Assembly (NCBI GenBank): GCA_021323775.1 | Contig: JAJPKK010000326.1 | Span: 1 to 64,000 of the forward strand | DNA: 64,000 nt | From: Hyphomicrobiales bacterium | Lineage (GTDB): Bacteria; Pseudomonadota; Alphaproteobacteria; Rhizobiales; Xanthobacteraceae | Reading direction: 5' to 3' | In this document: piece by piece, positions 1-64,000 of the stretch | Position numbering within the stretch: position 1 is the first letter of the stretch | Layout: every line of letters starts with the position of its first letter | The notes under the pieces: generated by a model | What the model saw: only the letters and a program-made list of their open reading frames with translations | Database searches by the model: none | Told to the model about the DNA's origin: nothing | Program-made: the position numbers and the translations under genes

Positions 1-86
1 CCATCACCGTCTACGTCGTCTTCCCCTCCTGGCAACAGCTCATGGCCACCCTCGCCTTCGACAAACCGCTCGCCAGACCCCCATAG
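1..86 (+). CDS. C-terminal end of an unidentified protein (cut by window edge)
   Basis: An open frame enters from the left edge (codons from base 3) and stops at TAG 84-86, giving 27 residues that include the stretch FPSWQQLM. Nothing in it is diagnostic of a family. It could be the tail of a real upstream gene or a non-coding frame. It ends just upstream of the mqsR promoter. Confidence 0.3.
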   Translation, partial: ITVYVVFPSWQQLMATLAFDKPLARPP

Positions 87-99
87 GTCAAAATGAGAA

Positions 100-142
100 T
101 TGCTGACGAATAGCGCCTTGACTATACACCATTATGGTGTAT
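100..142 (+). promoter_or_regulatory. Promoter and palindromic operator of the mqsRA toxin-antitoxin operon
   Basis: A sigma70-like promoter is visible: TTGCTG at 100-105, a 17-base spacer and TATACA at 123-128. A perfect 19-base palindrome at 124-142 (arms ATACACCAT and ATGGTGTAT around a central T) covers the -10 box and the expected start of transcription. In this family the antitoxin MqsA binds operator palindromes through its C-terminal helix-turn-helix and represses the operon. The position fits autoregulation, which is inferred. The mqsR start at 150 has no clear Shine-Dalgarno sequence, so the leader is very short. Confidence 0.7.
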
Positions 143-149
143 CTCTAAC

Positions 150-467
150 ATGGCAGAAAAGCGGAAGCCGACTTACGACTTGGCAGCTTTCAAAGCAGCT
201 TTCGATGATGTGCACAAGCTCCATGCCACTGGCACGGCGGTGCGAGCCGCTGCGGCTCTCGGTTTCGGGCGGGCGGAAATTGTGGCCACGATTCAAACCA
301 TGCAGCGTGCGCACTTCTACAAATCGATGACGGCGTACGGGGACCATCGGATTTGGCAGGACGTGTATCACGTGCCGTCGGAGGTGGGCACGCTTTACGT
401 CAAATTCACAGCAGATGTCGTGACCGAGTTTTTATTGCTGTCGTTCAAGGGAAAGGATGATGAATAG
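150..467 (+). CDS. mqsR: MqsR family type II toxin, mRNA interferase
   Basis: This 105-residue protein resembles E. coli MqsR, a RelE-fold ribonuclease that cuts mRNA (GCU-type sites in E. coli) and slows growth when its antitoxin is degraded. The family core FYKSMTAYGDH followed by IWQDVY lies at about residues 51-67, and the C-terminal strands (YVKFTADV, LLLSFKGK) match the fold. The length is normal for the family. The toxin gene comes first and overlaps the antitoxin gene by 11 bases, the usual mqsRA order. Expression is probably set by the operator overlapping its promoter. Toxicity in this host is inferred from family membership. Confidence 0.88.
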   Translation: MAEKRKPTYDLAAFKAAFDDVHKLHATGTAVRAAAALGFGRAEIVATIQTMQRAHFYKSMTAYGDHRIWQDVYHVPSEVGTLYVKFTADVVTEFLLLSFKGKDDE

Positions 468-873
468 TCCAGTATGTCCGAAAACAGGAGCGCCTATGCG
501 CCGCGGCGCACGCCCTATGGTTCTGGAATACAAGGGTGCGCGCACGGCCTTCGACATGCCGGGTTGGTATTGCGATGAGTGCGACGAGAGCATTCATACC
601 GGCGAGGACATGAAAGTGTCCGATCGGGCCCTCAATCGGCTTAAGGCAACAACAGAAGGCTTGCCGTTGCCTGAGGACATCAAACGCATTCGCACGAAGC
701 TAGGGCTGACCCAGGAGGCTGCGGGCGAGTTGATTGGTGGCGGTCCGCGGGCATTCCAGAAGTATGAAGCGGGCGATCTGTTGCCGAGTCGCGCAATCGG
801 GAGCGCCCTTGCGCTGCTCGACCGCGACCCAGCCGGACTTTCTGTACTTCGCGTGCGTCCTCACGTCGCTTGA
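457..873 (+). CDS. mqsA: MqsA family antitoxin, helix-turn-helix repressor
   Basis: This 138-residue protein resembles MqsA: an N-terminal toxin-binding domain (about 1-65) and a C-terminal helix-turn-helix (about 72-125, with KLGLTQEAAGELIGGG and an AFQKYEAG recognition-helix region). It should neutralise MqsR and repress the operon. E. coli MqsA holds a structural zinc with four Cys; here only Cys7, Cys39 and Cys42 are in register, and Ser4 stands where the first Cys would be, so zinc binding may be lost or altered. Either of two tandem ATG codons (457 or 460) could be the start, both inside the end of mqsR. A terminator follows at 917-938. Confidence 0.86.
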   Translation: MMNSPVCPKTGAPMRRGARPMVLEYKGARTAFDMPGWYCDECDESIHTGEDMKVSDRALNRLKATTEGLPLPEDIKRIRTKLGLTQEAAGELIGGGPRAFQKYEAGDLLPSRAIGSALALLDRDPAGLSVLRVRPHVA

Positions 874-916
874 CCTTGTATTTCCTTGGTAGGCGCTCGA
901 CCGACCGGCTGGAATC

Positions 917-938
917 GCCTCAACATGAGGCTTTTTTT
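917..938 (+). terminator. Rho-independent terminator after mqsRA
   Basis: GCCTCA (917-922), loop ACA and TGAGGC (926-931) form a perfect 6-bp stem followed by seven T (932-938). It lies 44 bases past the mqsA stop, so the toxin-antitoxin operon probably ends here. Confidence 0.75.
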
Positions 939-1008
939 CAAAGGGAGGAACTTGACGTGACTTTGGCTCCAATGGGGCTGCCCCCGGTCGCAGGCCGTCC
1001 GTCAGTTG

Positions 1009-1455
1009 ATGTTGCACATTGCGCGTGACCGGACGCTGCCGTTTGAGCTCATCGTCGAACCTGCCGAGAGCGATCTCGTGACGCCGGAGATCCGCCACTA
1101 CGCGACGACGCGCTCCCGTAACCATTTTGGCTTCAGTGGTAGGCGCGCAGCAGTCTCCATGCTGTACGCCCGCTCAGCATCCTCGGATGAGGTCCATAAA
1201 GCGGCCCGAGCGCTCGGTAGCACGCAGGAGTACTATCTCAACATGCTTGCCCAAGCCATCGAGTGGGGGCATGAAGTCTGGACCTGGATCGACCCCAGGA
1301 CCGGCCGCCGGGTCTATCAACTGATCTACAACCCCGACCATCGCGGACCTACCGGAGTTGCACCGCCCACCAACTGGCGCAAAATGAATACGCTGAAGGC
1401 CCCGCCCGGTGTCACGCCGACACGGGTATCGGCCTCGCAGATCATAGCGCTGTGA
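1009..1455 (+). CDS. Hypothetical protein, possibly 5'-frameshifted
   Basis: A 148-residue frame with protein-like composition, including ARALGSTQEYY, EWGHEVWTWID and YQLIYNPDHRG. I recognise no family. A strong Shine-Dalgarno sequence (GGGAGG, 943-948) sits 8 bases before a GTG at 957. That GTG opens only a 23-codon frame that stops at 1026-1028, one frame away from the long one. Either the true gene starts at 957 and a frameshift lies near 1020, or translation starts at TTG 1006 or ATG 1009 with a poor ribosome site. The gene is followed closely by the hydrolase at 1480. Reality as a gene is moderately likely; function is unknown. Confidence 0.42.
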   Translation: MLHIARDRTLPFELIVEPAESDLVTPEIRHYATTRSRNHFGFSGRRAAVSMLYARSASSDEVHKAARALGSTQEYYLNMLAQAIEWGHEVWTWIDPRTGRRVYQLIYNPDHRGPTGVAPPTNWRKMNTLKAPPGVTPTRVSASQIIAL

Positions 1456-1479
1456 CCTCTGCAAGGGGCTGGACGGACC

Positions 1480-2262
1480 ATGCGGATCAAGGCGAACGGC
1501 ATCACCTTCAAGTGCGAGATCGAAGGCCCAGCGGACGCGCCTTGGCTCGTGTTCAGCAATTCGCTCGCCACCAATCTTTCCATGTGGGACCCGCAGGTCG
1601 CCGAACTCAAACGCTCTTTCCGCCTGCTGCGCTATGACCAGCGCGGCCACGGCGGCACCGATGCGCCGGCGGGCCGCTACAGCTTTGCGACGCTGGTGGC
1701 GGATGCGCTCGCCCTGTTTGATGCGCTTCACATCGAGCGCGCCCATTTCTGCGGGCTGTCGATGGGCGGCGCGACCGCGCTCGGGCTCACCGAACTCCAT
1801 CCCGGCCGGGTCGACCGCGTCGTGGTTTGCGACTCGCCGGCGATGTCGACGCCCGCAACCGCCCGGCAATGGGAAGAGCGCATCGCGGTGGCCCAGAAGG
1901 GAGGGCTGGAGCCGCTCGTGGAGTCCACGATGGCGCGCTGGTTCCCGCCCGAAACCCTTGCCGCGAATCCGCCACACCTCGAAAAAGTACGGCAGATGAT
2001 CCGCACCACCCCGGTCAACGGCTTCATCGGCTGCGCGGCAGCACTTGCGGACCATGACTACAATTCGGCGGTCTCGGCCGTGACGCGGCCCGTGCTGTTC
2101 GTCGCAGGCTCCAAGGACGGAGTCACGCCGGCCGCCATGAAGGACATGAGCGTCCGGCTCAAGGGCTCGCGCTATGTGGAGCTGGAGGGCGCCGGGCACA
2201 TTTCCAATCTCGACCGGCCGGCGGAGTTCACCCGCGCGGTGGGGGAGTTTTTGGGGGCATAG
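1480..2262 (+). CDS. Alpha/beta hydrolase, 3-oxoadipate enol-lactonase (PcaD)-like
   Basis: A 260-residue cytoplasmic alpha/beta hydrolase closest in appearance to PcaD, which opens 3-oxoadipate enol-lactone in the protocatechuate branch of the beta-ketoadipate pathway. The oxyanion-hole region (SNSLATNLSMW, about 27-37), the nucleophile elbow GLSMGG with Ser94, the acid Asp213 and His240 in GAGHIS are all in place. The YDQRGHG signature is at about 52-58. No other pca genes are nearby, so the real substrate may be a different lactone or ester. A second paralogue lies at 9614-10420. Start ATG chosen from family length. Confidence 0.75.
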   Translation: MRIKANGITFKCEIEGPADAPWLVFSNSLATNLSMWDPQVAELKRSFRLLRYDQRGHGGTDAPAGRYSFATLVADALALFDALHIERAHFCGLSMGGATALGLTELHPGRVDRVVVCDSPAMSTPATARQWEERIAVAQKGGLEPLVESTMARWFPPETLAANPPHLEKVRQMIRTTPVNGFIGCAAALADHDYNSAVSAVTRPVLFVAGSKDGVTPAAMKDMSVRLKGSRYVELEGAGHISNLDRPAEFTRAVGEFLGA

Positions 2263-2320
2263 GCGGGAAATGATCCCCGGCGACGTGACTGCTCTGCACA
2301 CGCTGACGAACCTCCGCGTG

Positions 2321-2635
2321 TCAAGGGCGCACAACAGCGGGCAGACGCTGCCTGCTTCCGTATTCGCACGCCCATCGGTGAAGAACTATCGGCAGAGTTC
2401 CTGCCGTGATTTCCGCCCCTCCCGCCGCATCCTGCAATCCAGAAGCGAATTCGATCATCTCACCGTAGGTTAGACAGCGAATGAGGTCTGCGACCTTGTC
2501 GATCTGTACGGTCCTTCCCGTCGTCTTCCGCAATTCGGACGCCAGTTCGATCATTTCGCCGTAGGTCAGAGAGCGAATGAGTTCTGCAATTTTCTCGATG
2601 TGGTCCGATGGCTTAAGTCTATTTTCATTGTCCAT
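2321..2635 (-). CDS. Small hypothetical protein with a duplicated TYGEMIE motif
   Basis: A 104-residue protein that I cannot name. It holds two copies, 32 residues apart, of a helical segment whose core is LTYGEMIE: one at residues 15-35, the other at 47-67. They differ at only a few positions, and the duplication is also clear in the DNA. The C-terminal third is unlike the repeats and may be non-conserved. It has no signal peptide or membrane segment. It is convergent with the hydrolase upstream. The conserved duplication argues for a real gene; the function is unknown, perhaps a small helical adaptor or regulator. Confidence 0.55.
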   Translation of the reverse strand: MDNENRLKPSDHIEKIAELIRSLTYGEMIELASELRKTTGRTVQIDKVADLIRCLTYGEMIEFASGLQDAAGGAEITAGTLPIVLHRWACEYGSRQRLPAVVRP

Positions 2636-3185
2636 TTTTTGTCAGGTGAATGTTCGCGCCCATCCGATCGCCAAGGGTGGCCAGGCTGCGGGACGACGGC
2701 AACGGAAAAAAGGCCGCACTCGGCGGCGCTGCCGCTTTGGGGGTGTTGTGAGGCGCGCAGTTAATCCTGCTGTGTGACAAAAAGCCTTAGTCGTTCCGGG
2801 GCGCCATGCGCAAATCGGCTGGTGAGCCTGTCGAACCATGCCGATGTGCGCATCTTATAGTGCCGATCTCGGGCAACCACCCGACATCGGATGCCGCGAG
2901 CCCGGAACCTATAACCGCGTCGCTGAGGGTATGGATTCCGGGTTCGCGTGCTGCGGACGCGCCGCGGAATGACGCCACAAGCAAGGTTTGTGACAATAGG
3001 ATTAAGTCGCCGGCAGAACGGCCAACGACGCCATGATGAGGAGGGCGGAAATTTGTCGCTTGTGGACCGTCACGGTCAGCTGGTTGCCGCGGCGCCCATT
3101 CCCTCTCCCGCTTGCGGGAGAGGGAGCACTGCGTGGCCGGATCACGAGCGATTGCCCTGCCCCAAAGGGGCAAGGGATTGCGCGC
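2636..3185. other. Intergenic stretch without a convincing gene
   Basis: About 550 bases between two minus-strand genes. The frames here have repeat-like, low-quality translations. The region holds dispersed-repeat DNA, including the palindrome at 3101-3124. No RNA gene was recognised. Confidence 0.6.
3101..3124. repeat. REP-like palindrome (CTTGC-type)
   Basis: A perfect 11-bp inverted repeat (3101-3111 and 3114-3124) with a two-base TT loop, of the form CCCTCTCCCGC-TT-GCGGGAGAGGG split around the loop. It is one of a family of intergenic palindromes in this window (also near 10873, 11945, 12031, 21604, 26041, 29925, 54290 and 63227). Confidence 0.7.
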
Positions 3186-4250
3186 CTAGTGCAGCGACAC
3201 CTTCTGCACCCGCAGATTGCCAATCTCGCCGATGTAAAGATCGTTCTCGCTGCGGCAGTCGATGGCGTTGACGAAGTTGAATTCCTTCGCGGCTCGCCCG
3301 GCCCGGCCGAACTTGCCGATCACGGTGCCGTCAAGTTTCAGCTTGTAGATGTCGCCGGCAACGTCGATGTCGTTCGGAGGATTGGAGTTCGACGCATAGA
3401 GCACCTGGTTGGATCCCGGCGTGATGCACAGCGCCTGGGGAGAGCCGATGCCGGTGATCTGCGACTTGAAGGCGCCGTTGCTGTCGAACACCTGGATGCG
3501 CTTATTGCCGGGGTCGGCGGCGTAGACATTGCCTTGGGCATCGATGGCGATCGCGCGGGCGGAGGCGCCGAACTGACCGGGGTCGGCGCCCTTCGAGCCC
3601 CAGGATTTGATGAACACGCCGTTTTTGTCGAACTTCGCGATGCGCTGATTGCCGACGCCGTCGGCCACATAGATGTTTCCGGCGGCGTCGAAAGCGACGT
3701 CAGTCGGGCGATTGAAAAGATCGGCCGGGGCCCCGGCGCCGACTGGCTGGCCGGACACAGGCGCCGGAATGGCGGCGCCGCCGGCGCCTTGCCCACGCGC
3801 CGGGACCGGGACAGCCTCGGCTTTGCGTCCCAACAGCAGCGCAACATGGCCCTCGGGGTCAAACTTCATCACCATATTCGACATCTGATCGACAACCCAG
3901 ATGTTGTCCTGCGGATCGATGCGCACCTGCTGGGCAAACAGGAATCCGTAGATATCCTTTCCGATCTCGCGGACGAACTTGCCGTTGCGATCGAACTGGA
4001 ACAGCCGCGAGCCGCCATGGGCAAAGGGACGTGCAGTGCCGATTGAAATGGTCGGATGGCCGGTTCGCGTATAGACGAAGATGTCGCCCTTGGAGTTGGT
4101 GGCTACGCCGCCGACTTCGCCCAGGTAGATGTCGTCCGGCAAGTTCAGCGGGTTGACGGCGTCAAAGGCGATCTCTGGCGCGGTCTGGGCCGACGCCGGC
4201 AACGCGCCGAGCCAAGTCGTCGCCAGTAAGGCCAACAAGAAGCGCTTCAT
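3186..4250 (-). CDS. Exported NHL-repeat beta-propeller protein
   Basis: This 354-residue protein starts with a clear signal peptide (MKRFLLALLATTWL, cleavage after ASA near residue 21). NHL-type blades follow, each with the pattern of a FD/AVD turn followed by GNIYVAD or NKRIQVFD. Such proteins form six-bladed propellers that bind ligands or act as lyases or lactonases; no catalytic residues can be assigned here. A Gly/Ala/Pro-rich linker at about 150-175 separates two groups of blades. A good ribosome site (AGGAG, 9 bases upstream) supports the start. The next gene upstream (4494-5543) is a paralogue in the same orientation, so the pair probably arose by duplication. Periplasmic location is inferred; function is unknown. 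Confidence 0.78.
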   Translation of the reverse strand: MKRFLLALLATTWLGALPASAQTAPEIAFDAVNPLNLPDDIYLGEVGGVATNSKGDIFVYTRTGHPTISIGTARPFAHGGSRLFQFDRNGKFVREIGKDIYGFLFAQQVRIDPQDNIWVVDQMSNMVMKFDPEGHVALLLGRKAEAVPVPARGQGAGGAAIPAPVSGQPVGAGAPADLFNRPTDVAFDAAGNIYVADGVGNQRIAKFDKNGVFIKSWGSKGADPGQFGASARAIAIDAQGNVYAADPGNKRIQVFDSNGAFKSQITGIGSPQALCITPGSNQVLYASNSNPPNDIDVAGDIYKLKLDGTVIGKFGRAGRAAKEFNFVNAIDCRSENDLYIGEIGNLRVQKVSLH

Positions 4251-4420
4251 GTCGAATCATCTCCTGATCTTCTGGTGTATGGGTGGATTAGGATGGGCAG
4301 AAACTCGCAGGGTCATCGCCCGCTAAGCGCGCGTCGCCCCTTGGAGCGAGCCTCACTGATGTTGTCCAGTGTTACTACACGGCTTGACCCGCCACCTGTC
4401 TTCGCGTGGAGAAAGATAGA

Positions 4421-4441
4421 CCCGCGGGTCAAGCCCGCGGG
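4421..4441. repeat. Hairpin repeat with TCAAG loop
   Basis: CCCGCGGG (4421-4428), loop TCAAG, CCCGCGGG (4434-4441). Similar hairpins with the same loop occur at 31840-31860 and about 54327-54349. It lies between the two NHL genes. Confidence 0.6.
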
Positions 4442-4493
4442 CGGCGCGCAGAGGGTGGACCACCTTCATCGACACGGGTCTAGGCGGCCGACG

Positions 4494-5543
4494 CTATCGC
4501 GCCTCCGCTTTCTTCATCGCGTCGGGGTGCAGGATGAGCTTTTGCACGCGCCAGGACTCGATTTCGCCGACAATGATCTCGTCCGGATTGCGGCAATCCA
4601 GCATATGGGCGACCTGGAACCCTCCGAACTCCTTGCTGGCATGACCGAACTTGCCGATGATGGTCCCGTCCAGCTCCATCTTGTAGATTTCGCCGGTGAT
4701 CGCCCAGGTGCCGGGCATATTTCCGTTGGGATTTGAATTGGACACAAAGAGGTACTGGTGCGGTCCCTGGGAGACGCAGGCGGTCCAGCCGACTCCGACC
4801 TGGTCGTAGATGGCCTTCGGCTTGAGATTGTTGTCGAGGACCTGATACCGGATGTTGCTGCGGTCAGCGACGTACACGTTGCCCTGCCGGTCGACCTGGA
4901 GCCCGTGCGGCAGATTGAATTCCCCGGGCTCCTTCCCGGCCTTCTCGCTGCCGACCTGGGCGATGAACCTGCCGTCCTTGTCGTATTTCACCACGCGGTT
5001 GTTACAATAGCCGTCGGAGATGAAGATATTGCCCTGCGGGTCCCAGCCGACGTCGGTCGGGCGGCAGAGGATATATTTTTCCGACGGTTTGTTCGGACCG
5101 GCCGGGAAGGCGACCGCCCCTTGGATCGGCGGCGGCCGGCGCCCGATCACCATCAGGACTTTGCCCTCCGGACTGAACTTGGTGACCATGTTGGTCCCCT
5201 CGTCCACGGTCCAGATGTTGTCCTGCGGATCGACGCGCACCGAATGGGCGAACTCGAAGCCGTAGTAGCCCTTGCCGATTTCCCTGAGGAAATTGCCGTT
5301 CTCGTCGAACTCGAACAGGCGCGTATTGGCGCTGCGATGGTAGACGAAGACGTGCCCCTTCGAGTTGGTCGCCACCGCGACCGACTCGCCAAGATACTCG
5401 CCCGGCGGAAGCTTGAGGAAATTCGGCACCGACGTGTAGGGAATTTCCGGTACGTTCTGTGCTTTGGCCTTTTGCTGCGCGAGTGCGGGACCGACCCAAA
5501 GCGCGATGACGATAGCAGAAACCGATGCGACGCAGCGCTGCAT
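4494..5543 (-). CDS. Exported NHL-repeat beta-propeller protein (paralogue)
   Basis: A 349-residue paralogue of the protein at 3186-4250. It has a signal peptide (MQRCVASVSAIVIALWVG, cleavage near ALA-QQ) and repeated NHL blades with signatures such as DPQDNIWTVDEG, DPQGNIFISDG and DRQGNVYVADRS. It lacks the Gly/Pro-rich insert of its neighbour. The Shine-Dalgarno sequence GGGAGG lies 6 bases before the ATG. An exported ligand-binding or sensor propeller is the most that can be said. The 240-base gap to the next NHL gene contains a TCAAG-loop hairpin, so co-transcription is possible but not certain. Confidence 0.78.
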   Translation of the reverse strand: MQRCVASVSAIVIALWVGPALAQQKAKAQNVPEIPYTSVPNFLKLPPGEYLGESVAVATNSKGHVFVYHRSANTRLFEFDENGNFLREIGKGYYGFEFAHSVRVDPQDNIWTVDEGTNMVTKFSPEGKVLMVIGRRPPPIQGAVAFPAGPNKPSEKYILCRPTDVGWDPQGNIFISDGYCNNRVVKYDKDGRFIAQVGSEKAGKEPGEFNLPHGLQVDRQGNVYVADRSNIRYQVLDNNLKPKAIYDQVGVGWTACVSQGPHQYLFVSNSNPNGNMPGTWAITGEIYKMELDGTIIGKFGHASKEFGGFQVAHMLDCRNPDEIIVGEIESWRVQKLILHPDAMKKAEAR

Positions 5544-5827
5544 GAAGTACCTCCCGGGACCGTTGGTGAACTTGGTTTATCGAAGGCGTTCGTGGACGCA
5601 ATCTACGTCAAGAAGCGGGAGGTCTCAACCCACCAAGCCTCTTTGGCACTGCGGGGTGCAATAAGCGAAGCGCATTGCGTCCTTCCCGTACGAAAGACGA
5701 GCCACGTCTCGACACAACGCCAGCCAGCGCGTTCGGAGGAGGGACGCCATACGCTTCGCTTATCGCCCCCTGCGGGGCCTCGGGATTGCAGGCCGCAAGG
5801 CGGTCCTTCCATCGGGGCTGCAATGCC

Positions 5828-6661
5828 TCACGCCCCGGGTTCGTTCGCGTTGGGATAAAAGAGCTGCTGCCCATCGATCTTGTAGCCTGCAATCGCCTGT
5901 TGCCCTTCGGGCGAAATCAGCCAGTCGATGAATTGCTGGCCGAGGGCCGTCCTGACATTGGGATGCTTCGCCGGGTTGACCAGCATCACACCGTACTGGT
6001 TGAACAGCCGCTTGTCGCCTTCAACCGCTACGGCGAGATCGTCCTTGCGCCGGAACGATATCCAGGTGCCGCGATCGGAGAGCGTGTAGGCCCCCATGGC
6101 GCTCGCGGTGTTGAGAGCGGCGCCCATGCCTTGGCCGATCTCGCGATACCAAGGGCCCTTGTCTCTGGCGAAATCGATGCCGGCTGCCGCCCAAAGGGCA
6201 AGCTCGGCCTGGTGGGTGCCGGAGCGATCGCCGCGCGACACGAACGGCGCTCGCTTGTCGCGGATCGCCTTGAGCGCTGCAACGATGTCTTGCATCCCCC
6301 TGACGCCGGCGGGATCGCGCGCCGGACCGATGAGGATGAAATCGTTGTACATGACCGGGAGCCGCTTCACGCCGAAGCCCTCGGCCACGAACTTCTCCTC
6401 CGCAGCCTTGGCATGCACCAACACCACGTCGGCGTCGCCGCGCCGCGCGGTGTCGAGCGCCTGGCCGGTGCCTTGCGCCACCACCTTCACGTCGATGCCG
6501 GTCCTCGCCTTGAAGAGCGGCAGCAAATGGCCGAAAAGACCGGAATCCTCGGTGGATGTGGTCGACGCGACCACGATGGACTTCTCCTGCGCCAATGCGG
6601 GGCCGATAAACGCCGCAAGCGCGGCAACGACGGCGCCAGCCAGGAAGCGACGGGTTTGCAT
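5828..6661 (-). CDS. Tungstate/molybdate-type ABC transporter substrate-binding protein (TupA-like)
   Basis: A 277-residue periplasmic binding protein of the TupA/PBP-like family that captures tungstate (or a related oxyanion) for an ABC importer. It has a signal peptide (MQTRRFLAGAVVAALAAF, cleavage after ALA) followed directly by the family signature STTSTEDSGL. Further hallmarks are GTGQALDTARRGDADV and SRGDRSGTH, which line the oxyanion site. ATG 6661 is preferred over an upstream ATG at 6685 because it begins the signal peptide and follows a purine-rich ribosome site. No tupB (permease) or tupC (ATPase) gene is adjacent; the upstream neighbour is a lipoprotein. It may work with a transporter encoded elsewhere. 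Confidence 0.8.
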   Translation of the reverse strand: MQTRRFLAGAVVAALAAFIGPALAQEKSIVVASTTSTEDSGLFGHLLPLFKARTGIDVKVVAQGTGQALDTARRGDADVVLVHAKAAEEKFVAEGFGVKRLPVMYNDFILIGPARDPAGVRGMQDIVAALKAIRDKRAPFVSRGDRSGTHQAELALWAAAGIDFARDKGPWYREIGQGMGAALNTASAMGAYTLSDRGTWISFRRKDDLAVAVEGDKRLFNQYGVMLVNPAKHPNVRTALGQQFIDWLISPEGQQAIAGYKIDGQQLFYPNANEPGA

Positions 6662-6692
6662 GGGCGGCGGCCTCTCTTCCCGCATTGAACGA

Positions 6693-7064
6693 CTAATGCG
6701 GCTTGCCGGAGTCCCCCCTGGGGTCAGCTCCTTTCGGCTCGGCCTTGTGAGTCCCGCCGGGGCATTGTTTTTCCTCCGCAGCTTCGTGGAGTTGCCGCAA
6801 TTCGGACTGCACCGTCTGATAATCTGGCTGATAAACGAGCACGTTCACGGCAGATCCGCCGGTGCTGGCGCTGGCGCGATCCATCAGGCCGCGTAACTCC
6901 TGTTCGCGCGCTTGCGTGGCCACCAGCCGTTTGGCGATGTCTTCGCAGCGGAGGAATTGAAATTTTGCCGGCGCCACAAACGGGTCGCTGATGGTGTTGA
7001 GGGATGTTGAGCACCCGCCAAGTGACGCCGCCAACAATGCCGAGATGCCAAGCTTCGTCCGCAT
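6693..7064 (-). CDS. Small putative lipoprotein
   Basis: A 123-residue protein with a short signal peptide ending in the lipobox LGGC (Cys18), so a lipid-anchored envelope protein is predicted. The mature part contains a helical segment (about 40-95, rich in Glu, Gln and Arg) and a hydrophilic, Pro/Gly/Lys-rich tail. I recognise no domain. It lies 31 bases upstream of the tupA-like gene on the same strand and could be co-transcribed with it. Function unknown. Confidence 0.68.
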   Translation of the reverse strand: MRTKLGISALLAASLGGCSTSLNTISDPFVAPAKFQFLRCEDIAKRLVATQAREQELRGLMDRASASTGGSAVNVLVYQPDYQTVQSELRQLHEAAEEKQCPGGTHKAEPKGADPRGDSGKPH

Positions 7065-7288
7065 CAGCCGCTCACGTCCTTTGCTGCATTCGTTGTCCGC
7101 TAACGCGGACTGAAATCAAGGCGGTTTAGTGTCCTCAATGGCCCGAACTCCTGCCAGTACATTCCTTAAGCGACCCCTTGCGTGAAACGCAACCTCGCCC
7201 CACTTCGGGGTGCAACGTTCGCGCAATTGCGCTTTCACGAAGCCCGTGTAAGGGTCGCGCCCCCAATTTACCAGGACCGTTACGATTT

Positions 7289-8659
7289 ATGGCGCGCGAC
7301 CAAGACGACATGACGCCCATCGAGACGCGTGACGAACTGGTCGCATGGCTTGCGGCCGGCGAAAAGCCACGCGAGCGGTTCCGCGTCGGCACCGAGCACG
7401 AAAAATTCGCTTTCACGCTAGCTCACAACCGGCCCGTGCCCTATCAGGGTGCGCGCTCCATCCGGGCGCTGCTCGAAGGAATGCAGCTCTTGCTCGGCTG
7501 GGAGCCGATCATGGAAGGGCCGGATATCATCGGCCTGTCTGACGTGACCGGCGGCGGCGCCATCACGCTGGAGCCCGGAGGGCAATTCGAGTTGTCCGGC
7601 GCGCCAGTCGCCACGGTGCATCGCACCTGCTCGGAGCTGATGGCGCACCTCGCGCAGCTGCGCGAAGTCGCGGAACCCCTCGGCATCGGGTTCCTCGGCC
7701 TCGGCATGACGCCGAACTGGAGCCGCGAGGAAGCGCCGATGATGCCCAAAGGACGCTACCGCATCATGACGGCCTACATGCCTAAGGTCGGCAGGCTTGG
7801 CCTCGACATGATGTACCGGACGTGCACGGTGCAGGCCAATCTCGACTTTTCCTCGGAAGCCGACATGGTGAAGAAGCTGCGGGTATCGCTGGCGCTGCAG
7901 CCGGTCGCCACCGCCCTGTTCGCCAATTCGCCGTTCACTGAAGGCAAGCCGAACGGATTCCTGTCGTTCCGCTCCGAAATCTGGCGCGACACCGATCCTG
8001 ACCGCTGCGGGATGCTGCCCTGGGCGTTCGAGCCCGGCATGGGGTATGAGCGCTGGACCGACTATGCGCTTGACGTGCCGATGTACTTCGTGAAACGGGG
8101 CGGCCGTTATATCGATGTCGCCGGCCGCTCGTTCCGCGACCTCCTGGCGGGAAAACTCGCGGAGCTGCCCGGCGAGCGTGCGACGGTTTCGGACTGGGCC
8201 AACCACCTGACGACGATTTTCCCCGAGGTGCGGCTCAAGCGCGTTCTCGAAATGCGCGGCGCCGACGCTGGCCGGTGGGCGCGGCTGCCGTCGCTGACCG
8301 CCTTGTGGGTCGGCCTGCTCTATGATGACGCCTGCCTCGACGCGGCGTGGGATCTCGTCAAGGGCTGGACCGCCGAAGAACGCCAGAAGCTCCGCGACGA
8401 CGTGCCGCGACTGGGTTTCCGCGCTGCCATTCGCGGGCGCGATCTGTTGTCGATTGCGCGCGAGACGCTGGCGCTTTCCCGCGCCGGACTTGCCCGGCGC
8501 AGGAAGTTCGACCCCTACGGCGCCGACGAGACGCGCTATCTCAAGCCGCTCGAAGACCTGGTCGAGCGCGGCGAAACGCCCGCGGAGGGACTGCTGCGGA
8601 AGTTTTACGGCGAGTGGGGCGGGTCGGTTGATCCGGTGTTTAAGGAGTATGCGTATTGA
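7289..8659 (+). CDS. gshA: Glutamate-cysteine ligase, plant/alphaproteobacterial type
   Basis: This 456-residue enzyme joins L-glutamate and L-cysteine with ATP to make gamma-glutamylcysteine, the first step of glutathione synthesis. It is of the GCS2/plant type: GTEHEKFAF near residue 34, the Glu-binding GGQFELSGAP around 98, MTAYMPKVGRLGLDMMYRTC split around 158-176, and the C-terminal EMRGADAG region. Length is normal. A longer in-frame start at 7178 is rejected because its extra 37 residues resemble repeat DNA; ATG 7289 begins the family-like N-terminus MARDQDDMTP. It is divergent from the lipoprotein gene. Confidence 0.88.
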   Translation: MARDQDDMTPIETRDELVAWLAAGEKPRERFRVGTEHEKFAFTLAHNRPVPYQGARSIRALLEGMQLLLGWEPIMEGPDIIGLSDVTGGGAITLEPGGQFELSGAPVATVHRTCSELMAHLAQLREVAEPLGIGFLGLGMTPNWSREEAPMMPKGRYRIMTAYMPKVGRLGLDMMYRTCTVQANLDFSSEADMVKKLRVSLALQPVATALFANSPFTEGKPNGFLSFRSEIWRDTDPDRCGMLPWAFEPGMGYERWTDYALDVPMYFVKRGGRYIDVAGRSFRDLLAGKLAELPGERATVSDWANHLTTIFPEVRLKRVLEMRGADAGRWARLPSLTALWVGLLYDDACLDAAWDLVKGWTAEERQKLRDDVPRLGFRAAIRGRDLLSIARETLALSRAGLARRRKFDPYGADETRYLKPLEDLVERGETPAEGLLRKFYGEWGGSVDPVFKEYAY

Positions 8660-8684
8660 GCGCCGCACGAGCGCAGAACATGTT

Positions 8685-9092
8685 TTACCCCGCGTCCTGT
8701 GGCGGGCTCTCGGCAAGCAGAGCGGCTACGCAATCAATGAAACGCGCGGCATTCCTGATCGCGTCGCCTGCTTCCGCCATGGTCACAACTGCGCCATGCC
8801 CAATGCCGTAATCAGCGATTTCCTTGTACTCGTACGCTCTCGCCAAAAATATCGAAAACGCCTTGTCGATTTCTGGCGCCGCCCTCGCCAATCTCGCAAA
8901 TTCAGAGCGAACCCCGGAGTGCGTTTTTGCGACTTTGCCCGTTCGCTCGACGATGAGCGCTTCGGCGGCATGGAACGCCGCATAGTAGGCTGCCCGCGCA
9001 GCAATTTTGGCGAGCCCGATGGCGACGACTTTTCTGGCGTCTTCGAGGTCGTCGCGGGCCTTATCGAGGTAATCGGCCGCTTCGGGCGTCAC
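8685..9092 (-). CDS. HEPN domain protein, partner of an MNT nucleotidyltransferase
   Basis: A 135-residue all-helical protein of the HEPN family (AARAAYYAAFHAAEAL, residues about 31-46, then KTHSGV). HEPN proteins paired with minimal nucleotidyltransferases form type VII toxin-antitoxin modules in which the transferase AMPylates or otherwise neutralises the HEPN RNase. Here the usual RNase motif R-x4-6-H is not obvious: the nearest Arg-His spacing is seven intervening residues. It may therefore be a non-toxic HEPN of the PF05168 kind. The start ATG overlaps the stop of the upstream nucleotidyltransferase gene by four bases, showing translational coupling. Confidence 0.72.
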   Translation of the reverse strand: MTPEAADYLDKARDDLEDARKVVAIGLAKIAARAAYYAAFHAAEALIVERTGKVAKTHSGVRSEFARLARAAPEIDKAFSIFLARAYEYKEIADYGIGHGAVVTMAEAGDAIRNAARFIDCVAALLAESPPQDAG

Positions 9093-9406
9093 AGATCGAT
9101 GCCCTCGCGCCGCAATTCCCCCATAAAGCCGGTACGTTCCTCATAGGAGCCCGCTTGGAGGGGGACGGCGTTGATGACGGCCCCCGTGTCATAAAGAATG
9201 TCGGTCTCGATTTCAGCGATACGACCGGCCTCTTGCCAGAAGTCGTTGAGATCTCTGATAAATACGGCAACATCGTAATCTGACTCCGGACGCGCGTCAC
9301 CGCGCGCGCGCGAACCGAACAGCATGACGCGTTCGATACGGTTGCCGTACGCTCTGTCGAGCGCAGCGCGAAACCGGCTCAATACAGGATCGATCGTATT
9401 TTCCAT
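9089..9406 (-). CDS. Minimal nucleotidyltransferase (MNT/KNTase fold)
   Basis: A 105-residue nucleotidyltransferase-fold protein. The catalytic core is the GSRARGD motif followed by SDYDVAVF, giving the metal-binding Asp pair. ATG 9406 is chosen because the residues before it in the longer frame (from 9595) are basic, Pro-rich and unlike the family. Together with the overlapping HEPN gene it forms an MNT-HEPN pair. In studied pairs the MNT is the antitoxin and transfers AMP onto a HEPN tyrosine. No promoter was identified. Confidence 0.75.
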   Translation of the reverse strand: MENTIDPVLSRFRAALDRAYGNRIERVMLFGSRARGDARPESDYDVAVFIRDLNDFWQEAGRIAEIETDILYDTGAVINAVPLQAGSYEERTGFMGELRREGIDL

Positions 9407-9613
9407 GGCGACGCCAGTACCGTATGACGATGCTAATACCATAAAGCGTAAGCCTTTTGAATTTCTGGCGCTTGATCGCCCTCCGCCCGTTCGTTCGCTC
9501 GGTCGGGAGAGGTCAGGGTCCGGTCGAACCCAATCGCGCTGCGCATCCCGGGGGATTGTTGGCATCGAAGCTCCTGTGTATGAAGCATTCGTCACTCCGC
9601 TCCGGAAACGCTC

Positions 9614-10420
9614 ATGCCAGTCTCAAAAATCAGGGTTCGCGACGGCGCGCAACTCGCCTATGAGGTGAAGGGCCGCGTGCAAGACGCGGCCCCGCTCGTG
9701 CTCATCCATTCGCTGGCCATGGACCACACGTTCTGGAATGCCGTAGCGCGGGCCTTGAGCGATGCGACGGCTGTCGTGACGTACGATTGCCGCGGCCACG
9801 GCCAATCGGACAAGCCCGAGGGCCCCTATCGGGTGGAACAATTTGCCGACGACCTGGCCGATCTTCTGGATCATCTCGGATGGCGCTCGGCGATCGTGGC
9901 CGGCGCCTCCATGGGTGGTTGCGTCGCGCTGGCCTTTGCGGCTGCCTACCCGGCGCGCGCCGCGGCGCTCGGCCTGTTCGACACCACCGCCTGTTACAAT
10001 GCGCCCGACAAGTGGGAAGAGCGCGCCGCCATGGCCGAGGCCAGGGGCCTCGAAGCCATGCTGGAGTTCCAGACCACGCGCTGGTTCACCGATGCTTTCC
10101 GGGCCAGTCGCAAGGATGTGCTCGACGCGGCCATAGCGGTGTTTCTCGCCAACCCGGCGCGGTGCTATGCGCAGACCTGCCGGATGCTCGGCGCCTGCAA
10201 TCTCACTGATGTGCTCCAGCGATTGAAGATGCCGGTCCGCATCGTCGTAGGAGAGGAAGACTATGCGACGCCCATTGCCATGTCGGAGGCGCTGCATCGC
10301 GGCATCGCAGGCTCGACTCTGACCGTGATTCCGAATGCCCGGCACCTCACCCCGCTCGAATGTCCGGAGCGGATTGTAGCCGAACTGCAAAAGCTCGTCG
10401 AAATGGCGCCAGCACAATGA
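9614..10420 (+). CDS. Alpha/beta hydrolase, PcaD-like, first gene of a molybdo-hydroxylase operon
   Basis: A 268-residue alpha/beta hydrolase related to 3-oxoadipate enol-lactonase. The HSLAMDHTFW oxyanion segment (32-41), YDCRGHGQSD (57-66), the elbow GASMGG with Ser99, Asp216 and His244 give a complete catalytic triad. It overlaps the next gene by four bases (ATGA) and leads an operon with a CoxG-like protein and three molybdoenzyme subunits. That context suggests it hydrolyses an ester, lactone or amide produced from, or leading to, the molybdoenzyme's substrate. Substrate is unknown. The paralogue at 1480-2262 is divergent enough that recent duplication is unlikely. Confidence 0.75.
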   Translation: MPVSKIRVRDGAQLAYEVKGRVQDAAPLVLIHSLAMDHTFWNAVARALSDATAVVTYDCRGHGQSDKPEGPYRVEQFADDLADLLDHLGWRSAIVAGASMGGCVALAFAAAYPARAAALGLFDTTACYNAPDKWEERAAMAEARGLEAMLEFQTTRWFTDAFRASRKDVLDAAIAVFLANPARCYAQTCRMLGACNLTDVLQRLKMPVRIVVGEEDYATPIAMSEALHRGIAGSTLTVIPNARHLTPLECPERIVAELQKLVEMAPAQ

Positions 10421-11079
10421 TCGTCACTGGTGAAATCACCCTTCCGGCGCCCCGCGACATTGTGTTCAGCGTGCTCCGGGACGCGCCGTTCTTCGCCTCC
10501 TGCGTGGAGGGCGTGCGCGATCTCAAGGAGATTGACGCCACCCATTACGATGCCGTGCTACAGACCAAGGTCGCGTACGTGAACTTCACCTTCAAGGTGA
10601 GCGTGGAGGTCACACGGCTGTCGCCGCCAGATCGCATCGAAGCGAAAATAGAGGGCACGCCGCTCGGCATTGTCGGCCGCTTCACTGCGGTATCCACCAC
10701 CGACCTCATCGAGGCTGGCAGCGAGACGCTGGTCAAATACGCGATCGACGCCAACCTCACCGGCAAACTCGGCAGCATGGGCCAGCCGGTGGTCAAGGCC
10801 AAGGCCAAGGAGATGGAACGGAAATTCGCCGAGAAGATGCGCGCGGCCTTTGCGGAACAGCCCTTATTTGCTCCCTCCCCCCTTGTGGGGGAGGGTCGGG
10901 GTGGGGGGTCGGGCGTATTGCCTCCGAGAGTGGCCGCTGGCACGACCCCCACCCTCGACCCCTCCCCGGCCGAACCTCGCTATAGCGAGGGTTCGGCCCC
11001 TCAGCAAAGTGACCGAAGTCGGCAACAGCCGACTTCGACTGGGGGAAGGGAGAAGAATGGCTCCGGAGCCGCCTCATGA
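10417..11079 (+). CDS. CoxG-like SRPBCC protein with a repeat-derived C-terminal tail
   Basis: A 220-residue protein. Residues 1-148 are a CoxG/SRPBCC domain, the kind encoded with CO dehydrogenase-type molybdoenzymes and linked to membrane anchoring or maturation (MIVTGEITLPAPRDIVF at the start, IEGTPLGIVGRFTAV near 70). After about residue 148 the sequence becomes Gly/Pro/Ser/Arg-rich and is encoded by GC-rich palindromic repeat DNA (10873-11037), not by conserved coding DNA. The repeat seems to have landed near the old stop and the frame runs through it to a new stop that overlaps the next start (ATGA). The tail is probably not functional. Confidence 0.75.
   Translation: MIVTGEITLPAPRDIVFSVLRDAPFFASCVEGVRDLKEIDATHYDAVLQTKVAYVNFTFKVSVEVTRLSPPDRIEAKIEGTPLGIVGRFTAVSTTDLIEAGSETLVKYAIDANLTGKLGSMGQPVVKAKAKEMERKFAEKMRAAFAEQPLFAPSPLVGEGRGGGSGVLPPRVAAGTTPTLDPSPAEPRYSEGSAPQQSDRSRQQPTSTGGREKNGSGAAS
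10873..11037. repeat. Compound palindromic repeat inside the 3' end of the coxG-like gene
   Basis: Three inverted repeats in series: CCCTCCCCC (10873-10881) with GGGGGAGGG (10887-10895); the near-perfect palindrome 10970-10996 centred on TCGCTATAGCGA; and CGAAGTCGG (11014-11022) with CCGACTTCG (11029-11037). The whole block is translated as the tail of the CoxG-like protein. It belongs with the CTTG-type intergenic palindromes seen elsewhere in the window. Confidence 0.7.
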
Positions 11080-11999
11080 CGCCGTTCGAGCTTGCCGAAC
11101 CCTTAACCGTCGCGGATGCGCTGCGCTTCCTCGATCCGGACGACAGCACGGTGCGGCCGCTCGGCGGCGGAACCGCGCTGATGCTGATGATGAAGGCCGG
11201 CGTGTTTCGGCCGACCCGGCTGGTCAGCCTGCGCAGGATCGCCTCCCTGTCGCGCATCACGGCGCTGCCGGATGGCGGCCTCGTCATCGGCGCATTGACG
11301 CCGCTTTCTGACGTCGAACACTCGACCGAGGTCGCGCGCCGCGCCGGCGTAATCGTGCGCACCATGCGGCGGCTTTCCAACGTGCGCGTGCGCAACGTGG
11401 CGACCATAGGCGGCTGCCTTGCGCACGGCGACCCGCACATGGACCTGCCGCCGGTCCTCATGGCGCTCGACGCGAGCATTGCTGTGGCTGGTCGCACCGG
11501 CAAGCGCACGCTCAAGGTGGAAAACCTCTTTGCCGGCTATTACGAGACCGTGCTCAAGCGCGACGAGATTATCACGGAGCTGCACATTCCGGCGCAGGGT
11601 GGGCGCCGCGCGGCCTATCTCAAATGCACCACCGGGTCTGCCGATGACTGGCCGGCGCTCGGCGTCGCCGTGTCGTTCGAGGCGGAGGGCAGCGCGATAA
11701 GCGCGCCGCGCGTCGTGGTCAGCGCCGCGACCGAGAAAGCGACCCGCCTCAATGGCGCCGAAGCGGTGCTGTCCGGCGCCACGATCGATGACGCCCTGTT
11801 GGCGCGCGCGGGCGACGCTGCGGCCGACGAGGCCGAGACCATATCTGATGTGCGCGGCTCGGCGCCTTACAAGCGCGAGCTGTTGCGGGTTTATGTGCGC
11901 CGCGCCGTGCGTCAGGCGTTTGAAGCAGAGCGCCCCCTTTCTTCCCCTCCCCCGCTTGCTCGCGAAGGTAGGGAAGGGGCGCAGGGAGGAGCGCACTAA
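11076..11999 (+). CDS. FAD-binding medium subunit of a xanthine dehydrogenase-family molybdoenzyme (CoxM-like)
   Basis: A 307-residue FAD subunit that passes electrons from the 2Fe-2S subunit to an acceptor. The FAD-binding loops are visible: PLGGGTALMLMMKAG near residues 28-42 and VATIGGCLAHGDPHMD near 108-123. The last 20 or so residues (rich in Ser, Pro, Gly) are encoded by a palindromic repeat at about 11940-11990, as in the gene before it. It overlaps the CoxG-like gene by four bases and is followed immediately by the large subunit. Assignment to the family is firm; the substrate is not indicated by this subunit. Confidence 0.84.
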   Translation: MTPFELAEPLTVADALRFLDPDDSTVRPLGGGTALMLMMKAGVFRPTRLVSLRRIASLSRITALPDGGLVIGALTPLSDVEHSTEVARRAGVIVRTMRRLSNVRVRNVATIGGCLAHGDPHMDLPPVLMALDASIAVAGRTGKRTLKVENLFAGYYETVLKRDEIITELHIPAQGGRRAAYLKCTTGSADDWPALGVAVSFEAEGSAISAPRVVVSAATEKATRLNGAEAVLSGATIDDALLARAGDAAADEAETISDVRGSAPYKRELLRVYVRRAVRQAFEAERPLSSPPPLAREGREGAQGGAH

Positions 12000-12062
12000 A
12001 TGCCGAGCGCAACTATGAATCCCACGCCCTCTCCTCCCGCGCTTGCAGCGGAGGGCAGGGTG
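11940..12062. repeat. Two imperfect CTTGC-type palindromes flanking the CoxM/large-subunit junction
   Basis: About 11943-11982 (CCCCTCCCCCGCTTGC ... GGGAAGGGG) and about 12030-12062 (CCTCTCCTCCCGCG ... GGAGGGCAGGG) are degenerate members of the palindrome family. The first encodes the CoxM tail and supplies the AGGGAGGAG ribosome site for the next gene. The second encodes part of the N-terminus of the large subunit (residues about 9-21). Confidence 0.5.
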
Positions 12063-14339
12063 GCGACGGGACCCCAAGTCGGCCGCAGCCTGCCTCGGCT
12101 CGAAGCACGCGAAAAGGTCACCGGCCGAGCCGAATACACTCACAACCTGCGCCTGCCCGGGATGCTGTACGGCAAGGTGGTCCGCTCGACCATCGCCCAT
12201 GGCCGCATCAGGTCGATCGACGCCAGCGCCGCCAAGGCTGTGCCGGGAGTCTATCAGGTCGTCGCCGGGGAGGACGTGATCAAGGTCATTCCCCACCCTT
12301 ATTACGGGCCGGCCTTCCATGACCAGCCGATCCTCGCCATCGGCAAAGTGCACTATGTGGGCGAGCCGATTGCGGTGGTGCTGGCGGAAGACCCCCATGT
12401 CGCTGAGACCGCGGCCACCCTCGTTGTCGCCGAATACGAAGAGCTGCCGGCCGTGTACGACGAGTTGGAAGCCGCGCAGAACAGGGTTCTGGTGCATGAT
12501 GAGCTCAAGCCCGCCGGCACCTTCGCGGACCTCAAACATCTCAAGGGCGTCAGGGGCACCAATATCGCGCTCGACTATCAATTGCGCAAAGGCGATGTCG
12601 AAAAGGCGTTCGCCGAAGCCGCCCATGTATTCGAGCACGAGTTTCGCACCCAGAAGGTGCTGCATCTCGCCTTCGAGCCGTTCGTCTCGATCGCCGACTA
12701 CAAGGGCGATCGGCTCACGCTCTACACCGCCTCGCAGGGCCCCTCCTTCGTGCGCATAGAGATCGCCCGGCTGCTCGGCTGGCCCGAGAACCGCGTGCGC
12801 GTCAAGGTGCCGTTTCTGGGCGGCGGCTATGGCGGCAAGCTCTATATCAAACTCGAGGCGCTGGTGACGGCGCTGTCGATGATCGCCAAGCGTCCCGTCA
12901 AGGTCTCCCTGCCGATGGAGGAGGTGTTCTACACCATCACCCGCCACCCGATGACGTTCCGCATCAAGAGCGGCGTCGATGAGCATGGCCGCATCACGGC
13001 GCGGCGCTGCGAAGTGTTCTGGAACGGCGGCGCCTATGCGGATATCGGCCCGCGCGTGGCGCAGAAGTCGGGATTCACGGCTTCGGGGCCCTACGACATC
13101 GAAAACGTGTCGATCGATTCCTATGCGCTCTACACCAACCAGCCGCCGGCGGGCGCACTGCGCGGCTTCGGGGTGCCGCAACTGGTCTGGGCCTATGAAT
13201 CTCACACCGACATGATGGCGCGCGCCCTCAGGATCGATCCGCTGGAATTCCGCCGCCGCAATATCACGCGCGAGGGCGGCCGGCACGCCACCGGCACGCC
13301 GCTCGAAGATGCCGCGGTCGAGAAGGTGCTGGAGCATGTTGCGGCGCGGATGAACTGGTCAAAGCCGTTCGACCGCGGCACCGGCGCAGTCCGCCGCGGC
13401 CGCGGACTTGCCATTGCGATCAAGGCCGTGATCTCGCCTACCACGTCGGTCGCGATCGTGAACGTCAACGCTGACGGCAGCACCACGCTTTATTGCGGAA
13501 CCGTCGACATGGGTCAGGGCTCCGACACTGCGATGGCGCAGATCGTGGGCGAAATTCTCAACATTCCGGCCGAATCTGTAAACGTGGTGCCTCGCGACAC
13601 CGATGTGACGCCGTACGACATGGGGACGCTCGGATCGCGGTCGCTCTTCCACATGGGACACGCCGTGAAGCGCGCCGCCGAAGAGGCGCGCGACAAGATC
13701 GCGTCGCTCGCTCGCGAGCTGGGGCTGCCGAAAGGCAGCAACTATTCGGTCGCCGACCTGTTCCAGAAAAAGTACGGCATGCAGGCCGGCAACATTGTCG
13801 GCGCTGGCGTCTACAAACCGGACTACGTTCCGCCGCAGCCGGGCACTGGGCTGACGCCCAATGTTACGCCGTTCTGGATGGTGTCGGGCGTGGGCGCAGA
13901 GGTCGAGGTGGACACCGAGACCGGCCATGTGCGCGTCACGCGGCTGCTCAACGTCTGCGACATCGGCCGTCCGATCAACCCGAAGATCTGTGAGTCGCAG
14001 ATTTCGGGCGCCGCTACGATGCAGCTCGGCTTCACTATGTTCGAGAAGATGCATTTCGACGGCGGGCAGGTCACCAACGCGTCGCTCGCGGACTACAAGA
14101 TCCCCGGCTTCCACGACTTGCCGGCGGCGTTCGAGAACGAGACCGTTGAGGCCTATCAGTCCAATGGACCGTTCGGCGGCAAGGGTGTGGGGGAGGTCGC
14201 AACCTTCTGTGTGTCGCCCGCCATCGGCAATGCGATCGACGATGCCGTCGGGGTGCGGCTCACGGAATTACCACTCAACCCGGAGGCCGTGCTGCGTGCG
14301 CTGCGCGCGAAAGAAAACCGGCCGCTCGAGGATGCGTGA
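12000..14339 (+). CDS. Molybdopterin-binding large subunit, xanthine dehydrogenase/4-hydroxybenzoyl-CoA reductase type
   Basis: A 779-residue catalytic subunit binding Mo-molybdopterin cytosine dinucleotide. The aldehyde oxidase/xanthine dehydrogenase a/b hammerhead domain is at about 40-145 and the molybdopterin-binding region follows. The active-site loop reads GALRGFG (about 384-390), the xanthine dehydrogenase or hydroxybenzoyl-CoA reductase form, not the Cys-containing loop of true CO dehydrogenase. The catalytic base Glu sits in GGKGVGE (about 724-730). The first 25 residues include a repeat-derived insert. The ATG follows the coxM stop directly. A hydroxylase or reductase of an aromatic, N-heterocyclic or purine-like compound is likely; CO oxidation is unlikely. 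Confidence 0.84.
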   Translation: MPSATMNPTPSPPALAAEGRVATGPQVGRSLPRLEAREKVTGRAEYTHNLRLPGMLYGKVVRSTIAHGRIRSIDASAAKAVPGVYQVVAGEDVIKVIPHPYYGPAFHDQPILAIGKVHYVGEPIAVVLAEDPHVAETAATLVVAEYEELPAVYDELEAAQNRVLVHDELKPAGTFADLKHLKGVRGTNIALDYQLRKGDVEKAFAEAAHVFEHEFRTQKVLHLAFEPFVSIADYKGDRLTLYTASQGPSFVRIEIARLLGWPENRVRVKVPFLGGGYGGKLYIKLEALVTALSMIAKRPVKVSLPMEEVFYTITRHPMTFRIKSGVDEHGRITARRCEVFWNGGAYADIGPRVAQKSGFTASGPYDIENVSIDSYALYTNQPPAGALRGFGVPQLVWAYESHTDMMARALRIDPLEFRRRNITREGGRHATGTPLEDAAVEKVLEHVAARMNWSKPFDRGTGAVRRGRGLAIAIKAVISPTTSVAIVNVNADGSTTLYCGTVDMGQGSDTAMAQIVGEILNIPAESVNVVPRDTDVTPYDMGTLGSRSLFHMGHAVKRAAEEARDKIASLARELGLPKGSNYSVADLFQKKYGMQAGNIVGAGVYKPDYVPPQPGTGLTPNVTPFWMVSGVGAEVEVDTETGHVRVTRLLNVCDIGRPINPKICESQISGAATMQLGFTMFEKMHFDGGQVTNASLADYKIPGFHDLPAAFENETVEAYQSNGPFGGKGVGEVATFCVSPAIGNAIDDAVGVRLTELPLNPEAVLRALRAKENRPLEDA

Positions 14340-14827
14340 TGACCGCCCTTCGCACCATTTCCTTCACGCTCAATGGCAAACAGGTGTCGGCGCAGATCGC
14401 GCCGCATCACAGCCTGCTCGAAGTCGTGCGCAACGATTTCAGCCTCTATGGCGCGCGCGAGAGCTGCGGCCAGGGTTTGTGCGGCTGCTGCACCCTGATC
14501 GTCGACGGCCGCGCTGTCTCAGGGTGCCTCTACCTCGCAGCCTTTGCGGACGGCGCCGCGGTCGAAACGATCGAAAGCCTTGACCGCGATAATGTGCTCG
14601 ATCCTGTCCAGGAGGCGTTCATTGAGGAAGGCGCGTTCCAGTGCGGCTTCTGTACGCCCGGCTTCGTGCTGATGGTCAAGCAGCTGCTCGACGAACATCC
14701 GGACCCCGACGACGACCGCATCCGCGACTACCTGTCGGGCAACCTCTGCCGCTGCGGCGCCTATCCGGAAATCCTCCGGGCGGTGAAGTCGGCGGCCCGC
14801 AAGCGTCGAGCCAGCAAGGCCGCTTGA
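14339..14827 (+). CDS. 2Fe-2S small subunit of the molybdoenzyme (CoxS-like)
   Basis: A 162-residue iron-sulfur subunit carrying two [2Fe-2S] clusters. The N-terminal plant-ferredoxin-type cluster uses Cys43, Cys48, Cys51 and Cys63 (ESCGQGLCGCC), and the C-terminal alpha-helical domain uses Cys102, Cys105, Cys137 and Cys139 (QCGFCTPGF, CRCGAYPEI). ATG 14339 overlaps the large-subunit stop by one base (TGATG). It completes the M-L-S gene order of this enzyme family, and the operon probably ends here. Basic C-terminal tail (KRRASKAA) is typical. Confidence 0.87.
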   Translation: MTALRTISFTLNGKQVSAQIAPHHSLLEVVRNDFSLYGARESCGQGLCGCCTLIVDGRAVSGCLYLAAFADGAAVETIESLDRDNVLDPVQEAFIEEGAFQCGFCTPGFVLMVKQLLDEHPDPDDDRIRDYLSGNLCRCGAYPEILRAVKSAARKRRASKAA

Positions 14828-14882
14828 GCCGCCGCGCATGCCGGTGCATTTATCGGGCTTGCCGGATTCAGGGGGATTTCGC

Positions 14883-15578
14883 ATGTCGTCGCTGCAGGCC
14901 GAGCAGGCAGAAGCCGAGCCCCGCTACGAGTTTTCCAACAGTTGGTTCTCGGGCAACATCCCGCTGTTCGCCCGGTTCCTTGCCGGTTTGAAGGACCGGC
15001 CCTGTCGCCTGCTTGAGATCGGGTCGTACGAAGGCCGCTCGGCAACCTGGCTGATTGACCACATCGCGACCCATCCGTCAGCGGTTATCGATGCGGTTGA
15101 CGCCCGCGAACATCCAAGGCTGCGGCGCAATCTCGCGGCGACCGGCCATCCCGATAAGGTGACATTCCATCTTGGGCAGTCGGCCGTTGTCTTACGCACG
15201 CTGCCGCTCGACAGCTATGACTTCGCCTATATCGACGGATGCCATTGGACCGTGAACGTGCTGGAAGACGCGGTACATGCGTTCCGGCTTCTCAAAGCCG
15301 GAGGCATCATGGCCTTCGACGACTATACGTGGGATGACCCCTCAGAGAACCAGGAAGGCCGGCCAAAGGAGGCCGTGGACGCGTTCCTGTTCATCTACAG
15401 GGATCAGATTGAGCTTCTTCACCGCGGCGATCAGGTTTGGATCAGAAAGAAGCTGCCGGGCGAGATCGTGCATCGAAAGCTGCCTCCGCTAAAGGGGCCC
15501 CAGTGGTTGCGTCATCCGCGAAAGCAATTCGTTGCGTTTGCGCATAGCCTGATGAGACGCTTGCAGCTGGATGTTTGA
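14883..15578 (+). CDS. Class I SAM-dependent methyltransferase (Methyltransf_24 type)
   Basis: A 231-residue protein. Motif I is LLEIGSYEGRSA (about 43-54), the acidic end of strand 2 is IDAVDARE (about 71-78), and the strand 4 region reads YDFAYIDGCH. The FDDYTW segment after strand 5 is typical of small-molecule or sugar O-methyltransferases such as those of CmcI or cephalosporin hydroxylase-like families. The start at 14883 is preferred to 14838 because of the GGGGGA site upstream. It is downstream of the molybdoenzyme operon with a 55-base gap; a shared role is not implied. Substrate unknown. Confidence 0.7.
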   Translation: MSSLQAEQAEAEPRYEFSNSWFSGNIPLFARFLAGLKDRPCRLLEIGSYEGRSATWLIDHIATHPSAVIDAVDAREHPRLRRNLAATGHPDKVTFHLGQSAVVLRTLPLDSYDFAYIDGCHWTVNVLEDAVHAFRLLKAGGIMAFDDYTWDDPSENQEGRPKEAVDAFLFIYRDQIELLHRGDQVWIRKKLPGEIVHRKLPPLKGPQWLRHPRKQFVAFAHSLMRRLQLDV

Positions 15579-15598
15579 CGCGCCTCCGGACGGCACGC

Positions 15599-16213
15599 TC
15601 AAGAGTCCGTACCCTGCCCGGCTCGTTCCAGGCCGCGCTTGAGGAGCGTGAGTGCGTCCGGCGGCAGATCGAGCTTGCTCGCATGGGCGCGGCCGTCGGC
15701 CGACATCTTGTTCCAGGTCTGCGCGAGAATTCTGGCAAGCTTCGCTTCGTCGGTCTCGCGCACAAAATCCGTCAGGTAATACGTCAGGAAGACGATGCAG
15801 GCGACATCTTCTAGCATCTGCGCCTCGGGATCGCTGCGCAGGCGCTCCTTGCGCACGAGCGCGCCGACGCGGGCGGCCTCGTGCGGCTGATAGCCCGCAG
15901 TTGTCATGATTTCGCCTAATCGGCGCGCGTGGAATTCCTTGAGATCATTGCGCCATTTGAGATAGCCGGCGCGACCGGGCGGGTAGCCCGTGCGCGGTGA
16001 CGTCCACCGCTCGATGTGCTGCCCCCGCACCGCGATCCGCAACAGCTCCGACGCATTCGGGGCCAGTCTGGCAAGTGCATCGCTCATGCGTTGGCCATAG
16101 AGAAGTTCCGCCGGTACGGCGCGGCCGTCGATCTGTAGGACCTTCGGGTCGCGCGCATTCGCGTCGTCGATCGCCGCGATGACATCGTTGAAGCGCTTTT
16201 CAGTGCTGCTCAC
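15599..16213 (-). CDS. DUF4202 family protein
   Basis: A 204-residue protein of the DUF4202 type, conserved but uncharacterised. It opens with the family-like RFNDVIAAIDDANARDP, then has ELLYGQRMSDAL, HIERWTSPRTGYP, a YLKWRNDLK segment and a hydrophobic VFLTYYLTDF. The HxxRW and basic pattern hints at a metal- or phosphate-binding helical domain, but this is inference. GTG 16213 is chosen as start because the longer frame upstream (to 16414) would overlap the PAN-domain gene and has no family-like residues. It is convergent with the methyltransferase gene. Confidence 0.72.
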   Translation of the reverse strand: MSSTEKRFNDVIAAIDDANARDPKVLQIDGRAVPAELLYGQRMSDALARLAPNASELLRIAVRGQHIERWTSPRTGYPPGRAGYLKWRNDLKEFHARRLGEIMTTAGYQPHEAARVGALVRKERLRSDPEAQMLEDVACIVFLTYYLTDFVRETDEAKLARILAQTWNKMSADGRAHASKLDLPPDALTLLKRGLERAGQGTDS

Positions 16214-16344
16214 GAGGTTCCCCACCGGGCAGGCTATTCGAGGTCCAGCACGCCCTCCTGCACTCCGCCTGCACGGTGCGGGTCGCATTAGCGCCACATG
16301 ATCCGGCGCGCCGAATTGCGCCCTACCCTTGGCCCGCGGCCGCG

Positions 16345-16884
16345 CTACCGCACCACGCCGGAAATGCAACATGGCTTGTGGTGCGGGGGCCTTACGCGGT
16401 CCTTCAAATAGCACCGCGCTTCAGGACCCACATAGCCGGGGCGGACATAGGTCCAGGCGCGGCACTGGGTCTCGGCGTCGCAGGCCGCCTTGCAGGTCTC
16501 GCCTGTCGCGCTGGGCGCGACCTCGATATTGCGATAATCGCCGCCAGTACGATCAATTGAAAACTCCCGCGTGCCGTGACGCGGCTCGATAACGCCGGCG
16601 CCGCGAACGCCGGACGCAGCGGCGCTGTCTTCCACCCGAGGCGGCACCTGGCTCTTGAGCCAGCACATCGCGGGACGATCGGCCGTTGGATAGCTGAAGC
16701 TCCAGGCTCGACAATGGCTGTCGCGATCGCATCGGCTCGCACAAACGGCGGGGTCCCCCGACCGCACCGAAAAGCTTGCGAAGTCGCCGCCACGGCGGTC
16801 GAACCCCACCTGCGCGCGGGATGCCGATGGCAGGCACAGGACAACCGCAACCGCCAACCTCAGCGCAATGGAAACCCGAATCAT
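16345..16884 (-). CDS. Exported protein with two PAN/Apple domains
   Basis: A 179-residue protein with a signal peptide (MIRVSIALRLAVAVVLCLP, cleavage after SRA) followed by two PAN/Apple-like repeats. Each repeat has the signature DRxGGDxxxF or Y, then a CxxxCDxxxxCRAW(S/T)(F/Y) cysteine cluster, and ends with a further Cys in CWLKS or CYLKD. These small disulfide-bonded domains bind proteins or carbohydrates. Location is periplasmic or extracellular. No partner gene is evident; the DUF4202 gene follows 131 bases downstream on the same strand. Confidence 0.78.
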   Translation of the reverse strand: MIRVSIALRLAVAVVLCLPSASRAQVGFDRRGGDFASFSVRSGDPAVCASRCDRDSHCRAWSFSYPTADRPAMCWLKSQVPPRVEDSAAASGVRGAGVIEPRHGTREFSIDRTGGDYRNIEVAPSATGETCKAACDAETQCRAWTYVRPGYVGPEARCYLKDRVRPPHHKPCCISGVVR

Positions 16885-17212
16885 CCAACGCCTGTGCCGT
16901 GTCCGGGGCTAGCTCGCACCCCACCGCAAGGTAGGCGGATGTTAGAGAATTACCTTCGATCACGCGAGAGGTCTCTTGGCAAGAGCCTCCGCCGCGATTT
17001 GACGCGCCTTGAGACCGCAAGCGTCCAGCCCGCTCCTTCGAAACAAAGTGGGCGGCACGCCCGCGGACTTAAGGGTTGGCGGCCGGTTGACCGCCTCCGC
17101 GACGGGGTTCGCGCCGCTCAAATCGTTTGCATATCGTAGAGGGCTGACTTTCCCTGGTTCCCGCATCGCCGAGCGGCGCGCGGTCGGCCGAACAACATGC
17201 ATGGAGTTCGCG

Positions 17213-19054
17213 ATGGATCACTCTCACGGCGGCGGCTTGTTGGTGTTGCCCCTGCTGCTGCTCGCAGTCGCAGTGATCAGCGTGCCGCTGGGGCGGCTGC
17301 TGCGGCTCTCTCCAATCGTCGCCTATCTTGCGGCCGGAGTCGTGGTCGGCCCATTCGGGCTCGCGCTCGTGCGGGAACGCGAGACGATCGTCGCGGTATC
17401 CGAACTGGGCGTCGTGCTGCTTCTGTTTCTGATCGGGTTGGAGCTTGAATTCTCGCGATTGCTGGCGCTGCGCCGCGCCATTTTCGGGCTTGGCGCCGCG
17501 CAGCTTGCGCTGACGGCTGCGGTGCTGGGCGGCCTCGCTTTCGCGCTGGGCCTGACCGGCTGGCGCGGCGCCGTTATCGCCGGTCTTGCCCTCGCCATGT
17601 CGGCAACGGCGATCGCGCTGAAGATTTTGGAGGAGCGCGGCCAGTTGCAGCAGGCCTATGGCCAGCGCGCCTTCGCGATATTGCTGTTCCAGGATATGTC
17701 GGTCGTGCCGATTCTGGCCCTGCTGCCGCTGCTTGCGCCGGGAGCGGATAGTCCTGTCACGGATTTTCCTGGAACCGCGATTGCGGTTGGCCGCATTGGC
17801 GCCGCTATCGCCGCAGTGGTTATCGCGGGACGCTATCTGCTCAATCCTTTTCTGGCCCTGTTGGCCGGGACGGGGGCCCGCGAAGTGATGACGGCAGCCG
17901 CCCTGTTGGTGGTGCTCGGGGCTGCGGCGCTCATGCAGTTTGCCGGCATGTCGATGGCGCTCGGCGCGTTTCTCGCCGGGGTGCTGCTCGCCGGATCGAA
18001 CTATCGCCACGAGCTTGAGGCCGACCTCGAGCCGTTCCGCGGGCTGTTGCTGGCGCTGTTCTTCATGAGCGTCGGCATGTCCATCGACATGCAGGTCGTT
18101 GCAGCGAACGTTGTTCTGATCGCTGCTGCCGCCACCGTTATCACGATCCTCAAGGCCGGCATCGTGGCGCTGCTGTTTCGCGCCACCTGTCCGAATCCAG
18201 GCGATGCCCTGCGCGCCGGCTCGGTGCTTACCGGAGCCGGCGAGTTTGCCTATGTGCTGATCCCGTTCGGCGTTACGCTCGGCGTCATGGGGATGCGCGA
18301 GGCAAGCCTCTTCTCTGCGATCGCGGCCGTCACGATGCTGATGGGGCCGCCCGTGGCGTCCCTCAGCGACAAAGCACTCGCCCGCATTGGACGTGAGGGC
18401 CCGCCCGAGCCGGAAGATCTCGAAGGCGTGAGGGGCGCGGCGCTCGTCATCGGCTTCGGGCGCTTCGGCCAGCTCGTGTCGCAATGCCTGCTCGCCGAGG
18501 CCGTCGACGTCGTCACCATCGACAACGATCCCGAGATGATCGCGAATGCCGGCCGGTTCGGCTTCAAGGTCTATTATGGCGACGGCGCCCGTCTCGACGT
18601 GCTGCGCGCCGCCATCAGGACGGAGGTGCGGCTCGTCGCCGTTTGCGTTGACAGGCGCGAGGCGGCCGACCGTATTGTCGATCTGGTGCGCGCGGAATTC
18701 CCAGGCCTCAAGCTCTATGTCCGTTCTTACGACCGCCGGCACACGCTCGAGCTGCTCGCCAGGGGCGTCGATTTCGAGATGCGGGAGACCTTCGAATCGG
18801 CAGTCGAGTTTGGACGCGCGGTGCTTGAGGGGCTTGGGCTCGCCCACGAGCGCGCGGTCGAAGTCGCGGACTATGTCCGCGAGCGCGACCTTGAACGCCT
18901 CGCCCTTCAGCAGGTCGAAGGCCTCGCGGCCGGCCGCGACCTCGTGTGGAGGCAGCGCGTGCAGCCAGAACCGCTCAGCGAACCGCTGCGCAAATCCGAG
19001 GCTCTCAATCCGGAGGCGGCCGAACTGGTAAGAAAGGAGACGGCGTCATCGTAG
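17213..19054 (+). CDS. Kef-type cation:proton antiporter with TrkA-N (RCK) domain
   Basis: A 613-residue integral membrane protein of the CPA2/KefB-KefC family, which exchanges potassium or sodium for protons and, in the Kef group, is gated by glutathione adducts. Residues about 5-385 form roughly 12 hydrophobic segments of the Na/H exchanger domain. A cytoplasmic TrkA-N nucleotide-binding domain follows at about 405-525 (GFGRFGQLVSQCL, VVTIDNDPE, YYGDGARLDVLRAA). The start at ATG 17213 is supported by GGAG at 17203-17206; ATG 17201 is also possible. gshA in the same window makes glutathione, the usual regulator, but no physical linkage exists. Confidence 0.85.
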   Translation: MDHSHGGGLLVLPLLLLAVAVISVPLGRLLRLSPIVAYLAAGVVVGPFGLALVRERETIVAVSELGVVLLLFLIGLELEFSRLLALRRAIFGLGAAQLALTAAVLGGLAFALGLTGWRGAVIAGLALAMSATAIALKILEERGQLQQAYGQRAFAILLFQDMSVVPILALLPLLAPGADSPVTDFPGTAIAVGRIGAAIAAVVIAGRYLLNPFLALLAGTGAREVMTAAALLVVLGAAALMQFAGMSMALGAFLAGVLLAGSNYRHELEADLEPFRGLLLALFFMSVGMSIDMQVVAANVVLIAAAATVITILKAGIVALLFRATCPNPGDALRAGSVLTGAGEFAYVLIPFGVTLGVMGMREASLFSAIAAVTMLMGPPVASLSDKALARIGREGPPEPEDLEGVRGAALVIGFGRFGQLVSQCLLAEAVDVVTIDNDPEMIANAGRFGFKVYYGDGARLDVLRAAIRTEVRLVAVCVDRREAADRIVDLVRAEFPGLKLYVRSYDRRHTLELLARGVDFEMRETFESAVEFGRAVLEGLGLAHERAVEVADYVRERDLERLALQQVEGLAAGRDLVWRQRVQPEPLSEPLRKSEALNPEAAELVRKETASS

Positions 19055-19117
19055 CGCGGATCAGCCGAAGGCCTAATCCGCCGCGCCGGCGGACTACGCT
19101 TCGCTATTCCGCCCTAC
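19051..19117. repeat. Dispersed palindromic repeat (GTAG..CGGA..CCGCC type)
   Basis: Arms at 19051-19082 and 19088-19117 are imperfect reverse complements, each beginning GTAGSGCGGA and ending TCCGCC. It lies between the convergent kef and pheT genes and may act as a terminator for both. A shorter relative is at 53351-53377 (GGCGGAT ... ATCCGCC). Confidence 0.55.
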
Positions 19118-19137
19118 GAAAAGGGGCTCGTTGGCTA

Positions 19138-21555
19138 TTACCCCCGCAGCACGCCGCCGACACGCTTGCCGACCTCAGCGACGATCTTTGCCGACACGGC
19201 TTCGATTTCCTGGTCGGTCAGGGTTTTTTCGCGCGGCTGCAACGTCGCCGCGATGGCGATGGATTTCTTGCCTGGATCGATCCCTGCGCCCTCATACACG
19301 TCGAACACCGTGATGCCGGCGATCAGCTTGCGATCGGCGCCCTGCGCCGCCCGCACAAGATCGCCGGCCCTCACGGCGCGATCCACGATGAACGCGAAAT
19401 CGCGCTCGACCGGCTGAAACGCCGAAAGCTCCAGGGCGGGCTTGGCGCGGGTTGGCCGCGCCTTCGGTTCCGGTACGCGATCCAGGATGACTTCGAGCGC
19501 CACCACCGGCCCTTCGGCGCCGAGCGCCTCCAGCGTGCGGGGATGCAACTCGCCGAAATGGCCAAGGACGTTCTGCGGCCCGACCTGAATGGTGCCGCTG
19601 CGCCCCGGATGCAGCCATGACGGGCCGCCTGGAACAACCTGCAGCGCCTGCACCGGGGCGCCAGCCGCGGCGAGCGCCGCAAGCGCATCGGCCTTGACGT
19701 CGAAGACATCCACCGGTTTGCCGCCGGCCGCCCAATGGCGCGCCCAGCCGGATGCCTTGGCGATGCCCCGGCGCACGCCGCTTGCGGCGACGAACTGGTC
19801 CTCGGGCCGGTCACCGCAGAAGATTTGCCCCACCTCGAACAGCGCCACGTTCCCGTATCCGCGATCGGCGTTTTTCTGCGCAGCAGCGATGAGGCCTGGA
19901 ACGAGGCTCGGCCGCATGTCGGACATGTCGGCCGCAATGGGGTTCGCGAGCGCCAGCGCTTCCTCACCGCCGCCGAACAGCTCCGCCTGCTGCTTCGACA
20001 CAAAGGACCAAGTCACGGCCTCCACGAGGCCGCGGGCCGCAAGCGCTCGCCTCGCTCTTCTTATCCGATTCTGCAGCGCGGTGAGGACGGGCTTGCGCCC
20101 GGTATCGCCACGTTCGAACGGCGTCATCGGGATGCGGTCGACGCCGACGATCCTTACGATTTCCTCAACGATGTCCGCCTTGCCGTGCACGTCGGGCCGC
20201 CATGTGGGGACTGCGACCCTGATGACCGGACCGCTGCCTGCCGTAGAGAAGCCGAGGCGGCCGAGCACGCGCTTGATTTCCGCGAAGGAAAGTTCCAGTC
20301 CGGCAAGGCGTTTGATCTCCGCGAGCGGGAAATCAATCACGCGGTCCGGGATATGAACCTCGCCGGCCGAGGCGATGGCTGACGGCGTTCCGCCGCAGAT
20401 GTCGAGAACCATCCGGGTCGCGAGTTCGAGACCCGGCGCCATGAAGGCCGGATCGACTCCGCGCTCGAAGCGATAACGCGCATCGGAATTGACGTTCAGC
20501 TTGCGGCCCGTATGGGCAATGTTGACTTCATCCCACAATGCGGACTCGATCAAGACGTCGGTTGTGGTCTCGGAGCAGCCGCTGGCCTCGCCGCCCATGA
20601 TGCCGGCCAGCGACTCGACGCCGCGTTCGTCGGCAATGACGCATATCGACTCATCGAGCGCGTAGGTCTTGCCATCGAGCGCCAATAGCGATTCACCCGG
20701 GCGGCCGCGGCGCACGACCAGATCGCCCTTCACCCTGGCGGCGTCGAACACGTGCAGCGGCCGGCCGCGATCATAGGTGATGTAGTTCGTGATATCGACC
20801 AGGGCGTTGATCGGCCTCAGACCGATGGCAGACAGCCGACGCTGCAGCCAATCAGGGCTCGGGCCGTTCTTGACGCCGCGGACGAGGCGCAGCGCAAAAC
20901 CGCGGCAAAGCGAAGGCGTGGCGCCGAAATCGAGCGTGACCCCCACCGGGCACGGGAAGGCGCCGCGAACCGGCTTGATCGCCGCGTCCTTGAGCTTGCC
21001 CATATCGGCGGCGGCGAGATCGCGGGCGATGCCGTGGACGCCGGCGCAATCTGGCCGGTTCGGCGTGAGATTGATTTCGATCACCGGATCATCGAGATGC
21101 GCCCATTCCGCATAACGCGCGCCGACAGGCGCCTCGGGCGGGAGATCCAAAATGCCTTCGTGATCGTCGGAGAGCTGCAGCTCGAATGCCGAGCACAGCA
21201 TGCCGCGGCTCTCGACGCCCCGGATCGTGCCAATTCCGAGGGTCATGTTCTTGCCCGGAATGAAGGCGCCGGGCGGCGAGAACACGCCCTTCATGCCGGC
21301 CCGTGCGTTGGGAGCTCCGCATACCACCTGCACCGGATCGCCCGATCCGGTATCGACCATGCAAACGTGCAGGCGATCAGCATTGGGGTGCTGCTCAGCA
21401 GAGATGACCCGTGCGATCGTGAATGGCGCCAGCGCCGCCGCCTTGTTCTCCACGTTCTCGACCTCAAGGCCGATCATCGTCAGCTTATGCACGATGGCGT
21501 CGAGCGGCTCGCCGGTGTCGAGGTGCTCCTTGAGCCAGGAGAGGGTGAATTTCAT
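19138..21555 (-). CDS. pheT: Phenylalanine-tRNA ligase beta subunit
   Basis: An 805-residue beta subunit of the (alpha-beta)2 phenylalanyl-tRNA synthetase, essential for protein synthesis. Domain order is normal: an N-terminal tRNA-binding OB domain (about 40-150), the B3/B4 editing domain that removes mischarged Tyr-tRNA(Phe) (about 215-390), B5 (about 405-475), a class II synthetase-like core, and the C-terminal FDX-ACB anticodon-binding domain (about 710-804). It begins [14 protein letters not shown], the usual family start. It follows pheS with a 200-base gap that contains two palindromic repeats. Confidence 0.95.
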
Positions 21556-21603
21556 GGCGATTCCCTGCGACCAGCCTTGCTCTGCAGACCGGCGGCGCCT
21601 ACT

Positions 21604-21640
21604 CCCCTCCCCTGCGTGCGGCCCGCACGCAGGGGAGGGG
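21604..21640. repeat. Long perfect REP-like palindrome between pheS and pheT
   Basis: A perfect 17-bp stem (21604-21620 and 21624-21640) with loop GCC. A second, imperfect palindrome lies at 21714-21749 (CGCTCCCCT ... AGGGGAGGAGCG) with the CGCTTGCG loop type. Both are in the pheS-pheT intergenic gap and could affect mRNA stability or readthrough in the operon. Confidence 0.75.
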
Positions 21641-21755
21641 ATGCGCCTCGTTTGTTGCTTGCACGCACTTCAATCGCTTCCGCATTCCCGATCCAGTGAT
21701 CTGTCAGCACCGTCGCTCCCCTCCGCTTGCGGGTAAAGGGGAGGAGCGAGGAAAC

Positions 21756-22838
21756 TCACCCGCTCAGCCCCCCTGCCAGCGTTGGAAAATCGAGCGGCCG
21801 GAAGCCGTAGTGGGACAGCCAGCGTATATCGGCCTCGAAGAAGGCGCGCAGATCGTGCATGCCATATTTGAGCATGGCGATGCGATCGATCCCCATGCCC
21901 CAAGCGAATCCCTGATACCGGTCTGGGTCGATCCCGCAATTTTGCAGCACGTTCGGATGCACCATGCCGCAGCCAAGAATTTCGAGCCAGTCGTCGCCCT
22001 GGCCGAAGCGGATCTCGCCTTTGTCGCGGCGGCACTGGATGTCGACCTCAAGGGAAGGCTCGGTAAACGGAAAGTATGACGGCCGGAACCGCATTTTCAC
22101 GTCGTCGACCTCGAAAAACGCCTTGCAGAACTCCGCCAGAATCCACTTCAGGTGACCGAGATGGGAACTCTCGTCGATGACCAGTCCCTCGACCTGATGG
22201 AACATCGGCGTGTGCGTCTGGTCGCTGTCGCGACGATAGGTGCGGCCCGGGCAGATCACGCGGATTGGCGGCTTCCCGGCCAGCATGGCGCGCACCTGCA
22301 CAGGCGATGTGTGGGTGCGCAGAAGCAGCCGCGAGCCGCCGGGCTTCTCTCGGAAAAAGAAAGTATCGTGCATCTCCCGCGCCGGATGGCCCTCCGGGAA
22401 ATTGAGCTTCGTAAAGTTGTAATCGTCGGTCTCGATGTCGGGCCCCTCCGCCACCGCGAACCCCATATCGGCAAAGATCGCGATGATCTCATCCATCACC
22501 TGGCTGATCGGATGGATGCGGCCGATATCTGCCGGAGGCTCCAGGGCCGGCAGGGTGACATCGACGGCTTCGGTCTTGAGCTTCACTTCAAGCGCGGCGT
22601 CCTTGAGGACCTCGCGCCGCGCAGCGACCGCCGCCGTAATCCGCTCCTTAAGGCCGTTGATCAGCGGCCCCATGTGCCGGCGCTCATCAGGCGGCATTTT
22701 GCCAAGCGTCGCCAGCAGGGCCGAGACTGAGCCCCGCTTGCCAAGCGCGGCTACACGCGCGGCTTCAAGCGCCGCCTCGTCGGCGGCGGCATTGATGGTG
22801 CGCATCAGCTCGTCTTCGAGTGCTGGAATGTCCGTCAT
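21756..22838 (-). CDS. pheS: Phenylalanine-tRNA ligase alpha subunit
   Basis: A 360-residue catalytic subunit that activates phenylalanine with ATP and charges tRNA(Phe). An N-terminal coiled-coil tRNA-binding arm (about 1-90) precedes the class II catalytic domain: motif 2 region [12 protein letters not shown] and [19 protein letters not shown], and motif 3 [16 protein letters not shown] 22838 is chosen because it gives the family N-terminus ([11 protein letters not shown]) and normal length; the open frame upstream to 23162 is antisense to rplT. It sits between rplT and pheT in the conserved translation cluster. Confidence 0.95.
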
Positions 22839-22981
22839 GACCGTCTCGTCAAAGCTTCGCTGCGAGTAGTGAGCGTTTCCAAGGTGCGAATCACACCACG
22901 CCTGCCGTTCCCAAACACGCCGCGGCGGGGAGGGGCGCACCCCCATTAAGCGGAGCGTCAGGTCGGCTTTTGCCGGCCGAT

Positions 22982-23341
22982 TCAAGCTGCCAATGCCGCC
23001 TTCGCCTTGTCGACGATGGCTTGGAACGCAGCCGGCTCTTTGATGGCGAGGTCCGAGAGCACCTTGCGATCGACCATGACGCCGGCCTTGCCGAGGCCGT
23101 CGACAAATCGACTGTAGGTCAAGCCGAATTCGCGCACTGCCGCATTGATCCGCTGGATCCATAGCGCCCGGAAGGTGCGCTTGCGGCGTTTGCGGTCGCG
23201 GAACGCATACTGGTTGGCCCTTTCAACCGCCTGCTTGGCAATCCGTATGGTGTTCTTGCGGCGGCCGAAATAGCCCTTGGCAGCTTTGAGGACCTTCTTG
23301 TGCTTAGCGTGCGCAGTAACGCCCCGTTTGACGCGGGCCAT
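22982..23341 (-). CDS. rplT: 50S ribosomal protein L20
   Basis: A 119-residue, highly basic ribosomal protein that binds 23S rRNA early in 50S assembly. The sequence starts [18 protein letters not shown] and contains the family block [20 protein letters not shown] and the [11 protein letters not shown] core. Length is standard. It lies 150 bases downstream of rpmI and upstream of pheS in the usual infC-rpmI-rplT order, and L20 commonly represses this operon by binding its mRNA. Confidence 0.96.
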
Positions 23342-23491
23342 GGCGAATCTCCTTGAAAATCACGGCGTAATTTCTTCGCGCGGATGATGATACCGGCCGC
23401 TCGACCCTTCCGCCCCTTACCCTTCCTAAAGTGCGGGCGAGGGTGCGCGGCGGCATGAAGGTCAAGGAAGGGCCAGACAACGGCGTGACGG

Positions 23492-23692
23492 TCAGCCGTT
23501 CGGCAGCCAGTATTGCTTGATCCGGTCGCCGTCGGTTTTGAACAGCACCTTGGTGCCGCGGTGCTCGCGGATCTGCTTGGTGCTCCGCTTGATCATGCCG
23601 TGGCGCTTGCCGGATTGGGCGAAAAGCACCTTTCCGGAAGCGGTGATCTTGAAGCGTTTTTTCGCGCCGGACTTCGTCTTCAGCTTGGGCAT
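23492..23692 (-). CDS. rpmI: 50S ribosomal protein L35
   Basis: A 66-residue basic ribosomal protein beginning [17 protein letters not shown] and ending [11 protein letters not shown] 23692 is preceded by the ribosome site GGAAAGGAG; a longer frame to 23770 has no family support. It is downstream of infC by 437 bases, more than usual, and that gap carries repeat-like DNA. Confidence 0.95.
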
Positions 23693-24129
23693 TTGGCTCT
23701 CCTTTCCGAGGTGGATCCCACGGCTCCGCCCTTTTTCCTTGGGAGCGGGGCTGGACGCCCGCGCTCCCACGGGGAGAGCTGGGTGGGACCTAAGCCCGCC
23801 GGTGCTGCTCGATTAGGCTTAAGGCTCGCAAGCGTGAGGCTCGGCGGAGCTTAAGGCTGATTGAGCGGGTTGCTCCTCAGAACATGCGGCCTGAAGAGCG
23901 TGCGACCTGAGCACTCCGCCGCCGCCACGGCAGCCCTTTCAGCCGGGCGGCGGGAGGCCGGGTTATGGCAGACGGCTGGCCAAATGGCAACTGCCGAAAG
24001 CCCTTCTGTCGTAAGCCCTTCAGAATATCCGCACGGTCGTGGCGCGCCGGTTTCAACCACGGGCACAGGACCGCGGGCGTCACCCATTTTCTGAACTAAG
24101 AGCACGCAACGCCCGCGGTCCCGGAGAGC
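23693..24129. other. Long infC-rpmI gap with an inverted repeat
   Basis: No gene was found. A perfect 13-bp inverted repeat (24068-24080 and 24109-24121, core GGACCGCGGGCGT and its complement) encloses a 28-base loop just past the infC stop. Related GGACCGCGGGCG sequences occur near 29779, so this is probably a dispersed repeat, though it could attenuate transcription into rpmI. Confidence 0.5.
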
Positions 24130-24669
24130 CTATTTTGGCGCCAGCACCATAACCATCTGGCGTCCCTCGAAACGGGCATCCATCTCAACCTTGGCGACTT
24201 TCTCGGTATCGCCTTTGAGGCGGTCGAGCAGTCTGACCCCGAGTTCCTGGTGCGCCAATTCGCGACCGCGGAAGCGCAGCGTCACCTTGACCTTGTCGCC
24301 TTCCCCGAAGAAGCGAATCATCGAGCGCATCTTCACGTCGTAATCGTGATCGTCGATCATCGGGCGGAATTTGACCTCCTTGATCTCGACGATCTTTTGC
24401 TTCTTGCGCGCCTCTGCCTGCTTCTTTTGCTCTTGAAATTTGTATTTGCCAAAATCAAGCAGCTTGCAGACCGGCGGCTTGGCGTTCGGCGAAATCTCGA
24501 CGAGGTCAAGACCGGCCTCCTGAGCCAGCGCCAATGCCTCGGAAATCGAAACTGTGCCGCGGTTGGTACCGTCCTTGTCGATCAGATGAACCTCGCGTTC
24601 GCGGATCTCATCATTGATGCGCGGACCGTCTTTTGCGACGGGCGGCGCGGCTCTCATCGGGCGACGAAT
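24130..24669 (-). CDS. infC: Translation initiation factor IF-3, likely AUU start
   Basis: A 179-residue IF-3, which keeps 30S subunits free and proofreads initiator tRNA pairing. N-terminal domain: [20 protein letters not shown] split near 12-31, and [14 protein letters not shown] near 64-77. C-terminal domain: [15 protein letters not shown] and [10 protein letters not shown]. No ATG, GTG or TTG fits the family N-terminus; an ATT at 24667-24669 lies 9 bases after AAAGGAG and yields the normal length. AUU is the classic infC start and makes synthesis self-limiting, because IF-3 discriminates against it. A longer ATG frame from 24726 is less likely. Confidence 0.92.
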
Positions 24670-25166
24670 GGCTACTTTCTCCTTTAGCTGTTGCACATAA
24701 AAGCGACCCCCCGATAACAACCCCACAGGCGGACATCGCGCGACCCATGGCCACGTCCGCAGGCTTTGCTATACGGAGGTTGTTGAAGATCGGTACAAAA
24801 GCTTAACAAGTCAACGGTGTTACATGAATTTTGAAGAGCCTTGAAGTCTGGCGGTTCTCGCCGCAGGGGACCAGTCAGGCCCTGGCGCGCAAGTTCCCAG
24901 CGCATCTGTGTTGCGCCTTGCCCGCTGGCGAATTGTGCGATGGCGGCCAGATCGCCCAATCCGGTCTTCAGCGCACCGAGCGCTTTGTTGTTACTCGCCT
25001 GCGGCTGTCGTCCAAGGCGACATGATCCGGGGCTGCGGGATGGTATAGGCTGCGAGCCGGCCCTGCCGCAACAATCTTTGCGGCAGGGGTCCTTATGGCG
25101 CCGTCTTTGCGCTTGTGGCGATTGCGCAGTCAGTTTGCGAGTCATCGCACGTCTTTGAGGATTGGG
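24670..25166. other. infC upstream region and a strong hairpin
   Basis: About 500 bases with the infC ribosome site (AAAGGAG) at the left and no convincing gene. A perfect 11-bp hairpin (25061-25071 and 25078-25088, loop CAATCT) lies 80 bases before the hydrolase start at 25167. It has no T run, so it may be a regulatory or boundary element and not a simple terminator. Confidence 0.5.
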
Positions 25167-26003
25167 ATGCAACAAGACCTCGAGTCCGCCATCGAGTCCG
25201 AGCCGGTGAGACGCGAATACCTGCCTGTCGGGCGCGGCGACAATCTGCGAAAGATCGCGGTGCGACGTCGAAGCGGCGGAACGCCCGGCCTGTTGTGGCT
25301 CGGCGGGTTAAAGTCGGACATGAGGGGAACCAAGGCGGTGGCGCTCGACCGCTGGGCCGCGGCGCGCGGGCGCAGTTGCGTGCGCTTCGATTACTCTGGG
25401 CATGGCGAGTCGGAAGGAGAATTTGCCGAAGGCACGGTGAGCCGGTGGCTGGAGGAAAGCATCGCCGTGTTCGACGCCTGCTGCGACGGGCCGCAAGTTC
25501 TGGTCGGGTCGTCCATGGGCGCATGGCTGGCGCTTCTACTTACGCGCGAACTGCGGCGGCGAGAACCGCCGCATGGTCCGCTGTCGCCTGCCGCAGTGGT
25601 GCTGATCGCACCCGCCGTAGACTTCACCGAACAGTTGATGTGGAAGCGATTTCCCGCTTCGGTCAAGCGAAAACTCGCATCCGAGGGGGTGTGGCAGCGT
25701 CCGTCGCTGTATTCTCCGGAGCCTTATCCCATAACGGCGGCCCTGATCGAAGACGGCCGCCGCCATCTCCTCCTGGGCGGGCTGATCGAAACCGGCTGCC
25801 CGGTGCGCATCCTGCAAGGCGTCGCCGATCCGGATGTGCCATGGCGGCACGCTGTTGACCTGGTTTCGCGCCTCGCACAGGACGACGTGGTGCTGTCGCT
25901 GATCAAGGACGGGGACCACCGTCTGTCACGACCCGAGGATGTCGAGCGGCTCATCGGCGTTGTTTCCGAGTTTTGCAGAGACGGGGGCGCCGAGACATCA
26001 TAG
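25167..26003 (+). CDS. Alpha/beta hydrolase (ABHD10-like)
   Basis: A 278-residue serine hydrolase resembling the alphaproteobacterial relatives of mitochondrial ABHD10, an acyl-protein thioesterase/glucuronidase-type enzyme. GLLWLGGLKSDM (about 41-52) contains the oxyanion region, FDYSGHGES (74-82) is the usual loop, the nucleophile elbow is GSSMGAW with Ser116, and a late Asp (VADPDVPW) and His (DGDHRLS) complete the triad. The start at 25167 follows a GAGG site. It is a single-gene unit, preceded by the hairpin at 25061-25088. Substrate not determinable. Confidence 0.75.
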   Translation: MQQDLESAIESEPVRREYLPVGRGDNLRKIAVRRRSGGTPGLLWLGGLKSDMRGTKAVALDRWAAARGRSCVRFDYSGHGESEGEFAEGTVSRWLEESIAVFDACCDGPQVLVGSSMGAWLALLLTRELRRREPPHGPLSPAAVVLIAPAVDFTEQLMWKRFPASVKRKLASEGVWQRPSLYSPEPYPITAALIEDGRRHLLLGGLIETGCPVRILQGVADPDVPWRHAVDLVSRLAQDDVVLSLIKDGDHRLSRPEDVERLIGVVSEFCRDGGAETS

Positions 26004-26199
26004 TCAGGTTCGGATGCGGCCGCCCTCCCAGTCTTCTTCCCCCCGCAAGCGGGGAGAGCAGGGAAGCGGCGCCGGCGCAGGTTGACGAATTTTACCGTTG
26101 ATTAGCCATAATTAAACTATGTTTGCGAAGGACGTTTGGTTCTTTGAGGGAAGCCCCTTGGGGGAGCGTCGAGCCCGGTTGGGGAGTGCCGAGTGCATC

Positions 26200-26955
26200 A
26201 TGGTTTTCGCTAGAACGGGCATAGTCGCGTTGGTTCTCCTCGTCATCCTGGCTTTCGCCGCCATGGCGACTTTGGGGGTGAGCTTGAGCGCGGTGTCGCT
26301 GCAACGCGCCGGGCCTTCCCCGGCCGAGATCGTGGCGTCGCGCTTCCCGCCTCCCGACAAGGCGTTGCCCATCCAGCAGGTGACGACGTTCACAACCGCC
26401 AGCGTGATGCCGGTCGAGCATTGGGAGACGTTCGACCAGGGCGCCTTGTCCGGCATCGTAACAGTAGACCCGCCGGGGCTGACCGCGGCGGAGACCCCGA
26501 CCGCAATCGACACCGCTGAGCCGCCGCCGGTCTCGGAACCGAAGGAAGAAGCGGCTGCGGCCGTCGAGGCTGTGAACCCCCCGCCGCCGAAAATGCAGGA
26601 CACAAATGCGCCCGCGCACCGGGTCACAAGCCGCTCGAACAATGTCCTCACCGAGGCGCAGATCGCGAGCATCAAGCGACGACTGAACCTGACAGCCGAA
26701 CAAGAGCGGATGTGGCCCCCAGTTGAGGCCGCGTTGCGCAAGATCGTGTACACCAAAAGCGCCATGAACCCGCATACGCGCGGCCCGCAATCGAACGGTT
26801 CCCCGATCGCCTACATCGATCCAACGAGCGCCGAAGTGCGCCAGCTCAAAGCCGCTGCCCTCCCGCTGATCATGCGCCTCAACGACCAGCAGAAGCGGGA
26901 GGTCAAGATGCTGGCCTATGTGATGGGGCTGGAAGCCGTCGCGTCTCAATTCTGA
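26200..26955 (+). CDS. Membrane-anchored hypothetical protein with LTxxQ-like C-terminal domain
   Basis: A 251-residue protein with one N-terminal hydrophobic segment (about 6-27, TGIVALVLLVILAFAAM), a Pro/Ala/Glu-rich linker (about 80-130) and a helical C-terminal domain opening with LTEAQIASIKRRLNLTAEQE. The LTxEQ spacing recalls the Spy/CpxP-like LTXXQ proteins of the alphaproteobacterial periplasm, but this is only a resemblance. An upstream in-frame ATG at 26119 would add 27 polar residues. A promoter-like TTGACG (26082-26087) and CATAAT (26107-26112), 19 bases apart, place transcription near 26119, favouring 26200. Its 3' end overlaps the convergent oxidoreductase gene by 10 bases. Confidence 0.62.
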   Translation: MVFARTGIVALVLLVILAFAAMATLGVSLSAVSLQRAGPSPAEIVASRFPPPDKALPIQQVTTFTTASVMPVEHWETFDQGALSGIVTVDPPGLTAAETPTAIDTAEPPPVSEPKEEAAAAVEAVNPPPPKMQDTNAPAHRVTSRSNNVLTEAQIASIKRRLNLTAEQERMWPPVEAALRKIVYTKSAMNPHTRGPQSNGSPIAYIDPTSAEVRQLKAAALPLIMRLNDQQKREVKMLAYVMGLEAVASQF

Positions 26956-27854
26956 TCGGACATCTCGATTGCGAGCGCCCGCAGGCCCTCGCGATAAGTT
27001 GGATAGCGAAGCGAGACGCCGAGCACTGACTTTATGCGGTCGTTCCGGACCCGCTTGCTTTCGCCATAGAAGCTGACCGCGAGGGGACTCATCGTCTTCT
27101 TTGCCTCCTCGAAGGCGATTTCGGCCGGCGGCGCGACGCCGAGCAAATGCGCGGCAAATAAGATCGGATCGCCCGGCGCAGTCGGCTCGTCGTCGGCTGC
27201 ATTGAAGACGCCGCCCGCGTGAGGCGTCAAAGCCATGTCCACCGCCTTGTCGATAACCTGTGCGAGATCGGCCACATGGATGCGATTGAACACTTGTCCG
27301 GGCTTGACGATGCGGCGCGCCTGGCCCCCTTTCACGGTCTCCAGCGCATTGATGCCCGGTCCGTAGATCCCCGCGATCCGGATGACAGCGACCGGAACGT
27401 TATGCGCCTCCCCAAACGCCTGCCACGCGGATTCCGCATCGATGCGGCTCGCCGCGCGCGTCCGCGCCGGGGCCAGCGGCGTCGTTTCGTCAATCCAGCG
27501 GCCGTCGTGGTCGCCGTAGACCGCGATGGTCGAGAGATAAACGATTGACTTCAGTCGCGGCGCAGCCGCAATCGCGCCGCGGAAATGCGCCAGCGCCGGG
27601 TCGATGTGCCGATCAGGCGGAATGGAGACCAACACCACGGCGGCGTCCGCGACGGCGGCGGCAAGATCTGACGAAGGAACGGTACCGTCGAACACGATGA
27701 TCTCGGCCACATTGCCGCCAAGCCGACGCGAATGCAGCACCTCGGCATTCTCCGCGCTGCGCGTCGTGCCGACGATACGTTCGAAGCGCTTGCCATAGAG
27801 GGCCACATAGTGCCGCGCTGAATAACCGAAGCCGAGGCAAACGAGGGTCGTCAT
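26946..27854 (-). CDS. NAD(P)-dependent oxidoreductase, extended/atypical SDR (YeeZ-like)
   Basis: A 302-residue Rossmann-fold protein beginning [13 protein letters not shown], the dinucleotide-binding loop of the atypical SDR group (GFGYSA). Later segments [29 protein letters not shown] and [10 protein letters not shown] resemble nucleoside-sugar epimerases of the YeeZ kind. The reaction is not known. Its ATG overlaps the queG stop by four bases, so it is the last gene of a GST-queG-SDR operon. Confidence 0.78.
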
Positions 27855-28984
27855 GCGTTGATGTCCTCAGCCGCCCATTCGTCCCGCACCGACGGGTCGG
27901 TTTCAGCCCTCGCGAATTTCGCCGCCGCCGCAGCCAAATCCTGCTTTGCCGCCAGGCGGCCCAGCGCCCAGACGGCGGCGCCGCGGACGATCGCAGACGT
28001 ATCGTTGAGGAGACGCTCTGCGCAGGCGGCCAGCGCCCGATTGCGGCTGTTGCCGATCGCGATCAGCACATTGCGGACGAAACGGTTGCGCCCGGTCCGC
28101 TTGATGGCGGTTCCCGCGAAAAGCTTGCGAAATCCCGCATCGTCAAGTCGTGCAAGATCGGCGAGCGCGGGCGCCGCAAGTTCAGCGCGCGCCGCGAGTT
28201 TTGCATCGCGCCCCTGCCGGGCGAATTTGTTCCACGGGCAAACGGCGAGGCAATCGTCACAGCCATAGATGCGGTTGCCGATCAGCGGCCGCAAATTGCG
28301 CGGAATCGGACCCTTGTGTTCGATCGTGAGGTAGGAGATGCAGCGTCGGGCATCCAGACGGTAAGGCGCCGGAAATGCCGCGGTCGGGCAAATGTCCATG
28401 CAGGCGCTGCAAGTTCCACAGTGATCGCTCTCGGGCGGGTCGGGAGGCAGCTCCAGCGTGGTGAAAAGCGCCCCGAGGAAGAGCCAAGAGCCGAATTCGC
28501 GCGACACCAGGTACGTGTGCTTTCCCTGCCAGCCGAGGCCCGCGGCCGCAGCCAGCGGCTTTTCCATCACGGCTGCGGTATCGACAAAAACCTTGGCCTC
28601 GCCGCCCGCCTGCGCGACGAGCCACCGAGCCAGCGCCTTAAGCCGCTTCCTGATGACGTCGTGATAATCGTCCCCTTGCGCATAAACCGAGATGGCGGCC
28701 CGTTCTGGCTTCGCGAGGATCGCAGTTGGGTCGCGATCCGGGCCGTAATTGACCCCGAGCATCACGATCGCACGTACATCCGGCCACAGCACGCGCGGAT
28801 CGCCGCGTCGTTCGGGCCGTGCCGCCATCCAGTCCATATCGCCCTGCCAACCCTGGGCAAGGAAGTCATTGAGACCTTGCTGCGCCCGAGGCGCGAGCAT
28901 TGGATTTGTCACTGCAATCGCATCGAAGCCAAGCGCCGCGGCTGCTTTGGCGAGAGCCCGCTTGATATCGCCCGGCGCGGTCAG
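27851..28984 (-). CDS. queG: Epoxyqueuosine reductase
   Basis: A 377-residue cobalamin- and iron-sulfur-dependent enzyme that reduces epoxyqueuosine to queuosine in tRNA, the last step of Q modification. Two [4Fe-4S] motifs are present ([12 protein letters not shown] and [11 protein letters not shown]), preceded by the catalytic-domain block [12 protein letters not shown] and [10 protein letters not shown], and a HEAT-like C-terminal tail. No ATG, GTG or TTG begins the conserved N-terminus ([14 protein letters not shown]). The best candidate is CTG at 28982-28984, which overlaps the GST stop exactly as an ATGA overlap would (CTGA). The frame is open to 29215, but that part lies antiparallel-free inside the GST gene in another frame. 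Confidence 0.86.
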
Positions 28985-29673
28985 AAGTCGAGATCGGCGT
29001 AAGTCCGGGATGGCGCCATTCCCGGAAAACTCTCGTTCAGCAGCGGCCGGAACGAGGGCCGCGACTTCACCCTCGCGTACCAGTTCTTGGCTGCTTCGTC
29101 TTGATGCCACGGCACGTCGCCCAAATAATCGATCACGGAAAAATGCGCCGCCGCCGCAAGATCCGCATAGCTCAGGCGTTCGCCGGCAAGCCAGTCGCGG
29201 GTGCGCACCAGCCAACTGATATAGTCCAGATGATACTTGATGTTAGATAGCGCGGCACGAATTGCGTCGGGTTCGGGCGCGCCGCCCCCATAGGCCGGCG
29301 TCATGAGCCGCTTGAGAACGCGTTCGGTCACCAGGGGACTACTGACTTCCGTATAGAATTTGTCGCTGAACCAGCTCAACAGGCGCCGGACCTCGACCCT
29401 GCCGGCGAGATCAACCGGCAACAGGCGATGGCTGCCAAGCGCTACTCCCCGCGTTTCATCGAGATATTCCGCAATGATCGCGGCAGTCGGTACGGCCGGA
29501 TGCCCCTCTTCCAGCAGCACCGGGGTTGTCCCGGCCGGGTTGAGAGCGAGAAATTCATGCCGGCGCTCCCACGTGCGCTCCTCGACGAGCATCGGATTGA
29601 GACCGTACTCGCCCATTGCGACGCGGACGAACCGGGAATGCGGACAGAGGGGATGATGAAAAAGTGTGAGCAT
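28981..29673 (-). CDS. Glutathione S-transferase family protein
   Basis: A 230-residue GST. The thioredoxin-like N-terminal domain (about 1-80) starts [16 protein letters not shown], with a cis-Pro/Ser element in NPAGTTPVL and the usual AIIAEYLDE helix. An all-helical C-terminal domain contains [17 protein letters not shown]. It likely conjugates or reduces electrophiles with glutathione, or binds ligands; the specific class is not obvious. It heads the operon with queG and the SDR protein. It is the same orientation and linked by coupled start/stop codons. Confidence 0.83.
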
Positions 29674-30072
29674 TGGCTTTGCGCGTCACCTCAACCTGAT
29701 CGGCCGCACACCGCTACATTCAAACGTCAATGTAAAGAAATCCACAATGCGTTGAAAACCACGCGATGCTCGTTCTGGGACCGCGGGCGTCCCGGCCGCA
29801 TCTTTTGCTAGAAGGGCAGGCAGAACGCCCGCGCTCCCAGGAAGGCAGGGGGGAGGGCTGGATCAACCTTCCCGATATCGACCGATCGCGCCAATCGAGC
29901 GTTGATGTGCCGGCCGGCGCCGCCCCTCCCCACATCGCGGGGGAGCGGGAGGGGTGGGCCTCGCTCTCTTGCTCCGCCGGTGAGCTTGGGCCACAAGCAC
30001 GGGCGGCGTGGGGCCGTTTCGCGACCCTTGTGCGTCGGGCGACCTTGGCGATTTACTACGGAGTTCCCGTCC
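29674..30072. other. Intergenic region of palindromic repeats
   Basis: About 400 bases between divergent genes. It contains a GGACCGCGGGCGTC ... AACGCCCGCGCTCCC repeat near 29779-29840, like that beside infC, and a CCCCTCCCC ... GCGGGAGGGGTGGG palindrome near 29925-29960. No gene was recognised; the uppP promoter must lie here but no clear boxes were found. Confidence 0.55.
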
Positions 30073-30879
30073 ATGTTGGTTGACATCCTTAAGGCAGCCG
30101 GTCTCGGCATTGTCGAAGGCCTCACGGAATACATTCCGGTGTCCTCGACCGGGCATCTGCTGCTGCTGGAGCATTTTTTTGGCTTCGGAGACGAAGATTT
30201 CGGCAACACCTTCGCGGTCCTGATCCAGCTTGGCGCGATCGTCGCGTTGTTGAGCATCTATTTCGCGAAGCTGTGGAACATTGCAATCGGGATGCTTTCC
30301 GATGCCAAGGCGCGACGGTTTGTCGTGGGCGTCCTGATCGCATTCCTGCCGGCCGCGGTCATCGGCGCCGTGTTGCACGGCTTCATCAAAGGGGTTCTGT
30401 TCAATCCGTGGATTGTCTGCTTCAGCCTGATCGCCGGCGGCGCGGTGCTGCTCTATGTGGATGGCCTCGATTTGCGGCCGCGCTTTCGTGACGCGACCGC
30501 ATTCTCCCTTCCGATGTATCTTGGCATCGGCATATGCCAGTGCTTTGCGATGATTCCGGGCGTTTCGCGCTCCGGCGCCACCATCGTGTCCGCCATGATG
30601 CTCGGCGCTGACCGACGCTCTGCCGCGGAATTTTCGTTCTACCTCGCCATGCCCACGATGGCAGGCGCCTTCGCCTATGACCTCTACAAAAGCGGCGCCC
30701 ATATGAGCGCCGACAACATCCTGGTGGTGGCGATCGGGTTCATCATGTCATTCATCGCCGGGTGGTTCGTGGTGAAAAGCTTTCTCGACTACGTATCCGG
30801 GCATGGCTTTGACCTGTTCGCCTGGTGGCGGGTCATCATCGGCACGCTCGGCCTGATCGGGCTTGCGCTGAGGGGTTGA
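30073..30879 (+). CDS. uppP: Undecaprenyl-diphosphatase (BacA/UppP)
   Basis: A 268-residue inner-membrane phosphatase that recycles undecaprenyl diphosphate for cell-wall synthesis; excess gives bacitracin resistance. The two family signatures are present: [18 protein letters not shown] split at about 15-32 (with the catalytic Glu and Ser-Ser-Thr-Gly-His) and [10 protein letters not shown] (with Arg). Seven to eight hydrophobic segments fit the known topology. ATG 30073 is chosen because the 57 residues before it in the longer frame are encoded by repeat DNA. Single-gene unit. Confidence 0.93.
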
Positions 30880-31216
30880 GAGATTTCGGAATAGTTTCCA
30901 GCGCCGGGCCGAGCCAAACCCGTGATGGCCCACTACAGCGGCTCCCGGTTGAGTCGAGGGCGGGTGGGCACGCTTCGCTCTGAGCTTGTCGAAGAGTGTC
31001 CACCGAACGACGTTCCCATCTGACCGGAATGCGCTGTAAATCCGACCCTTGTGGTCCCCGGGACCGCGCGTCGGATCTCTGGTTTGCCCGAGGTCGGTCC
31101 TATAGATGCGCACATCGGCCACGGCCGATGTGCGGTGGCCCGCGATAGGGCGGTCACGACGGCCATCCCTGAAGAGCTTCGAACGCGCAGGCCGACCGTG
31201 GCGGGGTCGCCCGGCT
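30880..31216. other. Intergenic, no gene seen
   Basis: About 340 bases between the convergent uppP and GlcG-like genes. It holds dispersed-repeat-like GC-rich DNA but no convincing frame, RNA or terminator with a T run. Confidence 0.5.
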
Positions 31217-31699
31217 TTACTGGAGCTGATCGGCGACCTTCTCAATTCCGGCCTTTGCGCACGCCTCTTCCTTCGGCTGTCCGCCGACCGCGCCGCTGAG
31301 GCCGACGCCGCCGATCGTTTCGCCGCCGGCATTGATCGGCATCCCGCCACCGAGCGGGATCACATCCGCGAGCATCCGCTGTCCCGTATTCCGGGTCTCG
31401 GTGTTTTGCGCCCATTGCGCAGAGGGCTGGCGGAACGTGCGCGCCGTATAGGCCTTGCGGCGGGCAAGCTCGATATTATGCGGATTGGCGTTGTCGCCCT
31501 GGAGGAAGACACGCAGTCGGCCGGCGCGGTCGACGACGGCTACCGAGGTTTGCGAGCCGCATTCCGCCAGCGCCGCTTCGGCGATCGTCAAGGCCATGCG
31601 AAGCGACACATCGCGCTGCATCAGGACCTGGGAGCTCGCGGCGGCGGGCGCAAGCATCGCTACTCCGACCGCAGCAGCGGCGACAAAACGAAACGACAT
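31217..31699 (-). CDS. Exported GlcG/HbpS (DUF336) family protein
   Basis: A 160-residue protein with a signal peptide (MSFRFVAAAAVGVAMLAP, cleavage after ASS or AAA) and a GlcG/HbpS-like domain: LRMALTIAEAALAEC, SVAVVDRAGRLRVF, ARRKAYTARTFR and GGMPINAGGETIGGVGLSG. The family includes haem-binding and cofactor-degradation proteins of unclear function. ATG 31699 follows an excellent GGAGGAG site. It is divergent from the broken acyl-CoA dehydrogenase gene. Confidence 0.8.
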   Translation of the reverse strand: MSFRFVAAAAVGVAMLAPAAASSQVLMQRDVSLRMALTIAEAALAECGSQTSVAVVDRAGRLRVFLQGDNANPHNIELARRKAYTARTFRQPSAQWAQNTETRNTGQRMLADVIPLGGGMPINAGGETIGGVGLSGAVGGQPKEEACAKAGIEKVADQLQ

Positions 31700-31839
31700 G
31701 ACTCTCCTCCTTCTGAATTGCGAAATCATTCCGACCTGCGGTTATCGATTTTGGACGTATCCCGGCGAAGCCTATCCATCGCTTGCTCGCGCCACCCGCG
31801 GGCCTGACCGCGGGTCCATCCTCTTCGCATGAAGATGGA

Positions 31840-31860
31840 TTGCCGGGTCAAGCCCGGCAA
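31840..31860. repeat. Hairpin repeat with TCAAG loop
   Basis: TTGCCGGG (31840-31847), loop TCAAG, CCCGGCAA (31853-31860). Same loop as at 4421-4441 and near 54327-54349. Confidence 0.6.
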
Positions 31861-31941
31861 TGACGCTCGACGAATGCCGCCGGGATCCGCGCTAAGATGC
31901 GAGGCGCATCCTGCAAAGCCATAGTTACCCGGAAATCGCCG

Positions 31942-33108
31942 ATGCACCAACCGTTCTCGCCGCACGAAACCTCAATTCGCGATGCGATCGCACGGCTCTG
32001 CGCGCGGTTCGACGACGCCTATTGGCTCGACAGGGACTGCACCGGCAGGTTTCCGGAGGATTTTTTTCAGGCCTTCGCAGCGTCGGGGTGACTGGGCATA
32101 TGCATTCCGGAAGCGTATGGCGGCGCGCAGCTCGGCATCACCGAGGCCGCCATCATGATGCAGATGATCGCGCAGTCGGGCGCCGGGCTCTCCGGCGCCT
32201 CGGCCCTGCACATGAATATTTTCGGGCTCAATCCGGTGGTGAAATTCGGCACCGCCGAGCAGAAGGCCCGCATGCTGCCGCCGCTGGTCGCCGGCCGGGA
32301 CAAGGCATGCTTTGCGGTGACCGAGCCGGATGCCGGGCTCGACACCCTCAACCTGAAGACCCGCGCCGAGCAAGCCGGCAACCGCTATATCGTGTCGGGC
32401 CAGAAAATCTGGATTTCGACCGCACAGGTCGCCACCAAGGTGCTTCTTTTGGCGCGCACCACCCCGGCCCACCAGGTGGCGAAACGGACCGAAGGCCTGA
32501 CGCTGTTCTATACCGACCTCGACCGCCGGTACGTTGACGTGCGGGAAATCGACAAGATGGGGCGCAAGGCGGTTGACTCCAACGAGCTGTTCATCGACGG
32601 GCTGCCGGTGCCGGTTGAGGATCGCATCGGAGAGGAAGGCAACGGCTTCAAACTCATTCTCCACGGCATGAACCCGGAACGCATCCTCATTGCTGCTGAA
32701 GCTGTCGGTCTGGGTCGCGCGGCGCTTGCGAAGGCGGTCGGCTATGCAAGCCAGCGCGAGGTATTCGGCCGGCCGATCGGGCGCAACCAGGCGATCCAGC
32801 ATCCGCTGGCGGCGTGCTGGATGGAGCTTCAGGCCGCGAATCTGATGGCGTTCAGGGCCGCCGCGCTTTACGATGCAGGCGAACCCTGCGGCGCGGAAGC
32901 CAACGCGGCGAAATATCTCGCGGCCGAGGCCGCGTTCAAAACCTGCGAGACGGCCGTCATGAGCCATGGCGGCATGGGCTATGCTAGAGAATTCCACGTG
33001 GAACGCTACCTGCGCGAGTCGCTCATCACGCGGATCGCCCCGGTGACGCCCCACATGATCCTGAATTTCATCGCCGAGAAGGTGCCGGGGTTGCCTCGGT
33101 CCTATTGA
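31942..33108 (+). pseudogene. Acyl-CoA dehydrogenase interrupted by an in-frame TGA
   Basis: Read through, this is a 388-residue acyl-CoA dehydrogenase: an N-terminal helical domain, the FAD/substrate region (CFAVTEPDAGLDT, KIWISTAQ), and the C-terminal helical domain ending in a GGMGYA motif and LITRIAPVTPHMI. Codon 50 (32089-32091) is TGA. The flanking residues AASG and LGICIPEAYGG match the family perfectly around a Trp expected at this spot, so a single TGG-to-TGA change is the simplest reading. No frameshift is seen. The remainder could be re-initiated at ATG 32155 but would lack about 70 residues. The next gene (TctC) starts 12 bases downstream. Sequencing error cannot be excluded. Confidence 0.8.
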
Positions 33109-33120
33109 GGAACTTGAAAC

Positions 33121-34080
33121 ATGCGAAAGGTTCTTGCCGTTGCGGCCGCGCTGATGGCCTCAGGGGCGGCGCATGCGCAGGATAGCTGGCCACAGCATGC
33201 GGTAACGCTGGTGGTGCCGTTCGGCGCCGGCGGCTCCGCCGATCTGACGGCGCGCATCATCTCCGCGCATTTGCAGGCCCGGCTGGGGGCCTCGTTCGTG
33301 ATCGAAAACAAGGGCGGCGCGGGCGGCAGCATCGGCGCAGGCTTCGTTGCCAAGGCGCCGAATGACGGCTACACGCTGCTGGTCGGCACCGTCAGCTCGA
33401 ATGCCGTCAACGCAGCGCTCTACACCAGGTTGCCCTACGATCTCGAGCGGGATTTTCAGCCGGTGTCGCGGCTGGTGCTGTTTCCCAATCTGCTGTTCGT
33501 CAATCCGAAGATTCCCGCCACATCGGTGGCCGAGTTGATCGCGTATCTCAAGGCCAATCCCGGCAAGGTGAACTACGGTTCGTCCGGCATCGGCACCTCG
33601 TCGCATCTCTCCTCAGTGATGTTCGCGCTTAAGACCGGAACCGAAATGACACACATTCCGTTCCGCAGCACCAGCGACGTTATCAACAACATGATCGGCG
33701 GACACATCGATCTCGGCATCGACAGCATGACGACCACGATCCCCTACGCACAGTCCGGCGCAATACGGGCGCTGGCGGTGACAACGCCGCGGCGCAGCGC
33801 CTCGATGCCCGATCTCCCCACCATTGGTGAAACGCTGCCAGGCTATGAAGCCACGGCGTGGCAAGGCCTGTTCGCGCCGGCCGGCACACCCCGGCCAATC
33901 GTCGATAAGCTCGCAGCGGAAGTGAAACGCATTCTCGAAATGCCCGACATAGCCTCCTCGCTCAAGGCCGTTGGCGCCGAGCCGGCGCCGATGCCGCCCG
34001 ACGCGTTTGCGGCCTTCACCCGCAGCGAACGCGGGAAGTGGAAGGAGGTCGTGAGAATTGCAGGCGTCCGCGTCGACTGA
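33121..34080 (+). CDS. Tripartite tricarboxylate transporter/Bug family substrate-binding receptor (TctC-like)
   Basis: A 319-residue periplasmic binding protein with a signal peptide (MRKVLAVAAALMASGAAHA). The family features are present: VVPFGAGGSADLTARI near 29-44, FVIENKGGAGGSIG (about 60-73), and the DGYTLLVG and NYGSSGIGTSSHL blocks that form the carboxylate-binding loops. No tctA/tctB permease genes are adjacent, as is common in organisms with many orphan Bug receptors. It follows the broken acyl-CoA dehydrogenase by 12 bases and probably shared its operon. A GAGGA ribosome site supports the start. Confidence 0.86.
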   Translation: MRKVLAVAAALMASGAAHAQDSWPQHAVTLVVPFGAGGSADLTARIISAHLQARLGASFVIENKGGAGGSIGAGFVAKAPNDGYTLLVGTVSSNAVNAALYTRLPYDLERDFQPVSRLVLFPNLLFVNPKIPATSVAELIAYLKANPGKVNYGSSGIGTSSHLSSVMFALKTGTEMTHIPFRSTSDVINNMIGGHIDLGIDSMTTTIPYAQSGAIRALAVTTPRRSASMPDLPTIGETLPGYEATAWQGLFAPAGTPRPIVDKLAAEVKRILEMPDIASSLKAVGAEPAPMPPDAFAAFTRSERGKWKEVVRIAGVRVD

Positions 34081-34104
34081 CGTCATAGGCGGTCCCGAAC
34101 GTCC

Positions 34105-36417
34105 ATGACCGTGGACCGAACTCAACCGGCGAACTCCTTTGTCGGCAGCGCGATCGAACGCATCGAGGATCTGCGCTTTCTCCGCGGCAAAGGCCAATAC
34201 GTAGATGACGTGAACCCGGCCGGACTGCTGCACGCGGTCATCGTCCGCAGCCCGATCGCGCATGGCCGTATTCGCGGAGTAGATTGCGCAGCCGCATTGG
34301 CGCGGCCGGGTGTGCACGCCGTCATCACGGCAACCGACATCGGCGCCGTCCCCACCATTCCGCTGCGGCAGGAGCAGCTTGACGTTTTCAGGCCCTTCGA
34401 GCAGCCGGTGATCGCAGTCGGCAAGGTGCGGTATGTCGGCGAACCTGTCGCAGTCGTGGTCGCCGAGACGGCGGCAGACGCCGAGGACGCCGCGGAGGCG
34501 GTCACGATCGACCTCGAGGAACTGCCGGTCATCGCAAATTGCGAGGCGAGCGCCGGCAGCGGGACGCTGCTGTTCGGGACCGCATCCAATCTCGCCGGCA
34601 CGCTGACCGCCGTGAAGGGAGATGCCGATGCAGCCTTCCGAGCTGCCGCCTACAGACGCCGCGAGCAATTCAAGGTGCAGCGGCACACCGCCGTGCCGAT
34701 GGAGCCGCGCGGTCTCGTAGCGGAATGGCAGGACGGCCGGCTGACCCTGTTCGGCGCCGCCAAGGTGCCGTTTCCCAATCGCCGCATCCTGGCCCAACAA
34801 CTCCGCATTGCCGACGACGCCGTCCGCATGGTCGAAAACGACGTCGGCGGCGGTTTCGGCGTGCGCGGCGAATTCTATCCGGAAGATTTCTTGATACCGT
34901 GTGCGGCGCGACTGGTCGGCCGCCCCGTGAAGTGGATCGAGGACCGCCGCGAGCATCTCATCGCCACCAATCACGCGCGCGACGTTTCCTGCACCCTCGA
35001 AATCGCCTGCAGCCGCGACGGCGCGATCCTGGCGCTGCGCGGCCATGCCAAGGCTGATGTCGGCGCCTATCTGCGCACCAACGGGGCGACCGGTGCGCGC
35101 AACACCGCGCAAATTCTCTCCGGGCCCTACCGCGTGCCCAATATCCGCATGGAAGTGTCGCTCCATCTCACCAACAAGACGCCAGTTGGCACCTATCGCG
35201 GACCGGGCCGCTTCGAGGCTGACTTTTTTCGCGAGCGGCTGTTCGACATGGCGGCGGGCGACCTCGGCATTGATCGCGTCGAGTTTCGGCGCCGCAATCT
35301 CATCGCGGAATGCGAGATGCCGTACGCGCTTGCCAAGGTGGTGGAGCTTGACCTCGACACCGCAACCGACAGCGGCGATTACCGCTCGACATTTGAGCGC
35401 TGCCTCACGGAAATCGGCTGGGCTGCCAAGGCGCCGCTGCAGGGCGAGATGGTCGACGGGCGTTACCACGGAACGGCGATCGGCTGCTACTTCGAAGGCG
35501 GCGCCTCCGGCCCGCGCGAGCACGCACGGCTGGTGCTTGAGAACGACGGCAGGGTTTCGGTCCACGTCGGCTCGTCGGCCAACGGACAGGGGCTCGAAAC
35601 CGCGTTCGCGCAGATTGCGGCCGACGCGCTTGAAATACCGATGGAGCGCATTCGCGGCGTCTTCCACGGCTCAACCGATCTCTTGCCGCAGGGCTTTGGC
35701 ACCTACAGTTCGCGTTCGATCGTGATGGGAGGCTCTGCCATCGCGGCTGCCGCAGCGAAATTGCGCGACATGATCCGCGCCGCCGCAGCACAACGGCTCG
35801 GCTGCAAACCGCGGGATGTCGACATTGTGGAAGATGGGGCGCGGGCACGAGACGACGGCTTGGGATTCGTTCCCCTCTCCGAAATCGCCAAGGCCGGCCT
35901 TGTGGCCGACGGCGCCTTTGCGAGCCCTCATCGCACCTACAGCTACGGCGCCCATGCGGCCCATGTGGCGGTTGACCCCGCCACCGGCCATGTGGAGGTG
36001 CTCGACTATGTGGCGGTCGAGGATGTCGGCCGCATCATCAATCCGGGAATGCTGCACGGCCAGGCCATCGGCGCCATCGTGCAGGGCCTCGGCGGCGCAT
36101 TTCTCGAACACTTGGCCTATGACGAGCATGGACAACTGCTCACCGGCTCGCTCGCCGACTACCTGATGCCGAGCGCCAGCGATTTTTCGGGCGTGCGCGC
36201 AATCGCGCTTGAGGAGAAGCCGGCGCCGCACAATCCGCTTGGCGCGAAGGGAGCGGGCGAAGGCGGCATCATTCCGGTCGGCGGCGTGATCGCCAATGCG
36301 GTCGCGGCTGCCCTGCGCCCCCTCGGGGTCGAGCCGCGCGAACTGCCGCTGTCGCCGCCGCGACTGTGGGAGATGATCGAGAAGGCGCGCCAGCAGCGGC
36401 GCATGGGTAGCTCGTAG
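34105..36417 (+). CDS. Molybdopterin-binding large subunit, CoxL form II-like, stand-alone
   Basis: A 770-residue aldehyde oxidase/xanthine dehydrogenase-family large subunit. The a/b hammerhead domain is at about 15-135 and the Mo-binding domain follows (NDVGGGFGVRGE near 245-256). The active-site loop is GTYRGPGR at about 362-369, nearer the AYRGAGR loop of form II CoxL enzymes than the xanthine dehydrogenase loop of the paralogue at 12000-14339. The Glu base is in GAKGAGEGG. No FAD or 2Fe-2S subunit gene is adjacent, so partners must come from elsewhere. With an acyl-CoA dehydrogenase and a carboxylate receptor upstream it may belong to a carboxylate- or aromatic-acid pathway; this is inference. 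Confidence 0.82.
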   Translation: MTVDRTQPANSFVGSAIERIEDLRFLRGKGQYVDDVNPAGLLHAVIVRSPIAHGRIRGVDCAAALARPGVHAVITATDIGAVPTIPLRQEQLDVFRPFEQPVIAVGKVRYVGEPVAVVVAETAADAEDAAEAVTIDLEELPVIANCEASAGSGTLLFGTASNLAGTLTAVKGDADAAFRAAAYRRREQFKVQRHTAVPMEPRGLVAEWQDGRLTLFGAAKVPFPNRRILAQQLRIADDAVRMVENDVGGGFGVRGEFYPEDFLIPCAARLVGRPVKWIEDRREHLIATNHARDVSCTLEIACSRDGAILALRGHAKADVGAYLRTNGATGARNTAQILSGPYRVPNIRMEVSLHLTNKTPVGTYRGPGRFEADFFRERLFDMAAGDLGIDRVEFRRRNLIAECEMPYALAKVVELDLDTATDSGDYRSTFERCLTEIGWAAKAPLQGEMVDGRYHGTAIGCYFEGGASGPREHARLVLENDGRVSVHVGSSANGQGLETAFAQIAADALEIPMERIRGVFHGSTDLLPQGFGTYSSRSIVMGGSAIAAAAAKLRDMIRAAAAQRLGCKPRDVDIVEDGARARDDGLGFVPLSEIAKAGLVADGAFASPHRTYSYGAHAAHVAVDPATGHVEVLDYVAVEDVGRIINPGMLHGQAIGAIVQGLGGAFLEHLAYDEHGQLLTGSLADYLMPSASDFSGVRAIALEEKPAPHNPLGAKGAGEGGIIPVGGVIANAVAAALRPLGVEPRELPLSPPRLWEMIEKARQQRRMGSS

Positions 36418-36437
36418 GGTTGGAGTACCGTCTGCAG

Positions 36438-36507
36438 CCTGCATTGAGCGAAGCGAAATGCGGGACCGGGCGCTCCCGGATGTCGCTTTGCTCCGTCCGG
36501 CTACAGG
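36438..36507. repeat. Dispersed repeat, first copy
   Basis: A 70-base sequence made of two units, GCATTGAGCGAAGCGAAATGC-like and CCCGGATGTCGCTTTGCTCC-like. An inverted copy of the same sequence is at 59131-59197. Confidence 0.6.
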
Positions 36508-37223
36508 ACTGCAGTCATCAACTCACCAAGCCTTCTCTTCTGCGCCCCGTTCGCATCGAAATTTTCCGGCGCCAACCAGCGTTCGAAGGCCGCTTTGCGC
36601 GCTGGCCACTCGGTTTCCAGCATTGCGAACCAGGCGGTATCGCGGCTGCGGCCTTTGATGATCATGTGGTCGCGGAAAATCCCCTCGAAGGAAAAGCCGA
36701 GCCGCAGCGCGGCCCGCCGCGACGCCGCATTGAGGGCATCGCATTTCCACTCGTAGCGGCGATAGCGAAGCCCCTCGAAGACATACCGGGCCAGCAGATA
36801 TTGCGCCTCGGTGGCAAGGGGCGTGCGCTGGAGCGAAGGACCAAGCAGGATGTTGCCGACCTCGATGACCCGCATATCGGGTTCGATGCGCATCAGCGAC
36901 GCAAGCCCGCGGGCGCGTCCAGAAGGGTCCACGATCGCATAATAGAAAGGATCGCGCGCCTCTTCCCGCGAGATCAGCCAATCGGAGAACACCGCCGCGT
37001 CGGCAAACGGGCCGTATCTCATATAGGTCCAGATCTCGCGGTGGCCCGCAACGGCGTCCCACAAGCTTGCACGGTGACGCGCTGCATCGAGGCGCTCAAC
37101 ACGGCCATAACGCCCGGTCAGCGTGACGGCTTGCGGAAGCACGGCCGGCCGCGCATCGACGCGAAAACCGACCGGCTGACCAGTGTCCGGGTGAATGTCC
37201 GGCATTCCTCGAATCACTTCCAT
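36501..37223 (-). CDS. GNAT family N-acetyltransferase (RimJ/RimL-like)
   Basis: A 240-residue acetyltransferase-fold protein. The N-terminal half includes RVERLDAARHRASLWDAVAG and WTYMRYGPF, and the acetyl-CoA region follows with EVGNILLGPSLQRTPLATEA, FEGLRYRRYEWKCDALN and SRRAALRLGFSFEGIFRDH, the pattern of RimJ/RimL and related enzymes that acetylate protein N-termini or small amines. The start is uncertain: ATG 37223 gives the longest family-like product, ATG 37205 is an alternative, and neither has a good ribosome site. Substrate unknown. Confidence 0.78.
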   Translation of the reverse strand: MEVIRGMPDIHPDTGQPVGFRVDARPAVLPQAVTLTGRYGRVERLDAARHRASLWDAVAGHREIWTYMRYGPFADAAVFSDWLISREEARDPFYYAIVDPSGRARGLASLMRIEPDMRVIEVGNILLGPSLQRTPLATEAQYLLARYVFEGLRYRRYEWKCDALNAASRRAALRLGFSFEGIFRDHMIIKGRSRDTAWFAMLETEWPARKAAFERWLAPENFDANGAQKRRLGELMTAVL

Positions 37224-37538
37224 GTCGTCGTGGCCGCGCAATGACAGCCCGCCGCGTTCCGCGGCGGGATCCCGTTGTCGCGGCCATCCATGTCTTGTCT
37301 GCGGCGCCTCGTAAGACAGGAGTGGCCGGGACAACCCCGCCATGACTTAGGGAAAAGCGGCTCGATACGACCAGGACCTGCTCCAGGGCACTGGTGGCGT
37401 CGCCTGTGGCCATGTGGAGACGTCGATACCAGGCCTCTCCCTTCGCCAAGCTCTGTGCGCCCGCCGTCGGGCACGGCCCATCCGTGGCGTTATGGCTTGG
37501 TAGTCGCGCGCTGTACCTTCATGTGGATGGCGCGCCGG
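37224..37538. other. Intergenic, no gene seen
   Basis: About 315 bases between two minus-strand genes. The frames here are short and lack family-like sequence; no terminator or RNA was recognised. Confidence 0.5.
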
Positions 37539-37802
37539 TTAGGTTCGATCAACCTCGAAGCGTTCGCCGACCGGCATCCGATTCCAGATCGCCTGTCGAC
37601 CGGCGTCCGTGATCGTGACAAGCTCAATCTCGATCGTCTGTGTGCCAATTCTCGCAATGTCGGGCACCACTGTTGCGACTCCATTCAGCACAAGGCGGGC
37701 AATCAACTCATCCGTAAAGCCATAGGCGAGCATCAAGGTCTTGGCGATGCCGCGCGGAACGTCGGCAAGCCGTTGCAACGCACGGCATTCGTCGGGCGTC
37801 AT
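37539..37802 (-). CDS. Small hypothetical protein (possible winged-helix)
   Basis: An 87-residue protein: MTPDECRALQRLADVPRG at the start, then a helix-turn-helix-like LAYGFTDELIARLVLNG, strand-like TIEIELVTITDAGR and a short tail. The pattern recalls small bradyrhizobial proteins of unknown function with a wing-like ITDAGR end, as in winged-helix regulators. The GGGAGGGA site is 7 bases upstream of ATG 37802, favouring it over ATG 37808. It marks the last ordinary gene before the accessory region. No function can be given. Confidence 0.58.
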   Translation of the reverse strand: MTPDECRALQRLADVPRGIAKTLMLAYGFTDELIARLVLNGVATVVPDIARIGTQTIEIELVTITDAGRQAIWNRMPVGERFEVDRT

Positions 37803-38546
37803 AGGCATTCCCTCCCTTTGCAATTCTATTGAGGGAGATATTGCGCGCACCAACGGCGCTTTTGCAATTCCTGCGGCATTTAAAATCTATGACGGCAACA
37901 ATAGTTCTTGACGATACGCGCCGCTGAAACAACTTGGCGCAATCCAGGCGCCAGCAGTAAAATTAAAGCAGCGGCCAAGAGGCTCCAGCACCCTGCACAC
38001 TCACCCTTCCGATGCCGAGCGCCTTGGCAATGGCCGAGGCGCCGATGAACCTCATGGGCGAAGCCGCCGAGAGGGTTTACCGGGCGCTCGCTGATGCTGG
38101 ATTCGATGTTCTCACTTGGCTGGGAGCGCGATGAGGCGCGGGCGCGGCGCGGGGGCAACTCCGCGCTCCGTCTTGCGAGGCCACGTCGGCGCCCGGCGCC
38201 TCGTTGCTCTGTCGCTAGATAGCAAGAAACTAACTTGCTCGGACCGTGCCACAAACTCAATCACACCAACGGATTAGGACCTTTGGTGCCGGCGCGGCCA
38301 CAGAGTCGCGAAAGTTTCGTGCCCTGTAGGTCCGGCCAAAGCCCGGTGGCGAACTGAGAACAGGGAAAATAACAGGGAATTGGGAATTCCGAAAATCTGA
38401 GGCTATTCCGGTGCTCTTACTTATCTCCTGATAACCATGATAACTGAACCCATTATTATATGCCCCATCTAGGTTCTGTCAACTTTAGGTTGTTTTGGTG
38501 TTGTTTTGGTGTTTTGGTGCTCGAGCTGAACCAATGAAGTGAAGCA
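37803..38546. other. Left edge of the accessory region: IS-associated, AT-richer DNA
   Basis: About 740 bases without an intact gene. A short frame (about 38012-38133) contains AERVYRALADAGFDVL and might be a gene remnant. From about 38380 to 38530 the DNA is clearly AT-richer than its surroundings and includes three TGTTTTGGTG-like direct repeats (38490-38518), leading into the transposase remnant. Confidence 0.5.
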
Positions 38547-38942
38547 TTGTCGGCGATGACGCCCGACCCGCTGGTCCCCGCCATCAAGACGCATCAAGCC
38601 TTGCTCGGACGCGCGCCGCATCTGGCGGCGGCGGACGCCGCGTTCTACTCCGCCAACAACGAGGCCGGCGCGAAGGCGAGAGGCGTCAAACGCGTCTGCA
38701 TTCCCAATCGCTCGACCAAAAGCCTTGAGCGCAAGCGCGAGCAGAAAAAGCGCTGGTTCCGCAACGGCCAGAAATGGCGCACCGGCTGCGAGGGCCGCAT
38801 CAGCGTCGCAAAACGGCGACATGGCCTGCGCCGCTGCCGCTACAAGGGCTTCGTCGGAATGCACCGCTGGGTCGGCCTCGGCGTCATCGCCGACAACCTC
38901 ATCAATATCGGGCGCGCCATGAAAAAGCAGGCGGCTCCTTAA
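38547..38942 (+). pseudogene. C-terminal fragment of an ISNCY-type transposase
   Basis: A 131-codon frame ending at TAA. From about residue 23 it resembles the C-terminal part of ISNCY transposases: AADAAFYSANNEAGAKARGVKR, then VCIPNRSTKS, KRWFRNGQKWRTGCEGRISV and HRWVGLGVIADNLINI with the expected final helix. The catalytic N-terminal two thirds are missing, and no terminal inverted repeats or target duplication were found. An IS remnant at this point, where AT-rich DNA meets the defence genes, supports arrival of the region by transfer. Confidence 0.75.
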
Positions 38943-39215
38943 GCCGTCACGACACCATCAAGTTTGTCGCCCCGCTGACCCGACGCGGTTTTGCCTTGTC
39001 TGCGCTATTGACCACAATGCCCGCAAACATCAATTTTGCGCCGAGCTAAGCTGGACGTTGAAGGGGCGATGCCATGTCCTGCTCCAGTATTTCGTTGAAG
39101 CGCCGAAACGGCTATTCGTCCAGCCGAAAAGTAAGGATTGGACTGGAGCTCAGTTCGCAAGTTAGGGTCCATCCAGAATGCTTGGAAAGCGCGACTAAAT
39201 GAGAGCGCAAATGCA

Positions 39216-41264
39216 ATGCTTGAACTCGCAGTGACTTTCAATCGGAGTCTCGACCGGCTGACAGCAAGCGAGCAAGCGCTCGCGAAGCAGACCGTGTTCG
39301 ATTACATGACCGATCCGACACGGCCGGGACTTTCGCTTCATCGCATCGACCGCGCCCGCGACAAGCGGTTCTGGACTATCCGCTCCGGCCTCGATCTTCG
39401 GATCGTCGTTTTGAAGGAAGGAGCGCGGTCGCTCTTCTGTTACATCGGCCACCATGACGACGCTTACAAGTGGGCAGAGGGACGGCGCTTTGAAGTGCAC
39501 CCGGTGACCGGGGCTGCGCAGATTGTCGAATTCGAAGAAGTCGTCCGGAAGGAAATCCGGGTTGTCCAGCAAGAGGCCGTACGGCCAGGGCTTTTGGCAG
39601 GCGAGACGCCTGAGTATCTCCTCAGCGTCGGCGTACCTGAAAGTTTCATCGACCTCGTGCGCAGTGTCGATGAAGATGGCCTGCTCGAACTTCTTCCGCG
39701 CTTGCCCGAGGAAGCCGGGGAGGCGCTGCTCAATCTCGCAGCGGGCCATCGGCCGGTTCCTGCTACGGCGCTTGCGAAAATTCCTGCGGTCGATCCTTTT
39801 GATCATCCGGATGCGCAGCGCCGATTCTGGGTGGTCAGCGATCAGGAGCTAGTCGCTCAGGCCCTAGCGAAGCCGTGGGCCGAATGGCTGGTGTTCCTGC
39901 ATCCCTCCCAGCGGGCTGCCGTCGAGCGGAACTTCAACGGTCCCGCACGCGTGTCGGGCACAGCGGGAACGGGGAAGAGCGTTGTTGCCATGCATCGCGC
40001 GGCCCGCCTCGCGCGTGCGCCTGAAGGCGGGCGAGTGTTTCTTACAACGTTTTCGAAGGCTTTAGCGGGAAGGCTCGCGGAGGGTATGGATACGCTGCTG
40101 GGCCGGGCTTCGGATGCGCGTGCCCGTGTGGAGGTCGAGCATTTGCATGCTTATGCCCACGCTCACGCCTCGCGGCTCGAAAGGCCAGGGATTGCAGATG
40201 GTCCAACCATCGACGCCCTGATCAGAGCGGCGCGCGGGAATCTTGACACCGCTTTCGATCATGACTTTCTTCGCGCGGAATGGGACGCCGTCATCGACTT
40301 CTGGGGCGTTTCCTCATTTGAGGACTACCGCAATATTCCGCGTGGCGGCCGGGGCGCCGCATTGCCGGTGGCAGTGCGCCGTCGCTTGTGGGATGTCTTC
40401 AGCGCGGTGCGGCAAGGCCTTGCGTCACGCAACCTTCTTACGTTCGGCGACATCTGCGACGTGCTGCGGCAGCGTATTGAAAGGGATGGAACGCGGCCGT
40501 TCCGTCATGTCATCGTCGATGAAGCCCAGGATTTCGGGCCCCGTGAGATGAAGCTGGCCGCCTCGCTCGCGCCGCCTGGATCCGTGTTCTTTGCCGGCGA
40601 TGTCGGCCAGCGCATCTTCCGGTGGCCGTTTTCCTGGACGGCGGCCGGCATTGATGTCCGTGGCCGCTCCCTGCGCCTCAAAGTGAACTATCGCACGAGC
40701 GCAGAGATTCGCCGCTTTTCGGACCGCTTGCTGAAGGCCCGCATCACCGATGTGGACAACGAGATCGATGACCGCCAGACCTCATCCCCGCTGCATGGAC
40801 CGGATCCGGAAATCAAATCGGCTCCTGATCTCGCTGGCGAGATCGATCTTCTGGTGAACTGGCTCACGGCGCTGCGGGAGCAGGGGACGGCGCCCGGTGA
40901 AATCGCCATTTTTGCCCGAACCAGGAAGGCCCTTGAGCAGAGGGCGTTGCCCGCGCTGAGGCGCTGTGCGCTTTCAGGCGCTTGGCTTTCGCCGGATCAG
41001 AAGGTGGTAACGGGGCACGTCAACCTCGGCACGCTCCACGCAGCGAAAGGACTGGAGTTTCGCGCCGTAGCCGTGGTCGCGTGCGACGATTCGCAGCTTC
41101 CGCTGCGCGTCGCCATGGGCATGGCGAGAGATCAGGATGCCAAGCAGATCGTGGAGCAGCGTGAATTGAGCCTTCTCTATGTCGGCTGTACGCGGGCCCG
41201 CGAGCGCTTGCTCGTGACCTGGTCGGGGCAGCCCTCCCGGTTTCTGGAGAGCAAGTCGGCCTGA
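39216..41264 (+). CDS. RelE-like domain fused to a UvrD-type superfamily 1 helicase
   Basis: A 682-residue protein. Residues about 1-90 look like a RelE/ParE-fold domain (LHRIDRARDKRFWTIRSG, DLRIVVLK, LFCYIGHHDDAYKWAEGRR). The rest is an SF1 helicase: Walker A SGTAGTGKSVVA (about 246-257), motif II IVDEAQDF (about 430-437), motif III GDVGQRIF, UvrD C-terminal motifs (NYRTSAEIRRFSDRL; TLHAAKGLEFRAV; LYVGCTRARERLLVTW near 652-667). It is convergent with zorD, 21 bases apart. Such fusions occur in accessory regions; whether the RelE part cuts RNA is unknown. ATG 39216 is chosen because the RelE-like domain starts there; a longer frame begins at 39138. Role in phage defence is inferred from context. 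Confidence 0.75.
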   Translation: MLELAVTFNRSLDRLTASEQALAKQTVFDYMTDPTRPGLSLHRIDRARDKRFWTIRSGLDLRIVVLKEGARSLFCYIGHHDDAYKWAEGRRFEVHPVTGAAQIVEFEEVVRKEIRVVQQEAVRPGLLAGETPEYLLSVGVPESFIDLVRSVDEDGLLELLPRLPEEAGEALLNLAAGHRPVPATALAKIPAVDPFDHPDAQRRFWVVSDQELVAQALAKPWAEWLVFLHPSQRAAVERNFNGPARVSGTAGTGKSVVAMHRAARLARAPEGGRVFLTTFSKALAGRLAEGMDTLLGRASDARARVEVEHLHAYAHAHASRLERPGIADGPTIDALIRAARGNLDTAFDHDFLRAEWDAVIDFWGVSSFEDYRNIPRGGRGAALPVAVRRRLWDVFSAVRQGLASRNLLTFGDICDVLRQRIERDGTRPFRHVIVDEAQDFGPREMKLAASLAPPGSVFFAGDVGQRIFRWPFSWTAAGIDVRGRSLRLKVNYRTSAEIRRFSDRLLKARITDVDNEIDDRQTSSPLHGPDPEIKSAPDLAGEIDLLVNWLTALREQGTAPGEIAIFARTRKALEQRALPALRRCALSGAWLSPDQKVVTGHVNLGTLHAAKGLEFRAVAVVACDDSQLPLRVAMGMARDQDAKQIVEQRELSLLYVGCTRARERLLVTWSGQPSRFLESKSA

Positions 41265-41285
41265 ACCGCTGGCCCGCCCCCGCCC

Positions 41286-44261
41286 TTACGTCTTCACTGT
41301 GCCGCTGAAGAGCCTGTCGATATCTCCCTCGCCGGTTGGCGGCGCCAGCATATGGCGGGACAGTTGGCGTTTGCTTTCGATCAGCCGGTCGAGCTGTTCA
41401 TCGAACGAGTGGTCCGGCAAACCCGGGTGTACCGCGAGAGGAATATGGATCGTGACCGGTTTGGTCTGGCCGATCCGGTAGGCGCGGTCGTTGCATTGAT
41501 CCTCAATCGCGGGGTTCCACCACCGGCTCAGATGAATGACATGGTTGGCGGCGACAATGTTGAGGCCGACGCCGGCTGCCTTCGGCGACAGCAGAAGGAC
41601 GCCGAACCCGTCCCCGGATCGCGCAAATGCATCCACGATCGCCAGACGTCTTTCACCGGGTGTACCGCCATTGATCACGGCCGGCTTGCGGTCAAGATCA
41701 AACATCGCTGCAATTCCGTCCGCGACGGCGTCCTGCATCGCCAGATGCTCGATAAAAATGAGCGCCTTTTCTCCACGCTTCTCGATGTCGCGGAGGATCT
41801 CGATCGTCTTCGCAAGCCGGGCCGACCGGCGCGCAAACGCTTCGAACCGCGCGCCATCGACGCCGGCTATTTCGGCCGGGTCACGTGGATGAAGTGAAAT
41901 CCCCCGCATCGCGTGAAGGACGCGGAGCATATGACCGCGCGTTCTCTCGCCGCCGTTGCAAGCCTCCACGATCAATTCGCGATAGACCTGCGCTTGCTCA
42001 TCTGGCATCGGCGTGGGGTATCTTTTTTCTTCCTTCTTTGGCAACGCGTCCAGGACATCGGCCTTCATTCGCCGCTTCATCACCGGCGGCGCCTTATCCG
42101 CCGGATCGTCAAGCATCGCCTTCAGCTTCTTGAGTTCTTCCGGCGCCTCTGGGCGGAAAGTCCTGGAAAACGTTTTGAGATCGCCGAGGTAGCCGGGGGC
42201 GATCCGATCGAATATGCACCAGAGATCTTCCATTCTGTTTTCAATGGGCGTTCCCGTCAGGCCGAGAACGAAATCGGCATTCAACGCCCTGGCGGCTTTC
42301 GTATTCAGCGTATCCGGAGCTTTCACTTTCTGCATTTCGTCGAAGATCACGACGGGGTAATGGATGCGCGCAAACGCCTGTTCGTGGTCGGTCAAGGTTT
42401 CATAGGTTGTCAGGATCCAATCGGCTTGACGCATCCGGGTGACGTCAAGGGTTTCCCCCGGGTCCGCACGGCGGGAGGCGTCAAGCTTGAGCCTGGCCAG
42501 CGCTTTGCCATAGGCGTCCACCCTCTCACCAAGTCCCTCGGATGATAGGCGCTCTGTGCATTCCTTTTCCCAGTTCTTGAGGAGAGCCGTAGGGGCTACC
42601 ACGAGCAGCGGCTTGCTCTCGACAGAGCCGGATCCACGTTTGCGCGCCTCGGCGGCATTGCTTTTGATCCAAGCCAGAAAGACAAGCGCCTGAAGTGTCT
42701 TGCCCAAACCCATGTCGTCCGCGAGCAGCACCCCGGGCCAGCCGGCTTTCCAGGCATCCGTCAGCCAGCAGAAGCCCTCCACCTGATGCCGCTTCAGGAT
42801 CGTAGACCCGAGACAGTGGATCGGCGGCTTTGGAGCGATAAATGTCGGCCGCTGCTTCAAAGTGAAGGTGTAATCGACGCCGTCGAAATTCGTCTTCTTG
42901 ATTAGTAAGACGAGTCGCGCGCCTGGGGTCTTTGGTTCCGTGCCAGCGTCGTCCCCGTTGGGCGGAACAACGGGGTCGGGGCCACACTTAGCCGTCCGTT
43001 CGCGCTCCGTTACAAGAAGCTGAGGGACGGCATCGATCGGGATCGCAACGCCCCTGACGACCACGTGGGTGTCGCCGTTTGCTTCAGCCCGCTCGATATC
43101 GCGTTCGATCTGATCAAGCTCGTCGGGCGTAAACGGCTCCGTCTGGACGGGCTCGCCGCCCGCGATCCACCCTGTCTCCGGCAGCCATTGATTGGGGATT
43201 CGCGTCAGCCACGGCAAACGCGGCCGTTCCCAAAGTCCGAGGCCTTCGACGCGGTCGGAATAATTCTTCGTCTCAATGAACAGCGATGCGGAAGGCGCAT
43301 CGCCGGCTTCGGGATTGAGCGCCTCGGCAAGAGCCGCCTTCGGGTTGCGCAAGAACGCCCGCCGCTCCTCCACAGACGCGCGTCGCTTCGCCTTTACGAC
43401 GTCCAGCGCGCGCTTGAGTGCCGGGTCGATCAGGACGTAGCGGTTTTTTCCGATAACGTAGGCGTCGCGGGTAGGCCCGTCCTTTATGGCTTGCTCCAAA
43501 AAACTGCGATGATCATCGGCGGACAGCAGCGTGTCGGACGCGCCTTCGGATCGGCTTGCGTTCTCGTCATCGACCGGTGCGTCATCTTCGAGCGAGGGTG
43601 CGCGGTCGCGGCTCATCAGGATCGGCGTGAAATCCACGCCATTTGGACTTTCGTGGACGTCGAGCGCAAAGGCGCCGGCCTGGAAAATCGTGAATGTCTC
43701 AAGGTAGCCGTCGCACCGGATGTCATGCCCCGTTGTGTCTCTCAGGGCCGTCTGGACCGGCATCCAGCGGGCGATCCTTTCATCGTGCGGCCCTCCAATC
43801 GTCCGGTTATAGTCCTCGGCTGCTTGCACGATCCGCAACAGCGGTGCTGAGAGGCGCCCGAACTGCGCGCCCCACGACAGCTTTAGACCGACCCGCTCAG
43901 GGCGTACCTCCTCTCCGGTCCTCTCGGTCCAGCGCAGGCGAAGGCGGCCATCCGGCTTTTCGACGCGACTGTCGAGGGCGACGGTCAGGCCGAGCGGAAC
44001 GAGCGGCGGCAGTCCGATGCAGTCGGCCACTTCGGGCGCAAGAGCCGCGGCGGTTTCGGAGGAGAGGTGCACATCGAAATCGCTCGCTGTCGCGATGCCC
44101 CGCTCTACGAGGTCCTCCAACGCGCGAACAGCGGGGCGCAGCTTCGGCGCTCGCGCCCAGGCTCGGCGCTCAAGCGGCGTTTCCCTGCCGAACAAGGATT
44201 TCTCGGAGACGGTGACGCGGACTCCGTCTCCAGCGATCTCACTGCGAAAGCGCGGGGCCAT
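41286..44261 (-). CDS. zorD: ZorD, SNF2-family helicase/nuclease of type I Zorya
   Basis: A 991-residue SNF2-type superfamily 2 ATPase. The N-terminal half (about 1-470) is a Zorya-type domain of unknown fold. The ATPase core has DDMGLGKT (about 512-519), motif II DEMQ (about 640), TGTPIENRMEDLW, and the C-terminal lobe with GVGLNIVAANHVIHL and RAYRIGQ (about 928-934). In type I Zorya, ZorD acts after ZorAB senses infection and helps degrade phage DNA. Motif II reads DEMQ and not DEAH or DEGH. It starts one base after zorC stops. The last gene of the operon, it runs toward the convergent RelE-helicase gene. Confidence 0.85.
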   Translation of the reverse strand: MAPRFRSEIAGDGVRVTVSEKSLFGRETPLERRAWARAPKLRPAVRALEDLVERGIATASDFDVHLSSETAAALAPEVADCIGLPPLVPLGLTVALDSRVEKPDGRLRLRWTERTGEEVRPERVGLKLSWGAQFGRLSAPLLRIVQAAEDYNRTIGGPHDERIARWMPVQTALRDTTGHDIRCDGYLETFTIFQAGAFALDVHESPNGVDFTPILMSRDRAPSLEDDAPVDDENASRSEGASDTLLSADDHRSFLEQAIKDGPTRDAYVIGKNRYVLIDPALKRALDVVKAKRRASVEERRAFLRNPKAALAEALNPEAGDAPSASLFIETKNYSDRVEGLGLWERPRLPWLTRIPNQWLPETGWIAGGEPVQTEPFTPDELDQIERDIERAEANGDTHVVVRGVAIPIDAVPQLLVTERERTAKCGPDPVVPPNGDDAGTEPKTPGARLVLLIKKTNFDGVDYTFTLKQRPTFIAPKPPIHCLGSTILKRHQVEGFCWLTDAWKAGWPGVLLADDMGLGKTLQALVFLAWIKSNAAEARKRGSGSVESKPLLVVAPTALLKNWEKECTERLSSEGLGERVDAYGKALARLKLDASRRADPGETLDVTRMRQADWILTTYETLTDHEQAFARIHYPVVIFDEMQKVKAPDTLNTKAARALNADFVLGLTGTPIENRMEDLWCIFDRIAPGYLGDLKTFSRTFRPEAPEELKKLKAMLDDPADKAPPVMKRRMKADVLDALPKKEEKRYPTPMPDEQAQVYRELIVEACNGGERTRGHMLRVLHAMRGISLHPRDPAEIAGVDGARFEAFARRSARLAKTIEILRDIEKRGEKALIFIEHLAMQDAVADGIAAMFDLDRKPAVINGGTPGERRLAIVDAFARSGDGFGVLLLSPKAAGVGLNIVAANHVIHLSRWWNPAIEDQCNDRAYRIGQTKPVTIHIPLAVHPGLPDHSFDEQLDRLIESKRQLSRHMLAPPTGEGDIDRLFSGTVKT

Positions 44262-44262
44262 G

Positions 44263-45654
44263 TCAGGGAGCCCGGTAGTCCGACGGCTGGACGCGGACGC
44301 CGATCAGTTGGTAGAGCCGCTCGGCGACACGATTCTGCCAAATGTAGGTGTCCGCGCCTACGTGGGTAAACATGTCGTTCTTGTTTAGATTGGGTTCGGT
44401 ACGGTCGTTCTTCGGCAACGGACGCATGATCTCATCAGTCGTGTAGTAAGGGGCGTTGAGTTTCGGGCAATTCCGGTCTGATTTCTTCCAGATGTTACAA
44501 CGTCCATTGTGGCTCCAATCGGCGACGATGCATTCGCCGAAGTCCAGCAACAGGACGGCATGTCCAGGCTCAATTTGTCTTCTGCCGCCGGATCTAAACC
44601 TTCCGAAGGGGACATCCTTTCCGAACGCTCGCCTCGCCTCCACGGCTCCTTCATCGCCGAAGATGACCCAGGCGTTCTGCAGCAGCTCTTTCTCATGGTA
44701 GGCCTGCCAGAAAGCCCGCCGGTATTTCCACATGTGGTCGGGCGCGATTTTGTCCACCACGTCCAAAAACTGCCGCAGGGATTGCTCGATTAACCAGCGC
44801 CGCAAGATATCCACGACGTCGTCCAGTCCGATCCATTCGCCTCCGGATATGCGCGGATCCCCGAACCGGGCGATCAGGAAATTCAATATCTCGTTGCGCT
44901 CTGCCAGAGCGGGAATTCGTTCCCCGAACGGCAGCACGACGGCGCGGGCCAGCTGCCCCTTGCAACGTTTGAAGATCAGACGTTCCTCATCGAGCGACCA
45001 TCGTCTGACGGTGTCGATGCGTTCCACCGCGGTGTGCACCGGCGTGCTGCGCAGGATTTCAAGGCCCTTGTCGTGGACCGCTTCCGCGAAGCCAGCCTCC
45101 AGGAGCATCCCCCTGACCCCCGCCGGCTTCAAAAGGCCTTGGATGTTCGTCTGTTCTTTCAGCGCGAGGCGGGCAATCCGCCCGACCGCCTCGGCGCCGG
45201 TGAAGAGGGCGTATCTGGCCTGCAGTTTATCCCATGGCTCGCCGGCAGCGGACGCAAAGTCGCGCAGCACGCCGCTGATCTGTGCAAGCTTCGGGCGGTC
45301 AATTGCGAAGTCGGTGAGATATGCCGAGGCAAGCTGGCGGTAGGGACGCCTCTTCTTGTTACGGACCATGTCGACGACGCGATTGAGCATTGCGTCCAGG
45401 GCCCTATCGTCTTCAGCGACGGCGGGTTTGGTTGTCCACAGGCACCAGGCGATCCTGTTCCAGTCCCGCAAGCTCGGCTGCGTTCCGCGCCTGATGCACG
45501 CGATGAAGTTTCCGGCGACGCTGTCAAGATCCACATGCGGTCTTTCAATCGGAGCGACGGGAGGCAGGCTGCGGGCGAGCCGCGCCGTCGTCCCCTGTTC
45601 CGGCATCGGCCGGGCGCGCAAACTCAATCGCTCGACTGCGGTCAGAAAGCCCAT
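44263..45654 (-). CDS. zorC: ZorC, EH-signature protein of type I Zorya
   Basis: A 463-residue helical protein with no enzyme motifs that I recognise, matching ZorC by length, gene order and an EH-signature-like segment (LDFGECIVADWSHNGRCNIW, about 369-388). In type I Zorya, ZorC binds DNA and is required with ZorD for phage DNA cleavage. The start ATG lies one base past the zorB stop and uses the AAAGGAAA ribosome site inside zorB. The stop is one base before zorD. The order zorA-zorB-zorC-zorD is the type I signature (type II has zorE instead). Confidence 0.8.
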   Translation of the reverse strand: MGFLTAVERLSLRARPMPEQGTTARLARSLPPVAPIERPHVDLDSVAGNFIACIRRGTQPSLRDWNRIAWCLWTTKPAVAEDDRALDAMLNRVVDMVRNKKRRPYRQLASAYLTDFAIDRPKLAQISGVLRDFASAAGEPWDKLQARYALFTGAEAVGRIARLALKEQTNIQGLLKPAGVRGMLLEAGFAEAVHDKGLEILRSTPVHTAVERIDTVRRWSLDEERLIFKRCKGQLARAVVLPFGERIPALAERNEILNFLIARFGDPRISGGEWIGLDDVVDILRRWLIEQSLRQFLDVVDKIAPDHMWKYRRAFWQAYHEKELLQNAWVIFGDEGAVEARRAFGKDVPFGRFRSGGRRQIEPGHAVLLLDFGECIVADWSHNGRCNIWKKSDRNCPKLNAPYYTTDEIMRPLPKNDRTEPNLNKNDMFTHVGADTYIWQNRVAERLYQLIGVRVQPSDYRAP

Positions 45655-45655
45655 C

Positions 45656-46525
45656 TCAGGGAGTTTCCTTTAATTTCTCGATCTCTATTCTCATCTGCTG
45701 GAGGAGTCTCTGCATCTCCTCAAGATCGGCAGTCGGGTCCGTGTCCATGACGAATCGCAGATCAATCCTTCGATTCTTCTGCCGGGCGTCCGGAGTGTTT
45801 CCCGTATCAAGTGGACGCGTAGATGAATAACCGGAGATCGACAGGATCTCCTGATCGCTGCGGTTGTGAAGGCGGCGCAATAAGGGAGCTCTGAACGTAA
45901 GCTCACGATATGTGTTTGCCGCTCGTTGAACTGATAATACCCAGTTCTGGTCATCCGGCCCAATTGTGTCCGTATGCCCTTCGATGAAGACGGTTTCGAT
46001 CGATGCATTTGTTTGGTTCTGACAGCCCGTATCCAGCGAGGAAGCCTTTGTGCAAGACACGTACGCCGGCAGCACGCTCGCCAAAACAGGAGCAATTTTC
46101 TTTACTTTTTCCCTCGCGTCATTGTTGAGGTTCGCATTGCCGAAGTCAAATTTGATTGTGTCTTCAGTTAAACGAAGCACGCCGTTTAACTCATCCACTT
46201 TTACTTTCACTCCGACAGCGTCGAGCTGGTCATGCAGCTCGTAGAGCAGTTTCTGTCGCAGCCGCGTGGCTTGTCGCAGTTCGTCAAGGCGTTCGCTGAT
46301 ACGCTTCTCGATATCCGCCAGCTTTCGTTCAATGACGTTGGCATGCGCAATCTTGGTGTCTTGCGTCGCTTTCGTAGCGTCTGTCTGCTGCCGGAACAGG
46401 AAAGCGAAGCTCATCAACATGATGATGAAGATGAAAAGCATACCCACCATCATGTCGGTCATCGAGACGAAATAGTTCTCGCCCTCGCCGCGATCGTAGG
46501 CATCGGCGCTCTCTGCAATCGCCAT
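45656..46525 (-). CDS. zorB: ZorB, MotB/OmpA-like peptidoglycan-anchored stator subunit
   Basis: A 289-residue inner-membrane protein. One transmembrane helix (about 25-46, VGMLFIFIIMLMSFAFLF) is preceded by the proton-path Asp24 in SMTDMMVG, as in MotB-type stators. A coiled linker (about 50-110) leads to an OmpA-like peptidoglycan-binding domain (IKFDFGNANLNNDA, VFIEGHTDTIG, QKNRRIDLRF). With ZorA it forms a proton-driven motor that spans the envelope and signals phage attack. Sixteen bases separate it from zorA. Family-normal length. Confidence 0.88.
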   Translation of the reverse strand: MAIAESADAYDRGEGENYFVSMTDMMVGMLFIFIIMLMSFAFLFRQQTDATKATQDTKIAHANVIERKLADIEKRISERLDELRQATRLRQKLLYELHDQLDAVGVKVKVDELNGVLRLTEDTIKFDFGNANLNNDAREKVKKIAPVLASVLPAYVSCTKASSLDTGCQNQTNASIETVFIEGHTDTIGPDDQNWVLSVQRAANTYRELTFRAPLLRRLHNRSDQEILSISGYSSTRPLDTGNTPDARQKNRRIDLRFVMDTDPTADLEEMQRLLQQMRIEIEKLKETP

Positions 46526-46541
46526 TGTCGCGTGCTCCTAC

Positions 46542-48623
46542 TCAGCGGGGGCGCGGGGATGCGCCGTTTGGAGACCTTCGTGGCGAACCGCCGTCTGGAG
46601 GAAACTGTCCGAGAACCTGGGTCAGGTTGTCCAAGGTCTCGTCAAGACCACTCATGGTATTGCTGATCTTGCTCAAGAACGTCCCGGTGTGTTCATCGAT
46701 CTTGATGACAAACGCTCGCATCGCCTCCTGATGGTTCGAAACCTCCTTCTGGAAACCGTCAACCGCCCTTTCGAGGGCCTCGTCGACGCGATTGAACCGG
46801 GCTTCGTAATTGGTCCACACGCGCCCGATCTGTTCCAGGTGCGCGTCAAGGCGCTCGGCGATGCCGCTGGCCTTCTGTTGGGTCGTCGATAGCGCGCCTA
46901 CCGAGCTTTCGATCGATTTCGTCATCTTGTCCGCTGAGTGGGCGACCCGTTCAGACGAAGCGACGATCGGCTGGCTCGCGGCGCGGGCGCTGGCAGCGAC
47001 CTGGCTGAAAGCCTCGGCCGTCTCGCGCGACCGTCTGCTGACTCCGTCGATGTGCTGGGTCTGCGCCCGGAAGGCGCTTTCTACGGATTGGAGCGTCGCT
47101 GCAAGCCGGCCAATATCGGCGCTCAGGTTTTGTGTTACTTCGCCAATGGCATTTCGCATGGCCTCCACTGCGTCGTGCGTCGCCTTCTGCGTCGCCGCAA
47201 CCACCTCGTCAGCCGCGCGCTTGCTCGCGTCGGCGGCCGCCTCTCCGGCTTTCCGCGCGATCGTCCCGCTTTTCTCCATTTGCTCGGCCACGGCGAGCTG
47301 CAGCGCAGCCATACTCTCCGCAAAGGTCGCGTTTTGAGATTCAAGCTTCCCGACCAGCCGCTCCATCGCGCTATCGAGAGTTCCGGCCGCGCCGGTTGCA
47401 GAATGACCAAGCGCGGCGCCCGCGTCGGCGATGATGCGGCCCAGGTTCTCCGCAGCGATGGCTAGCTTGTCCGACACGTCCCGCCCGGAGCCGGCGAGGC
47501 TCTCCCTTATGACTTCGAGGCCCGTCTGCAGGCTGGTCAGCGTCTCGATAACTTTCCCAAGCTCCTGTCCGGCTCCTTGATCGAGCTTGCCTATGAACCG
47601 GTTGATCAAGTCTTCGACGCCGGTTTGCGACGTTTGCGTCAGCGCGTTCATCGTCTCTTTGAGGCTGGTGGAGACGGGGCTGATCGCCTCCGCGACTGCG
47701 GTCTGAAAACGAGGAGCAATCGAGTCGCCGAGGCGCGCAAAGAAGGCCTCGCTGTTGATCTCCTTGAGTTGGTCGCGCTGGGCCGCGAGCAAATCCAGGG
47801 ACTCGGCAGCAATCCGCTGTGGCGGCTGGAACTGCAAGCGATCGCCGAGTGCACGGCCGAAACGGTCGAACGCGCCTTCAATCAGAATCTGGTAGACGCG
47901 GAAAAGCAGCGACAGCGCCAGCGAGGCGCCGAGACCGGCGATCGACGTCGCGAACTTGAAGGTGGCGGCGTTGAGGAGCTCGCCCAGGGACTGTTTCATG
48001 GCGTCTGCGGACGCCGCGTTCGTGCCGCCCGCCGCCTTGTGGAGCGCCAGCACCAGCCCGATGAATGTCAGGAGCAGGCCGAGGCCGACGAAAAAGCCGG
48101 GGATCGAGGGCATCATCTTGAGGCCGAACAGCCGTTCGCGGGCATGCGCGAGATTGATGAAACTCTGGGGACGAACGGTGTTCTGTACGACCTTCTGCTC
48201 GTCGTCGCGAAGGAGGGTCCTTGAGAACTCCCGCCACGCAGGTCCGATGAGGGCGTGCCGGCGGAGCTTCTGGGAGACGCCATCAAACGCCGTGGCGAAA
48301 GACCGGGGATCGTCAGCCGGCCCCAAAGCGTGTCTTGCCACCCATAACGCCGCGTGAATCAACAGGACATGGGCGACCAGAAAGGCAACGGCGAGCGCGA
48401 GGCCAAACTGGACGATCGCGGACGCGAGGGCGAATGCGAATCCCTCTTGCGTGACAAGTTCGAGGAGGTTTTGCCGGTTCGCCTTGAAGACGCCTGATAA
48501 CAGTTGCCAGTCGGAAAAGGGCAACACGGGAGCGAGAGCAAAAAGAGCGCCCCAAACCAGGATCCAGAACAGCGGAAGGCGGACTGCGGCGTTCCACGTC
48601 CAATTGGCAGCAAAGAGGCTCAT
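46542..48623 (-). CDS. zorA: ZorA, MotA/ExbB-like stator with long tail
   Basis: A 693-residue protein. The N-terminal 240 residues contain about four hydrophobic segments (LPLFWILVWGALFALAP; FALASAIVQFGLALAVAFLV; PSIPGFFVGLGLLLTFIGL; TSIAGLGASLALSLLF), the MotA/TolQ/ExbB channel fold. The remaining 430 residues form a long predicted coiled coil rich in Ala, Glu, Lys and Gln, the intracellular tail that is typical of ZorA and needed to pass the signal. ATG 48623 (MSLFAANWTWN) follows GGGGATGAG; a longer frame to 48818 has no support. First gene of the operon; transcription probably starts near 48900, leaving a long leader. Confidence 0.86.
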   Translation of the reverse strand: MSLFAANWTWNAAVRLPLFWILVWGALFALAPVLPFSDWQLLSGVFKANRQNLLELVTQEGFAFALASAIVQFGLALAVAFLVAHVLLIHAALWVARHALGPADDPRSFATAFDGVSQKLRRHALIGPAWREFSRTLLRDDEQKVVQNTVRPQSFINLAHARERLFGLKMMPSIPGFFVGLGLLLTFIGLVLALHKAAGGTNAASADAMKQSLGELLNAATFKFATSIAGLGASLALSLLFRVYQILIEGAFDRFGRALGDRLQFQPPQRIAAESLDLLAAQRDQLKEINSEAFFARLGDSIAPRFQTAVAEAISPVSTSLKETMNALTQTSQTGVEDLINRFIGKLDQGAGQELGKVIETLTSLQTGLEVIRESLAGSGRDVSDKLAIAAENLGRIIADAGAALGHSATGAAGTLDSAMERLVGKLESQNATFAESMAALQLAVAEQMEKSGTIARKAGEAAADASKRAADEVVAATQKATHDAVEAMRNAIGEVTQNLSADIGRLAATLQSVESAFRAQTQHIDGVSRRSRETAEAFSQVAASARAASQPIVASSERVAHSADKMTKSIESSVGALSTTQQKASGIAERLDAHLEQIGRVWTNYEARFNRVDEALERAVDGFQKEVSNHQEAMRAFVIKIDEHTGTFLSKISNTMSGLDETLDNLTQVLGQFPPDGGSPRRSPNGASPRPR

Positions 48624-49070
48624 CTCATCCCCGGCTGGTTTGTTAAGATGCAGATGGAAGGCTCTCCACCTGACGATGCTGGCCCTGATGACGCTGTTAT
48701 CGCGCGATCCTGTTCGAGAGAACTGGTCCGCAACGACATCACCGGCCATGCCTCGCCGAAACGCCAGACACGATTGCATATGCCGGGAGGGGGCACGGCA
48801 AACAGGGCCGCGCGCCACGCTTTCACCTTGGTTCCCGGCGTCGAAGGCGTGCGCGCTTGGAATGCTCGCAAAGTGGTCATCACTTCTATGTTACATCTTA
48901 TCATAGCGATGGTATGATGAACAGGCGTATTAACCTTTTGTTTACCAGCAATAAAATCGTTGACCCGCAACAAAAACCGCATAAGGCCGCGACGAGTGTC
49001 CGGCTGGCAATATCGTCCGCGATCGGGGAGGACTGAGCAGCATTCGCGTCCGGCAGGTCATCCGGAGGCT
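48624..49070. promoter_or_regulatory. AT-rich region upstream of zorA with an inverted repeat
   Basis: No gene was found. From about 48880 to 48960 the DNA is AT-rich. An inverted repeat ATCATA (48900-48905), GCGATGG, TATGAT (48913-48918) is present; either arm can serve as a -10 box, TATGAT on the minus strand pointing to zorA and on the plus strand toward the regulator remnant. The plus-strand box has a TTACAT 16 bases upstream. It may be an operator for the WYL regulator, which lies to the right and is now truncated. The zorA leader would be about 270 bases. Confidence 0.45.
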
Positions 49071-49071
49071 C

Positions 49072-49560
49072 CTATCCAAATTCGAGAATGACTGGCGATC
49101 CAAGCTGTTCGGCCATGCGGACGCGAACAGCTGCACGCTTGATCTCCGTCGCCTGCTTTTGTGGCGGCTGCCGAAAATCGTGGCGCACGAGCCCCTCGGT
49201 ACGCCATGCGCCGAATCCCTGGTCCAAAAGGATCGTCAGGCAACCTCCGCCCCTCGATGAGCAATGAGCCGCGCCATTGCGCCCGCTTGGAGCCCGGCCA
49301 TGAGGTGAGGGGTGCCGCATTCGGCGCAAACGAGGATTTCAAAGGCCGGGGCGCCGCAGGCGCAATGGTCCCGCTGCGCGAGCCACAGAGCGCCAAATTC
49401 CCAGCCCGCATCCGCAGTCGCCAGCTCTGCATCCCGGTGCGGACAAGCGGGATCGATGCAGGCCCACAATCCGCCTTGCGCACGCAGGAATAGATGGGCG
49501 CGCCAGGGTAGAAGATGCAGGCCTGTCTGCGGACACCGGGCGAGCGCTGCGGCGTCGAGA
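49072..49560 (-). pseudogene. Fragments of a large DEAD/DEAH-type helicase gene
   Basis: Two minus-strand frames joined near 49240. The upstream one (about 49560-49236) reads HLLPWRAHLF, then LRAQGGLWACID, PACPHRD, HCACGAPAFEILVCAECGTPHL: the linked Cys clusters of the zinc-binding region found in big helicases with a DUF1998/MZB part (as in BrxHII, DrmA/DrmB and DruE-type proteins). The downstream frame (to 49072) has LLDQGFGAWRTEG and QATEIKRAAVRVRMAEQ, ending ILEFG. It covers a small part of a protein of about 1000-2000 residues. Which helicase family it came from is not certain. Confidence 0.55.
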
Positions 49561-50339
49561 AGCGTCTGCGCATTTATCAGGAGCGCGCACCGCGCAACGC
49601 GGTCTATGACAAGTACGCCAAGCGCTACGTGGCGACCGATATGTTCAAGCCGATTTTTCTCAAGCCTGATCCCGATGGCTATCTCTCGCGGCTGCGGTCC
49701 CTGTCTGAAGGGCTGGCAGAGCGGTCAGAGTCGTGGATTGCGCAGCCGCCGGACGCCGACATTGCGGTGACGCCCCGCCGTGCCGTGGACCCGCCGGTGC
49801 TTAAGGCGGTCCTCACGGCCGTGCGGGAGAAGCGATCGGTCGAAGTGTATTATCAGTCGTTGAGCAAGGAGCGCCCTAAGCCGATCTGGCGGCGGATGAC
49901 GCCGCATGCCTTCGGCTATGACGGCTTCCGCTGGCACGTGCGGGCCTTTTGCCACCTCGATCGGAGCTTCAACGACTTCCTCCTGCCCCGTATCTTGGGG
50001 GCCCGGGATATGGGTGATTCCGGCCCGGGGGCGGAGCATGATGTGCTGTGGCAGGAAACGTTTGACGTGGAGATTGGCCCGCACCCGGAGCTGACGGAAA
50101 GCCAGAAGGCCGTCGTTGCCAAGGATTACGGCATGGTGGGCGGCCGGGCGGTCCTCAGGGTTCGCTACGCGATGCTGTTCTATGTGCTTAAGCGCCTCGG
50201 TCTGCTGGGCAACGCGGTGAAGCAGAATCCACGCACGCAGCACATCGTGGCGTTGAACGCGAAGGAGACAGCACGGGCATTGAAACGCGCGGAAACGGAG
50301 TCGCAACAGCCTTTGCCGTCAGCACGAAGAGTCTCCTGA
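49515..50339 (+). CDS. WYL-domain regulator of BrxR/CapW type, N-terminally truncated
   Basis: A 274-residue protein matching the defence-associated BrxR/CapW family from its second segment on: IYQERAPRNAVYDKYAKRYVAT then FKPIFLKP (about 20-50), a WYL domain (about 95-170, with VEVYYQSLSKE, HAFGYDGFRWHVRAFC), and a WCX-like C-terminus. Family members begin with a winged-helix domain of about 50 residues that is missing; the frame starts where the helicase remnant ends on the other strand. The repressor probably can no longer bind its operator, or binds poorly. Its stop overlaps the next start (TGATG), the brxR-brxA arrangement of BREX. Confidence 0.72.
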   Translation: MQACLRTPGERCGVEKRLRIYQERAPRNAVYDKYAKRYVATDMFKPIFLKPDPDGYLSRLRSLSEGLAERSESWIAQPPDADIAVTPRRAVDPPVLKAVLTAVREKRSVEVYYQSLSKERPKPIWRRMTPHAFGYDGFRWHVRAFCHLDRSFNDFLLPRILGARDMGDSGPGAEHDVLWQETFDVEIGPHPELTESQKAVVAKDYGMVGGRAVLRVRYAMLFYVLKRLGLLGNAVKQNPRTQHIVALNAKETARALKRAETESQQPLPSARRVS

Positions 50340-50576
50340 TGGACGCGGCGCCACATCGCCCATCTCTCATGTCGTTCGGCGCTGGCGGGCTGTTCGTCAA
50401 CGAGAGCGTTGCAGTCGCGAAGCTCCATTATGCGGGAGGGGATTGGAATGTGACGGCGGCAAAGGCGGTTGAGGCCCGGGCATTTCCGGTCCGCAAGGCA
50501 AGCTCGGCGCGCCGCACAATCCGCGAGATCGTCAACCGTTTGAAATGGCTTTCGGATGATGAGCTTGAGCCGTCAG
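50339..50576 (+). pseudogene. brxA: 5' fragment of brxA (DUF1819)
   Basis: About 80 codons resembling the N-terminus of BrxA, a small DNA-binding component of BREX phage resistance: MSFGAGGLFVNESVAVAKL, then GDWNVTAAKAVEARAF, RKASSARRTIREIVNRLKWL and SDDELE. ATG 50339 overlaps the regulator stop by one base. After DDELEP the frame continues into unrelated sequence, while the brxC-like frame takes over, so a deletion joined the two. The normal protein is about 200 residues. Confidence 0.7.
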
Positions 50577-50742
50577 GCGCAGACCGAAGCCCTGTCGCCG
50601 GGCCTCGCCCGGATCATCAACGACAAGCGCGATCAGGCCGCAAGCCGCCAGCGCGATCTCACCCTCAAGGTCAAAGCCCTGCTGTCCGAGGCGCGGTTGT
50701 TCGTCCGCGGCGCTGAAATCGAAATCCGCTCCGAGGACGCAC
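50577..50742 (+). pseudogene. brxC: Short internal fragment resembling brxC
   Basis: In the frame one step from brxA, the sequence reads SPGLARIINDKRDQAASRQRD and then LTLKVKALLSEARLFVRG, AEIEIRSEDA, which looks like an internal helical segment of BrxC, the large ATPase of BREX (about 1200 residues). It is cut on the left by the brxA junction and on the right by the tandem repeats starting at 50747. The brxB gene, normally between brxA and brxC, is gone. Assignment by recognition only. Confidence 0.5.
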
Positions 50743-50746
50743 AGGC

Positions 50747-51498
50747 TTGCCCTCGGCGAACCGCGGCGAGGTCCGGCCGCGTGGGCAAACGCGGAGCGAC
50801 GCCGTGCCAGAGTTTCAACATCCGGGCCGCGTTTGCCCACCCTACGAAGCTGCCCTGAAACACCGTAGGTGGGGCAACGGCGGCCGATGCGCCGCATTCC
50901 GGCACGACGATGCGCCGCCGTTGCCCACGCGGTCCGAGGTTGCCCTCGGCGAACCGCGGCGAGGTCCGGCCGCGTGGGCAAACGCGGAGCGACGCCGTGC
51001 CAGAATTTCAACATCCGGGCCGCGTTTGCCCACCCTACGAAGCTGCCCTGAAACACCGTAGGGTGGGCAACGGCGGCCGATGCGCCGCATTCCGGCACGG
51101 CGATGCGCCGCCGTTGCCCACGCGGTCCGAGGTTGCCCTCGGCGAACCGCGGCGAGGCCCGACAGCGTGGGCAAACGCGGATCGCCGCCGTGCCGGATTT
51201 TCACCGCCTCGGCCGCATTTGCCCACCCTACGAGACACCGTAGGGTGGGCAACGGCGGCCCCGGCGCTTCATCTTGGCGCGGCGCAGGAGCCGCCGTTGC
51301 CCACGCGGTCCGCCCGTGCGCACGGCGAACCGCGGCGAGGCCCGACAGCGTGGGCAAACGCGGATCGACGCCGTGCTGGATTTTCACCGCCTCGGCCGCG
51401 TTTGCCCACCCTACGAGACACCGTAGGGTGGGCAACGGCGGCCCCGGCGCTTCATCGGGGCGCGGCGCAAGACCCGCCGTTGCCCACGCGGTCCGAGG
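50747..51498. repeat. Four tandem palindromic units (193, 193, 183, 183 bp)
   Basis: Copies start at 50747, 50940, 51133 and 51316. The first two are nearly identical to each other, as are the last two, with about 10 bp difference in length between the pairs. Each unit contains stem arms GTGGGCAAACGCGG ... CGTTTGCCCAC, a CCCTACG ... CGTAGGG hairpin, and GTGGGCAACGGCGG ... CCGCCGTTGCCCAC. Long open frames across it on both strands are due to its composition. No spacers, so it is not a CRISPR array. Confidence 0.9.
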
Positions 51499-51737
51499 TT
51501 GCACCGTTTCCTCGTCCCGACCTACCTTCGGCAGCACGCCGCGCGCAGCCGCCGTCAAGGAGGGCCGTCGCGCGCCTATCTCCACACGATCAGCGCTTCC
51601 AGGCCATCCTTGACGGCGGCGAGCACGGTGTCATGCTGAAGGTAGGTCGGGACACCATGTGGGGGGCCTTGCGAGCAAGTTAACGCTCGCAGGGAAATGA
51701 CTTCAGAGAGGCGGCCGGTTGCGTTATCGTAAGAGAA

Positions 51738-52742
51738 GTGTTGCATGAAAGGGCGCCGACCGAATTGAACATGCTGCGGCGACAGTCGAGCGGCGAACTC
51801 GCCCTGCCCGGACCGCATCCGGAAGACCGGCTCTCGATCGGCCTCGTGTTGGGCGGCGGCGCCGCCCGCGGGTTTGCGCATATCGGGGTGCTGCGCACTC
51901 TGATGGCCCACGGCATCCGTCCTGACGTGATTGCCGGCACCTCGATCGGCGCCGTCGTCGCAGGACTCTACGCGGCGGGGGAACTGGACGCATTCGAGGA
52001 TTGGTCTCGCCAACTGACCCGCCGGCGCGTGCTCGGCTATCTCGACTTCCGTCTCGGAGGCTCCGGACTGATCGGCGGCGGGCGCCTCGCGGCGAAGCTT
52101 GAGGAGGTCCTCGGCGATACGAGCTTCGCGGATGTGCCGATGCGCCTCGCTGCGATCGCCACCGAGATCGGCACCGGGCATGAAATCTGGCTGACGCGGG
52201 GCCGCTTATCTGAAGCGATGGCTGCCTCTTACGCATTGCCGGGCATCTTCCCGCCCAAGCTGATCGGCGGCCGCTGGCTCATGGACGGCGCGATGGTCAA
52301 TCCGCTGCCGATCTCGGCGGCGCGTGCGCTGGGCGCGCGGCTCGTCATCGCCATCAACCTCAACGCCGACAATTTCGGCCGCGGCACCATCATTCAGGAT
52401 CATGGCCCTGATGCCGCGGATGATGCGCGGCGCGCCCAGCATGAGCTCGCCCGTCAACGGAGCAGCGTCTTTCGCCCCGACCGGTTGCTTCGCCGCCAGT
52501 TCTTCGGAGCGCCTGACGGGCCGGGCCTGTCGACCGTCATGATCGAGGCGTTCCAGGTCATGCAGGACCGCATCACCCGCTCCCGCCTTGCCGGCGATCC
52601 GCCCGATGTCATGATCAGTCCGCGCCTCGCACGCATAAATCTCTTTGACTTCCATCGCGCTGCCGAAATTATCGCGATTGGCGCGGAAGCCGCTGAAAAG
52701 TCGATCGAGACGATCTCCGAGTCGATCGCCGCGTTGAGCTAG
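51738..52742 (+). CDS. Patatin-like phospholipase family protein
   Basis: A 334-residue lipid acyl hydrolase of the patatin/RssA type with the Ser-Asp dyad: oxyanion loop GGGAARG (about 39-45), nucleophile Ser in GTSIG (about 67-71) and Asp in DGAMVNPLP. A long C-terminal domain has DVMISPRLARINLFDFHRA. The start is uncertain: GTG 51738 or ATG 51771. It follows the repeat array after 239 bases and is the first intact gene past the accessory region. Its 3' end overlaps the convergent CBS gene by four bases. Likely cytoplasmic; substrate unknown. Confidence 0.85.
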   Translation: MLHERAPTELNMLRRQSSGELALPGPHPEDRLSIGLVLGGGAARGFAHIGVLRTLMAHGIRPDVIAGTSIGAVVAGLYAAGELDAFEDWSRQLTRRRVLGYLDFRLGGSGLIGGGRLAAKLEEVLGDTSFADVPMRLAAIATEIGTGHEIWLTRGRLSEAMAASYALPGIFPPKLIGGRWLMDGAMVNPLPISAARALGARLVIAINLNADNFGRGTIIQDHGPDAADDARRAQHELARQRSSVFRPDRLLRRQFFGAPDGPGLSTVMIEAFQVMQDRITRSRLAGDPPDVMISPRLARINLFDFHRAAEIIAIGAEAAEKSIETISESIAALS

Positions 52743-53170
52743 GCCGTGCGAATATATTCGCGCAGCGCGTTCTGCTCGTGCTCAAGCTCGCCCAATCTCG
52801 CCTTGACCACGTCGCCGATCGACACGATGCCGACGAGCCTTCCGTGTTCGATCACCGGAACGTGCCGGAACCTTCCGCTGGTGATGCGCTCCATGATTTC
52901 GGCGATGGTCTCGTTGCGATCGCAGGTGACGACCCGGCGGGTCATGACCTCGGCCACGGGGGCCCCGAGCGCCGCCGGACCTTTCTCGTCGAGCACGCGC
53001 ACAATGTCGCGCTCGGAGATGATGCCGACGATGCGGTGTTCGGCGCCGGTCACGAGCAACGCGCCGATGCGGTGCTGCGCCAGCCTCCGCACCGCCGCCG
53101 CAAGCGTCGCGGTCGGCTCGATCGTGATGACCTGATTGCCTTTATGTCGGAGTATGTCGTTGACTGTCAT
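52739..53170 (-). CDS. CBS-pair domain protein
   Basis: A 143-residue protein made of two CBS motifs (about 8-62 and 74-130): TVNDILRHKGNQVITIEP, HRIVGIISERDIVRVL, then EVMTRRVVTCDRNETI, RHVPVIEHGRLVGIVSIGDVV. Stand-alone CBS pairs bind adenine nucleotides and serve as energy or stress sensors. No partner domain is fused. A TAA or TAG stop lies four bases into the convergent patatin gene's end. Confidence 0.9.
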   Translation of the reverse strand: MTVNDILRHKGNQVITIEPTATLAAAVRRLAQHRIGALLVTGAEHRIVGIISERDIVRVLDEKGPAALGAPVAEVMTRRVVTCDRNETIAEIMERITSGRFRHVPVIEHGRLVGIVSIGDVVKARLGELEHEQNALREYIRTA

Positions 53171-53457
53171 GGACAGCCTCCATGCTGCTCTGCGCGCTCC
53201 CGCGCACGTTTTGACGCTGAACGACGAACTCCACGACCCCGAAACATCTTCGGCCCGTCGGCGCGAGCACGCAACAATGAAGATCGCGGCGCGTCATGCG
53301 ATGCAACGACGCGGCGCCGGGGGCGCGTCAAAACGGCCGCGTCGCCGTGTGGCGGATTACGCTGACGCTGATCCGCCCTGCGCGGCTGCGTCGGTGCTGG
53401 ATCGGATAGAGCCGCGGGGCGGGTTAGCAAGAGCCGGGACGGGCAGAGGGCGGCGCG

Positions 53458-54201
53458 CTAGTCCTGCGCGGCTCCGGCCGGCTGCGACGGAACCGGATCG
53501 AAAAGCCGGAACAGCAGCAGGCCGGCGACGAATCCGCCGATATGGGCCTGCCAGGCGATGCTCTGCTCGCCGCCCGGCACCCCGACGGAACCGACGCCGA
53601 ACAGGAGGTTCAGCCCGAACCAGGCCAGCAGGAAAATCAAGATGCGCGGATCGCGCAACGCGGCCGACAGCGGCGCCGCCGGCACCAGATAAGCCGCCGG
53701 ATCCTCGCTGCGGAACATCGCGAGCGGTCCGCCGCGCTGAAATGCAAACCGGATTGCGCCTGCCATGAAGCCGGAAACCGCCGCGGATGCCCCTATCATT
53801 GGCATCAACTCCCCCCAATGGGTGACAAGATGCGCAAGCGCGCCGGCCGCAGCCGTCGCCACAAAAAAGCCGATGACGCGCAAGGTTCCGAACCGTCGCG
53901 CTACAGCGCTGCCGAACGGCAGGAACCAGACGGAATTCATGCCGAGATGCAGGGTGTCGCCGTGAATGAACGCATAGGTCACGAAGGTCCAGATGTCCGC
54001 GCCTGTTCCGCCGGGAAAATTCCCCACCAGCCGCAGCGAGCTGTCGTAACGGGCCGGAACGAACGCGAAGTAGTACAGGAACGTAATGTCCTCCTCGCTG
54101 GACAGCAAAAACTCCTCGCCCGCCAGTACGAGGACGCATATCCCGATGATCGCCAGCACGATGGCCGGGACATTGAAGATCGGCTCAGAGGTTCTGCTCA
54201 C
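53458..54201 (-). CDS. Rhomboid family intramembrane serine protease
   Basis: A 247-residue multi-spanning membrane protein. Six hydrophobic segments are visible. The rhomboid residues are present: HxxxN-like HLGMNSVWF, the nucleophile region MIGASAAVSGFMAG and the catalytic His in AHIGGFVAGL. The nucleophile motif is GASAAVSG, with Ala after Ser and not the common Gly. Rhomboids cut transmembrane helices of other proteins. C-terminal tail is short and Pro/Ala-rich. A TCAAG-type hairpin and a G-rich palindrome lie upstream near 54290-54350. Confidence 0.85.
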   Translation of the reverse strand: MSRTSEPIFNVPAIVLAIIGICVLVLAGEEFLLSSEEDITFLYYFAFVPARYDSSLRLVGNFPGGTGADIWTFVTYAFIHGDTLHLGMNSVWFLPFGSAVARRFGTLRVIGFFVATAAAGALAHLVTHWGELMPMIGASAAVSGFMAGAIRFAFQRGGPLAMFRSEDPAAYLVPAAPLSAALRDPRILIFLLAWFGLNLLFGVGSVGVPGGEQSIAWQAHIGGFVAGLLLFRLFDPVPSQPAGAAQD

Positions 54202-54289
54202 AAGGGCTCCTCACAGCGGCAGGCAGCAATAGGCTGTCCGACCGTTTGCCGCAAGCCTGCGCCAGCCTGGCCATTCGCATCCCCCTTCC

Positions 54290-54350
54290 TCCCCCCCGCT
54301 TGCGGGGGGGGGGGGAGGGGAGACGGATTCGCGGGTCAAGTCCGCGGATG
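54290..54350. repeat. G-rich palindrome and TCAAG-loop hairpin
   Basis: A CCTCCCCCCCGCTTGC ... run of 12 G at 54304-54315 then GGGG (CTTGC-type palindrome), followed by the hairpin ATTCGCGG (54327-54334), GTCAAGT loop and CCGCGGAT (54342-54349). Both families occur elsewhere in the window; they lie between the divergent rhomboid and aldo/keto reductase genes. Confidence 0.6.
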
Positions 54351-54485
54351 ACGCCAAGGCGGGCAAACCCGTTGAGAAGAAGCTGCAGCCTATGTCGAAA
54401 ATGCGCGCTCCACTCCGATTTTGCGCTATTGATCTCCCGCATCGCGGTTGCGCGTGCGTGGCGCATGCTTTGAGGGGAGAAACAG

Positions 54486-55478
54486 TTGAGCGATCATGTC
54501 ATCATTGAGACCCGTCAGGTGGGCTCGGCTAAAGTCTCAGCCATCGGCTTCGGCTGCATGTCGCTGTCCAACGTGTATGGACCCAGCGACGATGCTGCAG
54601 GAATTGAGCTGATCCATGACGCGATCGACCGCGGGGTGACGCTGTTCGACAGCTCGGACATGTATGGCTTCGGGCACAATGAAACGCTGCTCGGCCAGGC
54701 GATCGCGGGGCGGCGCGCGGAGGTGTTCGTCGCTACCAAATTCGGCAATCTCGGCGGCCGGGGCGGCAAAGTCGCGGACGGGCGGCCTGAGTTCGTGATC
54801 AGCTCCTGCGAGGCGAGCCTCAAGCGCCTCGGCGTCGAGGCGATCGATCTGTATTATCAGCACCGCGTCGACCCCACCGTGCCGATCGAGGAGACGGTCG
54901 GCGCCATGGCGCGCCTGGTGGAGGCCGGCAAGGTCCGCTTTCTCGGCCTCAGCGAGGCGCGCCCCGAAACCATCCGCCGCGCCAACAGCGTCCATCAGAT
55001 CGCCGCCGTGCAAAACGAATACTCGCTCCTCTACCGGGTCGAGGGCGAAGAAACGCTGCGCACCACGCGGGAACTCGCCATTGCCTTCGTGGCCTACGCG
55101 CCGCTGGGCCGAGGTTTGCTGACCGCCAGGGTCGAAGAACCCGCGAGCCTGGCCGAGACGGATACAAGGCGACGCCATCCGCGCTTTGCGGACGGCAACC
55201 TGACGCACAACCTCGATCTCGTTCGCCGCATCGAGACGATCGCGCAACGCAAGAACTGCACGCCCGGCCAGCTCGCGCTGGCGTGGCTCCTCGCTCAGGG
55301 GCCGGATATTATTCCGATTCCGGGAACCAAGCGGAAGGAACGATTGGCGGAGAACCTGGGCGCGCTGCGAGTCGAGTTGAGCGAAGCCGACGTGGCCGAA
55401 ATCTCGGCCGCGATACCGCCCGGAGCGGCGGCGGGAACGCGTTATCCGGAAGGGCAGATGAAGAGCGTGTTTTTGTAG
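54486..55478 (+). CDS. Aldo/keto reductase
   Basis: A 330-residue NADPH-dependent (alpha/beta)8-barrel reductase. The catalytic tetrad is recognisable: Asp and Tyr in FDSSDMYGFGHNE (about 56-68), Lys in ATKFG, His in YYQHRVDP. The C-terminal NADP-binding segment IPGTKRKERLAENLGAL is present. The start is TTG 54486, which follows AGGGGAG with suitable spacing. Such enzymes reduce aldehydes and ketones; substrate unknown. The next gene (pncB) is convergent. Confidence 0.88.
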   Translation: MSDHVIIETRQVGSAKVSAIGFGCMSLSNVYGPSDDAAGIELIHDAIDRGVTLFDSSDMYGFGHNETLLGQAIAGRRAEVFVATKFGNLGGRGGKVADGRPEFVISSCEASLKRLGVEAIDLYYQHRVDPTVPIEETVGAMARLVEAGKVRFLGLSEARPETIRRANSVHQIAAVQNEYSLLYRVEGEETLRTTRELAIAFVAYAPLGRGLLTARVEEPASLAETDTRRRHPRFADGNLTHNLDLVRRIETIAQRKNCTPGQLALAWLLAQGPDIIPIPGTKRKERLAENLGALRVELSEADVAEISAAIPPGAAAGTRYPEGQMKSVFL

Positions 55479-55655
55479 ACCCCACGAGCATCGGATGACA
55501 GAGCTGATAGCCGCTGGTGACCCCGCCGCCGCCGCTACATCCCGATCGGCAACGCCCGTCGCCAAAATTGTGTTACTTGTCAGCCGAATCTTCGAGACAA
55601 AGGCAACGCCGCATTTGCATCGATTTGCGTCAGCCCCACTGCGCAGCCGGCTCTC

Positions 55656-56963
55656 TCACACCACCACCTCCCTTTCGACCCGCCCCGCCCCGCCGAACAC
55701 CCGCAGATAGCGCGCGATCTCCTCCGGCGTGCCGGTTGCCTTCCTGGGGTTGTCCGACAGTTTCACCGCCGGCCGGCCGTTGGCGGCCGTGACCTTGCAG
55801 ACCAGCGAGATAGCCCGCAGGCCATCGTCGTGTTGCGGGGCGCAGCAGTCGAAATCATTGGTCAGGTTGGTGCCCCAGCCGAAGCTCATGCGCGTCTTTC
55901 CCTCGAAATGCCGGTAGGTGGAGACAATGGTGTCGGCGTCGAGCGCATCGGAAAACACGAGTAACTTCTCGCGCGGATCGCGGCCCTTCTGTTTCCACCA
56001 CGCGATGATCTCCTCCCCGCCCTCGATCGGCGGCGCCGAGTCCGGGCGGAAGCCGGTCCAGTCGGCTACCCACTCGGGCGCGTCGCGCAGGAATGCGGTG
56101 GTGCCGAAGGTGTCGGGCAGCACGATCAGGAGGTTGCCGCCGTAGTAGCGCTCCCAGTCGCGCAGCACCTGGTAGGGCGCGGCCCTAAGCTCGTCATCGT
56201 TCTTGGCGAGCGCCGCCAGCACCATGGGGAGTTCATGAGCGTTGGTGCCGATCGCCTCAAGGTCTGAGTCCATAGCGAGCAGCACGTTGCTGGTGCCGAT
56301 AAAGGCCTCGCCGAGCCCCTCTTTCAGCGCCTCGACGCACCAGCGCTGCCACAAAAAGCCGTGCCGCCGGCGGGTGCCGAAGTCCGAAATGCGCAAGGCA
56401 GGCAGCTCCCTCAGCCGCTCCACCTTCGACCACAGTTTGGCCTTGGCGCGGGCATAGAGCACGTCGAGGGTGAAGCGGCCGTACTTGCGGAGCGCGGCGC
56501 GCGAGCGCAGTTCGTTGATGATGGCGAGCGCTGGAATCTCCCACATGGTGGTGTGCGTCCAGGGCCCGTCGAAGTGCAGCTCATACTGGCCATCGACGCG
56601 ATGCAGCTCGTATTCGGGCAACTGGAAATCCGCGAGCCAGGCGAGAAATTTCGGATCGAAAATCTGCGCGCGGCCGTAGAAGGTGTTGCCGGCAAGCCAG
56701 ATCATCTCTTTCTTGCTGAAGCGCAGCGCGCGCGCATGGTCGAGCTGGTCGCGCAGTTCCCGCTCGTCTATTTCCTCGGCAACGCGCACCCGCCTGGTGC
56801 GGTTGATCAGCGAAAATGTCACCCGGATATCGCGATAGAGGCCCCAGATCATCTGCAGCATCATGAGCTTGTAGAAATCGGTGTCGAGCAGGCTGCGGAT
56901 GATCGGATCAAGCTTGAAAGTGTGGTCGTAGACCCGTTTGGCGATGTCGGTCGAAATGGTCAC
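55656..56963 (-). CDS. pncB: Nicotinate phosphoribosyltransferase
   Basis: A 435-residue enzyme that joins nicotinate and PRPP, with ATP, to make nicotinate mononucleotide in NAD salvage. It begins [17 protein letters not shown], then [16 protein letters not shown] (the nicotinate site), REL(P)[15 protein letters not shown] region (with the phosphorylatable His), and [23 protein letters not shown] 56963 is the start used; the upstream part of the open frame (to 57065) is not family-like. Length is normal. It is separate from the neighbouring genes. Confidence 0.9.
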
Positions 56964-57279
56964 GATGGTCGTTCTCCGCCATAAGGGCGTACTGCGATGA
57001 GGATGAACGACATCCGCGCCCTGGCTGCGAGGCGACCGGTGCGCAGCGCTTCCTCCGCATCGCAAAAGTTGGCCCGATGGGCCGCAGCGTCAAGCCGCGC
57101 TGGTCGCGTCAGCCCATCACGACTTATTTCCGCACGCGGTCAGGCCGTGACCGCCGCCGCGAAGCTTGCCGGTTCGTCCAGCGCGGGTTGAGCGTCAGCA
57201 AAACCCGGGCGCAACCTTGCCGGGCCGGCAGGCCGGTCCCGGATTTCGCTTCGCGCAATCCGGGCTACATGTCCCGCTG
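56964..57279. other. Intergenic, dispersed-repeat DNA
   Basis: About 315 bases with no gene. It includes a GGATTTCGCTTCGCGCAATCC-type unit near 57240-57262, which is a relative of the dispersed repeat at 36438 and 59131. Confidence 0.5.
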
Positions 57280-59019
57280 TCACAACCCAAACACATACAA
57301 CACCGTCGCATTGCGCTGTTCCTTGACTTCCGGCGAGTTCGCGAGCGTTCGCTTGCCCGTGGCGTAGAGGCCGGACGCAATTGCGACGTACTGCTTGCCG
57401 TTCACCTCGAACGTCATCGGCGGGGCGTTGAAGCCGGCGCCCAGATTGAGCTTCCACAGCTCCTCAAGCGTCGTGTCGTCATAGGCCGCCACTGTGCCGT
57501 CGGTCAGGCCGACGAACACCAGCCCGCCGGCGGTCGCGAGCGTGCCGCTGACGTTGGGGTAGCGCAGGTGGACTTTTCTCCTGATCTCGCCCGCGATCGG
57601 GTCGAATGCAATCAGGTCGCTCTCAAGCCGGTCGGCGGTCGAGCGCGTGCCGCCGTTCCAGCCCCTTTCCCTGGAATGCATGGCGATGTCGATCTTCACG
57701 TCATCGCATCCGGTCAGAGCCGGCACATAGAGAAGCCTTGTCTTCGGGCTGTAGCTCGACGGCCAATAGTTGTTGCCGCCCAGGATGGTCGGGCACACTT
57801 TCTTGACTGGATCGTTCGGCGCGGTGTGAATGGCTATTCCGGAATAGGTCTGGATGTCCTTTGTGGGGTCATAGTCGAGCGGCTTGCCGGTCTTCTGGTC
57901 GATGCCCTTGGTCCAGTTGATATTGTCCAGGTAGGGCTTGGCGCCGATGATCTGGCCGTTGTTGCGGTCCATCGTATAGACGAAGCCGTTGCGGGCCGAA
58001 TGGGTGATGAGCTTGCGCGGCTGGCCGGCCACCTCGGCGTCGATCAGGATGTGGGTTCCGGCCTCATCGAAGTCCCACTGGTCGCCGGGCGTGTACTGGA
58101 AATACCAATTCATGCGGCCGGTGTCCGGATCCCAGGAGATGGCGCTGTTGGTGTAGAGATTGTCGCCCGGCCGGTAGGTCGGGTCGAACATCGGCACCGG
58201 GTTGCCGGTTCCCCAGATCGTCTGATTGGTGTCCGGGTCGTAGGTGCCGGTGACCCAGACGGCCGCCCCGCCGGTCTGCCAGGCATTGTTGGGGCCTTTC
58301 CAGGTCTCGGCTCCCGGCTCGCCCGGCGCCGGCACGGTGTATTTCAGCCAAACGCGCTTGCCCGTCGCGGCATCGAGCGCGGCGATCCAGTCGCGGATGC
58401 CGGCCCCGCTGTTCGCGGCGCCGACGATGATCTTGTCCTTGATGGCGAGAGGCGCCGTCGTAATGACCACGCTCGCGATATCCGGGAAGGTCGTCTCCCA
58501 CACGACCTTGCCGGTCTCCTTGTCGGTGGCGATGACCCGCCCCGGGCTGTTGGCGGCTGTGATGACCACGCTGCCCCACAGGGCGGCGCCGCGGCTCTGG
58601 CGCTGCTGCTCCTGCTTGGGGTCCATGCGCCAGAGGATGCGGCCGGCATCGCCGGACGTGCCGTCGATCTTGTAGAGCACGCCCCAGGAGTCCGTGATGT
58701 AGAGGAAGCCGTCCTCCGCGAGCGGCGTCGCCTCATTGAACTCGTTGCCGGCGCCGCCGCCGAGCGGAACCGCGTAAGCGAGCCGCAGCGCCTTGACGTT
58801 ATCGCGATTGATGCGCGTGAGCGGCGAAAACCGCTGCCCGTCATAGGTGCGGTGGTTCATCAGCCAGTTCTGCGGTTCCGGATTGGCAAGCCGCTGCGGC
58901 GTCACATCCGCCGCCACCGCGGGCGCCGGCAGCGCAATGGCGCCTGAGAGCAGCAAGCTGCGCGATAACTGCCGGCGAAACCACCGCCGAGGATGCAAAT
59001 GTCGACGATCCGACTGCAT
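57280..59019 (-). CDS. PQQ-dependent alcohol/methanol-type dehydrogenase
   Basis: A 579-residue quinoprotein beta-propeller (eight W-motif blades) that oxidises alcohols in the periplasm using PQQ. The first 37 residues act as a signal peptide (RRQLSRSLLLSGAIALPAPAVA). W-motif sequences such as AAYDDTTLEELWKLNLGAG and AIDAATGKRVWL-like ALDAATGKRVWLKY recur, and the catalytic region GTGNPVPMFDPTYRPGDN is present. The vicinal Cys-Cys pair usual near RGAALW in methanol dehydrogenases is not visible here. No cytochrome c or PQQ synthesis gene is adjacent. Ribosome site GGGAGG supports the start. Confidence 0.85.
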   Translation of the reverse strand: MQSDRRHLHPRRWFRRQLSRSLLLSGAIALPAPAVAADVTPQRLANPEPQNWLMNHRTYDGQRFSPLTRINRDNVKALRLAYAVPLGGGAGNEFNEATPLAEDGFLYITDSWGVLYKIDGTSGDAGRILWRMDPKQEQQRQSRGAALWGSVVITAANSPGRVIATDKETGKVVWETTFPDIASVVITTAPLAIKDKIIVGAANSGAGIRDWIAALDAATGKRVWLKYTVPAPGEPGAETWKGPNNAWQTGGAAVWVTGTYDPDTNQTIWGTGNPVPMFDPTYRPGDNLYTNSAISWDPDTGRMNWYFQYTPGDQWDFDEAGTHILIDAEVAGQPRKLITHSARNGFVYTMDRNNGQIIGAKPYLDNINWTKGIDQKTGKPLDYDPTKDIQTYSGIAIHTAPNDPVKKVCPTILGGNNYWPSSYSPKTRLLYVPALTGCDDVKIDIAMHSRERGWNGGTRSTADRLESDLIAFDPIAGEIRRKVHLRYPNVSGTLATAGGLVFVGLTDGTVAAYDDTTLEELWKLNLGAGFNAPPMTFEVNGKQYVAIASGLYATGKRTLANSPEVKEQRNATVLYVFGL

Positions 59020-59350
59020 GGCGACCTCCCTGATGCGCTTTTTGTGATCCTACAACCTGGCATGCTGAAATTAAACGAGCGCGGCGGCGCTCTCTTTTTC
59101 GCTTCCTCTCATCGGCCGGAGCCTCGGAGCAGCCCGGATGGAGCAAAGCGACATCCGGGAACGCCCTGTGCCGCATTTCGCTTCGCTCAATGCGGCCGCA
59201 ATCCCATGCCGCCCTGCGGCGGCTGTCTCGCCGCACCACAGAAAGACGGCCCGATGGCGATACAATTTGCGCGGGCAGGGCTTTCAAATCGCCGCCGCTT
59301 CACTATGTCTTTCAGATTGCACCGGCTCCCCCAACATCGAGAGGCCATGA
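59020..59350. other. Intergenic with inverted copy of the dispersed repeat
   Basis: About 330 bases between divergent genes. 59131-59197 carries, in opposite orientation, the same two-unit repeat as 36438-36507. No gene was recognised. Confidence 0.55.
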
Positions 59351-62290
59351 ATGACCGCGACCCACGGCTTTGAGCTGATCCGCGAGCAGAAGTTGTCGGA
59401 AATCAACTCGACGGCGCGCTATTACCGCCATGTCGCCACTGGCGCGGAGCTGATTTCGCTCCTCAACGCCGACGAGAACAAGGTGTTCGGCATCAGCTTC
59501 GCCACTCCACCGTCGGATTCGACGGGGGTCGCCCACATCCTGGAGCACTCGGTGCTCTGCGGGTCGCGCAAATACCCGATCAAGGAGCCGTTCGTCGAAC
59601 TGATGAAGAGTTCGCTCAACACCTTTCTCAACGCCATGACGTTTCCGGACAAGACCTGCTATCCGGTGGCAAGCCAGAACGTGCAGGACTTCTACAATCT
59701 CATCGACGTCTATCTGGATGCGGTGTTCCATCCGCGTCTTACGCCCCAGATTTTCCAGCAGGAGGGCTGGCATTACGAGCTTGACGCGCCCGATGCGCCG
59801 CTCCTCTACAAGGGCGTGGTGTTCAACGAGATGAAGGGGAACTATTCGTCCCCCGACAGCATGCTGCGCGAATTCTCGCAACAGTCGCTTTACCCGGACA
59901 TTACCTACGGGCTCGATTCCGGCGGCGATCCGAAGCACATTCCGGACCTCACTTACGAACAGCTCAAAGAGTTCCACGCCAGGCACTATCACCCGTCCAA
60001 CGCGAAGGTGTTCTTCTACGGCGACGACGACCCCGAGGAGCGGCTGCGCCTGCTCGATAAGTATCTTGGCGAATTCAATCGCATCGAGGTCGACGCTCGC
60101 GTGCCCCTCCAGCCGCGCTTTGCCGCGCCGAAACGATTGACCCGCACCTATGCGGCCGGCGCCGCCGAGGAGGAGCCGCAGGCCGAAGCGGAAAAGCCGA
60201 AGGAGTCGATGATCTCCGTAAACTGGATGATCGACGAGATCGCCGATGTCGAAACGGCCCTCGGCGTCGATATTCTGGAGCACATCCTCATCGGAAATCC
60301 GGCCGCGCCGCTCTACAAGGCGCTGATCGATTCCGGTCTTGGCGAAGGCCTGGCGGGCGGCGGCCTCGACGACGGGCTGCGCCAGCCAATGTTCTCGATC
60401 GGCCTCAAGGGCATCGATCCGGCCGACGGCGACAAGGTCGAAAAGCTGATTGCCGATACGATCGGCGGTCTCGCGGATCGTGGCATCGATCCGCTGACCG
60501 TCGAGGCTGCGCTCAATACGGTCGAGTTCCAACTGCGCGAGAACAACACCGGCTCGTTCCCGCGCGGGATCGTGTTCATGCTGCGGGCGCTGCGCACTTG
60601 GCTGCACGGGCGCGATCCGCTGACGCCGCTTGCCTTCGCGGAGCCGCTTTCGGCTATCAAGAACCGTGTCGCGAACGGCGAGCGGTATTTCGAGAACCTG
60701 CTCCGCCGCCATTTCGTCGACAATCCGCACCGCACCGTCATGCTGCTCAAACCGGACCATGAGCAGGCCGAACGCGAGGCGCAAGAGGAACGAGCGCACC
60801 TCGCGCAGGTGCGCGCCCGCATGACGGACGCCGAAATCAGCGCCGTGGTGGAGGAGACGCGCGCGCTGAAAGCGCTGCAGGAGCGGCCTGACCCGCCGGA
60901 GGCGCTCGCCGCCATCCCGACACTCAAGCTTTCGGATCTGCCGCGGGAGAACAAGACCATTCCAATCGAGGCGACGACCCTGCGCGATGCGCGTGTGCTC
61001 TGCCACGACCTCGCGACCAATGGGGTCGTCTATCTCGATTTGGGCTTTGACCTGCACACGCTGCCGGCGGACCTTCTCCCCTACGTGTCACTGTTCAGCC
61101 GCGCGCTGCTCGAAACCGGCGTTGGCGACGACGATTTCGTGCGTGTTTCGCAGAGGATCGGCCGCTCCACCGGCGGCATCCGGCCGATGCGCTGGACGTC
61201 GACCCTGTGGGGCAACCCGGGCGCCACCGCGTGGCTCACCTTGCGCGGCAAGGCGCTCCCGGACCAGACCGGCGAGCTGCTGGCCATCCTGCGAGACATC
61301 CTCGAACGCGCCCGGCTCGACAACCGCGAGCGCTTTGAACAGCTGGTGCTGGAGGAGAAGGCGGCGCTTGAGTCCCGGATTGTGCCGGCGGGATCGAGTT
61401 ACGTCGACCGCCGCCTGCGCGCTGCTTTGCATGAGGCCGATTGGGCGGAGGAGCAGATGGGCGGGGTGAGCTACCTGTTCTTCCTGCGCAAGCTCGCCGA
61501 CGATATGGAGACCGGCTGGGACGGCGTGCTGGCGGCGCTGGAGCGCATCCGCGCGACGCTTGTCAATCGCGCAGCCATGCTGTGCAATGTCACGGCGGAG
61601 GCCGCCGATTGGGCCCGGCTCAAGCCGCAGCTTGCGGATTTCCTCGGCGGCCTGCCTCTCACGGCCGTGACGGCCGCGCCGTGGCGGACCGCGGACGGAC
61701 CGCACGGCGAGGGCCTCGTGATGCCGACGAAGGTTAACTATGTCGGCAAAGGCGCGGATCTTTACCGTGAGGGCGTAAAGCCAAGCGGCGCCCATCTGGT
61801 GGCGCGCGCTTATCTTCGCACGAGTTGGCTGTGGGACAAGGTCCGGGTGCAGGGCGGCGCTTACGGCGGCCAGTGCATGTTCAACCGCTATTCGGGCGAT
61901 TTCACCTTCGTATCCTACCGCGACCCCAACCTGCTCGCCACGCTCGACATCTATGACCGCACGGCTGATTTCCTGCGGGGCGCCGACCTGGGCGCGGCGG
62001 AATTGACCCGCAACATCATCGGCACGATCGGGGAGGTCGATACCTACCGGCTTCCCGACGCCAAGGGCTTTACGTCTATGCAGCGCTATCTGATCGGCGA
62101 TACCGACGAGGCGCGCCAGCGCATGCGCGAGGAGATCCTGTCGACCACGGCCGCCGACATCCGCAAGTTCGGCGACGCCATGGCGCAGGTCGCGGCCAAG
62201 GGCCGGGTGGTGGTGCTCGGCTCCGAGCAGGCGATCGAGGCGGCGAATGCAGAAAGGCCGGGGCTGCTTACGGTGTCGCGGGTGATGTGA
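59351..62290 (+). CDS. M16C insulinase-family metallopeptidase (presequence-protease type)
   Basis: A 979-residue zinc peptidase related to mitochondrial PreP, which degrades short peptides in a closed chamber. The inverted zinc motif HILEH (about 62-66) is followed by the SVLCGSRKYP block and, later, by the Glu ligand in the NEMKGNYSSPDS region. The two M16 halves and the PreP-type linker account for the length. C-terminal region contains YGGQCMFNRYSGDFTFVSYRDP. Start ATG 59351 with GAGAGG upstream. It is likely cytoplasmic, as no signal peptide is seen. Confidence 0.88.
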   Translation: MTATHGFELIREQKLSEINSTARYYRHVATGAELISLLNADENKVFGISFATPPSDSTGVAHILEHSVLCGSRKYPIKEPFVELMKSSLNTFLNAMTFPDKTCYPVASQNVQDFYNLIDVYLDAVFHPRLTPQIFQQEGWHYELDAPDAPLLYKGVVFNEMKGNYSSPDSMLREFSQQSLYPDITYGLDSGGDPKHIPDLTYEQLKEFHARHYHPSNAKVFFYGDDDPEERLRLLDKYLGEFNRIEVDARVPLQPRFAAPKRLTRTYAAGAAEEEPQAEAEKPKESMISVNWMIDEIADVETALGVDILEHILIGNPAAPLYKALIDSGLGEGLAGGGLDDGLRQPMFSIGLKGIDPADGDKVEKLIADTIGGLADRGIDPLTVEAALNTVEFQLRENNTGSFPRGIVFMLRALRTWLHGRDPLTPLAFAEPLSAIKNRVANGERYFENLLRRHFVDNPHRTVMLLKPDHEQAEREAQEERAHLAQVRARMTDAEISAVVEETRALKALQERPDPPEALAAIPTLKLSDLPRENKTIPIEATTLRDARVLCHDLATNGVVYLDLGFDLHTLPADLLPYVSLFSRALLETGVGDDDFVRVSQRIGRSTGGIRPMRWTSTLWGNPGATAWLTLRGKALPDQTGELLAILRDILERARLDNRERFEQLVLEEKAALESRIVPAGSSYVDRRLRAALHEADWAEEQMGGVSYLFFLRKLADDMETGWDGVLAALERIRATLVNRAAMLCNVTAEAADWARLKPQLADFLGGLPLTAVTAAPWRTADGPHGEGLVMPTKVNYVGKGADLYREGVKPSGAHLVARAYLRTSWLWDKVRVQGGAYGGQCMFNRYSGDFTFVSYRDPNLLATLDIYDRTADFLRGADLGAAELTRNIIGTIGEVDTYRLPDAKGFTSMQRYLIGDTDEARQRMREEILSTTAADIRKFGDAMAQVAAKGRVVVLGSEQAIEAANAERPGLLTVSRVM

Positions 62291-62417
62291 GGAGGCGGAT
62301 GGGGCGCAGGTGTCGTCGCTCCCTGCTATGCCGGCTGAGGCGTGTGCGTCCCAGGCTTCATATCTTGCGCCCAAATTAGACCTGTTTAAAACAATAGTCG
62401 CCATACGGGAGGACACG

Positions 62418-63188
62418 ATGATCGCACGAGGAACAATGATGAGCCTGGCCCTGCCGCTTCGCCATATCGGCCTCGGCCTGTTCGTCGCCCTGCTCATGCT
62501 CAGCCAGCCCGGCCAGGCCGGCGCTGCGGAAGCCGCAAAGGCCGGCGAACGCTTCGAGGTGACGAGCATCAAGGCGGTGCGGCCGACACTGGCGGACACG
62601 GTCGCGGCGCTGCAGCGGCGCGACATTGCGGGCGCCAAGACCGCCTTCGAGGCGTACGATTCGGCCTGGAACGGCATCGAGGTCTACATCAACACCCGCA
62701 GCAAGGACATGTACGATGCCCTGGAGCACGTCTTCCAGGCCAGGATCGAGAAGGCGCTCAACGCACCCAATCCCGACGTGCCGGCGCTGCTCGCCGACGC
62801 CCAGGCAATGCTTGTCAAGTATGACGAAGCGATCGACATGGTATCGAAGGCAGCGCCCCTCAATCTGCTCTATGACGATATCGCCCGCCTGCGCATCGTT
62901 CGGGCGCACCTGCGCGAAGTCGTCCCGGCCCTCAGGGCCGGAAATTTCGACAAGGCGCGGAAATCCTTTGCGGCCTTCGACACCGAATGGGACAGCATCG
63001 AGGACATGGTCAAGGCGCACTCCGCTGACGACTATGTGGCGATCGAGAAAGGCATGATCGACATCGAAAAGGCGCTGATGCCTGAGAAGCCGGACGTCGC
63101 GGCGGCGACCGCATTGGTCAACGACGTGATGGCGAAATACAATGCCACCGTGACGGCATTGACGAGAGAGGCCCGGAGCCGTCCTTAG
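62418..63188 (+). CDS. Exported protein with two repeated helical domains
   Basis: A 256-residue protein with a signal peptide (LGLFVALLMLSQPGQAGA, about 18-37). Two similar helical units follow (about 55-140 and 160-245), each with AKTAFEAYDSAWNGIE-like or ARKSFAAFDTEWDSIE, a YDALE/YVAIE segment and a PDVPALL or PDVAAAT end. This duplication resembles the iron-uptake (EfeO/EfeU-like) or imelysin-type helical bundles, but no metal-binding HxxE motif is evident. ATG 62418 follows GGGAGGA. It is 128 bases upstream of a small membrane protein and may share its operon. Function unknown. Confidence 0.72.
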   Translation: MIARGTMMSLALPLRHIGLGLFVALLMLSQPGQAGAAEAAKAGERFEVTSIKAVRPTLADTVAALQRRDIAGAKTAFEAYDSAWNGIEVYINTRSKDMYDALEHVFQARIEKALNAPNPDVPALLADAQAMLVKYDEAIDMVSKAAPLNLLYDDIARLRIVRAHLREVVPALRAGNFDKARKSFAAFDTEWDSIEDMVKAHSADDYVAIEKGMIDIEKALMPEKPDVAAATALVNDVMAKYNATVTALTREARSRP

Positions 63189-63226
63189 GTTCGGTGAAGG
63201 AATAACGGCGCCACCTGTCTTGCTCT

Positions 63227-63240
63227 CCCCCGCAAGCGGG
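63227..63240. repeat. REP-like palindrome
   Basis: CCCCGC AA GCGGGG (63227-63240) with flanking pyrimidine- and purine-rich extensions, a member of the CTTGC-type palindromes. It lies between the exported-protein and membrane-protein genes. Confidence 0.6.
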
Positions 63241-63316
63241 GAAGGGGAAGTTCGCTCCGCCTCTGCGCAATAATTGAAGCAGTTATTCGCGGAAGAGCCT
63301 TAGAGGATGACCCCCG

Positions 63317-63787
63317 ATGGACGCGCAACCACCGCAGGCTCCCGGCGATTCCGCGCGAGCCGACCGCCTTGAACTCCTGCGTCGCTGGATTCTCTTCATT
63401 CTCGCGCTCGGCCTGCTCGGCACCGTGACGGAGCTGGTGTTGCTGGAGCATTATGAGGAGCCGCTGCAGTTCGTGCCCCTGGTTCTGATCATGGCGGCGT
63501 TCGGCGTATTGTGGTGGGAGTTCAGGCGGAGCGATCTGGCGAGCCGCCGCGCCATGCAGATCGTGATGGCGCTGTTCGTGGTGGCGGGTTTCGTTGGCTT
63601 CGCGGCGCACTTTCTGGGGTCGGCCGAGTACCAGCTGGAGCTCAATCCGGACATGAGCAATAGGGATCTGATCGAAAAAATCCTGCGCGCCAAGGCGCCG
63701 CCCCTGCTCGCGCCAGGCATGATGCTGCAATTGGGCTTGCTTGGCCTTGCCTATGTGTTCTCGGATCCTGGGACTTCGAAGGAGTGA
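63317..63787 (+). CDS. Small membrane protein of unknown function
   Basis: A 156-residue protein with about four hydrophobic segments: LRRWILFILALGLLGTVTELVLLE (about 21-44), PLQFVPLVLIMAAFGVLWWE (about 49-68), RAMQIVMALFVVAGFVGFAA (about 78-97) and a C-terminal MMLQLGLLGLAYVF. The N-terminus is acidic and Pro/Gln-rich. No domain was recognised. The next start is seven bases downstream, so it probably shares an operon with the helix-hairpin-helix protein. Confidence 0.7.
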   Translation: MDAQPPQAPGDSARADRLELLRRWILFILALGLLGTVTELVLLEHYEEPLQFVPLVLIMAAFGVLWWEFRRSDLASRRAMQIVMALFVVAGFVGFAAHFLGSAEYQLELNPDMSNRDLIEKILRAKAPPLLAPGMMLQLGLLGLAYVFSDPGTSKE

Positions 63788-63793
63788 GATGAA

Positions 63794-64000
63794 ATGACCA
63801 TGAACCGGGCCGGCGGGTTTTTCGGAATGCCCGCAATTGCGCTGGCGCTCCTGGTGACGCATGCATCGCCCGCTGCCGCACAAGCCGCAACAGGACTGAT
63901 CAACCCCAACACCGCAACCGAAAGCGAGCTGCAAGCGCTTCCTGCCATGACGCCCGCCATCGTGAAGGGCATCATCGAGCGGCGCCCGTTCAAGAGCGTG
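63794..64000 (+). CDS. Exported helix-hairpin-helix protein, ComEA-like (cut by window edge)
   Basis: A 69-residue start of a protein with a signal peptide (GMPAIALALLVTHASPAAA) followed by INPNTATESELQALPAM and AIVKGIIERRPFK, the helix-hairpin-helix motif of ComEA-type DNA-binding proteins. ATG 63794 is preceded by GGAG. The rest lies beyond the window. A role in binding DNA outside the cell or in the periplasm is inferred from the motif. Confidence 0.7.
   Translation, partial: MTMNRAGGFFGMPAIALALLVTHASPAAAQAATGLINPNTATESELQALPAMTPAIVKGIIERRPFKSV

Follow-up and report, generated by a model that had tools for sequence, protein, structure and literature searches.

A complete type I Zorya operon, probably functional, in a worn defense island of a Hyphomicrobiales bacterium

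This work describes a complete and probably functional type I Zorya operon, a reading to which we assign a probability of roughly 0.9, in a 64,000-nucleotide stretch of Hyphomicrobiales DNA (the window; all coordinates refer to it). The four genes, zorABCD, occupy 41286-48623 on the minus strand and are separated by 16, 1 and 1 bases (Table 1). Each ORF is open from start to stop, none of the four genes is broken, and both the gene order and the gene content of type I are complete. The original prediction, made from the sequence alone, had proposed four same-strand genes with gaps of 1-16 bases, in the full type I order and without truncation, and the ORF list and the profile searches bear this out. 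As a defense system, the window Zorya belongs to an already known type, of which it is a divergent copy. To judge from its sequence, the operon is probably expressed and assembled and probably confers defense.

Table 1. Coordinates of the zor genes and of the defense-related features around them.
Feature	Position	Strand	Evidence
zorA: MotA/ExbB-like inner-membrane motor subunit, long cytoplasmic tail	46542..48623	-	693 aa, ATG; PADLOC ZorA1, NCBIfam ZorA_1, 8vvn_C
zorB: MotB-like subunit with a single TM helix (containing Asp24) and an OmpA-like peptidoglycan-binding domain	45656..46525	-	289 aa; PADLOC ZorB1, Pfam OmpA, 8vvn_B
zorC: EH_Signature protein	44263..45654	-	463 aa; PADLOC ZorC1, Pfam EH_Signature, AF2 model vs 8r68
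zorD: SNF2-type helicase effector	41286..44261	-	991 aa; PADLOC ZorD1, PDB 8qy7, helicase motifs
RelE-fold + UvrD helicase, ArmD-like, convergent with zorD	39216..41264	+	UvrD Pfam domains; RelE/YafQ fold matches; kept in L002-L004
Druantia DruE relic (type III-like), upstream of zorA	49281..49556	-	PADLOC DruE3 E 2.4e-30, profile positions about 410-500 only
WYL-domain protein	49515..50339	+	PADLOC/Pfam WYL; N-terminus shorter than in the L004 homologue
BREX relic, BrxA first 77 residues	50339..50570	+	PADLOC BrxA 8e-19, profile 9-76 of 203; Pfam BrxA
BREX relic, piece of BrxC (approximately residues 658-716 of 1172)	50571..50747	+	PADLOC BrxC 9e-11; Pfam BREX_BrxC_4th over cut-off

Identity of the four Zor proteins

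Each protein was searched against the PADLOC profiles, and all four matched the type I group, namely ZorA1 (E 1.4e-207), ZorB1 (E 2.7e-86), ZorC1 (E 4.5e-151) and ZorD1 (E 0). Chance is excluded, as these E-values are all 3e-86 or better. A failure of the ZorC or ZorD profile, named beforehand as the result that would count against Zorya, did not occur. The motor proteins are type I ZorA and ZorB by PADLOC, and they are accompanied by ZorC (EH signature) and ZorD (SNF2) instead of ZorE or ZorF/ZorG. Pfam gave OmpA in ZorB over the cut-off, EH_Signature in ZorC at 171 bits, and SNF2 together with Helicase_C in ZorD. In NCBIfam, ZorA passed the curated cut-off of ZorA_1 (581.8 bits vs 190), whereas ZorB (28.6 vs 400 bits) and ZorD (334.7 vs 1500 bits) missed their strict equivalog cut-offs, and the operon is therefore regarded as a divergent copy. 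As its identity with tested Zorya systems is modest, the phage range and other details may differ.

The structural comparisons point the same way. A PDB search matched ZorA to 8vvn_C and ZorB to 8vvn_B (E 9.5e-20), both chains of the Shewanella type I ZorAB complex 8VVN. The best PDB match of ZorD was 8qy7 (E 4e-77), which we take to be a ZorD structure. The ZorC sequence found no match in the PDB, and its AlphaFold (AF2) model (pLDDT 87.5) was used for a fold search; the solved ZorC 8r68 was matched at E 7e-7, the only match below 0.001. ZorB also has generic OmpA/MotB matches in NCBIfam, as another MotAB-like motor (Tol/Exb/Mot) might. An identity of this kind is next to inconceivable and was rejected, given that the type I Zorya profiles ZorA1 to ZorD1 win by wide margins, that ZorC and ZorD are present, and that the latter match 8r68 (as a model) and 8qy7, respectively.

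Functional residues and proposed mechanism

Residue 24 of ZorB is an Asp, as originally predicted. In the alignment with 8VVN it falls on D24 of Shewanella type I ZorB, a residue needed for defense (PMC11890865). Besides this ion-path Asp, ZorB retains the peptidoglycan-binding residues: H184, L197, R201, R252 and R257 correspond to H186, L199, R203, R254 and R259 of the Serratia protein, each shifted by two. The polar-ring Thr/Ser of ZorA are kept in LLTFIGL (184-190) and FATSIAG (224-230). The long cytoplasmic ZorA tail, which is required for defense, is present as well: profile matches reach residue 673 of 693, and between residues 380 and 670 the coils of apolipoproteins and of SMC proteins are weakly matched in Pfam and NCBIfam, which fits the coiled tail foreseen for this protein. 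ZorD keeps the motifs GLGKT (518), DEMQK (641) and DRAYRIGQ (925). ZorC has both the [ED]WSHNG conserved in its family and the invariant His further along. The acidic residue before WSHNG presumably supplies the E of the EH signature. It is Asp379 in the window protein; Asp is also found in its clade and in some other members, and Glu in the rest.

Compared with type I Zorya in general, the operon thus has the same four genes, order, profile membership and functional residues, whereas its ZorC carries Asp379 and its ZorB and ZorD score far below the NCBIfam equivalog cut-offs. The residues predicted to serve ion flow, peptidoglycan binding and ATP hydrolysis are present. In the scheme established for Zorya (PMC11890865, PMC12904381), an ion-driven inner-membrane motor would be built from five copies of ZorA and two of ZorB. 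Upon phage injection, the ZorB domains would bind peptidoglycan and ions would pass Asp24; the ZorA tail would then transmit a signal that brings in ZorC and ZorD, the SNF2 helicase, for binding and degradation of the DNA as it enters.

The surrounding defense island

The Zorya operon sits in a worn defense island with relics of BREX and Druantia. Judged on brxA and brxC, BREX is broken: BrxA breaks off after residue 77, and about 59 residues of BrxC follow directly. The assembly contained no further BrxC domain, and BREX_BrxC_4th is present in it as a single copy. The junction has the appearance of a scar left by large deletions, and the decayed BREX genes that the original prediction had placed next to Zorya are indeed there. 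Upstream of zorA, the Druantia type III-like gene is reduced to about 90 of some 2000 DruE residues, in place of a full-length DruE with DruH. This scrap, which lies next to the shortened WYL gene and is also matched by a helicase encoded upstream of the ARMADA genes in E. coli, is a second lost defense system. The original prediction had seen zorABCD and the BREX debris but had missed both the DruE scrap and the helicase gene that is convergent with zorD.

Broken defense genes in the same island could suggest that zorABCD is inactive and decaying like its BREX and Druantia neighbors. With all four zor genes at full length and their key residues intact, this is improbable, and a functional operon remains the preferred reading.

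The window WYL protein shares 70% identity with its homologue at the Bradyrhizobium locus L004, in an alignment that begins only at residue 16-17. In L004 the WYL gene (L004:6747-7712) immediately precedes zorA in the same orientation and no BrxA separates the two; for this reason the WYL protein may regulate Zorya rather than BREX.

Two further features mark the island. Right after the BREX scar, four tandem copies (90% matches) of a 193-base, very G+C-rich unit span 50747-51502. At the other edge, before the helicase gene, a DDE transposase fragment is located at 38547-38942 (+).

Relatives and distribution of the operon

A ZorB scan over 84,980 species genomes yielded 20 loci, and in most of those whose contigs extend far enough zorA, zorB, zorC and zorD follow in the same order. 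The nearest relatives are found in a Xanthobacteraceae MAG (L002), Prosthecomicrobium hirschii (L003) and Bradyrhizobium sp. CCBAU 51627 (L004), with protein identities of 43-60%. Within the order, a ZorC relative was detected in 31 of 397 sampled genomes, and zorABCD occurs in the same arrangement in many genomes. No other member of the bacterium's own genus was among the relatives drawn. The main carrier genera of Zorya I listed in one study (PMC11890865) are all gammaproteobacterial, and a literature search returned no paper naming both Zorya and Bradyrhizobium. The locus described here is an intact, divergent alphaproteobacterial copy of Zorya I.

A convergent RelE-UvrD helicase gene

Just past zorD, a gene for an ArmD-like protein runs convergent to the operon. 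The ORF list starts it at TTG 39138; the relatives begin at the codon matching ATG 39216, and this start was adopted in Table 1. The UvrD Walker motifs are intact, with K254 as the Walker A Lys. The first 90 residues form an N-terminal domain of RelE type in the predicted fold (pLDDT about 90), in which H79, H80 and Y84 are conserved. When compared with known structures, nearly all of its listed neighbors are RelE, YafQ, YoeB, HigB or ParE chains, the best with a Z of 9.0 over 81 residues at 2.4 A, although Foldseek E-values reach only 0.01. As modeled, the N-terminal domain shares the RelE fold; RNase activity is putative.

ARMADA type II includes ArmD, which combines a RelE-like domain with a UvrD helicase and is essential for that system (PMC12458937). 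The window gene has this same layout, and over its length its product shares 34% identity with E. coli ArmD; in the E. coli protein used for the comparison, residue 454 is the Walker B Asp, as published for ArmD. ArmA, ArmB and ArmC are in contrast absent: at E 1e-15 no homologue of any of them was found in the window, which has the ArmD-like gene alone.

The convergent position is repeated at the three nearest Zorya relatives, at a distance from zorD of 21 bases in the window, 8 in L002 and 6 in L003. Among the stretches compared, no similarity was detectable between the four loci outside the five genes, except for the WYL gene shared by the window and L004, which lies in opposite orientation in the two. 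The helicase is 63-67% identical between the window and the other three loci, as against 43-59% for ZorA, ZorB and ZorC. In the helicase tree, the four proteins form one clade with 100/100 support, all of them linked to Zorya, and no REase, methyltransferase or ArmABC homologue was found at any of the four loci. Together with the intact Walker motifs, the constant position between unrelated flanks, the stronger conservation and the missing usual partners speak for a variant of type I with five genes: the RelE-UvrD helicase, taken from an REase-methyltransferase(-UvrD) or ARMADA-type operon, would have become a dedicated partner of ZorABCD. Such a partner would act together with ZorD on the injected DNA, processing or unwinding it, or would cut RNA at ribosomes as a fall-back. 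This reading is possible, at somewhat under even odds. The loci in question number only four, and the helicase has a promoter separate from that of zorABCD because it is encoded on the opposite strand. Most other Zorya loci are without the helicase, which is therefore not generally required.

The other reading, to which we give an even chance, is that the helicase is a mere neighbor, a general defense-island gene inherited by chance with the ancestor of the clade. The family is widespread, on plasmids, prophage contigs and chromosomes, and its usual place elsewhere is behind an REase-methyltransferase pair or behind ArmC-like helicases. On the tree, the Zorya label requires nine changes overall, which also led us to reject the idea that the UvrD family as a whole goes back to one ancestor linked to Zorya. 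Helicase-bearing genomes and Zorya genomes do overlap above chance (10/30 vs 16/367, p 3e-6), but a methyltransferase lies nearby in most of the overlap cases, and the overlap is largely explained by REase-methyltransferase operons located near Zorya. The p-value was accordingly rejected as proof of a partnership, since most of these loci carry the REase-methyltransferase pair that is the helicase's usual company. What a chance neighbor accounts for less easily is that in the four closest loci these usual partners are gone, and that the link to zorD has been kept while the proteins diverged by about 40% and the flanks changed. A literature search for papers naming Zorya together with UvrD gave general or ARMADA matches only, and no helicase-Zorya link was found among them. 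On the sequence comparisons made here, we regard the helicase as a recruited companion and perhaps a Zorya partner.

As a separate observation, operons of an REase (BPTD_3080), a methyltransferase and a RelE-UvrD gene were found near Zorya I in several Rhizobiales genomes (L061, L064, L072 and L085), a recurrent pairing of the two systems.

Implications

In E. coli, an island is known that combines Zorya II, Druantia III and ARMADA II (PMC12458937). The window likewise combines Zorya, a Druantia III-type gene (here a relic) and a relative of ArmD. It differs from the E. coli island in that its Zorya is of type I, its Druantia is a scrap and its ARMADA component is the ArmD-like gene alone. If the helicase is a true partner of ZorABCD, helicase modules would be swapped between motor-based and modification-based defense systems, and a further effector or backup for Zorya would be suggested.

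Follow-up and report, generated by a model that had tools for sequence, protein, structure and literature searches.

The question raised by this locus is whether a few short gene pieces lying beside a Zorya system are what remains of a BREX system, as a sequence-only reading of the DNA had proposed, and whether BREX was all that was lost. We analysed the first 64,000 nucleotides of contig JAJPKK010000326.1 of a Hyphomicrobiales bacterium (assembly GCA_021323775.1), a stretch that we call the window. In our judgement, with a probability of about 0.88, the locus is a non-functional deletion scar left by serial deletions in an island of Zorya, Druantia, BrxR and BREX, from which Zorya was kept. 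What the pieces are, how they are ordered and where they end are direct observations, as is the lack of any other BrxC or PglZ; for the brx pieces the limits were set by aligning complete proteins of two rhizobial plasmids to the window. The pieces are as follows:

49072-49251, minus strand: C-terminal end of druE down to its own stop, in another frame, residue ~1974 onward of 2041 (local search)
49263-49574, minus strand: internal piece of druE (Druantia III), residues ~394-494 of 2016 (PADLOC DruE3, E 3.4e-31)
49515-50339, plus strand: truncated brxR ORF (WYL regulator, 274 aa), of which 49560-50300 corresponds to BrxR residues 47-293 of 307
50339-50566, plus strand: 5' part of brxA (DUF1819), residues 1-76 of 205, its start lying in a TGATG shared with the brxR stop
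50567-50570, plus strand: brxA/brxC deletion junction, about four bases that match neither gene when their letters are compared with intact loci
50571-50747, plus strand: internal piece of brxC (fourth domain), residues 659-717 of 1185, stop-free (alignment and profile matches)

The sequence-only reading had described a WYL regulator, followed through a TGATG overlap by a BrxA-like frame and, after a frame shift, by a BrxC-like piece, and had suggested comparing both frames with BrxA (DUF1819) and BrxC profiles. Each frame proved to have significant similarity. The regulator ORF matches the Pfam WYL profile (E 3.9e-10), the ATG frame at 50339 matches PF08849 (E 2.8e-10, profile positions 5-71 of 184) and PADLOC BrxA (E 8e-19), and the next piece matches PF25796, BREX_BrxC_4th (E 1.1e-11), and positions 658-716 of 1172 of PADLOC BrxC. 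As negative controls we used the window reversed and, separately, the window from which the scar had been excised. The BrxR, BrxA and BrxC remnants scored 374, 100 and 70 bits, whereas in the controls none of the seven Brx queries exceeded 25.8 bits; the BrxA and BrxC queries taken by themselves reached at most 25.4 bits there, and these two remnants are therefore not chance matches. The absence of brxB and of most of brxA and brxC, also claimed from the letters, is borne out, and pglX, pglZ and brxL are likewise missing from the locus; a search of the window found no BrxB, PglX or BrxL. The scar region gave no Rfam family and the window no tRNA.

Two details of the earlier description shift slightly. 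The BrxA start is indeed kept, but alignment to intact homologues gives 76 codons rather than 80, and the junction exists at 50567-50570 rather than near 50576, since the BrxA match ends at 50566 and the BrxC match begins at 50571; the ORF of the brxA remnant continues out of frame to 50716. We set the junction letters against ten intact loci of other genomes. In intact brxA, AGCGCTC follows GATGATGAGCT (as in locus L077), and in intact brxC, TATGTC or a similar string precedes CGTCAGGCGC. The relic reads GATGATGAGCTTGAGCCGTCAGGCGC, in which about four bases come from neither side; the junction bases hold a TGAGC identical to the one next to it, which may be templated filler. Compared with these ten loci, among which the parent sequence is not represented, no microhomology is evident. 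This, together with the filler of about four bases, suggests that brxA and brxC were joined by illegitimate end joining rather than by homologous recombination.

The regulator is itself damaged. Over 247 residues (47-293) the remnant is 72-75% identical to its homologues, and it retains the WYL and C-terminal domains that mark the BrxR family. Residues 1-46 are absent, and with them helices 1-2 and the greater part of the recognition helix, so that no complete winged helix-turn-helix is present. Where homologues have ...VSVPQASKDLTLYQERAP, the remnant has unrelated sequence; upstream of 49560 no BrxR similarity was found. In the solved BrxR the winged helix-turn-helix spans residues 1-94 (PMC9122601), and because homology starts only at residue 47, half of this domain has been cut off. 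With the published family (PMC9122601, PMC9122589) the remnant thus shares the WYL domain, the C-terminal part and the place before brxA, but it lacks the first half of the winged domain (residues 1-46 of ~94). BrxR homologues are described as accompanying many systems in a paper that does not mention Druantia (PMC9122601). We found related regulators before BREX (many loci), before Zorya (L026) and before Druantia III (L061), in line with that association.

Losses are not confined to BREX. On the minus strand, 49574-49263 encodes ~103 residues. They align at 56% identity with residues 394-494 of a protein of 2016 aa in locus L061; PADLOC calls this protein DruE3 and its neighbour DruH3. In a local search a second piece (49251-49072) matches the C-terminus of DruE from Sinorhizobium (E 4e-8) and from Rhizobium (E 9e-8); plasmid-wide the best E is 7e-5. 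The DruE and BrxR pieces abut head to head at ~49560-49574. Compared with Druantia type III systems, which consist of DruH and DruE (L061, L107, L109), the scar shares the internal stretch and the C-terminal end, in order, but has no druH and no helicase core, and ~90% of DruE is gone; in place of a DruH and a full DruE helicase there are only the two DruE pieces, with ~4.4 kb lost between them and DruH wholly missing (no DruH match above chance in the window). The remnants make no BREX and no Druantia. The Druantia III relic is newly noticed here, in addition to the BREX relic. The proposal of a BREX deletion scar stands, the BrxA and BrxC similarities being significant and in the right order and orientation; because BrxR is truncated and a DruE relic is part of it, the scar is one of several systems rather than of a single BREX deletion. 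The first description had left unlisted the missing BrxR residues 1-46, the minus-strand DruE relic and a repeat array at the end of the BrxC similarity.

Could the assembler have made this mosaic? Fragments might have been joined wrongly, so that the living cell holds intact BREX and Druantia, or several strains might have been mixed. The assembly is a draft of 353 contigs, repeats border the scar and every join falls within 1.7 kb. The missing 21 kb should then sit on other contigs, however, and the 6.07 Mb genome, scored 100% complete, holds no second BrxC piece, no PglZ and no full DruE; moreover, no join other than the repeat edge lies at a shared repeat. We consider an artefact highly improbable. 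As no other BrxC and no PglZ were found, BREX is dead in this genome.

What the intact locus looked like can be judged from intact relatives. The Mesorhizobium plasmid MesoLj113b2 (L020) and the Sinorhizobium plasmid pSS05631d (L021) carry brxR (WYL), brxA (DUF1819), brxB (DUF1788), brxC, pglX, pglZ and brxL in this order, and the identical brx order is seen in over ten other loci of Alphaproteobacteria. In MesoLj113b2 the WYL and DUF1819 genes share the same one-base TGATG overlap as at the scar. The remnants match these type I BREX loci with BrxR in one-strand order and in 58-75% residue identity to this clade, but only parts of BrxR, BrxA and BrxC are kept, and brxB, pglX, pglZ and brxL are absent. 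The full type I set (brxA, brxB, brxC, pglX, pglZ, brxL) is thus lacking, and descent from it is indicated by order and overlap. With L020 as yardstick, the gap from BrxA residue 76 to BrxC residue 659 amounts to 2,985 bp, and the one from BrxC residue 717 to the end of brxL to 9.6 kb. In L020 (7154-16556) and many other loci, a divergent cassette of a DEAD helicase, a UvrD helicase and a PD-(D/E)XK protein lies upstream of BrxR. This cassette occurs in BREX and in other contexts; PADLOC gives no match for its PD-(D/E)XK protein, and the cassette is possibly an unlisted defence module.

The mosaic was absent from all 80 fetched loci that contain BrxR, and it is therefore not a recurrent gene. 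At the DNA level the scar was found in no other genome among 101 searched; in the genome collection the source genus is represented by one genome only. A BrxA match occurs in just one other of the 391 family genomes (G229), accompanied by brxB and the beginning of brxC on a short stretch, and a search of plasmid DNA returned nothing beyond WYL or WYL-BrxA matches at no more than 80% identity. Two of the 80 loci do carry a broken BREX. In Sphingobium lactosutens DS20 (L040, ~12400-12470 onward) the brxC match stops at residue 171 and a foreign, insertion-sequence-like stretch follows, while in Sphingopyxis flava (L039, 17938) the pglX match stops at residue 830 and gives way to unrelated sequence. 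Like the scar, both have a truncated BREX beside a BrxR-like regulator, although theirs is intact and neither is a mosaic of several pieces. Both are broken in other ways, so loss of BREX at such loci is ordinary. Elsewhere, in Sphingomonas turrisvirgatae (L033, 9196-9565), 3% of the UvrD gene and 9% of the PD-(D/E)XK gene lie beside an intact BrxR-like regulator, likely another defence relic.

No relative with the intact three-system island was found, nor one with the scar, and the ancestor was therefore reconstructed from separate loci. We infer the gene order, and the number and sequence of the deletions, in this way. The minus strand of the ancestor would have carried zorDCBA and druE-druH and its plus strand brxR-brxA-brxB-brxC-pglX-pglZ-brxL, with a divergent promoter region separating druH from brxR. 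The present locus would then result from about four deletions. One would have removed the middle of druE (~4.4 kb); a second at least ~4.4 kb, from the 5' end of druE through druH and the promoter region to codon 46 of brxR; a third brxA codon 77 to brxC codon 658 (~3.0 kb); and a fourth the remaining brxC with pglX, pglZ and brxL (~9.6 kb), ending at the repeat array. Of the stretch concerned ~1.7 kb would be left and ~21 kb lost.

Alternatively, the fragments may have arrived already truncated on mobile elements, which is compatible with a deletion scar and changes only where the deletions happened. Defence islands are built by transfer, and at the left edge of this one (38558-38941, plus strand) the translation, judged by eye, contains an apparent C-terminal transposase remnant. 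Yet BrxR, BrxA and BrxC stand in native order and orientation with their TGATG overlap, and the DruE pieces likewise follow each other as in the intact gene and run to its own stop, which makes such an arrival unlikely. Parsimony favours loss in place, although the decay could predate the arrival of the island.

The deletion scar lies next to Zorya, and the view that an intact Zorya stands beside it agrees with the gene content:

39138-41264, plus strand: UvrD-like helicase, convergent with zorD, gene order as in Bradyrhizobium L026
41286-44261, minus strand: zorD (type I, SNF2 helicase; PADLOC ZorD1)
44263-45654, minus strand: zorC (type I, EH signature; PADLOC ZorC1)
45656-46525, minus strand: zorB (type I; PADLOC ZorB1)
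46542-48623, minus strand: zorA (type I), start probably at ~48623 within an ORF that is open as far as 48818
50747-51498, plus strand: four palindromic repeats of 183-193 bp in tandem (CGTAGGGTGGGCAA... type), beginning where brxC homology ends

The best PADLOC matches are ZorA1, ZorB1, ZorC1 and ZorD1, long or full-length, and type I Zorya is complete in its gene content. It is a neighbour outside the scar and has no BrxR of its own, unlike Bradyrhizobium sp. CCBAU 51627 (L026, 9860-20609), where a BrxR homologue directly precedes zorABCD and a convergent UvrD-like helicase follows. On the other side, the repeat array, with its CGTAGGGTGGGCAA motif, has no Rfam match, and related, weaker copies occur on several other contigs. 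Past the array, the order patatin, CBS, rhomboid is kept in 10 of the 12 relatives checked, and the island therefore sits to the left of a core block.

Another question regards the age of the scar. The 557 codons of the five remnants run without an internal stop. If 3.3% of substitutions create stops, and assuming neutrality, at most ~0.054 substitutions per site (95% bound) have accumulated since inactivation. Inactivation is therefore recent in substitution terms, or the pieces were constrained until recently. Private changes at codon positions 1, 2 and 3 amount to 0.12, 0.10 and 0.30 for the relic overall; the relic forms a long branch, so these rates do not separate old divergence from decay. 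The BrxC piece has 20 private changes at about equal rates in the three positions, and relative to BrxA it is conserved less well than BrxC is in intact pairs. This weakly suggests relaxed constraint, a sign opposite to the recency indicated by the stop-free frames, and the two are not reconciled.

As a counterpoint to the deletion scar, undamaged frames and 72-75% identity in BrxR would also fit retention under selection. The locus might be a remodelled, functional mini-locus, in which the truncated BrxR modulates Zorya as a WYL sensor or dimer partner and the BrxA and BrxC pieces are passengers. BrxR would then have been domesticated on Zorya after BREX and Druantia were purged, perhaps forming mixed dimers or binding an infection ligand. 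Its 274-aa frame is open and well conserved, a homologue precedes Zorya in L026 and regulators of the family occur with many systems (PMC9122601). Against this, the recognition helix is mostly gone, as are helices 1-2 and the upstream promoter region, and the changes in the BrxC piece point weakly the other way; both the mini-locus and the domesticated sensor seem to us very unlikely.

We therefore regard the deletion scar as a well-preserved case of a known process, genome decay, and not as a new system: the type of decay is ordinary, its record unusually clear. For annotation it carries a warning, in that matches to BrxA, BrxC, BrxR or DruE in such loci do not amount to an active system. Druantia III is reported to aid Zorya II and to occur in association with it (PMC13192584); that Druantia was lost here while the neighbouring Zorya I stayed adds a small data point on the pairing of Druantia III with Zorya. 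Finally, that a defence system has been lost is usually concluded from its absence, whereas here the ends of the deletions are preserved for two systems, with a third surviving beside them, making the scar a readable case of turnover within a defence island.
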